Of a DNA stretch of 34,242 bases, positions 1 through 34,242 are shown piece by piece. Numbering within the stretch: position 1 is the first letter of the stretch; each line of letters opens with the position of its first letter. Origin of the DNA: Ruminococcus sp. (lineage in GTDB: Bacteria; Bacillota; Clostridia; Oscillospirales; Ruminococcaceae); NCBI GenBank assembly GCA_017513795.1, contig JAFXEJ010000075.1, positions 1 through 34,242 of the forward strand. Reading direction: 5' to 3'. The notes under the pieces are model-generated. The model had not been told where the DNA came from, made no database searches, and was given only the letters and a program-made list of their open reading frames with translations. The translations under genes and the position numbers were made by a program.

Positions 1-579
1 TATTTTGAAGTGGCTGCTGCAAAGCCTGTTATCTACCTATATCCCGAACAGGAAACCGACGTTCGTGTTGAACTTGAACTCACAGAAGCTGACCTCTCCA
101 CAACTTATCCGAAGTACAATAACGGCTGGGATGTTACAGCTTATCCCGACGGAACTCTCCTTAACAAGGCAGACGGTACACACCACAAATACCTCTTCTG
201 GGATGCTAAAAACTGCCGTACAAGATTTGATTACTCAAAGGGATTCTGTGTTGCCGGAAGCGATACTGAAAGCTTCCTCAGAGAAAAGCTCACTTATATG
301 GGACTTTCTGAACAGGAAATGAATGAATTTATCGTGTACTGGCTCCCGTTAATGGAGCATAATAAGTATAATCTTATTGCTTTTCAGGGCGATGAATATA
401 CTGATTCTGCAAAGCTGAATATCACTCCGGAGCCGGATAGTATGCTTCGTATCTTCATGACTTATATTCCGCTTGAAGCACCGGTGGATATCGAACCTCA
501 GCAGCTTGAAACCTTTGAAAGAAAGGGCTTTACAGTTGTTGAATGGGGCGGAGCACTGATTGAAGCTGAACTCAGCTAA
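1..579 (+). CDS. 3' part of a KPVIYLYPE-type conserved hypothetical protein
   Basis: The reading frame is open from base 1, so the 5' end lies outside the window; a GTG at 10 is internal rather than a likely start. The visible 192 residues begin YFEVAAAKPVIYLYPE and contain NEFIVYWLPLMEHN and GFTVVEWGG. From memory these blocks mark a widespread family of uncharacterised proteins in gut Firmicutes, usually at the C-terminus of a larger, often secreted, protein. No catalytic motif is recognised and the function is unknown. It ends with TAA and is followed by a GC-rich hairpin. Confidence is high that it is coding and low for any role. Confidence 0.85.
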   Translation, partial: YFEVAAAKPVIYLYPEQETDVRVELELTEADLSTTYPKYNNGWDVTAYPDGTLLNKADGTHHKYLFWDAKNCRTRFDYSKGFCVAGSDTESFLREKLTYMGLSEQEMNEFIVYWLPLMEHNKYNLIAFQGDEYTDSAKLNITPEPDSMLRIFMTYIPLEAPVDIEPQQLETFERKGFTVVEWGGALIEAELS

Positions 580-596
580 GACATTTTCACAAATAA

Positions 597-617
597 GGGC
601 GGCCATCTTGGTCGCCC
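597..617 (+). terminator. Hairpin downstream of the first gene
   Basis: GGGCGGCC and GGTCGCCC form an 8-bp stem (one G-T pair) around the loop ATCTT, 18 bases after the stop codon. The T tract is weak, so it is either a poor intrinsic terminator or one of the dispersed GGGCG-type hairpins seen elsewhere in the window. Confidence 0.45.
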
Positions 618-644
618 CAGTTTGTCAATAAACATGATTTTTGT

Positions 645-663
645 GGGCGAATACAGTTCGCCC
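645..663. repeat. GGGCGAA/TTCGCCC palindromic hairpin
   Basis: A perfect 7-bp inverted repeat around TACAG. Similar stems occur at 15728-15749 and, more loosely, at 597-617 and 5572-5599, suggesting a small dispersed palindrome family that can act as a terminator. Confidence 0.5.
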
Positions 664-720
664 GTACATTTGTAATATAAAGGATAATTATAATTAATAT
701 AAAAAATTAAATATCAGGTA

Positions 721-749
721 TTGACATCAGATGCAAAATGGTGTATAAT
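721..749 (+). promoter_or_regulatory. Consensus sigma-A promoter of tRNA-Thr
   Basis: TTGACA (721-726), a 17-base spacer and TATAAT (744-749) match both consensus hexamers perfectly. The expected start of transcription is about 756, eight bases before the mature tRNA, as expected for a strongly expressed stable RNA. Confidence 0.9.
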
Positions 750-763
750 ATTATCTGTTCAAT

Positions 764-839
764 GCTGATGTGGCACAGTCGGTAGCGCAACGCCTTGGTA
801 AGGCGTAGGTCGTCGGTTCAAGTCCGATCATCAGCTCCA
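764..839 (+). tRNA. tRNA-Thr (anticodon GGT), CCA encoded
   Basis: A 76-base cloverleaf. The acceptor stem GCTGATG pairs with CATCAGC, the anticodon stem ACGCC/GGCGT encloses the loop TTGGTAA with anticodon GGT, the T arm contains GGTTCAAGTCC, and discriminator T is followed by an encoded CCA. It reads ACC/ACT codons. It stands alone between its own promoter and terminator. Confidence 0.97.
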
Positions 840-843
840 TTGA

Positions 844-869
844 GGATATCCATTCGGGTATCCTTTTTT
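844..869 (+). terminator. Intrinsic terminator of tRNA-Thr
   Basis: GGATATCC pairs with GGGTATCC (one G-T pair) around ATTC and is followed by six T. It starts five bases after the tRNA CCA end. Confidence 0.85.
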
Positions 870-894
870 ATTTTCCAGATCATTACAACAAAAA

Positions 895-929
895 TTGGCG
901 ACCAGATCAAATGGCCGCCAAATTTTTTT
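895..929. terminator. Bidirectional terminator after the PBP gene
   Basis: TTGGCGACC and GGCCGCCAA pair with one mismatch around AGATCAAAT. Seven T follow on the plus strand and a shorter AATTTTTG run follows on the minus strand. It ends the minus-strand PBP gene and can also stop read-through from the tRNA. Confidence 0.7.
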
Positions 930-930
930 A

Positions 931-2412
931 TTAATTTCCCATAACAGCATTAACAAGTCCCTGATAAAGGGGTGCTGATTCGCTTGCGAATTCATAGCCG
1001 TGTTCACCGGGATTCTGTACCATCATCACGATGATATAAGAGCCGTTTTCGCCGTAACTCTCGTAATTTCCGAAGTATGTACCGGCGCCGTCGTCGCTGT
1101 TATTCTTCACACATCCAGTAATATAGAGGAAATCTCCGAGCCATGTTTCAGCTGTTCCCGTCTTTGCATAGAGCGTATAACCCTCCGGAACATAGACACC
1201 AAGATTGCTTCCTATAGCCTGCATTCCGTCAAGAAGATTCTGTCTGCACTCCTGCGGAATCGTAGCGATAACATCGTTTCCCTTAGGAGCATTGCCGAGC
1301 TGTTTTAAAGGATCTCCGGTTGCAACGGTATTCTGAAGAACAAAAGGTCTTACCATATGTCCGAAAACCGCCTCACGTCCGAGAGCCGCAAGATACAGCG
1401 GAGAAGTGAGAACATAAGACTGTCCGAATGCCGTTCTGCGGAGGTCATCCTGACAGTAGATTTCGATGTTGTTTTCAAGTGCACCGAAGTCACATTCTAT
1501 ATCCGTTACGAAATGGAAAATAGAATCAAGGTCGGAAAGAACAGCGTCAGTTCCTATCTGGTCAAAAGCCTTTGCAAAGTAAATATTGCTGGAATTTATG
1601 AAAGCCGATGAAAGAGAACGTTGCATAGGATAGGAGAAATTAGTATCATGATCCCAGTTGACGATAGAAGTTCCGTCGAATTCCCACTCACCCTCATCAG
1701 TCAGCGAGTGCACTCCGTGCTTGTCGGAGATGACCTCAGACATGATTTTGAAGCATGAGCCGGGCTCGTAATTCTGAAAAGCCTTGTTTCCGAACTCACC
1801 CCACGCAAGTTCCTCGTCGTATTCGGTGGAAGCCACAGTTCGAGGGTCGTATGAGGGGTAGGAAACCTGTGCAAGAATCGAGCCGTCAGTTCTCATAGCG
1901 ACGCAGGCTCCCTTGATATTATTTGCTTGCATATAGCTGTAAACGGCATTCTGAACGTCTGCGTCGAGCGTAATAGTGATTGAATCTCCTTGCTGTCCGG
2001 AAGCATCAGAGGTGAGCAGAATATCTTCAAAAGTCTTGTCATAACCGGCAGACATTTCTGTAGCGACGTTGGCAAAAGAAATGGCATATTCGTCGGCATA
2101 AACTCTTTTTCCGTCAGAATCCGAGATAAGCAGACGTCCTTCTGTATCGTAGATATTTCCCTTAACAGAGGCTTTTTCTTTATCGGAAGAAGCCTTTTCC
2201 GTTGTCATTTCTGTCGTCTTATCTGTTGTCTTTTCGGAATGAACTGCTGATGTAGAAGAAGCATTTTCCGAAGCCGGAGAAGTTGATGATTCAGTTGCCG
2301 GTGAAGAATCTTCAACTGTTCGCTTTTCAACGGTAGAACTGCATGAAACCGCCGTCAGAAGCATAGCCTGTGCCATGATAATCACGGCAGCTTTTTTGAA
2401 TCTGTATGTCAT
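931..2412 (-). CDS. Lipoprotein penicillin-binding protein (D,D-transpeptidase domain)
   Basis: 493 residues from ATG at 2412. The longer frame opens with GTG at 2427, but that codon overlaps the likely ribosome binding site GTGAGG. A hydrophobic signal with lipobox TAVSC puts the lipidated Cys at 24, so the protein is anchored outside the membrane by lipid rather than by the N-terminal helix usual in PBP2/FtsI proteins. A Ser/Thr/Glu/Lys-rich linker follows (about 30-82). The transpeptidase domain has all three motifs: SCFK (S219, K222), SSN (274-276) and KTG (417-419). Expected role: peptidoglycan cross-linking and a target of beta-lactams. The N-terminal half is shorter than in classical class B PBPs. 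Own promoter at 2441-2470. Confidence 0.9.
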   Translation of the reverse strand: MTYRFKKAAVIIMAQAMLLTAVSCSSTVEKRTVEDSSPATESSTSPASENASSTSAVHSEKTTDKTTEMTTEKASSDKEKASVKGNIYDTEGRLLISDSDGKRVYADEYAISFANVATEMSAGYDKTFEDILLTSDASGQQGDSITITLDADVQNAVYSYMQANNIKGACVAMRTDGSILAQVSYPSYDPRTVASTEYDEELAWGEFGNKAFQNYEPGSCFKIMSEVISDKHGVHSLTDEGEWEFDGTSIVNWDHDTNFSYPMQRSLSSAFINSSNIYFAKAFDQIGTDAVLSDLDSIFHFVTDIECDFGALENNIEIYCQDDLRRTAFGQSYVLTSPLYLAALGREAVFGHMVRPFVLQNTVATGDPLKQLGNAPKGNDVIATIPQECRQNLLDGMQAIGSNLGVYVPEGYTLYAKTGTAETWLGDFLYITGCVKNNSDDGAGTYFGNYESYGENGSYIIVMMVQNPGEHGYEFASESAPLYQGLVNAVMGN

Positions 2413-2440
2413 AATATGATACCTCACACGATTTTTTGTT

Positions 2441-2470
2441 ATTATAACATACTATAATAAGTATTGTCAA
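2441..2470 (-). promoter_or_regulatory. Promoter of the PBP gene, with a palindrome in the spacer
   Basis: Read on the minus strand: TTGACA (2470-2465), an 18-base spacer and TATAAT (2446-2441), with an extended TG. The spacer holds ATACT-N6-AGTAT (2449-2464), ending two bases before the -10. The rest of the gap up to the arabinanase gene (about 2471-2656) is AT-rich, with no other gene or RNA recognised. Confidence 0.8.
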
Positions 2471-2656
2471 GCCGGAATCAGCAGTAAATTAGTTTATACA
2501 CCATGATGATATGTTATATATTTTCAGCAATCTGATATTTTATATGCACAATAATCTTCATGCATTGCAATATCACAACACAATATTGAATAGTGCTTCT
2601 TTAACATAGTCATAATTATTTCACAATCCGCAGAAAACATGATATTATATGCTATA

Positions 2657-2685
2657 TTGACGAAATCAAGCATCCATGTTATACT
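2657..2685 (+). promoter_or_regulatory. Promoter of the dockerin arabinanase-like gene
   Basis: TTGACG (2657-2662), a 17-base spacer and TATACT (2680-2685) preceded by TGT. It lies over an upstream in-frame ATG at 2676, which rules that codon out as the start. Confidence 0.8.
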
Positions 2686-2729
2686 TTAGTTGTACGAAAC
2701 AGCCAATTATTATTAATAAGGAGTTGCTT

Positions 2730-5549
2730 ATGAAAATCAAAAAAATCGTATCTGCACTGCTCTCATCAGCAGTACTCATTTCCGGTCAGACATCTGGAAT
2801 TCTTCCGCCGCAAAAGGCTCAGGCTGCACCATTCAAGAGCCGTGTTTCAGTTCATGATCCCTCTATTTTCAAGGACTCAGACGGCACATATTACGTTTTC
2901 GGCTCGCATATCGACGCCGCAAAATCCACAGACCTCCAGAGCTGGAACCGCTTTACTAACGGATATACAGCCAAAAACAATACTATCTTCGGCGACCTCT
3001 CAGGAAACCTTGCCAAATCCTTCGCTTGGGCAGGCGAAGATTTAGAGGACTGTGAGGGCGGATTCTCTGTGTGGGCACCCGATGTAATCTACAATCCTGA
3101 CTATGTGAACAAGGACGGCTCAAAAGGCGCATACATGATGTACTTCTGCACTACCTCAACATACATGAGGTCGGTTATTTCCTACGCCGTTTCACAGAAG
3201 GCTGAGGGACCATACACTTTTGTTGATACACTGATTTACTCCGGCTTTACTGAGAATGACAGCTTTGCCGTGAGCAATACGAAAAATGTCAACAGAAAAT
3301 ATACCTCCACCAACATAGATGAGCTTATCGCTGACGGAAAAGTCACATGGAACAACAGCTGGTTCAACAGGTCGAATTTCAACAATCAGCTCTTTCCTAA
3401 CGCTATCGACCCGAATATCTACTACGATACTGACGGAAATATGTATATGTGCTACGGTTCATGGTCTGGAGGAATCTTCACCCACAGGCTCGATAAAGCT
3501 ACAGGACGTGTAATTCATCCAAAATCCGGCACGACCTCAGACGGCAGAATGATAGACAGCTACTTCGGCACGAAGATTTCCGGCGGTTACGGAAAATCAG
3601 GCGAAGCTCCATATATAAAGTATAACGAAGACACCGGATATTACTATCTTTGGGTAACCTACGGCGGACTTTTCTCAGAAGGCGGCTACAATATGCGAGT
3701 ATTCCGCTCACAGAATCCTGACGGACCTTACACAGACCCTTCCGGAAAATCAGCTGTACTTCCGACAAATGCCAACCTCGATACATACGGACTTAAAGTC
3801 ATGGGAAATTACAAGTTCAGCTCGCTGAATACGGCATATATGGCTTGCGGACACAATTCTGTTTTCGAGGACGATGACGATAAATGGTATCTCATAAACC
3901 ACGCCCGCTTCGACGACGGCACGGAATATCACGAGGTAAGAGTTCATTCGATGTACTTCAACAGCGAGGAGTGGCCTGTTGTTGCTCCTTACGAGTACAG
4001 CGGCGATGTCCTTTCAGAAGGCGGATATAACGAATCAGACATCGTCGGCGAATATGAGCTTGTTAATCACGGTCTTGACACAAGCGCAACCATACACAAA
4101 GGCGAGAAAATCACTCTCGGCACAGATGGAAAAATCAGCGGTGCGGCAACAGGTACATGGTCTCAGGCTAAAGACAGCGCTCAGGCATCGTTTGTTATCG
4201 GCGGACAGCGCTATGACGGATATTTCCTTGCGGCTCAGGATGAAACAGGCAAGGAGAAAAAAGTCATGTCCTTTACGGCTGTAGGAAGCGATAATCAGAC
4301 TGTATGGGGAGTTCAGACAAAGCAGTTCACCGGAACTGACCGTTCTGCGCTCATAGATTATACAAGTTCTGACAGCAGTCTCAGCTACTCCCCCGACCTC
4401 TCAGTATCTGCCGGAAATTCCAGATATATCGGCGAAACCGAACTTCTCAGCGGCATACCTTACTTCATCACAAACAAGAACAGCGGACTTCTCCTCGAAG
4501 TTGAGGGCGGTAAAACTGAAGCCGGAACGAACATCCAGCAGTGGGAAATGAACAAAGGACCTCACCACGAATGGCGCATTACAGATCAGGGCGGCGGCTG
4601 GTGCAGAATCTCCCTCATGTCAGACGAAACTATGGCTGTTACAGTTGACGGAAACGACGCTCAGGACGGACTTAACATCGCTCTTGAAAAATATACCGGT
4701 GCCGATAATCAGCTTTTCCGTTTCGTGAAGAACGGAAGCTCCTACGGTATCGTGTCGAAATGCTCGGACGGTACAGCCGGTCTTGACGTTTTCGAGTGGA
4801 GCACCGAAAACGGCGGAAACATTAATCAGTGGAACTATTGGGGCGGCGACTGTCAGCTCTGGAAGCTTACTCCTGTTTATCCGGCTGTCACTAACGGTAC
4901 ATACACCATAAAGAATGTAAACTCCGGCAAGTGGGTTTCCTCAGAAAACGGCAATATTATTCAGAAATCATCCGCAGACGCATGGAAAATCACTTCCTCA
5001 GACGACGGAAGCTTCTATTTTACTGACGGCTCTGGTAACGCTCTCACGGTTGAAAAAGGCTCTCCCGAAGACGGAACAAACATTTCCATTGCGCCGTATA
5101 ATGATGACAAATCACAGAAATTCAACATAATCTGCAACAAGGACGGCTCATATTCGATTCTCTCCGCAGTTACGGACGGAAAATCCTGTCTCGATGTTTT
5201 TGAGATAAGCACTGAGGATGGTGCAAATATCTGTCAGTGGAACTTCTGGGGCGGCGACGGTCAGAAATTCATACTTGAACCATCTGCCGAAATTTCATCT
5301 GAACAGCCTGATGTAATTTACGGCGACGCAAATTGTGATGGAATTATCACGCTTTCGGATGCTGTACTTATGATGCAGGTTATCGGAAACCCCGATAAAT
5401 ACGGTATCGGCGGCACTGAAAGTACTGCTGTGACGCCTCAGGGAATGCTTAACGGCGACTGCTCTGATGTCGGATCCGGCATTACAAATCTTGATGCTCT
5501 TGCTGTTCAGCGATATCTGCTGAAGCTTATCGAAAAACTTCCGGAATAA
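2730..5549 (+). CDS. Secreted GH43 arabinanase-like enzyme with two ricin-type CBMs and a type I dockerin
   Basis: 939 residues. The ATG at 2730 is preceded by AAGGAG six bases upstream and starts a clear signal peptide (MKIKKIVSALL..., cleavage near AQA at 30-32). Residues ~38-400 are a GH43 five-bladed propeller with the expected acid triad: D43 (HDPSIF), D227 (IDPNIY) and E292 (SGEAPY). A GH43 C-terminal beta domain follows (~438-530), as in endo-alpha-1,5-L-arabinanases. Two ricin B/CBM13-like modules (~575-713 and ~722-850) carry repeated QW motifs (IQQWEM, INQWNYW, ICQWNFW). The C-terminus (~862-935) is a dockerin with two calcium loops, GDANCDGIITLSDA and GDCSDVGSGITNLDA; the second type resembles R. 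flavefaciens dockerins. Expected role: arabinan or pectin side-chain hydrolysis within a cellulosome. The substrate is inferred. Confidence 0.92.
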   Translation: MKIKKIVSALLSSAVLISGQTSGILPPQKAQAAPFKSRVSVHDPSIFKDSDGTYYVFGSHIDAAKSTDLQSWNRFTNGYTAKNNTIFGDLSGNLAKSFAWAGEDLEDCEGGFSVWAPDVIYNPDYVNKDGSKGAYMMYFCTTSTYMRSVISYAVSQKAEGPYTFVDTLIYSGFTENDSFAVSNTKNVNRKYTSTNIDELIADGKVTWNNSWFNRSNFNNQLFPNAIDPNIYYDTDGNMYMCYGSWSGGIFTHRLDKATGRVIHPKSGTTSDGRMIDSYFGTKISGGYGKSGEAPYIKYNEDTGYYYLWVTYGGLFSEGGYNMRVFRSQNPDGPYTDPSGKSAVLPTNANLDTYGLKVMGNYKFSSLNTAYMACGHNSVFEDDDDKWYLINHARFDDGTEYHEVRVHSMYFNSEEWPVVAPYEYSGDVLSEGGYNESDIVGEYELVNHGLDTSATIHKGEKITLGTDGKISGAATGTWSQAKDSAQASFVIGGQRYDGYFLAAQDETGKEKKVMSFTAVGSDNQTVWGVQTKQFTGTDRSALIDYTSSDSSLSYSPDLSVSAGNSRYIGETELLSGIPYFITNKNSGLLLEVEGGKTEAGTNIQQWEMNKGPHHEWRITDQGGGWCRISLMSDETMAVTVDGNDAQDGLNIALEKYTGADNQLFRFVKNGSSYGIVSKCSDGTAGLDVFEWSTENGGNINQWNYWGGDCQLWKLTPVYPAVTNGTYTIKNVNSGKWVSSENGNIIQKSSADAWKITSSDDGSFYFTDGSGNALTVEKGSPEDGTNISIAPYNDDKSQKFNIICNKDGSYSILSAVTDGKSCLDVFEISTEDGANICQWNFWGGDGQKFILEPSAEISSEQPDVIYGDANCDGIITLSDAVLMMQVIGNPDKYGIGGTESTAVTPQGMLNGDCSDVGSGITNLDALAVQRYLLKLIEKLPE

Positions 5550-5571
5550 TCTCTCGCTTTAAGCGGTAATT

Positions 5572-5608
5572 CAGGGGCGTACCTATGTGTGCGCCCCTGT
5601 TATTTTTG
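5572..5608 (+). terminator. Intrinsic terminator of the arabinanase-like gene
   Basis: An 11-bp stem, CAGGGGCGTAC paired with GTGCGCCCCTG (one G-T pair), with a 6-base loop, followed by TTATTTTT. It begins 23 bases after the stop codon. Confidence 0.85.
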
Positions 5609-5711
5609 GGACGTCGGTTACTCCTGCTATGTAGGAAGATAACCGAAAGACAGAGGGTATAGTCACCAACTGTATAATTTTCGCATAACTTTAAAAAAAT
5701 TCAAAAACCTA

Positions 5712-5740
5712 TTGCATTTTTATGGTGAATATGCTATAAT
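5712..5740 (+). promoter_or_regulatory. Promoter of the ExbB/ExbD-like operon
   Basis: TTGCAT (5712-5717), a 17-base spacer and extended TGCTATAAT (-10 at 5735-5740). It is the only good promoter in the gap and makes the following three genes an independent unit. Confidence 0.75.
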
Positions 5741-5761
5741 AAACCGTAAGGAGGTATGCCA

Positions 5762-6439
5762 GTGAAAAATATATTTTCGGTCATCTTCATGAATTTCTGG
5801 GGATATGACCTCATTATTTTCATTGCCGCCGTTCTCACGGCTGTGATGTACTTCTCACTTAAAAAATCAGCGGACGGGCTCTACAATAAAATGCATCTTA
5901 CCGTTTTTGTTCCTGATGGCAATCTTTCCCGAAAAGAAGCCGATAACGATATATCCGGACTTCGTGAGACTGATATCGTCACTATGAGAAACAATATGGG
6001 TAAGCTATACTCAATTTTTGTCAATCTTACAGGTATCTTCCCTCTGCTCGGTATTCTCGGTACAGTTATCTCGCTTCTCGGTCTTGTTTCCGATACAAAC
6101 GATATCACAGGAAACTTCTACGGCGCACTTACTTCAACCTTCTGGGGACTTGTTTTTGCTATCATCTTCAAGTTCCTCGATGGAATAATCAGTGCTAAAA
6201 TCGAGGATAATGAAAAGAATGTCGCTCTATATCTCGACCGTAATAATACTCAAAGCATGAATATCCCAAGTCATGAGGAAATCATATCACATGCTTCCCT
6301 CAGACAGACAGATCACCTTTATAATTCCCGATATGCTATGTCAGATTCCGGTTATCCAAAAAATATCAGAAAAGATTACGAGGATAATAATTCCGACTCA
6401 GATCAGGAAGTTATGAAAATCCTCAACTCTATTAACTGA
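5762..6439 (+). CDS. MotA/TolQ/ExbB-family proton channel subunit
   Basis: 225 residues. AAGGAGGT (5748-5755) abuts the ATG at 5756, too close to use it, but is ideally placed for GTG 5762, so GTG is taken as start. Three membrane segments are visible: ~16-31, ~88-108 (GIFPLLGILGTVISLLGL) and ~119-141 (GALTSTFWGLVFAIIFKF). The last two form the family signature, including the pore-lining threonines T101 and T124/T126 expected from ExbB/TolQ. The long loop between helices 1 and 2 is cytoplasmic in the family. In diderms such proteins pass protons to energise outer-membrane partners; what it would drive in a monoderm is unknown. It is followed after one base by the ExbD-like gene. Confidence 0.85.
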   Translation: MKNIFSVIFMNFWGYDLIIFIAAVLTAVMYFSLKKSADGLYNKMHLTVFVPDGNLSRKEADNDISGLRETDIVTMRNNMGKLYSIFVNLTGIFPLLGILGTVISLLGLVSDTNDITGNFYGALTSTFWGLVFAIIFKFLDGIISAKIEDNEKNVALYLDRNNTQSMNIPSHEEIISHASLRQTDHLYNSRYAMSDSGYPKNIRKDYEDNNSDSDQEVMKILNSIN

Positions 6440-6440
6440 T

Positions 6441-7055
6441 ATGAACGGATACCGCAAAAATAAGGGAATTGTGATCGAACTTACTGCCCTTCTCGACGTT
6501 ATCATGATTATGCTTTTCTGGATCATGATGAACGTTCAGGACAGCAGCAAATCGGCTTCTGATGCCGCTGAAAAACGAGCGGCGGTGGCTGAACAAAGAG
6601 CCGAGATTGTTCAGGAAGAACTCGATATCAAAACAGCTCAGCTTGAACGATTCAGAAATGTTCTCCAGAATATTGACAAAAACGCCGCTGATAACCAACA
6701 GGCTCTGCTCGGCTATGAAAGCGGTATGCTCGTTACCCTTGATATCCGCTATGATGACAAGGGAAAGCTCCTTATCTACAATGCAAGCGACAAGCTCGGA
6801 GAAGCTGAAATATCCTCCGAAACAGAAATCACTGCCTGCATTATAAATGCTCTTGATAAGGCAGGTCTTGAAAAAAATGATGTGGTGCTCTGTGCCCTGA
6901 TTTATGACGGAAGCACCTCGCTCTACAAGGATTATAAAATGGTAAACTCTGCTGTCGGAAGCGTAAGAAATGTTTATGCAAACTTCTACTGTGCTTACAT
7001 AAATACAGCGAAAACTAATCAGCCCGAATCTGAATCCACTACGAAAGGATGGTAA
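6441..7055 (+). CDS. ExbD/TolR-like protein with extracellular coiled coil
   Basis: 204 residues. The ATG follows the previous stop by one base with no obvious ribosome binding site, so translation is probably coupled. The N-terminus has one membrane helix with the ExbD/TolR signature IELTALLDVIMIMLFWIMM; D19 matches the proton-carrying Asp of ExbD. A charged heptad-rich stretch (~35-75, SDAAEKRAAVAEQRAEIVQ...) predicts a coiled coil, which is unusual for ExbD. Residues ~85-190 form an alpha/beta extracellular domain (LVTLDIRYDDKGKLLIYNA...) that only loosely resembles the ExbD periplasmic fold. It presumably forms the stator/rotor partner of the upstream channel protein. The family call rests mainly on the transmembrane motif and gene order. 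Confidence 0.75.
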   Translation: MNGYRKNKGIVIELTALLDVIMIMLFWIMMNVQDSSKSASDAAEKRAAVAEQRAEIVQEELDIKTAQLERFRNVLQNIDKNAADNQQALLGYESGMLVTLDIRYDDKGKLLIYNASDKLGEAEISSETEITACIINALDKAGLEKNDVVLCALIYDGSTSLYKDYKMVNSAVGSVRNVYANFYCAYINTAKTNQPESESTTKGW

Positions 7056-7057
7056 TT

Positions 7058-7555
7058 ATGGCAAAATCAAAATCTAAAAAGCAATCCAAAAAAGGTCAGC
7101 CACCGGTTCAGGAGAAAGTTGTTGTAAAAAGAAAAAGCGGCTGCTTTATCGCACTTCTTCTGCTTGCTGCGATAATCGCACTTGTGATATGGCTTCTCAG
7201 CCACTTTGATATAGGTTTCTTCGGCAAGGACGGCGGCGGTGACAGCAAGGGTTCCTCACAATCTGAAAGCGTTGACAACCTCACTCAGATGGAAACTGTC
7301 AACAAAAGCACTCAGCCATCCGATGACAGCGAAAAAATTATTGACATCACAGTAAGCGGAAGTCAGTATTTCTACAACGACGGCAAAATTGAAGTTCAGG
7401 ACTTCATTAATGAAATCAAGGAAATGAACGGCGTTGTGAATGTACGCATTACCGATAATAATTCCTATGTTGAATATATGGAATCCCTTATCGATGCTCT
7501 TGAAGAAAACGGTATTCCCTACACAGAATATCCAGCTGACAGCGAAAACGAATAA
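7058..7555 (+). CDS. Single-pass membrane protein with an ExbD/TolR-like extracellular domain
   Basis: 165 residues from ATG 7058, two bases after the previous stop, with AAAGGA eight bases upstream; an in-frame ATG at 7049 overlaps the previous gene and is less likely. A very basic tail (KSKSKKQSKK, to ~26) precedes one helix (~29-49), then a Gly/Ser/acidic linker. Residues ~93-157 read IIDITVSGSQYFYNDGKIEV...VNVRITDNNSYVEYMESLIDALEENGI, the strand-helix pattern of the ExbD/TolR C-terminal domain. The helix lacks the acidic residue of ExbD, so this looks like an extra ExbD-type domain without the proton site. Last gene of the operon; a terminator follows. Confidence 0.7.
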   Translation: MAKSKSKKQSKKGQPPVQEKVVVKRKSGCFIALLLLAAIIALVIWLLSHFDIGFFGKDGGGDSKGSSQSESVDNLTQMETVNKSTQPSDDSEKIIDITVSGSQYFYNDGKIEVQDFINEIKEMNGVVNVRITDNNSYVEYMESLIDALEENGIPYTEYPADSENE

Positions 7556-7567
7556 AAACCCCTACAG

Positions 7568-7614
7568 AGCCTGTTTGATATCTCCTTCATTACGGGGATA
7601 CTGAACAGGCTTTT
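7568..7614 (+). terminator. Terminator of the ExbB/ExbD-like operon
   Basis: AGCCTGTT and AACAGGCT form a perfect 8-bp base, extended inward by a longer imperfect stem, then TTTT. It separates this operon from the aro genes. Confidence 0.75.
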
Positions 7615-7645
7615 AAGGCAACATCACCATATTAACGGAGGAATT

Positions 7646-8689
7646 ATGAAAACTATCCATGTGAATACAAGTCATCCATACGACGTGCTCATCGAAAGAG
7701 ACGGACTGAAAAAATGCGGCGAGTACATCAGAACTATTACAAAATCCAATAAGGCGGCTATTATTACAGATGATATCGTGGGCGGTCTTTACGCTCAGAC
7801 GGCTGCTGACTCACTTGCTCAGAACGGTTTTGAAACATGCGTATTCACCTTTCCTAACGGTGAGCAGTCTAAAAATCTTGCAACTTTCGGACAAATCCTT
7901 GACTTCCTCTGCGAAAACAGCATTACAAGAAGCGATATTATAATAGCTCTCGGCGGAGGAGTTGTAGGTGATATTACCGGATTTGCCGCAGCTTCGTATC
8001 TCAGAGGCGTTGATTTTGTTCAGATTCCAACTACGCTCCTTGCACAGATAGATTCCTCAGTCGGCGGAAAAACAGCTATTGACATAAAGGGTGGAAAAAA
8101 TCTCGTCGGAGCTTTCAAACAGCCTGCTATGGTCATCTGCGACAGCAATACGCTCAAAACTCTTTCGCCGGAAATTCTCTCCGACGGCATGGCAGAAGCT
8201 GTGAAGTACGGTATGATCCGTGACGAAAAACTCTTTGAACTTATCGAAAACCACGACCTCGATTCTATTGACGAGGTCATGGACGAAATGATCTACACCT
8301 GTATCGACATCAAGCGTGACGTCGTTGAGCACGATGAATTCGACAAAGGCGAAAGAATGATACTTAATTTCGGTCATACTCTCGGTCACGCTCTCGAGGG
8401 CTGGCATGAATATACAAACTTCACACACGGAATGGGTGTTGCCGCCGGTATGTGTCTTATCACCGGAAAACTCTGTGATTCGCCGGTTATGGACAGATTG
8501 CAGAAGTGCCTTGTAAATTACAAGCTCCCTGTCGGTACTGATATCCCCATGAGCGAACTGCTTCCGTTCTGCTCAAAGGACAAAAAGCGTGAATCAGACA
8601 GTCTCAGCTACATCGTGTGCAGAACTATCGGCAAGGCTGAGATAGTAAAAGTTACTGTGGAAGAATTCAACAAGCTTATGGAGGAATGA
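7646..8689 (+). CDS. aroB: 3-dehydroquinate synthase
   Basis: 347 residues, normal family length; ATG preceded by CGGAGGAATT. AroB converts DAHP to 3-dehydroquinate in the shikimate pathway using NAD and a divalent metal. The NAD-binding GGGVVGDITGFAAA, the SSVGGKTAID block and the metal ligands are all present: Glu in MAEAVKYGM, His in NFGHTLGHALE and His in FTHGMGVAAG. By sequence it should be active. It ends with TGA two bases before aroA, whose ribosome binding site (GGAGGA) lies inside the last aroB codons, so the two are translationally coupled. Confidence 0.95.
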   Translation: MKTIHVNTSHPYDVLIERDGLKKCGEYIRTITKSNKAAIITDDIVGGLYAQTAADSLAQNGFETCVFTFPNGEQSKNLATFGQILDFLCENSITRSDIIIALGGGVVGDITGFAAASYLRGVDFVQIPTTLLAQIDSSVGGKTAIDIKGGKNLVGAFKQPAMVICDSNTLKTLSPEILSDGMAEAVKYGMIRDEKLFELIENHDLDSIDEVMDEMIYTCIDIKRDVVEHDEFDKGERMILNFGHTLGHALEGWHEYTNFTHGMGVAAGMCLITGKLCDSPVMDRLQKCLVNYKLPVGTDIPMSELLPFCSKDKKRESDSLSYIVCRTIGKAEIVKVTVEEFNKLMEE

Positions 8690-8690
8690 A

Positions 8691-9916
8691 ATGGATATAC
8701 GCATAACCCCATCACATCTTTCCGGCAGAGTTGAGATACCTGCATCAAAAAGCTGTGCTCACCGTGCACTTATATGCGCATCTCTCGCTCAGGGAAAATC
8801 AGTTATCAGCGGCGTCAGTATGTCCAAGGATATTGAAGCTACAATCGGAGCAATGACGGCTCTCGGCGCACATTTCGACGTTGACGGAACCACTGTGACT
8901 GTTACCGGAATAACATCGGCTCCGGACAAGGCTGACATCGACTGCAACGAAAGCGGCTCAACTCTGAGATTTATTCTGCCTGTTGCTGCTGCTCTCGGCT
9001 CCGAAGCTACTTTCAGGGGCAGAGGACGTCTTCCTCAGCGCCCTATAGACATCTACAAACGTGAACTTACTAAAAACGGTACAGTATTTCTCGCTCAGGA
9101 TATGCCCTATATCATCGGCGGAAAATTAAAAGGCGGCAGATACGAGATAGAAGGCAATGTCTCATCTCAGTTCGTAACGGGACTTATTTTCGCCCTCCCG
9201 CTTCTTGACGAGGATTCTGAAATAATCCTCACATCACGCCTTGAATCACGTCCCTATGTCGATATTACCATTGATATACTCAAACGTTTCGGCATAAGCA
9301 TCACCGAAACTGAAAACAGTTTCTCAATAAAGGGCGGTCAGAAATATACCCCTCATGATGAAAAAATCGAAGGCGATTACTCACAGGCGGCGTTCTTCTG
9401 CGTTGCTAACGCTCTTGGTGCTGATATAGAAATCGGAAATCTCAGCGAAAACAGCGTTCAGGGCGACAGAAAAATCACTGAAATGTGAATGAAGTCTGCT
9501 CTGACGGAAAAATAGGCTCATTCAGGGCGGACTGCTCAGATATTCCCGACCTTGTGCCGATCCTCACTGTTCTCGGAGCTTTCGGCACCGGAGATTCAGT
9601 TATCTACAACGCAGAAAGACTTAAAATCAAGGAAAGCGACAGACTTCAGACATCTGCGGCTCTTGTAAATTCACTCGGCGGAAATGTCGAGATAACTGAC
9701 GACGGACTCATAATTCACCCCGTAAAGAATATGCACGGCGGTATCGTTGACAGCTTCGGCGACCACAGAATCGTTATGGCAGCTGCTATTGCCGCTTCCG
9801 CTGTTGACGGTGAAGTGATTATTCACGGTGCAGAAGCCGCTGAAAAATCATACCCCGATTTCTTTAAGGACTACTCTCAGCTCGGAGGTAAGGCAAATGT
9901 CATCAATCTGGAATAA
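8691..9916 (+). pseudogene. aroA: 5-enolpyruvylshikimate-3-phosphate synthase, interrupted by a one-base frameshift
   Basis: Frame one (8691-9488, 265 residues) carries the N-terminal domain: PASKSCAHRAL, CNESGSTLRF, GRLPQRPID and VSSQFVTGL. It runs into TGA after QGDRKITEM. The -1 frame continues seamlessly from 9485 to 9916 with DIPDLVP, KESDRL, DHRIVMA and KSYPDFF. All expected substrate-binding residues exist across the two pieces, about 408 residues together. The text reads ATGTGA where ATGGTG would restore one frame, so one G appears to be missing near 9485. A GTG at 9485 overlaps the stop, but no ribosome binding site supports a restart and no slippery heptamer is present. Either a recent lesion or a sequencing/assembly error. 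The end overlaps aroC by 20 bases. Confidence 0.85.
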
Positions 9917-10943
9917 CAGGATATCTGTTTCTATCTTCGGAGAAGCTCAGGCTCCTGCTATAGGCATAACTATCGACAATCTTCCGCCGGGAGAATATAT
10001 AAATACTGAGGAACTCACAGCTTTCATGGCGAGAAGAAGCTCCCGTGTAATGGGTAACGGCTATGAAAATACTGTTCCGCATATAATGTCCGGCGTTATA
10101 AACGAGCGCACAACAGGAATGCCGCTTTGTGCCTTTTTGCAGAATACTCCCAAGCCATCTGCGCCAGCTGAAAAAACTCCGGCACTCATGCGTACAGGTC
10201 ACGCAGATTATACAGGTGCGGCAAGATACAAGGGTTTCTGCGATGTAAGAGATTCTGTCGGATTTTCCGACCGTATTACGCTTCCGCTGTGCTTCGCTGG
10301 TGCTATCTGCGGACAAATTCTTCAGCGCAGAGGAATTTACGCCGGTGCACATATCCTGAGCATACACAACATGAAGGATAATCCCTTTGATCCTGTAAAC
10401 GTCGGCAGAGATGCTGTTCTCAGCGTAAGAAAAAAGGATTTCCCCGTTATTAACGACCGCAGAGGCTGGACTATGGCTGAAAATATCAGAAAAGCTGCTG
10501 AAGCTGGTGAAACTCTCGGCGGTATCATCGAATGCGCCGCAATTAACGTTCCGGCTGGTATCGGCTCGCCTGTTTTTGATGGTCTTGAAAACAGCATTGC
10601 ACAGCTTGTATTCGGAATTCCAGGCGTTTCCGGTCTTGAATTCGGTGCCGGATTCTCGGCTGCAAGAATGATAGGCAGTCAGAACAACGATGATTACTAT
10701 GTCAACGATCACGGATATATCCTCACAAAAACCAACAATCATGGCGGTGTTCTGGGCGGAATTTCCTCCGGAATGCCTGTTACACTAAAGGTTGCTGTAA
10801 AACCGCCCCTTACCAAGTCCGGCTCATCCGGCGCAATAAAGGTCAGCGAGGCATGCAGCGTTCCTTCACTTGTTCCGTGCGTGGAAGCGGCAGTAAATAT
10901 CGCTCTCCTTTCACACATGATAGATTATCCCGATTTTTGTTAA
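9897..10943 (+). CDS. Chorismate synthase-like protein lacking several active-site motifs
   Basis: 348 residues from ATG 9897, with GGAGG (9884-9888) eight bases upstream inside aroA. The fold-specific parts are well kept: GHADYTG, CGQILQRRGIYAGAH, VPAGIGSPVFDGLENSIAQLVFGIPGVSGLEFGAGF (spanning 10550-10650) and TKTNNHGGVLGGISSGMP. Residues expected for catalysis and FMN/EPSP binding are not: the usual GESHG is GEAQA, losing its His; the RGGG(R/H)S(S/G)R loop reads RDSVGFSDR; the TPRKE-like segment is shortened; and the GRHDPC motif with its Asp near the C-terminus is missing. The His of GHAD remains. It may be a pseudoenzyme or a repurposed paralogue. Gene order aroB-aroA-aroC is normal, so orthology by position is likely, but activity is doubtful. 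Confidence 0.8.
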   Translation: MSSIWNNRISVSIFGEAQAPAIGITIDNLPPGEYINTEELTAFMARRSSRVMGNGYENTVPHIMSGVINERTTGMPLCAFLQNTPKPSAPAEKTPALMRTGHADYTGAARYKGFCDVRDSVGFSDRITLPLCFAGAICGQILQRRGIYAGAHILSIHNMKDNPFDPVNVGRDAVLSVRKKDFPVINDRRGWTMAENIRKAAEAGETLGGIIECAAINVPAGIGSPVFDGLENSIAQLVFGIPGVSGLEFGAGFSAARMIGSQNNDDYYVNDHGYILTKTNNHGGVLGGISSGMPVTLKVAVKPPLTKSGSSGAIKVSEACSVPSLVPCVEAAVNIALLSHMIDYPDFC

Positions 10944-10952
10944 GGTGATATT

Positions 10953-11543
10953 ATGCAGGAAGAAAATATTCTGAAAATGGCAGAGCTTGCAGATACTGAA
11001 ATCAAGGACGTTCCTACGATAAATATTCTGCTTTGCTATCTGCTGTATAAAATCAATAAGCCGATAGAAACCGAACAGCTTTACGAAATTGCTATCGGAA
11101 CAGAAATAATTAATTTCTTTTACTATCAGGATTCCATCGATTATCTCCTGAAAAATGCTCTTATTTCTGTTACAGAAGATAACGGAAAGGAATTCTATAC
11201 CCTTCAGCCTAAGGGCGTAGAGTGCGCAAAACGCCTTAAAAGCTATGCCCCGAAATCATATCGTGATAAGCTCGTTCTTGCGGCACTCCGCTACTTTGCA
11301 CGCATTAAGGCGGAAAACGAAATGAAAATTGAGTATATTCCTCTTGAGAACGGTTACTATACAAGGATTCGCTGTCTCGATAAGGACTGCGATCTCATGG
11401 ATCTTAAACTCTATGCCCCCGACCTTACTCAGGCTAAACTTCTCGGTGAGAAAATTATGCTCAATCCAGCTGGATTCTATAGTAAAATCGTTGACCTCGC
11501 CCTCTCTAACGAGGAAATCCCCTATGACCTTAGCGATAACTGA
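10953..11543 (+). CDS. DUF4364 family protein (winged-helix-like)
   Basis: 196 residues; AAGGTG lies upstream of the ATG and the gene starts ten bases after aroC, so it probably shares the transcript. The N-terminal part (about 20-75: INILLCYLLYKINKPIETEQLYEIA...INFFYYQDSIDYLLKNALI) has the helix pattern and wording of DUF4364, a clostridial family with a winged-helix fold that is thought to be regulatory. The C-terminal part (about 110-190) is a mixed alpha/beta region with no catalytic motif. Function unknown. The family call is from memory of the profile. Confidence 0.7.
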   Translation: MQEENILKMAELADTEIKDVPTINILLCYLLYKINKPIETEQLYEIAIGTEIINFFYYQDSIDYLLKNALISVTEDNGKEFYTLQPKGVECAKRLKSYAPKSYRDKLVLAALRYFARIKAENEMKIEYIPLENGYYTRIRCLDKDCDLMDLKLYAPDLTQAKLLGEKIMLNPAGFYSKIVDLALSNEEIPYDLSDN

Positions 11544-11593
11544 TTAAAGTTATCTGAAATAATATTGATACCTCTATGGAATCTATACATGTA

Positions 11594-11905
11594 TTTATCA
11601 GGGGAAACCTTTCTGAGGAAAGGTTCCGCCAACAGCGGCGGTTCCCTCTGTCCTTCGGACATCTCCCCGCACTGCGGGGAGTCACCCTCGCCCCCCTTCC
11701 AAAGACTTTTAATACTAAAAATTTCAGCCGGATATGGCACACACCAGTAAATGAGAAAGTAAAGTTTTTTCTCTTAGTGTGCCCTATCCGGCTGAAATTT
11801 AATACTGAAAGTTTTAGGAAAGGAATTTGAGGATTACGCCCCTCTGAGTGGGGAGATGGCAGCATAGCTGCCAGAGGGGACAGACTCCCGTTGAGAGAAC
11901 CCTTT
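11594..11905. repeat. Composite palindromic repeat block between convergent genes
   Basis: The 432-base gap between DUF4364 and the CDF gene holds no credible gene. It contains stacked stems: GGGGAAACC/GGTTCC-type arms near 11599-11652, TGTCCTTCGGACA (11659-11671), CTCCCCGCACTGCGGGGAG (about 11673-11691), the long stem at 11719-11800, and CCCCTCTG/CAGAGGGG enclosing TGGCAGC-ATA-GCTGCCA (about 11840-11880). The wording of the outer stems resembles dispersed repeats seen in other Ruminococcaceae genomes. Short frames here simply read through the palindromes. Confidence 0.7.
11719..11800. repeat. 24-bp near-perfect inverted repeat with an inner hairpin
   Basis: Arms 11719-11742 and 11777-11800 are complementary over 24 bases with one mismatch (core TTTCAGCCGGATA / TATCCGGCTGAAA). 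The 34-base loop contains GAGAAA and TTTCTC, which can pair further. Flanks share AATACT(A/G)AAA. It could act as a bidirectional terminator or be a small MITE-like insertion. Confidence 0.75.
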
Positions 11906-11975
11906 TTCAAAAGGATTTTCCTCAATAATGTGCATATAACCTCCATAAAAGTATAAACGTTAATTCAGGCAGCGT

Positions 11976-13124
11976 TTATTCATAATCGAAAGTCACAATT
12001 GTATCATAGTTACATCCGTTTTGCTGAAGTTCCGCATCAATACGTTTTTTGATTTCACTGCTTGACATTCCGCAGTCGAAAGGGATTATCATATCAAAAA
12101 TAATCTTATTGCCGGAAATACGGAAATCGTGTATAGAAAAGCCGTCGTTCACTGACAGAGCTATTGCGTTAATCATTTGCCTGTATTTCGTGGTCTGTGT
12201 ATCGTCGATATCAACAGGATCAGTATGAAGCGTGAGGGAAATACCGAATTTTTCCTGAATGCTTCTTTCCATATTATCAGCTATCTCATGAACTTCCTTG
12301 AAGTCTTTATCGCTGCGAAGTCCGATATGACAGCTTCCGATCATTTTTGTTATTCCGTAATTATGAATAACAAGATCGTGAACGTCGATAATATCGCTGT
12401 CGGACAGAATAGTGCTCCTGATGTTTTCCGCGATTTCAGGCGAAACAGGCTTTCCGATAAGTTCATCAACAGTGTCACGGATTATTTCGATACCTGTTCT
12501 GAGAATAAACGCTGATACTACAAGTCCCATTATTCCGTCAATCGGAAAATCAGTGAACAGTGATGATACAAGTGCAACGATAGTTCCGCTTGTAGCAATA
12601 ACGTCGTTTCTGCTGTCATTGGCAACAGCCGTAAGAACTACGGAATTGATTCTTTTTCCAAGCTTCGCATTGAATACAGACATCCACAGCTTCACGCCTA
12701 TGGAAAGTACCAGTGAGACAAGAACCACAATGCTGAATTCTACCGGCTGTGGATCGGCAATTTTCTCAACTGAACCTTTGAAAAGCTCAAATCCGACGAC
12801 CATAATTATTACCGAAAGAATGAGCGATGTAAGATGTTCCACTCTGCCGTGACCAAAAGGATGATCTCTGTCGGCTGGCTTTGAAGCCATTTTGAATCCG
12901 AGAAAAGAAACTATACATCCTCCGCAGTCTGAAAGATTATTGAAAGCGTCGGAAATTATCGAAATAGAACCGGAAAGCACTCCCATAGCGTATTTCAGCA
13001 GAAAAAGAAAGATGTTGCATATAACTCCGGTTACGCTGCTGAGAGCACTGTAGGCACGTCTTACTTCGGCATTTCCGGTATCGCCGCTGTTTTTCACAAA
13101 TTTTTTCACCAGAAAATCAGTCAT
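11976..13124 (-). CDS. Cation diffusion facilitator family metal exporter
   Basis: 382 residues from ATG 13124, which has GTGAGGTGAGG just upstream; a longer frame opens with TTG at 13166 over a TATAAT box and is rejected. The hydrophobic N-terminal half has the CDF helices, with metal-site patterns SDAFNNLSD in helix 2 and NDSRND in helix 5, and the conserved KxADxxHPFGHGR-type loop (KPADRDHPFGHGR). After ~200 comes the cytoplasmic ferredoxin-like dimer domain, followed by an extra C-terminal extension (about 300-382). CDF proteins expel divalent metals (Zn, Mn, Fe, Co) by proton antiport. The DxxxN/DxxxD pair is more like Mn-type members than HxxxD zinc exporters, but the substrate is a guess. 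Confidence 0.9.
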   Translation of the reverse strand: MTDFLVKKFVKNSGDTGNAEVRRAYSALSSVTGVICNIFLFLLKYAMGVLSGSISIISDAFNNLSDCGGCIVSFLGFKMASKPADRDHPFGHGRVEHLTSLILSVIIMVVGFELFKGSVEKIADPQPVEFSIVVLVSLVLSIGVKLWMSVFNAKLGKRINSVVLTAVANDSRNDVIATSGTIVALVSSLFTDFPIDGIMGLVVSAFILRTGIEIIRDTVDELIGKPVSPEIAENIRSTILSDSDIIDVHDLVIHNYGITKMIGSCHIGLRSDKDFKEVHEIADNMERSIQEKFGISLTLHTDPVDIDDTQTTKYRQMINAIALSVNDGFSIHDFRISGNKIIFDMIIPFDCGMSSSEIKKRIDAELQQNGCNYDTIVTFDYE

Positions 13125-13142
13125 AGACCTCACCTCACATTT

Positions 13143-13148
13143 ATTATA
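13143..13148 (-). promoter_or_regulatory. TATAAT -10 box upstream of the CDF gene
   Basis: On the minus strand TATAAT lies about 20 bases before the CDF start. The -35 region is weak: TTGAAT occurs, but only 12 bases away. Possible promoter only; read-through from the DHHW gene is equally possible. Confidence 0.4.
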
Positions 13149-13176
13149 TGCCAGACCGGAATTCAAGGCGAATATG

Positions 13177-14286
13177 TTATTTCATCGCAAGACTGTTGTT
13201 TAGTATCAGAGTGCTGTAGATGAACAGTACATCCTGATCTTCAAAATCAATATATGCACTCAGCGCAGAGCTCGAAATATAGCGGATATCCACCAGTGTC
13301 ACCTTTGAATAACCATCAACAAGAAGCGGAGCAAGACTGCTTCCGAAGGAGTCACGGAAAATTATGAGTTCCCTGTCAGAAGAAGCGTCCGGATTTTCTA
13401 CAGTGACAAGCGGATCGCTTCCATTCAGAAACATCTCATAGGCGTCTCTGCCCTCAGCCTTTTCCATGCTGTACATCTGAGCTTCAACCGGCTGTCCGTA
13501 CTTATTGTTATAGCTTGTCACCTTGCATTTTTCAAGAGTATCGTTAGTCATCCAGCAAAGCTCGTCGGGCTCTGCAGGAAGCGCAAGCTGATTATAATAT
13601 ACCCCATAAAACGGCTTGTCAAGCGTCTTTTTTGTATAAGTTCCGCTGAGAGAAGCTCCCATTGCAGAGGCAAGTCTTTCGGCAACATCGGTGATTTTCT
13701 CCTGACGCCAGTGCGTATCTGTACGGTAGAAATCCGATAACGTCAGCAGATCTGTAATGTCGATATATTTCGTGAAATCATCTGTCTGACTGCGCACGCT
13801 CTTTATGAATTCAGGATAATCGAGCGAAAGTCGATTTCTTTTATCGGAAAGAAAACAGTTCTTATCCGGAATCACGGACATATACACGTTAGTATCTGTT
13901 CCGCTGAGATAGGTGTCGTAGATATATCTGAATCTTCCGGCGGCATGATCTATCATCTTGTCGTTCTGCGGATATTCAACCTTTGCGATATATCCGTCCT
14001 GTAAATACAGATCGTTGTTGTCAAGCTTCTGGAATACGAAAAGCTCGGCGGCAGATTTAAACCCTCTGAACATATCACGCATCGGAAACTGATCCATTGC
14101 ATAGTCCTCAAAGGAATTCATAAAGCTTGCATCTACAATAGTTTCTGCCGATAATTCGGGGAAAGTTTTAAGCACACGACGCTCGCTGCCGGAGAAATCC
14201 TCCGGTTTTCTGAACCAGCACCAGAAGGACATTCCGAAAACAAGTACCGCCATTGTTATGACTGTAATCAAATTTTTTACTTTCAT
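13177..14286 (-). CDS. DHHW/AlgX-like SGNH-type protein, partner of the MBOAT acyltransferase
   Basis: 369 residues from ATG 14286 behind GAGGAGGG; an upstream frame extension to 14358 overlaps the MBOAT gene and is rejected. One N-terminal membrane helix (about 8-25) anchors an extracellular domain. SGNH-like catalytic elements are visible: TDTHW (Asp-His) in the middle and FRDSFGSSL near the end. This matches the DHHW family, related to AlgJ/AlgX/DltD, which transfers or handles acetyl groups exported by an MBOAT partner. The partner sits immediately upstream, ending ten bases before this start, so the pair likely O-acetylates or otherwise acylates a cell-surface polymer. The polymer is unknown. 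Confidence 0.85.
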   Translation of the reverse strand: MKVKNLITVITMAVLVFGMSFWCWFRKPEDFSGSERRVLKTFPELSAETIVDASFMNSFEDYAMDQFPMRDMFRGFKSAAELFVFQKLDNNDLYLQDGYIAKVEYPQNDKMIDHAAGRFRYIYDTYLSGTDTNVYMSVIPDKNCFLSDKRNRLSLDYPEFIKSVRSQTDDFTKYIDITDLLTLSDFYRTDTHWRQEKITDVAERLASAMGASLSGTYTKKTLDKPFYGVYYNQLALPAEPDELCWMTNDTLEKCKVTSYNNKYGQPVEAQMYSMEKAEGRDAYEMFLNGSDPLVTVENPDASSDRELIIFRDSFGSSLAPLLVDGYSKVTLVDIRYISSSALSAYIDFEDQDVLFIYSTLILNNSLAMK

Positions 14287-14296
14287 GACGCCCTCC

Positions 14297-15700
14297 TCAG
14301 AAACGGAAATACATAAACGGATTGAATGAGCCGTCCACGAGATATGCTGTTGCGGCAAGAGTTATCACCACGACAAACACGATTTCTGAAACGCTCAGAA
14401 CAGCCGCTCCCGACTTTGATGTGCGTACCTTTTCGGTAAGCATTTTCGGAAGCTGAGTTGCTCCGATAACCGCAAGTATCAGGATAAGCGCAAAGCTGCG
14501 CAGATAATAGCTGTGCTCGTCGGTTATGAACGGAAGTCCTCTCAGACCGAACATTCCGCCGATGCACTTTCCGGCTGTACTCATCGAATCCGAACCGAAA
14601 ATGACAAAGCTTATCAGAATTGTCATCAGTACATAGGTGTGACTGAGAATCTTCGATTTTTTGAGATATTTTCCAAGAAAAAATTTCTCGGCTGTAAGAA
14701 ATACTGCAAAATAAAGTCCCCATATAACGAAATTCCATGCGGCACCGTGCCAGAATCCGGTGAGCATCCACACGATAAGGATATTTCTCAGGTGACGAAG
14801 CTTCGAAACACGGTTTCCGCCAAGAGGGATATATACATAATCCCTGAACCATGTGCCAAGCGAAATGTGCCATCTGCGCCAGAATTCAGTTATGCTCCGT
14901 GATGTGAACGGGTACCGGAAGTTCTCGCAAAGTTCAAAACCGAACACCTTTGCAAGACCGACTGCCATATCACTGTAGCCGGAGAAATCGAAATAAATCT
15001 GTAGAGAATAGGAAATCGCATACATCCAGCACAGAGCAACTGAAATTTCCGAACCGTCAGTATATACTCTGCAAAGATCGCCAAGTGCATTCGCTATAAG
15101 AACCTTTTTGCCAAGACCAATAACGAAAATTCGTATTCCGTCAGCAGTCTTGTCAAGAGTATGGGTTCTTGATTTGAGCTGTGCCGCAACATCGGAATAA
15201 CGCACGATAGGTCCGGCGATAAGCTGAGGAAACATCGAGACATACGCTCCGAGATCAATGGGGTTTCGCTGTGCCTTGACATCGTTTCTGTAGACATCCA
15301 CGACATAGCTCAGTATCTGGAACGTATAGAAGCTTATTCCCACAGGCAGAGCAACTTTTTTGATTGCAAGATCAAGTCCCGTAAGAGCGTTGATGTTTTC
15401 AACAAAGAATCCGGAATACTTGAAATATCCAAGTGCGCCCAGACTCAGTGCCGTCGAAGCTATGAGTATTACACGGGCGGTTTTCTTTTTTTCGCGGAAG
15501 CGTTCTATCAGCAAACCTGAAACGTATCCGATAAGGATACTTGCTATCATGAGGAAAATATATTTCGGCTCGCCCCATGCATAAAAAACAAGGCTTACTA
15601 TAAGAAGTGCCGTATTTTTCAGTTTTGAAGGCGAAATGAAATACAGGATGAGTGCGGCTGGAAGAAAAAAATATAGGAAAGTCAGGGTTGAAAATACCAT
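14297..15700 (-). CDS. MBOAT family O-acyltransferase (DltB/AlgI type)
   Basis: 467 residues. GGAGAGG lies eight bases before ATG 15700; an in-frame GTG at 15709 overlaps that site. A polytopic membrane protein with the AlgI/DltB signature blocks: PVGISFYTFQILSYVVDVYR, GPIVRYSD, YFDFSGYSDMA, FWRRWHISLGTWFRDYVYIPLGG and the catalytic His in TGFWHGAAWNF. It moves acyl groups across the membrane to an extracellular acceptor together with the adjacent DHHW protein. This is an AlgI-like context rather than a dlt operon, because dltA/C/D are absent. Confidence 0.92.
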   Translation of the reverse strand: MVFSTLTFLYFFLPAALILYFISPSKLKNTALLIVSLVFYAWGEPKYIFLMIASILIGYVSGLLIERFREKKKTARVILIASTALSLGALGYFKYSGFFVENINALTGLDLAIKKVALPVGISFYTFQILSYVVDVYRNDVKAQRNPIDLGAYVSMFPQLIAGPIVRYSDVAAQLKSRTHTLDKTADGIRIFVIGLGKKVLIANALGDLCRVYTDGSEISVALCWMYAISYSLQIYFDFSGYSDMAVGLAKVFGFELCENFRYPFTSRSITEFWRRWHISLGTWFRDYVYIPLGGNRVSKLRHLRNILIVWMLTGFWHGAAWNFVIWGLYFAVFLTAEKFFLGKYLKKSKILSHTYVLMTILISFVIFGSDSMSTAGKCIGGMFGLRGLPFITDEHSYYLRSFALILILAVIGATQLPKMLTEKVRTSKSGAAVLSVSEIVFVVVITLAATAYLVDGSFNPFMYFRF

Positions 15701-15727
15701 AATATACACCTCTCCGGCAAAAATTCA

Positions 15728-15749
15728 GGGCGAACAAATATGTTCGCCC
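15728..15749 (-). terminator. Hairpin terminator after the small lipoprotein gene
   Basis: GGGCGAACA and TGTTCGCCC form a perfect 9-bp stem around AATA, followed on the minus strand by TGAATTTTTG. It separates the lipoprotein gene from the MBOAT gene and belongs to the GGGCG palindrome family. Confidence 0.6.
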
Positions 15750-15760
15750 GAACAGCCTTA

Positions 15761-16321
15761 TTACATTTCCGGCTGAGGTGCTTCCTCAAATGACTTAGGA
15801 CTCATTACGAAGAATACCTTGTCGCCAACTGTTTCGCATACCATTTCTTCTGCTTCTACGCAGATATTCCATCTGAGATCAGCGTTATCCTTGAGAGTTT
15901 TTACGAAAGCTTCTGCATCTGTTCCATCGTCAAGAGTGAAAACATAGCCGATGAAGGGAATTGAGCCGATAGCAGGACCGAACATCACGCCTTCCTTGAA
16001 GCCCTTAATCTCTGCATTGCCGAAGCCGCTGAGAAGTCCCTGTTCAACGGGCATTGTCATGGGCATAAACTGGATCATCGGGTTTGCCATAACAGCATCT
16101 GCGAGAGACTGTGCTGTTGCAGCTGAATCTGCTTCTGCCTTGTCCTTGAAATCAACATAGAGCTTTGTGCCGACTGTATCAGCCTTGATTTCCTCAGCAG
16201 GCTTTTCCTCAGAAACGCTGCTTCCGCCTGAAGAACCGGAATCAGATGAATCTGACTTTCCGCAAGCAGTAAATGTCATAGCCATCATAGAAATCAGTAA
16301 AATAGTAAGAGCCTTTTTCAT
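15761..16321 (-). CDS. Small extracellular lipoprotein of unknown function
   Basis: 186 residues if started at ATG 16321 (MKKALTILLISMM...); an ATG four codons upstream is also possible, since AAAGGT sits between them and neither spacing is ideal. Signal peptide with lipobox FTACG puts the lipidated Cys at about 20, followed by a Ser/Gly/Asp-rich linker (to ~45). The rest is a soluble alpha/beta domain with Met-rich segments (MANPMIQFMPMTMP) and VFFVMSPKSF near the end. No family is recognised. It has its own promoter (16466-16494) and terminator, so it appears to be a single-gene unit. Confidence 0.75.
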   Translation of the reverse strand: MKKALTILLISMMAMTFTACGKSDSSDSGSSGGSSVSEEKPAEEIKADTVGTKLYVDFKDKAEADSAATAQSLADAVMANPMIQFMPMTMPVEQGLLSGFGNAEIKGFKEGVMFGPAIGSIPFIGYVFTLDDGTDAEAFVKTLKDNADLRWNICVEAEEMVCETVGDKVFFVMSPKSFEEAPQPEM

Positions 16322-16465
16322 AATTAATACCATACCTTTCAGTATTCCTCCGGCGGATATTTCTTGGAAGGCACCTAACAAAACTTGTGCGGAGCTGCCC
16401 TTGCTGTACATCACCGGAAAAATTAATATTTCAGGCTTTTATAAGCCATTATTTACAGCTTTTTT

Positions 16466-16494
16466 ATTATATCATAATGCTTTATAAAAATCAA
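16466..16494 (-). promoter_or_regulatory. Promoter of the small lipoprotein gene
   Basis: Minus strand: TTGATT (16494-16489), a 17-base spacer and TATAAT (16471-16466) with extended TGA before the -10. This leaves a leader of about 138 bases before the gene, in which no known riboswitch is recognised. Confidence 0.75.
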
Positions 16495-16568
16495 CTGCAA
16501 ATTGTAAATTTTCAGTTCATTTTCAGCTTGTTTACACAAAGCAAATTCCCCCGATTCTGAAAAATATA

Positions 16569-16721
16569 GCTCCACCTACTAACTCTTGAGGAATTATATG
16601 AAGCTTAGGGAGCAAAAGTCAAGAAAGAAAGCCGAAAGAATACTGTCGTATTGCAAGGTTTTCTGACGCAGAATTTAGCTTCTTAAGCAAAATAAAAAAT
16701 TCAAGAGTTAGTTGATGGAGC
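16569..16721. repeat. MITE-like 153-bp palindromic element
   Basis: The ends 16569-16595 and 16699-16721 are inverted copies of GCTCCA(T/C)C(A)ACTAACTCTTGA with few mismatches. Inside, GAAGCTTA faces TTAGCTTC, and AATAC-TGTC-GTATT sits at the centre, so nearly the whole element can fold on itself. No coding capacity and no clear target-site duplication. It lies directly downstream of the GH43-CE1 gene in the 433-base gap between two minus-strand genes; the rest of the gap holds only the lipoprotein promoter and leader. Confidence 0.65.
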
Positions 16722-16754
16722 AATAAATCAGGGGATTATGTTATTCACTGAAAT

Positions 16755-19682
16755 TTACTGATTTTCATGGAAGAAATACGGAAGCGCATCGTAAACGTAA
16801 TGTCTTACAAAGCCCCACCAGTGAGTCTTGCCAGGTGCAACAAGGAAATACAGGTTGCCCTTTGAGAAGTCAGATGTATAAGTGAAATAATTTGTTTTTG
16901 ACTTGAGATCATTCATCTGAGGTACCATGTTATTATAGGCAATATCCTCATCGCCTGTAGCTGCAAAGATGAAATATTCATTCTTCTTATAACCGAGACT
17001 GTCTATCTGATTTGTGAGAGTTCCCATACCCTCCCAGTTATCGCCTGAAAGCGGCATGAAATAACCAACAAGATCCATTGCGTGATTTGCTACGCACCAT
17101 GTTGAAAGTGAGCCCATTGAAAATCCACCGTAGGCACGGTGCATTCTTGAAGCACGAAGATCTGCTTCTGATGTAGAAGCCGCATATGTGGAGTATTTGC
17201 CCTCTACAAAAGGAACAACGCTCTTGCGGAACTCCTCATAGAATTTATCAGCGCCGCTCTTGTTGAATGTAGGAGTTACTACGATAAGCGGTTCAAGCTC
17301 GCCGTTCATTATCATATGGTCGAGAATATGGTCAAGCTTTACATCGTCGCTGAAAATTGTATTCTCATTTTCTCCGCCGCCGTGCATGAGATAGAAGATA
17401 TTGTATTTCTTATTTTCATCATATCCATAAGGCAGATAAACGTTGAGTGTATTTGAACCGTGAATGCCGTTGTATGTTTCCTTTACAACCGTTCCTGCCT
17501 GTGAGCATTCACCGAGATAACCTGATGGAGCTTCACGGTAGGAAAGTGCCGGATCATAATTGAAGTCACTCGGCTCCGGCTCCGGTTCAGGCTCAGGCTC
17601 CGGAGTATTGTCAGGAAATACATTAATTTCTCCGTTAACGAATTTCTGAATAAGCACAAGATCATTTACTTCATACTTTCCGCTGTTATCTGCATCGGCA
17701 CAGAATAATGCCATACTGTCATTAAGTTTTCCTGTTATAGCCTTTCTTGCAAGAACTACATCGAATGCGTCGATAACACCGTCACGATCAACATCACCTT
17801 CGTTGGCTGTTCCGCCCTTAGCACCGCTTACTGGAGTTCCCTTAACAGCGATAACTGCGTCGTCGATGTAGAAATCGTTCTTGCCTGCAGCCGTTTCAAC
17901 ATATATGCAGACATCTTCGGCTCCTGACGGAATTGTAAAATTCTGATTAGCAAGCTGTACCCATTTACCCTTGACAGCTCGTGAAGTTGATATCTTTTCA
18001 TAGTGCGCTTCGCCGTCAGCGTCATTGTACTGCATTGTAAAGTGGAATTTCTCAGCAGTTTCGCACTTATCAGTCATAGCATTTACGCTGAAGCTGTATG
18101 TTGAACCGGGCTTGAACGAATCATCAAGTTCAATTATAGCGCCGTTCCATGAAGAACTGCGGTTTGTGACTTTAAGTGAATTTCTTCCTTCAAACGCAGC
18201 TGTATCATTAGCGATTTCCGCATCACCACGTCCTGTCCAGCTTCCTTCATTTCCTTCAAAGTTTGAACGGTAAAGGTATCCTTCAGGGTCAGGCTCAGCA
18301 GGAGCACTTCCAGGACCGCTGAATTTCCACCAGTCCACGTTGAGAAGATATCCGCTTCCGCCGCTGAATACGAAGTAGAGATCATGTTCTCCCTCAACGA
18401 CAACATCGCATGAAACTTCTTCCCATGTCTGCCAGCCGCCTGTATTTCCGACTTCGCAAACACCGATAATCGGACCTGTCGGGCTTTCGGTATGGATTTC
18501 GATTACGCCGCCTTCAGTATCGGAAGCCACACTTGCAGTAAATTTATCGGCACCGCTTCCGAAATCCACACCCTTCACCTTTATATAATCACCCTTTTCA
18601 ATATTAGCCACATCAAGACCGCCATTTGAGCAAACCTCAGTTTTAATGCCTTCACTGTAGCAAATAGTTTCGGCTTCCGTCTTTACAAAAGGATTGAGGG
18701 ATTCTATCTGTTCAGGACCTGTTTTTGTAGGAGTTATAGTCGGGATAGAGCCGTCAGCTCCGTATTCAAATTCATCGACGCATACGCTTCTGTTGAAAGT
18801 TCCGCCGCCTTTAAGACTTGCATCGTGATAGAAAAGATATGATTTTCCCTTGTAGTCGATAACTCCGGGATGATTTGTATAGCAATTGTGAGTTTTCATT
18901 ACCTGTCCACGATAAGTCCAGGGACCTGTCGGTGAAGAAGCCGTTGAATATCCAAGACTTTCTCCGCTGTCACTTCCGTAAAATGAAGCATAGAGAAGAT
19001 AATATAGATCGTTGCGCTTATAGAGCCAAGGACCTTCACCGTATGATGTATCTCTCTCTGTGCTCGAACCAAAAGCCTGAGTAGTCATGTCGAACTTCTC
19101 AACATTTCCGGAATATGATATCATATCCTCGTTCAACTTAATATAGTAGCAGGTAGGATTTCCGAACATCAGATAAGCCTGACCGTCATCGTCGATGAAA
19201 ACGGTAGGATCTATGTAATCCCAGTTCGGACCGACAAGAGGCTTTCCGATAGCGTCCTTGAATGGTCCGGTAGGGCTGTCTGCCACCGCAACACCGATAG
19301 CTCTGCCTCCGCCTGTATTGTTTTCGAGAGTTACATAATAGTAGAACTTTCCGTTGCGCTCGATGCACTGAGCTGCCCATGCGGAATCTTCCTTGCCCCA
19401 TGAGAAGCTGTCCCATGAAAGGATAGTTCCGTGATCGGTCCAGTTCTGCATATCCTTAGTGGAATAGCAGTGCCAGTCAGGCATGTGGTAGAAATCCGAA
19501 TTGTCCTTGTCACGTCCGGTATACAGATAAAGGGTATCATTGTAGACCATCGGTGCAGGATCGGTTGAATAGATTGTCTGAATGGCGGGATTGTCTGCGT
19601 TTGCAGTTTTTTCGGGCATATACACGGCTGTACTCATAGCTGTCATAAGTACTGCCGAAACGCCGGCAATAAATTTTTTCAT
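16755..19682 (-). CDS. Cellulosomal GH43-CBM6-CBM22-dockerin-CE1 bifunctional xylanolytic enzyme
   Basis: 975 residues from ATG 19682 behind AAGGAGGAAC. Signal peptide 1-29 (cleavage ANA-D). GH43 propeller ~31-320 with D41 (STDPAP), D158 (YIDPTV) and E216 (YGEGPW). CBM6-like module ~333-456, then a CBM22-like module ~466-615. The dockerin is internal (~628-690) with loops GDVDRDGVIDAFD and ADADNSGKYEVND. An EPEPEP linker (694-704) joins a C-terminal CE1 esterase (~710-975) with nucleophile S855 (GFSMGS), acid D911 or D913 (TGDED) and H954 (GKTHWW). Expected action: removal of arabinose or xylose from xylan plus feruloyl or acetyl ester cleavage, in one cellulosome-bound protein. Single-gene unit with its own promoter. 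Confidence 0.95.
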   Translation of the reverse strand: MKKFIAGVSAVLMTAMSTAVYMPEKTANADNPAIQTIYSTDPAPMVYNDTLYLYTGRDKDNSDFYHMPDWHCYSTKDMQNWTDHGTILSWDSFSWGKEDSAWAAQCIERNGKFYYYVTLENNTGGGRAIGVAVADSPTGPFKDAIGKPLVGPNWDYIDPTVFIDDDGQAYLMFGNPTCYYIKLNEDMISYSGNVEKFDMTTQAFGSSTERDTSYGEGPWLYKRNDLYYLLYASFYGSDSGESLGYSTASSPTGPWTYRGQVMKTHNCYTNHPGVIDYKGKSYLFYHDASLKGGGTFNRSVCVDEFEYGADGSIPTITPTKTGPEQIESLNPFVKTEAETICYSEGIKTEVCSNGGLDVANIEKGDYIKVKGVDFGSGADKFTASVASDTEGGVIEIHTESPTGPIIGVCEVGNTGGWQTWEEVSCDVVVEGEHDLYFVFSGGSGYLLNVDWWKFSGPGSAPAEPDPEGYLYRSNFEGNEGSWTGRGDAEIANDTAAFEGRNSLKVTNRSSSWNGAIIELDDSFKPGSTYSFSVNAMTDKCETAEKFHFTMQYNDADGEAHYEKISTSRAVKGKWVQLANQNFTIPSGAEDVCIYVETAAGKNDFYIDDAVIAVKGTPVSGAKGGTANEGDVDRDGVIDAFDVVLARKAITGKLNDSMALFCADADNSGKYEVNDLVLIQKFVNGEINVFPDNTPEPEPEPEPEPSDFNYDPALSYREAPSGYLGECSQAGTVVKETYNGIHGSNTLNVYLPYGYDENKKYNIFYLMHGGGENENTIFSDDVKLDHILDHMIMNGELEPLIVVTPTFNKSGADKFYEEFRKSVVPFVEGKYSTYAASTSEADLRASRMHRAYGGFSMGSLSTWCVANHAMDLVGYFMPLSGDNWEGMGTLTNQIDSLGYKKNEYFIFAATGDEDIAYNNMVPQMNDLKSKTNYFTYTSDFSKGNLYFLVAPGKTHWWGFVRHYVYDALPYFFHENQ

Positions 19683-19712
19683 AAGTTCCTCCTTCTGATA
19701 TAGATTAGTTTT

Positions 19713-19745
19713 TAGTTTTAATTAATCAACGTTGTATTTAAACTA
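19713..19745 (-). promoter_or_regulatory. Putative operator: 33-bp imperfect palindrome in the GH43-CE1 leader
   Basis: TAGTTT... and ...AAACTA arms are arranged around a central AACGTT, a few bases downstream of the predicted start site (about 19757). The position and symmetry suit a repressor of the LacI or similar kind, but the protein is unknown and the block is AT-rich. Confidence 0.45.
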
Positions 19746-19763
19746 AATATTTACACTATTCTT

Positions 19764-19792
19764 ATTATAGCAAATTATTATTAATAGTTCAA
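19764..19792 (-). promoter_or_regulatory. Promoter of the GH43-CE1 gene
   Basis: Minus strand: TTGAAC (19792-19787), a 17-base spacer and extended TGCTATAAT (-10 at 19769-19764). The 303-base gap to recJ holds this, the palindrome at 19713-19745 and the recJ promoter; nothing is recognised between 19793 and 19924. Confidence 0.8.
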
Positions 19793-19924
19793 CTTAAATT
19801 ATGAAGATATGGTGGATAAAATGCATCTAATACTGTGTTTTTACTGATTACACCTCAGTTTTTCTGTTAATAATTTATTATCCGTAAATTTGCTTTATGT
19901 TTATATCTTTTTTTGCATTCTCTA

Positions 19925-19953
19925 TTGAAAATCGACAGCAGAAATGTTATAAT
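19925..19953 (+). promoter_or_regulatory. Promoter of recJ and probably the downstream run
   Basis: TTGAAA (19925-19930), a 17-base spacer and extended TGTTATAAT (-10 at 19948-19953), about 33 bases before the recJ start. Confidence 0.8.
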
Positions 19954-19985
19954 ATAAATATAATTTTATTGTGTAGGAGCTGCTT

Positions 19986-22007
19986 ATGAAGATCTGGAAT
20001 GTGAACAAACCGGACAAAAAAACTGCAAACCGACTTTCTTTCAGCTGCGGTATCACTCCCCTTGCTGCTGCTGTTCTCGTTTCAAGGGGATTCACCTCAC
20101 CTGAGGCAGTCGGCGAAAAATACAATACAGATATGCTGTCCGATCCATTTCTTATCAGGGATATGCAGCAGGCTGCCGATACTATCAACAATGCTATCGA
20201 CGAGGGACAGCGCATATGCGTCTATGGAGACTACGACTGCGACGGAATTATGGCTACTGTCATCCTCTATTCATATCTTTCTGAATGCGGCGCAGATGTT
20301 TTTTACTATATTCCGGAACGTTCTGAGGGATATGGTCTTAATACAGCCGCAATCGACAAAATATCAGCAATGGAAACTGATCTTATCATTACCGTTGACA
20401 ACGGAATATCAGCTGTTTCAGAAGCTGAATATATTTATTCCAAGGGTATGAAGCTCGTTATCACCGATCATCATCAGCAAGGTGACACGCTTCCACGAGC
20501 CGAAGCTGTCGTTGATCCGCACCGACACGACTGTACTTCTTCTTTCAAGTCAATGTGCGGCGCAGGACTTGCTCTGAAACTTACAGCTGCTCTCGACGGC
20601 GGAGACTACACAATGGCTCTTGAACAATTCGGCGATCTCGCCGCAATTGCTACCGTTGCCGATATCGTGAGCCTTTCCGATGAAAACAGATTCCTTGTTT
20701 CCTATGGACTGGAACTCATTAATCATACTGACCGTCCCGGACTTATCGCTCTTATCGAAAAATCCGGTCTCGGCGATAAGAAAATAGATTCACGCTCTGT
20801 TGCATTCGGAATTGCTCCGAGAATCAACGCCTCAGGACGCTTCGGCTCTCCCAGAATGGCGGCTGAACTTATGCTGTGCGAGGATCCTGACGAAGCCGAT
20901 GAGCTTGCCGCACAGCTTGATGATCTCAACAACCGCCGCAAGGACGCTGAAAACCTCATCGTTGAGGATATCTTCGCCGCTCTTGACGAAAATCCGTCAC
21001 TGATGCGGAAAAGAGTTATCTTTATTTCCGGCAGAAACTGGCATCACGGAGTTATAGGCATTGCCGCCGCAAGAATAATGGAACATCTTGGAAAACCTGT
21101 ATTCATAGCCTCAGAATCTGACGGTGAAATCAGAGGTTCTGCACGTTCATTCGGTGAATTTTCCGTTTTCGGAGCATTGACCTACGCCGCTGAATCTCTT
21201 GAAAAATTCGGCGGACATCCAGCCGCCGGAGGATTTACAATAAAATCCGGCATGGAAGAAAAATTCCATGAACTTCTTGAAGAATACGGCTATAAATTCC
21301 ACAAGGATATGCCGGTTCCGACACTGACCGCAGACGCCGCACTGACCTCTGATCTGCTCACAATGGAAAACGTTTCGGGACTTTCTGCTCTTGAACCTTT
21401 CGGCGCAGATAACGAAAAACCGCTGTTCTACATCGAGGGTATCGCACAGAGCATAATCGCTCTTTCCGGCGGAAAACATTCACGCATAAGATGTGAAACA
21501 GGCGGAAAAACCTTTGATATCCTTAAATTCAACACATCTCCGGATGAGATTCCTCTGCGCTCCGGCAATCTGTTCATGGCGGCTGTAAGTCTCGGAATCA
21601 ACGATTACAAGGGACGAAAATCAATTACTATGATCGCTGATGATATCCTTCCTCCAACGCTTGACCAGAAAAAATATTTCGCTGCCCACAGAGCATTTGA
21701 AGCTTTTATGCGTTCAGAGGAGCTTCCGCCTAACTACTATCCCGTAATGATGCCGAACAGAAATACTGCTCTGAAAATATATGCCGGCATACCCGAAAAT
21801 GGTATTAATGCCGACGAACTTTACATAAAAATTATGGATGAAAAACTCAATTACTGCCGTTACTGTACCGCAGTAGAAGCTCTGCGTGAACTCGGGATAA
21901 TCGCTGTATCTTCAAAGGACAACATCCTCAGAAGAATTCCCGTAAAACAAAAAAACGATCTTGATTCTGCGCCGGTACTTTCAAGGCTCAGAAGCATGAT
22001 AAAATAG
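19986..22007 (+). CDS. recJ: Single-stranded-DNA-specific exonuclease RecJ
   Basis: 673 residues; AGGAG lies eight bases before the ATG. DHH phosphoesterase motifs appear in order: VYGDYDCDGIMAT, IITVDNGIS and VITDHHQ, with VDPHRHDC following. The DHHA1 domain has GRNWHHGVIGIAAARIME and FGGHPAAGGF. The C-terminal ~220 residues form the OB-type and C-terminal domains. RecJ degrades 5'-ended single strands in recombination and repair with Mn/Mg. Length is slightly over that of E. coli RecJ and normal for clostridia. The next gene is 101 bases downstream with no terminator between them. Confidence 0.95.
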   Translation: MKIWNVNKPDKKTANRLSFSCGITPLAAAVLVSRGFTSPEAVGEKYNTDMLSDPFLIRDMQQAADTINNAIDEGQRICVYGDYDCDGIMATVILYSYLSECGADVFYYIPERSEGYGLNTAAIDKISAMETDLIITVDNGISAVSEAEYIYSKGMKLVITDHHQQGDTLPRAEAVVDPHRHDCTSSFKSMCGAGLALKLTAALDGGDYTMALEQFGDLAAIATVADIVSLSDENRFLVSYGLELINHTDRPGLIALIEKSGLGDKKIDSRSVAFGIAPRINASGRFGSPRMAAELMLCEDPDEADELAAQLDDLNNRRKDAENLIVEDIFAALDENPSLMRKRVIFISGRNWHHGVIGIAAARIMEHLGKPVFIASESDGEIRGSARSFGEFSVFGALTYAAESLEKFGGHPAAGGFTIKSGMEEKFHELLEEYGYKFHKDMPVPTLTADAALTSDLLTMENVSGLSALEPFGADNEKPLFYIEGIAQSIIALSGGKHSRIRCETGGKTFDILKFNTSPDEIPLRSGNLFMAAVSLGINDYKGRKSITMIADDILPPTLDQKKYFAAHRAFEAFMRSEELPPNYYPVMMPNRNTALKIYAGIPENGINADELYIKIMDEKLNYCRYCTAVEALRELGIIAVSSKDNILRRIPVKQKNDLDSAPVLSRLRSMIK

Positions 22008-22108
22008 CACCTCCCCTACTTTGTACATTCCGGCTCCGCCTGCCTTAAAAGCGGTTACAGCGTCGTCTGCATCAGCACATTGCAGCGCACCTGTCAAGGA
22101 GAATAATT

Positions 22109-24385
22109 ATGAATGATGAAATGAAAAAATCAGACAACACAACTCCAGCTGAAGAAAAGAAAATTGATTCGACTGAGAATCTCATCAAAGATATCCCTGA
22201 ATACGATGATAATTTCACCATCGAAAGGCTTATCCAGAAGATTCTGACGGATGACAGGCAGTATGATCTGAGCAAGATAGTTTCCGCCTATGAATTTGCC
22301 GCAAAGGCTCACGAAGGACAAAAAAGATCATCGGGACAGGCATATATCATCCATCCCCTTGCAGTTGCCTACATCCTTCTGGAGCTTGGTATGGATACCG
22401 ACACTATCTGTGCCGCACTTCTCCACGATGTCGTTGAAGATACTCCGGCAACTCTTGATGATCTCAAAAAACGTTTCGGTCAGGATGTTGCCATGCTTGT
22501 TGACGGTGTTACAAAGCTGAGCAAAATCCCTGTTTTTACAAAAGAAGAACAGCAAGCGGAAAATATCAGAAAAATTCTCCTTGCTATGTCGCAGGATATC
22601 CGTGTTATGATTATCAAGCTCTGCGACAGACTTCACAACATGAGAACTCTAAGATTCCGTCCTCACGACAAACAGCGCAATACTGCCCTCGAAACCATGA
22701 ATATCTACGCTCCTATCGCACATCGTCTTGGTATTCACGCTGTCAAGGAAGAACTTGAAGATCTTGCATTCCACTATCTTGATCCTTTCGCTTACACCGA
22801 AATTGAAAATATCCTCGATAACAAAAAGGAAGAACGTGAAGCATTTATCGAAATTATCAAGAAGCGTATCTCTGAACGCTTCAAATCAGAAGATTTTGCT
22901 GAACCTCCGCAGATTGACGGCAGAGTTAAAAGCATTTACGGCATCTACAAGAAAATTTTCCTTCACCATAAAAACATCGATGAGGTCTACGACAAATATG
23001 CAGTAAGAATCATCGTGTCGTCTATCTCTGAATGCTATAATGTTCTCGGACTTATCCACGATATGTTCCACCCTCTGCCGAACCGCTTCAAGGACTACAT
23101 TTCCACTCCGAAAAGCAACAACTACAGATCGCTCCACACAACCGTTCTCGGTAAGGAGGGAATCCCCTTTGAAGTGCAGATACGCACATGGGAAATGCAC
23201 GAGGAAGCTGAATACGGTATCGCTGCCCACTGGAAATACAAGGAAGGCATTCAGGGCAGAGATAAAATGGAACAGCGTCTTGCATGGGTTCGTCAGATTA
23301 TCGAGGCTCAGCAGACTTCCGATGACGTTGAGGAGATTGTCCGCATTATCAAGACTGATCTCGCTCCGGAAAATATTGTTGTTATGACTCCTAAGGGAAG
23401 ATCTGTTGATCTTCCGATAAACTCCACTATTATTGACTTCGCCTACCGCATTCATACCGAGATTGGTCACAAGACTACAGGTGCTAAGGTTGACGGAAGA
23501 ATAGTTCCGCTTGACTATAAGCTCCAGACGGGACAGATATGCGAAATACTCACAAGCAAGGATCCCGAAAAAGGTCCGAACAGAGCATGGCTCAATATCG
23601 TAAGAACTAACGAAGCACGCTCAAAAATACGTTCATGGTTCAAGAAGGAACGCCGTGAGGAAAACATTGCTGAGGGCAAGGCTGCCATTGAACGTGAATT
23701 CAAGCGTCACAGAATCAAGCTTGACGCTTCTAAATACGAAGAACTTCTTTCAGACGACTTCAAACGCCACAACTGCGCAACTCTTGATGATTTCTATGCG
23801 TCAATAGGCTACGGCGGCGTACTGCTTTCCAAGATAATCCCACGCCTGAGAGACAAGTACGAAAAACTCTACGGCAGCGATCCGGCTTCCGTTGCTCCGC
23901 TTATCCAGCCCAAACCAAGCGGCAGAGGAAATATCATTCTCGATCAGGTCGATGACGTTCTCGTTAAGTTTGCACAGTGCTGTAATCCTCTGCCCGGCGA
24001 CGATATCGTCGGATTCATCACAAGAGGTCACGGAATCTCCGTCCACACTGTTAAATGCTCGAATTACAAGGCTGTTCTTAGCAGAGGGAACGAAGAAGAA
24101 CTCAGCCGCTGGTGTGATATCCAGTGGTCAGAACACAGCGCAACACAGCTCCAGACAAGTTTTCAGGTTACTGCTGTTGACAGGGTTGGTCTTGTCTACG
24201 ATATTTCCGCAATTCTCCTTGAAGCAAGAGTTCCTATCGTGCACTCAGCTTCAAGAGTAATGAAGAACGGCGACGCTTTCTTTGAAAGCACTATCATTAT
24301 TTCAAGCACGGAGCAGCTTAAAAATCTCTTTGAAAAGCTCCGCAGGATCAAGGGCGTCATTTCCGTTGAAAGATCAACTATCTGA
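22109..24385 (+). CDS. rel: Bifunctional (p)ppGpp synthetase/hydrolase
   Basis: 758 residues; AAGGAG precedes ATG 22109. Hydrolase HD domain: YIIHPLAVAYIL and LLHDVVEDT. Synthetase domain: RFKDYISTPKSNNYRSLHTTV and VQIRTWEMHEEAEYGIAAHWKYK. The RxKD form (RFKD) is typical of bifunctional Rel enzymes. TGS domain ~400-460 (VVMTPKGRSVDLPINSTIIDFAY), a helical/zinc-finger-like section with FAQCCNPLPGD, and a C-terminal ACT domain (~685-758). It makes and breaks the stringent-response alarmone at the ribosome. In the recJ-rel-MBL-hemZ-rlmD run, with MBL starting 14 bases after its stop. Confidence 0.96.
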   Translation: MNDEMKKSDNTTPAEEKKIDSTENLIKDIPEYDDNFTIERLIQKILTDDRQYDLSKIVSAYEFAAKAHEGQKRSSGQAYIIHPLAVAYILLELGMDTDTICAALLHDVVEDTPATLDDLKKRFGQDVAMLVDGVTKLSKIPVFTKEEQQAENIRKILLAMSQDIRVMIIKLCDRLHNMRTLRFRPHDKQRNTALETMNIYAPIAHRLGIHAVKEELEDLAFHYLDPFAYTEIENILDNKKEEREAFIEIIKKRISERFKSEDFAEPPQIDGRVKSIYGIYKKIFLHHKNIDEVYDKYAVRIIVSSISECYNVLGLIHDMFHPLPNRFKDYISTPKSNNYRSLHTTVLGKEGIPFEVQIRTWEMHEEAEYGIAAHWKYKEGIQGRDKMEQRLAWVRQIIEAQQTSDDVEEIVRIIKTDLAPENIVVMTPKGRSVDLPINSTIIDFAYRIHTEIGHKTTGAKVDGRIVPLDYKLQTGQICEILTSKDPEKGPNRAWLNIVRTNEARSKIRSWFKKERREENIAEGKAAIEREFKRHRIKLDASKYEELLSDDFKRHNCATLDDFYASIGYGGVLLSKIIPRLRDKYEKLYGSDPASVAPLIQPKPSGRGNIILDQVDDVLVKFAQCCNPLPGDDIVGFITRGHGISVHTVKCSNYKAVLSRGNEEELSRWCDIQWSEHSATQLQTSFQVTAVDRVGLVYDISAILLEARVPIVHSASRVMKNGDAFFESTIIISSTEQLKNLFEKLRRIKGVISVERSTI

Positions 24386-24399
24386 GGAGGTACATTGCT

Positions 24400-25026
24400 A
24401 TGAAAATACATACCCTCAATCTCGGTGAGCTTCGTGTCAACAGCTATGTCGTTGAAACAGCTCCGGGAAGATGTGTTATTATTGATCTCGGCGGCGATCC
24501 GGATTATCTTATGAGGTTCCTTGAATCACACAAGCTTAAACTCCGCAAGATACTGCTTACTCACGGTCATTTCGATCACATCGGCGGAGTTGAAGCTGTC
24601 CGGAAGATCACCGGCGCTGAAGTCTACATCCATGAGGATGACGCAAAAATGCTCACAAGCGCAGAATACTCTCTTGCCGCCGGTATATCATATCATCCGT
24701 TCACAGCAGTAACAGACTTTACAGCCATTACCGGAGATTCCCTCCTTAACGACGGCGATCTCAGCTTTCAGGTACTTCATACTCCCGGTCATTCGGAGGG
24801 AAGCGTCTGCTATGTCTGCGGAAATGTAATGTTCACCGGCGATACGCTGTTCCGTGATTCTATCGGACGCACTGATTTTCCCGGAAGCAATCCCATTGAT
24901 ATGCGGAATTCTCTCTGTACCTTAAAGATGATAAACGGTGATTTCAAGGTGCTTCCCGGACACGGACCTGCAAGTTCTCTCCGATATGAACAGAATAACA
25001 ATCCCTACATGAGAAATTTAAAATGA
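24400..25026 (+). CDS. MBL-fold metallo-hydrolase (glyoxalase II-like)
   Basis: 208 residues; GAGGAGGT sits eight bases before the ATG. Complete metal-binding set of the metallo-beta-lactamase fold: THGHFDHIGG, TPGHSEGSVCY, FTGDTLFRDSIGRTDFPG and LPGHGPAS. This is the hydroxyacylglutathione-hydrolase-like subgroup often found next to rel in clostridia. It hydrolyses a thioester or phosphoester; the substrate is unknown. hemZ follows after seven bases, with its ribosome binding site overlapping this stop (TGAGGA). Confidence 0.9.
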   Translation: MKIHTLNLGELRVNSYVVETAPGRCVIIDLGGDPDYLMRFLESHKLKLRKILLTHGHFDHIGGVEAVRKITGAEVYIHEDDAKMLTSAEYSLAAGISYHPFTAVTDFTAITGDSLLNDGDLSFQVLHTPGHSEGSVCYVCGNVMFTGDTLFRDSIGRTDFPGSNPIDMRNSLCTLKMINGDFKVLPGHGPASSLRYEQNNNPYMRNLK

Positions 25027-25033
25027 GGAATTT

Positions 25034-26524
25034 ATGAATAATAATTTTAAAATGCCGGTTATTTTAATCGGCAATTCTTTTAAATACGAAATCGAAGCAA
25101 CTCTTAAACTTTTTTTCCACGAAAACAGATTTGCTTTTTCAGATGATATAAACGAAGCTGCCGGTGATAATTACGTTATTGCTTCTGTAAAAAATGACAG
25201 CGTGATTTCGGCGCAGATTATGCTCAACGGCGAGCTTTCTTCGCTTGAAGCTACACTTGATATCCCCGTAAGTGATGACAAGGATACAGCTGAACATGAA
25301 CTTTGCAGACTGATCTACCGCATTCTCTCGGAGCGTACCGGAATCCGCCCACCTTGGGGACTTATGACCGGTATACGTCCTGTAAAAAAATTCGTTGAAC
25401 TTATCCGTCAGGATATGTCCCGTGAGCAGATATATGACAAACTGTCACAGAAATACGAAATAACTCCCGAAAAGCTTGATATCGGCTATATCACCGCAGA
25501 AAATCAGCTTCCTATTCTTGACAGAATAAACAGCAGAGCTGTAAGTCTATATGTATCTATCCCCTTCTGCCCGACAAGATGCAGCTACTGCTCTTTTGTT
25601 TCGCACTCTATGGATTCCGCTGTAAAGCTTATGCCCGATTATGTCAGAATGCTTTGCAGAGAGCTTGAAATCACAGCGCAGATAGTCAAAGAGACTAACA
25701 CTGAAATTGATACCGTATACTTCGGCGGAGGAACTCCTACTTCAATTTCTGCCGAAGATCTCAGAACTATCATGGAATGCGTCGCTGAAAATTTTGACCT
25801 TGCAAAAATCCGTGAATACAGCGTTGAAGCAGGACGTCCTGATACGATAACAGAAGAAAAACTCCGTGTGATAAAGGAACTCGGCGCACAGAGAATTTCT
25901 GTAAATCCGCAGACTCTCAATGATGATGTTCTCCGTGTGATAGGCAGAAATCACTCCGGTGAGGACGCTATAAGAGCCTTTGAGCTTGCAAGAAAAATCG
26001 GTTTCACCAATATCAATACAGATCTTATAGCCGGACTTCCGACGGAAACTCCTGAAAGTTTCAGAAATACCCTCGACAGAATCACAGAGCTTGATCCGGA
26101 AAGCATTACCGTCCACACTCTGACTATAAAGCGTGCCGCAAATCTATTTGAAAAAGCCGGCGAAAACAATAACAATCCGGCTGCGGAAATGGTCAGCTAC
26201 AGCATAGACAAGCTTCTTGCAAACGGCTATCTGCCATACTATATGTACAGACAGAAGAATACCGTCGATAACCTCGAAAATATAGGTTACTCCAAAAAAG
26301 GTTTCGAAAGCTTCTACAATATCTTCATTATGGACGAAACTCAAACTATTCTCGGAGTCGGCTGTGCAGCTTCGACAAAGCTTGTATATCCGGACGGAAA
26401 AATATCGAGAATCCACAACTATAAATTCCCATATGAGTACATCAGACAATTCGATACTCTCATGGAAAAAAAGAAGGAGGCAGCTGAATGCTTGAAAAAA
26501 ATCAGCTCTTTACCGCTCAGATAG
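25034..26524 (+). CDS. hemZ: HemZ-like radical SAM protein (coproporphyrinogen III dehydrogenase family)
   Basis: 496 residues, normal for HemZ. The N-terminal ~165 residues are specific to HemZ (RTGIRPPWGLMTGIRPVKK). The radical SAM core starts with SIPFCPTRCSYCSF, the CxxxCxxC cluster motif, then VYFGGGTPTS, EAGRPDT and QTLNDDVLRVIGRNH. The C-terminal part has YMYRQKNTVDNLENIGYSK, also typical. Annotated as an oxygen-independent coproporphyrinogen oxidase, but true activity of HemZ-type proteins is unsettled and no other haem genes are nearby. Overlaps rlmD by 37 bases. Confidence 0.9.
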   Translation: MNNNFKMPVILIGNSFKYEIEATLKLFFHENRFAFSDDINEAAGDNYVIASVKNDSVISAQIMLNGELSSLEATLDIPVSDDKDTAEHELCRLIYRILSERTGIRPPWGLMTGIRPVKKFVELIRQDMSREQIYDKLSQKYEITPEKLDIGYITAENQLPILDRINSRAVSLYVSIPFCPTRCSYCSFVSHSMDSAVKLMPDYVRMLCRELEITAQIVKETNTEIDTVYFGGGTPTSISAEDLRTIMECVAENFDLAKIREYSVEAGRPDTITEEKLRVIKELGAQRISVNPQTLNDDVLRVIGRNHSGEDAIRAFELARKIGFTNINTDLIAGLPTETPESFRNTLDRITELDPESITVHTLTIKRAANLFEKAGENNNNPAAEMVSYSIDKLLANGYLPYYMYRQKNTVDNLENIGYSKKGFESFYNIFIMDETQTILGVGCAASTKLVYPDGKISRIHNYKFPYEYIRQFDTLMEKKKEAAECLKKISSLPLR

Positions 26525-27846
26525 AAGATATAACAAGCGAAGGAAGCGGTGTTTGCAGAATCGACGGATTTACAGTTTTTGTTCCCGATACAGCAATCGG
26601 AGATGTTGTCAGCATAAAAATAGTGAAAGTTCTTAAAAGCTATGCATACGGCATTATTGATAAGCTCATCACTCCGTCTGAGGACCGCATTGAAAACGAC
26701 TGTCTATACTACAAAAAGTGCGGAGGCTGCGTTTTCCGCCACATTTCCTATGAAGCTGAATGCAGAACAAAAGATAGTATCGTAAGAAATGCTTTTAAAC
26801 GTATCGGCGGTATCGAACTGGAGTTTGAAAGTTTCATTTCCGCTGAGGAAACCTCCTGCTACAGAAACAAGGCTCAGTATCCAGTCGCAATGAGCGAAGG
26901 AAAAGCTGTCTGCGGATTCTTTGCTCCAAGAAGTCACCGCATAGTTTCTCTCACCGACTGCGCTTTACAGCCTACTCAATTCAGGGATATCCTTGAAACA
27001 GTCCTTGATTACATCAACGATAAGAGAATTTCCGCTTACAATGAGGCTTCTCATACCGGTATTGTCCGCCACATCTACATAAGAAAAGGCGCTCATTCCG
27101 GCGAAATCATGCTCTGCATCGTTGTACGAAAGGATATTTCACGCCAGCTTTCCGGTCTTTGCAGAACCGCCGCTGAAAAATTCCCCGATATTAAAAGTAT
27201 CGTGATGAATATTAATCCCGACAAGACAAATGTTATACTTGGCAAAAAATGCGTTACGCTTTACGGAAACGATACCATTTCTGACATAATGTGCGGAAAT
27301 ACAGTAGAAATATCGCCGCTTTCCTTCTATCAGGTAAATACGATTCAGGCTGAACGTCTTTACGCTAAGGCTCTGGAATATGCTTCTCCCGGAAAGGATG
27401 ATATTATCGCTGATCTCTACTGCGGTGCCGGTACTATCGGTCTTTCTATGGCAAAAAGCGCCGGAAAGATAATCGGTATCGAAATCGTTCCTCAGGCAGT
27501 AGAAAACGCACGGAAGAATTCCCGTATAAACGACATCAGCAATACCGAATTTTACTGCGGAGACGCCGGAGCAGTTTTTGAAGATCTCCGAAAAAATGGC
27601 TGTTCCCCTGATATAATCGTGATTGACCCCCCACGCAAAGGCTGCTCTGAGGACACTATTAAAGCTATCGCAAAGGCATCGCCTGAAAAAATCGTTATGA
27701 TCTCATGCAATCCCGCAACTGCCGCAAGAGATGCAAAAATGCTCGCAGATTATGGTTATACCGCTGTTAAAGCTGCCGGTGCCGATCTTTTCCCAAGAAC
27801 GAAGCACGTTGAGTGCGTAGTTTTGATGTCAAAAAATAAGGCATAA
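26488..27846 (+). CDS. rlmD: 23S rRNA (uracil-5-)-methyltransferase RlmD/RumA type
   Basis: 452 residues; AAGGAGG lies seven bases before ATG 26488, inside the end of hemZ. N-terminal TRAM domain (~1-62), then an Fe-S cluster region with CLYYKKCGGC and further Cys (DCALQPTQF). SAM-dependent methyltransferase domain: DLYCGAGTIGLSMA (SAM loop), IDPPRKGC and SCNPATAARD with the catalytic Cys. It methylates C5 of a 23S rRNA uridine. Clostridia often carry two or three RumA-like paralogues (RlmCD), so the exact uridine is not certain. Last gene of the housekeeping run. Confidence 0.92.
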   Translation: MLEKNQLFTAQIEDITSEGSGVCRIDGFTVFVPDTAIGDVVSIKIVKVLKSYAYGIIDKLITPSEDRIENDCLYYKKCGGCVFRHISYEAECRTKDSIVRNAFKRIGGIELEFESFISAEETSCYRNKAQYPVAMSEGKAVCGFFAPRSHRIVSLTDCALQPTQFRDILETVLDYINDKRISAYNEASHTGIVRHIYIRKGAHSGEIMLCIVVRKDISRQLSGLCRTAAEKFPDIKSIVMNINPDKTNVILGKKCVTLYGNDTISDIMCGNTVEISPLSFYQVNTIQAERLYAKALEYASPGKDDIIADLYCGAGTIGLSMAKSAGKIIGIEIVPQAVENARKNSRINDISNTEFYCGDAGAVFEDLRKNGCSPDIIVIDPPRKGCSEDTIKAIAKASPEKIVMISCNPATAARDAKMLADYGYTAVKAAGADLFPRTKHVECVVLMSKNKA

Positions 27847-27890
27847 ATCCCCCCCGAATTATCGGCATTTATTGCCTGTTGTACTAAATA

Positions 27891-28029
27891 ACAGTGTCAA
27901 CCCTCACCCCATTTTTACTGTATTTGGAAAAACATCTACGCAGTAAAAACGCCTGACAACCAATCTGCACAGTGAGATGTATGTGCGGTTTGGATAACAG
28001 AGAGGTTGGTACACTGTCATTTGGTTGTC
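27891..28029 (+). other. Strongly structured non-coding segment upstream of the HNH gene
   Basis: Three complementary pairs are visible. ACAGTGT-CAACCCTC (27891-27905) faces GAGGTTG-GT-ACACTGT (28003-28017), giving about 14 bp with small bulges. Inside it, TTTTTACTG (27912-27920) pairs perfectly with CAGTAAAAA (27941-27949). A third pair, GACAACCAA (27955-27963) with TTGGTTGTC (28021-28029), crosses the outer stem, so it would be a pseudoknot or an alternative fold. It could be a small RNA, a leader switch, or the end of an inserted element. No known RNA family is recognised. Confidence 0.5.
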
Positions 28030-28087
28030 GTTCGTTAAGGTGTACAAAGTGGAAGTAAATCTATTGACGAGTAAAGGAGATGAAATT

Positions 28088-28932
28088 ATGATTTGTGCTT
28101 ATTGTGGTAAAGAGGCGAAAGGAACAAAAGAACACATCATTTCATGTGGCATTCTTGATCTTTTTCCTGAATGCTTTGTAACAATAGATAGTGAAAGAAT
28201 AAAAGTACATCAAGGAGATCCAATTGTCAAGGATGTATGCGCTGATTGCAATAATAATCGAATTTCATATATAGATTCATATGCCAAGGCATTTATAGAG
28301 AAGTATTTCCTAAAGAAGTATTTAAAAGACGATGAATTGAATATTGAATACGATTATACAATGATTCAGAAAATGTGCTTAAAATACGCATTTAATGATC
28401 TGCGCTCACGAAAAAAAGATATTTCGTTTTTCAATGATACCATAATTAACTTTCTTTTAAATCAAACTGAAACAGAAGCATTAAGAAATGTTACAATACT
28501 GGCTGGCCTTGCTGTAAATACTTCCCCTGTTCCTGATTCTTTTTTGGGAAACTTGAAATTAAGATGGAGCCTGAAATTTTTAACAAATATGTACTGTCAT
28601 ATATTTTTAGATTTAACAGCCTACAATTATTATTGATTTGTTGGGATGAAAGTATTTCTGATGATGAACTATTCCAGAATAAAATTGTTTTAGAACGCCA
28701 ATACCCATATAAAATTTTGGATATGACAGGAGTTTCTGTTATCACAAGATGTACCAGCGAAGCAACATATCACCAAGAGCAAGTAATAGATGTAATATGG
28801 GGACAGAGAATTTTCGATAAAATCAGCTTTTTGAGGGGCACATTTACTGATGACCGTCAGAGAATATTGTCTTTAATTGAAAATGAATGGCTTAAAGAAG
28901 AAAAAGCATTATCAGAAAAGCACCCGCGTTAA
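28088..28932 (+). CDS. HNH_5-like endonuclease domain protein, split by a -1 frameshift
   Basis: AAAGGAG lies upstream of ATG 28088. Frame one (28088-28636) begins MICAYCGKEAKGTKEHIIS and has VCADCNNNRISYID at ~50: the CxxC-EHI-CxxCNN pattern of HNH_5 zinc-bound nucleases. It then reads nonsense and stops. The -1 frame from 28546 to 28932 continues GKLEIKMEPEIFNKYV... to KHPR with normal composition, giving about 281 residues in total. The switch lies at T TTT TTG (28540-28546), which is in the zero frame, so programmed slippage or loss of one T from a homopolymer both explain it. The C-terminal half is not recognised. The gene is clearly more AT-rich than its neighbours, suggesting transfer. 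HNH_5 proteins are common in defence islands; the role here is unknown. Confidence 0.65.
28540..28546 (+). other. T TTT TTG slippery heptamer in the HNH gene
   Basis: Zero-frame codons are TCT TTT TTG; slipping back one base gives TTT TTT, then GGG AAA CTT, which enters the long downstream frame. It fits the X XXY YYZ rule of -1 frameshift sites. A missing T in the run would look the same. Confidence 0.45.
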
Positions 28933-28957
28933 TAGATAATCTTTATAAAGCCAAATA

Positions 28958-28988
28958 CCCCGCACCACTGAATACCAGTGATGCGGGG
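28958..28988 (+). terminator. Terminator-like hairpin after the HNH gene (copy 1 of 3)
   Basis: CCCCGCACCACTG pairs with CAGTGATGCGGGG (13 bp, one mismatch) around AATAC. There is no strong T tract. Nearly the same sequence recurs at 33489-33522 and a diverged one at 31876-31913. Confidence 0.65.
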
Positions 28989-29036
28989 ATTGAATTGTGC
29001 TTCACCCCCAAAGCAGGGAATGGAGGAAATGACATT

Positions 29037-29204
29037 ATGGAAGAATATGGAATGAACAATAACAACAACAACTCAGACGGCCATGAAATGAAACAGCATT
29101 TTCAGCGTTTTTTCATGATCTCTATGATCTCGCTGAGATCGGTCACTTCACGGTCTTTTCTTCTCATAAGCCGAATATCCTCATATCATCGTCAACATTC
29201 GTAA
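29037..29204 (+). CDS. Short doubtful ORF beginning [12 protein letters not shown]
   Basis: 55 codons from ATG 29037 with GGAGG ten bases upstream. The start looks natural ([23 protein letters not shown]), but from about residue 23 it runs antisense through the PNPOx-like stub and the end of hcp. Probably the 5' fragment of a gene joined to unrelated DNA near 29100. Family not recognised. Confidence 0.3.
29102..29167 (-). pseudogene. 21-codon N-terminal stub of a pyridoxamine 5'-phosphate oxidase-like gene
   Basis: On the minus strand ATG 29167 overlaps the hcp stop (ATGA) and encodes [21 protein letters not shown], then TGA. This closely matches how PNPOx/NimA-like flavoproteins of anaerobes begin ([13 protein letters not shown]), which then continue with a Cys-containing segment for over 100 residues. 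Here the homology stops at the presumed junction near 29105. It was presumably the third gene of the hcp operon. Confidence 0.65.
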
Positions 29205-30396
29205 TACCCGCAATGCCGAAACTGTCCACAAGAACCTTTGCCAGATTCGGAGACAGGAACGCTGGCAGAGTCGGTCCGAGGTGAATATTTTTCACTCCGA
29301 GATACAGCAGAGCAAGGAGTACGATGACTGCTTTCTGCTCATACCATGAGATGTTGTAAACGATAGGCAGATCATTCACATCATCAAGCCCGAATACCTT
29401 TTTCAGTTTCAGGGCGATCAGCGCCAAAGAATAAGAATCATTGCACTGTCCTGCATCAAGCACTCTGGGAATACCGCCGATGCCACCAAGATTAAGCTTG
29501 TTGTACTTGTACTTCGCACAACCTGCGGTGAGAATGACCGTATCCTTCGGCAGTTTCTCTGCGAAATGCGGATACTTTTTGAAGAACGGATAATAATGCG
29601 CAGGTAGCATTTCCGAGTGCGTATAAACATCAACTCCCGTATCCTTTGTCTGCTCAAGGAGCATTTCAAGGTCTTTCAGATCGTGACCTGAGATCAGTAT
29701 TGCAGGATTTTTGCGGACACCGATATCAACTGTCGTGATCTCAGGATTGCCGTATGCTGTAGTATTTGCAGCATCAAGGTCAGCCATACCCTGAACGCCG
29801 TACTTGCCGACTTCCAGCGTGAGATCCACAAGGTCATCGACCGACAGTCTGTCATCAAGTGTTTTAGCAAGAGCCGACTGTAAGAAAGCATCAAGCTCCT
29901 CATCATCATTCAGCAGAGCGTTTGCGTGTTTTGTATATGCCGCAAGTCCTTTCAGACCGTAGGTTATCAGCTCACGCAGAGAGCGTATATCCTCATTCTC
30001 TGTTGCAAGTACGCCGACAGTCTTTGCTTTCTCGGTATAGTCCGAACCGTTCCAAAGAGCTGCTTCGGGGAGTGATTCTTTATTCTGCACCTGTCCGAGC
30101 AATTCTTCTTTGACTGCAAGTGTTTCAGTAACCTTAGCGGTAATGCTGTCGAGATCGAAATTTGCATTGGTGATCGTGATAAACAGGTTCACGCTGATAA
30201 GATGATTGACAGCCTTATCGACTGCCTGTCCCTCTGCACGGAGCTGAGTTGTCAACGCAGACAGCCCCTTTGTAACGTACACAAGCAAGTCCTGCATTGC
30301 TGCGACTTTAGGCTGTTTACCGCAGACACCGCAAGCGGTACAACCCTTACAGCCTGCTGTTTCCTGACACTGATAGCAAAACATTTTCTGTTCCAT
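29164..30396 (-). CDS. hcp: Hybrid cluster protein (Hcp) with an apparent in-frame internal deletion
   Basis: 410 residues; typical Hcp has roughly 520-560. GGAGG precedes ATG 30396. The N-terminal cluster motif is intact ([15 protein letters not shown]...CGVCGK). Hybrid-cluster ligands found: His in ISGHDLKDL, Glu in HSEMLPA, Cys in [10 protein letters not shown], Cys in DAGQCNDS and Glu in WYEQKA. Between [10 protein letters not shown] and AEKLPKDTV the family normally has about 130 more residues with two further cluster cysteines (in TTNC and MAGCDGR); both are missing here. Hcp is an NO reductase/S-nitrosylase-related stress enzyme. With two hybrid-cluster Cys lost, normal activity is unlikely. 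Second gene after the ferredoxin-like partner. Confidence 0.9.
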
Positions 30397-30410
30397 GATA
30401 AATACCTCCG

Positions 30411-31106
30411 TTATTTTCTTATCTCAACGATACTGCCGTCCGGCGAAATGACTGCAACTTCAAGCGGAATATCCTTACCGCTTGCTTCTATCGCACGTTT
30501 TATCGCATACTCCATACCTCCACAGCATGGTACGGTCATTCTTGTGAGAGTGATGCTCTTTATATCGTTATTACGGAATATCTCTGTCAGCTTTTCTGAG
30601 TAATCAACAGCATCGAGCTTCGGACAGCCGATGAGCGTAATCTTCCCACGGATAAAATCATGGTGGAAGTTCCCGTAGGCGTAAGCTGTGCAATCGGCAG
30701 CGATAAGCAGATCAGCACCCTTGAAATAAGGTGCATTTGTGGGCAGGAGCTTTATCTGTATCGGGAACTGTCGCAGACAGCCTGGAACACGAACATCGCT
30801 GTCATCTTCTTTTGGCGTAAAGCTCTGCAATGCAGAACCCGGACAAGTGAAACCGCTGCAAGCGGACTTTTTCTGCTTGTTTGCCTGTACCGCCTTTTCG
30901 TCATAAGCCGCCGCTTCACGCTCGGTGAAGTGGATAGCGTCCATAGGACAGGCAGGGAGACAGTCACCGAAGCCGTCGCAGAAATCGTCACGCATGAGCT
31001 TAGCCTTGTCGTTCACAATAGCGATCGCTCCCTCATGGCAAGCCTTAGCACACAGACCGCAGCCGTTGCATTTTTCTTCGTCTATTTCAATTATTTTCCG
31101 TATCAT
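30411..31106 (-). CDS. 4Fe-4S ferredoxin-like partner protein of Hcp
   Basis: 231 residues from ATG 31106 behind AAGGAGG; a longer frame to 31136 runs over the promoter. The N-terminus is a two-cluster ferredoxin domain: [14 protein letters not shown] (about 13-26) and [12 protein letters not shown] (about 43-54). The remaining ~150 residues carry scattered Cys ([44 protein letters not shown]), probably binding further metal. Such proteins sit beside hcp in many anaerobes and are presumed to be its electron donor. It is the first gene of the operon, 14 bases ahead of hcp. Confidence 0.88.
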
Positions 31107-31118
31107 AGCAAAACCTCC

Positions 31119-31147
31119 TTGACTTTCTGTATCCATTATAGTATAAT
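31119..31147 (+). promoter_or_regulatory. Promoter of the Crp/Fnr regulator gene
   Basis: TTGACT (31119-31124), a 17-base spacer and TATAAT (31142-31147). Predicted start about 31154. It interleaves with the opposite hcp promoter. Confidence 0.8.
31135..31140 (-). promoter_or_regulatory. -10 box of the hcp operon promoter
   Basis: TATAAT on the minus strand (31140-31135) with no good -35 hexamer, as expected for an activator-dependent promoter. Predicted start about 31128, about 22 bases before the first gene. Confidence 0.65.
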
Positions 31148-31160
31148 CAGAGAAGAAAGT

Positions 31161-31178
31161 ATGTTGTAATTACAACAT
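31161..31178. promoter_or_regulatory. 18-bp perfect palindrome, likely Crp/Fnr (HcpR-type) operator
   Basis: ATGTTGTAATTACAACAT is a perfect palindrome between the divergent regulator and hcp genes. Its centre (31169.5) is 41.5 bases upstream of the predicted hcp start, the classical class II activator position, and 16.5 bases inside the regulator's own transcript, fitting autorepression. Confidence 0.75.
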
Positions 31179-31192
31179 TTCGGGAGAAAAAT

Positions 31193-31858
31193 ATGGATAT
31201 TTCAGTTTTGCATAATTCGATACTGTTCAAGGGCTTTGATGATACCGAAATATCTGATCTTCTGAAAGCCCTTAATGCAGCCGAAAAGAAATACAATAAA
31301 GGTGAGATGATATTTTCATCGGGAGAGATCACCGATAAGCTCTGCTTTGTCACGGCAGGCGGCGTTACTATTGAAAGCAATGATATGTGGGGAAACCGCA
31401 CGATACTCAACCTTGTAGGTAAGGGACAGTTCTTTGCAGAAAGCTATGCACTCCTGCCCGATGTGCCGATGCTTGTTGATGTATGTGCTGCCGAGGATTG
31501 CAGTATCGTGTTTCTGAGCATGAAGTCGCTCGCTAACCTCAACGATACGATAAGTTCAAGACTTCTTGCAAATCTTCTGACTATCACCACAAGAAAAAAT
31601 CTGCACCTGTCGAGCCGGAGCTTTCATACTGCCCCGAGACAGGTGCGTGGACGTATCATGGCGTATCTGAACACCATATCGGTTCAAAAGCATTCCCGTG
31701 AGTTTGATATCCCCTTTGACCGTCAACAGCTTGCAGACTACCTCAATGTGGAACGGTCTGTGCTTTCCAATGAACTTAGTAAAATGCAGAGAGACGGACT
31801 GATACGGTGCAGAAAGAATCATTTTGAGATCATAACTGTTACCTATCTTCCAGGATGA
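31193..31858 (+). CDS. Crp/Fnr family regulator, HcpR-like by context
   Basis: 221 residues; GGGAG sits upstream of ATG 31193. N-terminal cyclic-nucleotide-binding fold (~10-120: FSSGEITDKLCFVTAGGV...GQFFAESYALLP), a dimer helix, and a C-terminal winged helix with recognition region RQQLADYLNVERSVLSNELSKMQRDGLI (~178-205). There is no N-terminal FNR-type Cys cluster; two Cys occur in DVCAAEDC. Divergent from the hcp operon with a shared palindrome, it most likely senses nitrosative stress (as HcpR does through haem in other anaerobes) and activates hcp. The sensing mode is inferred. Confidence 0.88.
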   Translation: MDISVLHNSILFKGFDDTEISDLLKALNAAEKKYNKGEMIFSSGEITDKLCFVTAGGVTIESNDMWGNRTILNLVGKGQFFAESYALLPDVPMLVDVCAAEDCSIVFLSMKSLANLNDTISSRLLANLLTITTRKNLHLSSRSFHTAPRQVRGRIMAYLNTISVQKHSREFDIPFDRQQLADYLNVERSVLSNELSKMQRDGLIRCRKNHFEIITVTYLPG

Positions 31859-31875
31859 TTTCATCTACTAAAAAA

Positions 31876-31913
31876 AGCCCCGTATCACTAAATCAATCAC
31901 AGTGCTACGGGGT
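31876..31913 (+). terminator. Terminator hairpin after the regulator gene (copy 2 of 3)
   Basis: AGCCCCGTA pairs with TACGGGGTT, and CACT with AGTG, around a longer loop. Diverged relative of the hairpins at 28958 and 33489; all continue with TTGCTC or similar. Confidence 0.65.
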
Positions 31914-31953
31914 TGCTCATTTATGCCTCTATGCTTTTTCTCCCTCAAAACTC

Positions 31954-31982
31954 TTGATATACTGCAAAAAGTATGCTATAAT
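31954..31982 (+). promoter_or_regulatory. Promoter of the HipA-like gene
   Basis: TTGATA (31954-31959), a 17-base spacer and extended TGCTATAAT (-10 at 31977-31982). The spacer contains ATACT-N6-AGTAT (31959-31974), ending two bases before the -10, the same geometry as at the PBP promoter. Confidence 0.75.
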
Positions 31983-32017
31983 AATAAGGATTATAGAACA
32001 AGGAGGGCGGTCAGGTC

Positions 32018-33481
32018 ATGTATTTCTTAATGAATAAGAACAATGTTGTTGCAACATTTGAAAAAAAGCCCGCCACTGCTTTCTCTGATAAAGTCCTGTT
32101 TATAGAGGTTGAACGTATTGGAAAACTACCATATGGCTTCGATGACATCAACACATGGCTCGACAGCCGCAAGTCATCAAAACACAATGCCCACCTACAG
32201 AAGATCATGCGTCAGATGGGCTGTGATGATAACGAAGGCTTTATCAGAACAACACACGCAGCAACTATCAATGACACGTTCTGGATAAAATCAGACCGTG
32301 AAAACCTGACATGGGAACAGGTATCGCTTTACAGCAACCAGTTCACTGAGACGATCTCCCGTCTTGCTTTTGAAGGCGTTGGTCTGTATGTTGCTGATTT
32401 CTCGTCCACATCCCCTGAGCTTGCCTGTGAAGGCTCCTTCCGTAAGTGCTTCCGAAAGGAAGAACAGCCCGGCAGCTTCGGTTCAGATATCTTCATTTAC
32501 AAGCGTGGCAACGAATACGGACCGGGTTTGGAGCCTTATTGCGAAATGCTGGCATCAGAAATCGCTGCCATTATCAGTCCGGATAATTATGTTCCGTATC
32601 ACACTGTACTGCTTCATGATAAGCTTGCCTCCAAGTGCAATCTTTTCACTAACGAACAGTACGGTTATGCTTCCTTCTCAAAGCTAATGAAGGCCAAAGG
32701 CTTGCAGGATGTTTTCGATTATTTTGAAAGCATCGGCGCATCACAGGCATTCCGTGAAATGCTCGTAGTGGATTCTCTCTGCTTCAATCAGGACCGACAC
32801 GCCGGAAACTACGGTGTCCTCTTTGATAATGACACCCTTGAGATCAAAGGAATGGCTCCTGTATTCGACCTGAATCTTTCTATGTTGCCATATGTTTCTA
32901 TGGCAGACTTCGAAAATATCGGCGACAAGCTGTTTGAATATGCACCAGTTCTTGGTGATGACTTCACCCGTATCGGCCAGATGGCGATGAACGACTCACT
33001 TCGAGACCGTGTAAAGATAATCTGCGACTTCTCCTTTAAATTCAGAGGCGATGATACCTTCACTACGGAGCGTATCAATGCAATTGAAGCCGTTATCCGA
33101 AAGCAGGCAGAAGCGCTACTCTCCACAGAAGTTCTCCGTACCAGAGATGTTTTCTTCTCCCAGAACGCTATTGAAGAGGATTTCTATCAGGAAAAAGTCA
33201 GACAGGCCGTAAAGCGCTTCCATATATTCGCTGATGCTGTAGATAACATTGAGCTTGGCGATAATGTGTACAGAAGCGAGTGCGTATCATCAGATACCCT
33301 TCAGCTCATTTTCGAGATGAATTCCTATGAAATGACGGTTGATTTCCTGAAAAGGAAGATAATGATAGCTGACGATCGCCTGAAAGCTGTAGAGCCTGAT
33401 GCATTGCAGATAGCTAATCCGGTAGTATATGAGCTATACGAAAAGCTAAACAGCTTATTCACTAATATCAATCAGTATTAA
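32018..33481 (+). CDS. Orphan HipA-like kinase-domain protein
   Basis: 487 residues; AGGAGGG lies ten bases before ATG 32018. The HipA kinase C-terminal core is seen: NQDRHAGNYG with catalytic-loop D259, and APVFDLNLS with metal-binding D284. The N-terminal ~110 residues (MYFLMNKNNVVATFEKK...) do not look like the HipA_N domain of E. coli HipA, and the C-terminal ~100 residues are also distinct. No HipB-type helix-turn-helix antitoxin gene is adjacent on either side. HipA kinases phosphorylate glutamyl-tRNA synthetase and cause persistence; whether this one is a toxin is unknown. Single-gene unit with its own promoter and terminator. Confidence 0.75.
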   Translation: MYFLMNKNNVVATFEKKPATAFSDKVLFIEVERIGKLPYGFDDINTWLDSRKSSKHNAHLQKIMRQMGCDDNEGFIRTTHAATINDTFWIKSDRENLTWEQVSLYSNQFTETISRLAFEGVGLYVADFSSTSPELACEGSFRKCFRKEEQPGSFGSDIFIYKRGNEYGPGLEPYCEMLASEIAAIISPDNYVPYHTVLLHDKLASKCNLFTNEQYGYASFSKLMKAKGLQDVFDYFESIGASQAFREMLVVDSLCFNQDRHAGNYGVLFDNDTLEIKGMAPVFDLNLSMLPYVSMADFENIGDKLFEYAPVLGDDFTRIGQMAMNDSLRDRVKIICDFSFKFRGDDTFTTERINAIEAVIRKQAEALLSTEVLRTRDVFFSQNAIEEDFYQEKVRQAVKRFHIFADAVDNIELGDNVYRSECVSSDTLQLIFEMNSYEMTVDFLKRKIMIADDRLKAVEPDALQIANPVVYELYEKLNSLFTNINQY

Positions 33482-33533
33482 AAATAGAGCCCCGCACCAC
33501 TGAATCACCAGTGAAGCGGGGCTTGCTCTATTT
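33482..33533. terminator. Bidirectional terminator between convergent genes (copy 3 of 3)
   Basis: Outer arms AAATAGAGC and GCTCTATTT pair perfectly (9 bp); inside, GCCCCGC pairs with GCGGGGC and CACTG with CAGTG. It sits between the HipA-like gene and the truncated MBL gene and can stop transcription from both sides. Confidence 0.8.
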
Positions 33534-33535
33534 GT

Positions 33536-34099
33536 TCACTTTTCAACGATTATCACTTGTTCTCCACTGTGTAGAGCTATTAGCTTGCCGCCCATGATCT
33601 GTTTCATCAGTTCAAATGCAGGAATGCCTGTGCAGTGACCGCTGTAAAAGACAGTATCAAGCTGTGAAAGTTCCTGTGCTGTCTGAATGATAACAGCTTT
33701 TTCTTCCTCGGTATGCTCGCCCTCACGCTTCATCATGTGAAATCCTGTGATAACATAGTCGGGATAGCTGTCAAACATTTCCTTGTATCTGTCAAGGATA
33801 TTGAGTATACCGTTGTGAGCACAGCCCGAAAGCAGCCAACTCTTGCCGTTCTGTTTTATTACAAGACACTGTTCATGTAGGAAGTCATCGGGGACTTGTA
33901 CGCCGTTTTCCATACGGGACAGCTTTCTGTTTCCCTGCGGATAACAACGTCTGCCTGCGATACCACTGAACAGGAACAGCTCATCGTCAAGATGAATATC
34001 GCCGTCTGCAAACTTAACATTCGGCAGTTTAAGGATATCTGTATCAATTCCGATGTAGCGTTCTCCGTTGTAGTGGGGCTCTGCTGCGGATTTCTGCAT
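33536..34099 (-). pseudogene. MBL-fold hydrolase lacking its N-terminal metal-binding part
   Basis: 187 residues from ATG 34099 (MQKSAAEPHYNGERYIG...), which has GAGGAG upstream, perhaps by chance. The text matches the C-terminal two thirds of the dihydropterin-type MBL hydrolases common in anaerobes: DELFLFSG, DDFLHEQCLVI, LLSGCAHNGILNIL, VITGFHMM and FYSGHCTG. The usual first ~80-100 residues with the HxHxDH metal site are absent, and the upstream frame (to 34177) is unrelated. Probably a 5'-truncated remnant; the remaining His (GCAHNG, SGHC) alone should not support catalysis. Confidence 0.75.
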
Positions 34100-34138
34100 A
34101 ATTAGTCTCTCCTCAAACCATAAACATTCGCCGAAATA

Positions 34139-34167
34139 TCGACAAAAGTGCCCTAATGTGATATAAT
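34139..34167 (+). promoter_or_regulatory. Promoter of the gene at the window end
   Basis: TCGACA (34139-34144), a 17-base spacer and TATAAT (34162-34167) preceded by TGA. Predicted start about 34174. Confidence 0.65.
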
Positions 34168-34169
34168 AG

Positions 34170-34213
34170 AAGTGCAAGGGAAAATACGAAAAATGATGAA
34201 AAAGCTTGCACTT
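34170..34213 (+). promoter_or_regulatory. Leader inverted repeat next to the ribosome binding site
   Basis: AAGTGCAAG (34170-34178) and CTTGCACTT (34205-34213) are perfect 9-bp inverted copies 26 bases apart. The right arm ends two bases before GGAGG (34215-34219), so a hairpin in the leader, or a regulator bound to both arms, could control the next gene. Confidence 0.5.
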
Positions 34214-34224
34214 CGGAGGATGTT

Positions 34225-34242
34225 ATGTATAGATTTGAGGAA
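34225..34242 (+). CDS. First six codons of a gene cut by the window end
   Basis: ATG 34225 follows GGAGG with a five-base spacing and opens MYRFEE. It runs off the window; identity unknown. The start is supported by the promoter and leader upstream. Confidence 0.6.

Follow-up and report, generated by a model that had tools for sequence, protein, structure and literature searches.

Exb/Tol-branch motors are best known as machines that energise the outer membrane. In the ExbBD/TolQR branch, an Asp and the threonines that face it serve proton flow. In the part of PMC9389320 on which we draw, MotAB, ExbBD, TolQR, AglRQS, and GldLM are described as force-generating; in AglRQS, the gliding motor of Myxococcus, a single MotA-like ring protein is combined with two MotB/TolR-like subunits, AglQ and AglS, both of which are predicted to carry the Asp. 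Zorya, in the excerpted text of PMC11890865, is a 5:2 motor whose outer domains bind peptidoglycan and which serves neither flagella nor the outer membrane. Recently described partners of TolQ-like rings combine an Asp helix with an unusual outer domain, vWA, and occur mainly in Proteobacteria and Verrucomicrobia (PMC12204202, in part). The same source, on motor evolution, presents Ton systems in monoderms, including Clostridia, as occasional and likely non-functional. The outer domain of ExbD itself binds E. coli and S. aureus peptidoglycan and does not bind that of B. subtilis (PMC10771500, in part).

Here, we describe a conserved three-gene set, Q-R-S, from gut and rumen bacteria that apparently lack an outer membrane. 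The set looks like a proton-driven motor. The whole stretch of DNA analysed, 34,242 nucleotides from a Ruminococcus sp., is called the window. Within it, three + strand ORFs, all confirmed present, occupy positions 5762-7555. The features are as follows:

5712..5740, + strand: promoter-like TTGCAT-N17-TATAAT with TG before the second hexamer, by pattern match
5762..6439 (alternative start 5756), + strand: Q, putative ExbB/TolQ-type three-helix subunit, by PF01618 match
6441..7055, + strand: R, predicted ExbD/TolR-type helix with Asp19, coiled coil, and outer alpha/beta-like domain, by hhalign
6495..6497, + strand: codon of R Asp19, the residue aligned with Asp25 of E. coli ExbD
7058..7555 (alternative start 7049), + strand: S, helix and predicted C-terminal ExbD-like domain, by hhalign
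7325..7540, + strand: candidate ExbD-like outer domain of S, the stretch aligned as A7, by hhalign (76.5%)
7561..7618, + strand: terminator-like hairpin with a short T run (-28 kcal/mol, z -5.9)

Homologues suggest that translation starts at GTG 5762 for Q (MKNIFS...) and at ATG 7058 for S. With these starts, the intergenic gaps are 1 nt (Q-R) and 2 nt (R-S), in keeping with the near-zero spacing claimed in an earlier note on this DNA. That note also gave the unit its own promoter and terminator, and candidates for both are present. The promoter-like site is the sole match to its pattern in the window, where 0.03 would be expected; the pattern, chosen post hoc, was found in 3 of 100 shuffles. 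The output of a generic promoter scan does not contain the site, because its first hexamer fits at 3 of 6 bases. None of 200 shuffles was as good as the strong downstream hairpin, which is likewise absent from the output of a generic terminator scan. Another terminator-like hairpin, at 5572-5599, closes the preceding gene.

The trio recurs well beyond the window. Of 80 species contigs examined, 78 have Q-R-S uninterrupted. The same holds for 12 of the 13 genomes that gave a strong R match among the 148 searched in the family, and contiguous trios also occur in two other families of the class. One of the two outcomes that the earlier note had named as fatal, namely that the three genes never occur together elsewhere, is thus not what is found. 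In one genome (G090), Q lies ~15.5 kb away from R-S, and at one locus (L100) ~5.5 kb separates R from S, so strict adjacency is not needed. Three loci (L048, L049, and L051) have no Q within the 3.1-3.4 kb examined, and the sequence of L050 (G789) shows it to be a conventional ExbB-ExbD pair. Selection on each of the three genes is purifying, with dN/dS of 0.02-0.32 over 10 locus pairs, including the window paired with L052. Because the trio recurs and dN/dS lies in this range, the operon is more than a chance arrangement. The alignments underlying the counts below contain 78 rows for S (A4), 77 for R (A5), and 47 for Q (A6), hand-chosen from ~90 each with near copies omitted.

Distribution of R is patchy (13 of 148 genomes). 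Genomes whose R match was weak (E 2e-5 to 3e-4), six in all, went into the group without R; one of these, G094, was inspected. At least five dockerin matches occur in 9 of 13 R-bearing genomes and 19 of 135 others (Fisher p 4e-5, kinship ignored), and any dockerin in 11 of 13 and 48 of 135, respectively (p 8e-4, kinship again ignored). G019, a genome of the same genus without R, has at least 40 dockerin matches. We treat an association of R with a cellulosome lifestyle as a lead only. Separately, an aroB relative lies in G135 on a different contig from Q-R-S and in G019 near a contig start; given these positions, no empty site is demonstrable in the genus. Searching G135 and G019 for the PBP gene of the window added nothing on the genus locus.

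Q belongs to the family of ring subunits expected for the ExbBD/TolQR branch. Specifically, it matches PF01618 (MotA_ExbB) with E 3.5e-10 and 40.2 bits, passing the cut-off of 22.9, and has hydrophobic peaks at residues 15-33, 91-109, and 127-145. Against single E. coli sequences, compared without decoys, hhalign gives 83% for ExbB, 74% for TolQ, and 3% for MotA, which agrees with the earlier description of Q as a TolQ/ExbB-type three-helix protein. Placing Q nearer to ExbB than to MotA rests on hhalign, because other searches favour MotA: the best PDB match by HMMER is MotA 8gqy (E 1.6e-6), with ExbB and TolQ ranking lower, and the weak NCBIfam matches are MotA-type. In a tree, a branch (99/87) splits all 47 Q rows from 29 ExbB-like rows taken from ExbD-bearing genomes. 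These ExbB-like rows come from 29 of 30 loci; since the motif used picked up MotA rows at just 2 of the 30, the tree has little bearing on MotA. Residues P94, G97, G100, T101, A122, T124, T126, and G129 are invariant in all 47 rows. One departure counts against a motor of this branch: a Gly of Q aligns at the third-helix Glu position of TolQ, which corresponds to ExbB Glu176.

At residue 19, within its membrane helix, R has an Asp; the Ala/Glu-rich stretch that comes next has the look of a coiled coil. Asp19 is kept in 77 of 77 aligned members. For the ExbD reference set, a motif filter passed 23 of 30 starting loci; after removal of one wrong ORF, 22 were used. By hhalign, the helix region of R scores 88.8% against ExbD and 92.5% against ExbD plus TolR, where the best of 31 decoys reaches 2.2% and the best of 40 column shuffles 11.3%. 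R thus has a predicted ExbD/TolR-type helix with a putative proton-binding Asp, and the earlier reading of an ExbD-like Asp helix plus coiled coil stands. The outer domain is another matter. Its scores against ExbD are 0.3% for the main set, 1.3% for the combined set, 54.5% for five divergent members, and 24.9% for seven. This domain is doubtfully ExbD-like and could be an ExbD domain that has diverged. No Pfam family touches more R members than PF02472 (39 of 77 at E <= 0.1); the R of the window is not among them. In the window, both R and S fall below every curated cut-off in Pfam and NCBIfam and have no convincing PADLOC or PHROG match, and searches of PDB sequences with either protein return no ExbD or TolR at E <= 10.

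From its N-terminus, S consists of a positively charged segment, a plain helix, a Gly-rich stretch, a Ser/Thr/Glu-rich linker, and a small C-terminal domain. The single hydrophobic helix (residues 29-47) has no acidic residue, the helix core lacks one in 77 of 78 members, and the helix region scores 1.15% against ExbD by hhalign. The outer domain scores 78% against that of ExbD (31 decoys at most 3.0%, 40 shuffles at most 12.4%). Adding E. coli sequences in an ExbD plus TolR set gives 76.5% (best of 31 decoys 5.3%), a broad S set gives 79% (decoys at most 4.6%), the full-length ExbD set gives 62%, and nine divergent S sequences, without a decoy run of their own, give 90%. At E <= 0.1, PF02472 reaches just 3 of 78 S members, fewer than many other families do. 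Profile-profile comparison (62-90% by set) therefore supports an ExbD-type outer domain on S, and the earlier note's contrast, in which the extracellular domain of the third protein is the better ExbD match while its helix lacks the Asp, is borne out.

How R and S share the ring is the point at which the first alternative arises. Both could enter the Q pore as AglQ and AglS may, as a heterodimer with a single Asp or in alternation. Each protein is ExbD-related in some part, full-length S reaches 86-91% against ExbD over 112-114 columns, and AglRQS offers the precedent of two MotB-like subunits in one system. The membrane segment of S speaks against pore sharing: its helix has no ExbD likeness, it lacks the Asp predicted for both AglQ and AglS, and the layout of S, with a long linker, is TonB/TolA-like. 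We regard this arrangement as unlikely, and S is probably not in the pore, because its helix lacks both the Asp and any likeness to ExbD.

The reading that we favour, and consider reasonably probable, is a Q5R2 proton-driven motor with an ExbD-domain accessory subunit, S, acting on the wall of monoderm Clostridia. By this proposal, Q, R, and S would form a motor of the ExbBD/TolQR branch in a single membrane. By analogy with the family, the ring would consist of five Q subunits, with a pair of R helices as its axle. R Asp19 and the facing Q threonines, putatively Thr101, Thr124, and Thr126, would carry the proton flow, which would turn or tilt R, and the coiled coil would transmit the motion to the wall zone. 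S would probably sit outside the pore, held beside the ring as TonB or TolA are, and its ExbD-type domain, on a flexible Gly-rich arm, could grip the R outer domain or peptidoglycan. Mechanical work would then be directed at the cell wall or at a surface partner bound to it; a cell-wall or surface process is a plausible target. We also put forward, more tentatively, a stronger version: the functions of ExbD may be split between a proton axle, R, with a coiled-coil shaft, and a separately anchored clamp of ExbD fold, S, in a motor native to monoderm Clostridia; at work in fibre-degrading gut bacteria, it would power a process at the wall or surface outside the range of known 5:2 motors. This division of labour could be only apparent, because the R outer domain may itself be a diverged ExbD domain.

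The same sequence features would suit a proton-gated sensor or leak valve, in which S or R senses the wall or turgor and gates proton entry with no mechanical work. The flexible arm and small domain of S could do the sensing. Moreover, no constant partner is encoded near the operon: among flank families of relatives, the nearest-downstream genes fall into 35 distinct families over 80 loci and the nearest-upstream genes into 40 over 76 loci, and the largest flank family, patatin-like by eye, lies near 22 of 81 loci, with all others at 21 or fewer. The conserved fourth partner that the earlier note had suggested looking for in the neighbourhoods of homologues therefore did not emerge. Given that the relatives of these proteins are described as force-generating, a valve seems to us decidedly improbable.

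The neighbourhood bears equally on a defence role, in which a cut-down Zorya-like motor would sense phage attack at the wall and send a signal inside. PADLOC ZorB1 touches 16 of 77 R members (E <= 0.1, best 2.3e-5), LmuB touches 21, and JetC2 touches 16; the patchy distribution would fit a defence system, and Zorya is likewise a 5:2 motor with outer domains that bind peptidoglycan. Against this, Q of the window has no PADLOC match and R and S match no Zorya model, the Q tail is short where that of ZorA is long, and relatives have variable neighbours, most of those inspected being housekeeping or sugar genes by eye. None of the 17 neighbouring ORFs scanned (window ends excluded) looks like a Zorya effector, in agreement with the earlier note, and the sole nuclease is RecJ-like. 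We consider a defence motor very unlikely. Least credible of all, and in our view scarcely worth entertaining despite the occasional Ton systems of monoderm Clostridia, is a functionless Ton system, vestigial or gained by horizontal transfer; this reading is at odds with the dN/dS values, the invariant motor residues, the trio in 78 of 80 contigs, and the dissimilarity of R and S to ExbD and TonB. As to mobile origins, R relatives were confirmed in 0 of 25 viral-contig stretches, no Q relative was found in phages, and no R relative was found among plasmids.

If the proposed Q5R2 motor is real, proton-driven mechanical work would be done on a monoderm wall by the only PF01618-family set of the genome. 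Furthermore, with the axle and the outer domain on two genes, the system would reveal which part of ExbD does what. Titles and abstract openings, among the matches listed, describe no Q-R-S-like motor in Firmicutes or monoderms.

Among known systems, flagellar MotAB is rejected as a match for Q-R-S. Q scores 3% against E. coli MotA and R 0.3% against MotB by hhalign, although HMMER ranks MotA first in the PDB for Q, and the genome has no second PF01618 protein (E <= 0.001). With Zorya ZorA-ZorB, the likeness would be that of a 5:2 motor tied to neither flagella nor the outer membrane; the short Q tail, the lack of a PADLOC match for Q, and the absence of ZorCD or ZorE effectors among the 17 neighbouring ORFs set Q-R-S apart, and the ZorB1 matches are weak. 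The vWA-type partners differ: neither R nor S of the window matches vWA. AglRQS shares the plan of one ring protein with two partners but has two predicted Asp-bearing subunits, whereas S has no acidic residue in its helix core, so membership is rejected.

ExbB-ExbD shares several features with the set. Q has three helices with GTV and TST motifs, the R Asp aligns with ExbD Asp25, and an ExbD-type outer domain is probably present, here on S. The differences are the R coiled coil, the extra S, and the separation of the Asp helix and the best ExbD domain onto two proteins. Neither the window proteins nor the genome (96% complete) match PF02472, so this is not a canonical ExbBD; nor, judged by the absence of Omp85 from the genome, does it read as a Ton system, in line with the earlier claim that there is no outer membrane to energise. 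TolQ-TolR-TolA differs from Q-R-S in that S scores 13.7% against TolA and lacks the long helical arm, and a Tol-Pal assignment fails since TolA, TolB, and Pal are absent from the 17 neighbouring ORFs and the flank families of relatives are not widely shared. The layout is shared: both sets run in the order of ring subunit, Asp subunit, and single-helix protein with a Gly-rich stretch and a linker, and E. coli TolA itself has a Gly run after its helix.

The trio lies on the forward strand and comprises Q, an ExbB/TolQ-type three-helix ring subunit; R, an ExbD/TolR-type subunit with an Asp-bearing helix, a coiled coil, and an outer domain; and S, a single-helix protein with a small outer domain.

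Features of the operon
5712-5740: promoter-like site upstream of Q; pattern picked after the site was seen
5762-6439, + strand: Q, ORF; PF01618, E 3.5e-10
6441-7055, + strand: R, ORF
7058-7555, + strand: S, ORF

The near-zero spacing described in the earlier note is borne out, with one strand and gaps of 1-2 nt. A strong hairpin lies downstream of S; a generic scan of the window lists neither this hairpin nor the promoter-like site. Neither R nor S passes a curated Pfam or NCBIfam threshold, and PADLOC returns nothing convincing for them. Q is the sole PF01618 match in the window's genome. That genome yields 0 PF02472 matches and no Omp85, the same Omp85 search being positive in 7/14 control genomes.

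The operon is flanked by a GH43 enzyme upstream and by aro genes downstream. aroA, at 8691-9916, is split over two frames (ORFs of 265 aa and 143 aa). Matches to family profiles run to position 260-270 and resume from 292-301; because the two frames match successive profile parts, aroA is either interrupted or affected by an assembly error. Dockerin-type matches occur in two large GH43 enzymes of the window, at 2676-5549 (a dockerin-like match below cut-off) and 16755-19682; one of the pair has ricin-type lectin domains, and one has CBM6, CBM4_9, and an esterase domain. At 13177-15709, a DHHW gene adjoins an MBOAT gene, which is the arrangement of O-acetylation gene pairs.

Judged from profile comparisons, Q is likely, but not certainly, a member of the ExbB/TolQ branch, because hhalign points to ExbB/TolQ, whereas HMMER against the PDB and NCBIfam point to MotA. 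Specifically, hhalign against single E. coli sequences, run without decoys, gives 83% for ExbB, 74% for TolQ, and 3% for MotA, and the Q motifs GTV and TST align with the TolQ GTVWG and ALIATAIGL segment. The best HMMER match in the PDB is a MotA (E 1.6e-6), with ExbB and TolQ ranking lower, and NCBIfam gives weak matches of MotA type. In a tree whose MotA side consists of 2 rows, the 47 Q rows form one group apart from 29 ExbB-like rows (99/87). Invariant in 47/47 Q rows are P94, G97, G100, T101, A122, T124, T126, and G129.

The first 35 residues of R match ExbD at 88.8% (31 decoy families ≤ 2.2%, 40 column shuffles ≤ 11.3%), and at 92.5% against a reference that also includes the E. coli ExbD and TolR sequences. 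The transmembrane Asp19 that had been read from the sequence aligns with ExbD Asp25 and is present in 77/77 members. Among Pfam families, PF02472 matches the largest number of R members (39/77 at E ≤ 0.1, best 1e-4); the window's own R has no PF02472 match at E ≤ 0.1. Several coiled-coil families match fewer members, yet with better best E-values. The outer domain of the main R set shows no likeness to ExbD (0.3%; 27/31 decoys score higher), nor do the main and divergent sets combined (1.3%). Five divergent outer domains match ExbD at 54.5% (decoys ≤ 12.3%, shuffles ≤ 1.5%), and seven at 24.9% (decoys ≤ 1.4%). The divergent and main sets match one another at 97.9%. Thus, R could be a complete ExbD relative into which a coiled coil has been inserted, or an ExbD helix joined to a foreign domain.

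S consists of a lysine-rich N-terminus, one helix, a Gly-rich stretch (61/78 by the motif used), a low-complexity linker, and a ~65-residue domain. The helix core is free of acidic residues in 77/78 members, and the helix region alone scores 1.15% against ExbD, in line with the earlier note, which had the helix of the third protein lacking the Asp. The S domain matches the ExbD outer domain at 78% (31 decoys ≤ 3.0%, 40 shuffles ≤ 12.4%) and a full-length ExbD set at 62%; with E. coli ExbD/TolR included in the outer-domain reference, the score is 76.5% (decoys ≤ 5.3%). A broad S set gives 79% (decoys ≤ 4.6%), and nine divergent S domains, for which decoys were not run, give 90%. We regard an ExbD-type domain in S as probable, not proven, because PF02472 is matched by only 3/78 members at E ≤ 0.1, against up to 18 for other families, and profile searches of the PDB list no ExbD or TolR for S.

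The same three-gene order recurs elsewhere. As a single-sequence query, R finds matches in 10/148 genomes of its own family; a larger profile finds 19/148 at E ≤ 0.001, 13 of them strong (E ≤ 3e-11), and Q-R-S is contiguous in 12 of these 13. In the exception (L162, genome G090), Q is encoded on the other strand, ~15.5 kb away from R-S, next to a gene that by eye is Hsp33-like. When each species was represented by a single genome, the scan gave 217 relatives, and 80 of these were retained for examination: the order is contiguous in 78/80 contigs, one of the others (L123) ends after R, and the last (L100) has ~5.5 kb between R and S. That gap (L100:1573-7125) contains other genes, one by eye a PAS/CheB-CheR-type signalling protein. 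In five loci (L040, L042, L045, L046, L163), S is followed by another S-like gene.

Most of the 80 records are titled Ruminococcus; the remainder include Ruminiclostridium, Oscillospiraceae, Ruminococcaceae, and uncultured Clostridia or Clostridiales, together with one Lachnospiraceae and one Alistipes record, both metagenome-assembled. In the latter, L104 (Alistipes senegalensis by title), the copy is Ruminococcus-like and a flank family is shared with other loci of the set; this record is probably a mislabelled bin. At the order level, 7/295 genomes match at E ≤ 0.001, with trios in 5, one from another family (L046). At the class level, 3/391 match at E ≤ 1e-6, namely the window's genome plus two from other families, both with contiguous Q-R-S. 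Of the 3/398 phylum-level matches, one is the window's genome, one is an ordinary ExbB-ExbD pair, and one lacks Q in the stretch examined. No widely shared neighbour of the trio was found across relatives: the nearest downstream genes fall into 35 families among 80 loci, the nearest upstream genes into 40 among 76, and any flank family is common to 301/2791 locus pairs with R identity < 50%. No relatives of R were found in viral contigs or plasmids, and none of Q in phages.

That the operon is a relic is unlikely, because dN/dS of Q, R, and S is 0.02-0.32 (10 pairs) and the motor residues are invariant in the aligned rows. Our working model of a functioning motor draws on the component proteins, the invariant residues of the proton path, the constant trio, and the want of both a widely shared neighbour and Omp85. 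Known family members, as described in the available portions of PMC9389320 and PMC12204202, combine five ring with two axle subunits, and protons pass via the Asp and a Thr ring. By analogy, Q and R probably follow this 5:2 plan and proton route. The R coiled coil would be the shaft, S would sit beside the ring and extend its putative ExbD-type domain to the wall or to R, and the motor would do work on the wall or on a surface partner. A wall target is reasonable because the ExbD outer domain binds E. coli and S. aureus peptidoglycan, although not that of B. subtilis (PMC10771500). At least 5 dockerin matches occur in 9/13 R-bearing and 19/135 other family genomes (148 total), counts uncorrected for kinship; the operon may accompany a fibre-degrading lifestyle.

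Among known systems, Ton, flagellar, and AglRQS identities are rejected on the features tested, as are Tol-Pal and Zorya, each within the scope of 17 neighbouring ORFs. Ton systems in monoderm Clostridia are likely non-functional, according to the accessible text of a 2025 force-transducer study (PMC12204202). A survey published in 2025 on MotAB and related proteins (PMC12505986), in its available text, groups the non-flagellar members by whether their condensed cytoplasmic domain has two helices or three, and these groups take in proteins of unknown function; a search of that text finds no word beginning with Ruminococc. Q-R-S has two of the features tested for the ExbBD/TolQR branch, a PF01618 ring subunit and an Asp in an ExbD/TolR-type helix; for a third, an ExbD/TolR-type outer domain on the Asp-bearing subunit, R scores between 0.3% and 54.5% depending on the set. 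The trio most likely works like an ExbBD/TolQR motor, and we judge it to be a novel form within an already known motor type.
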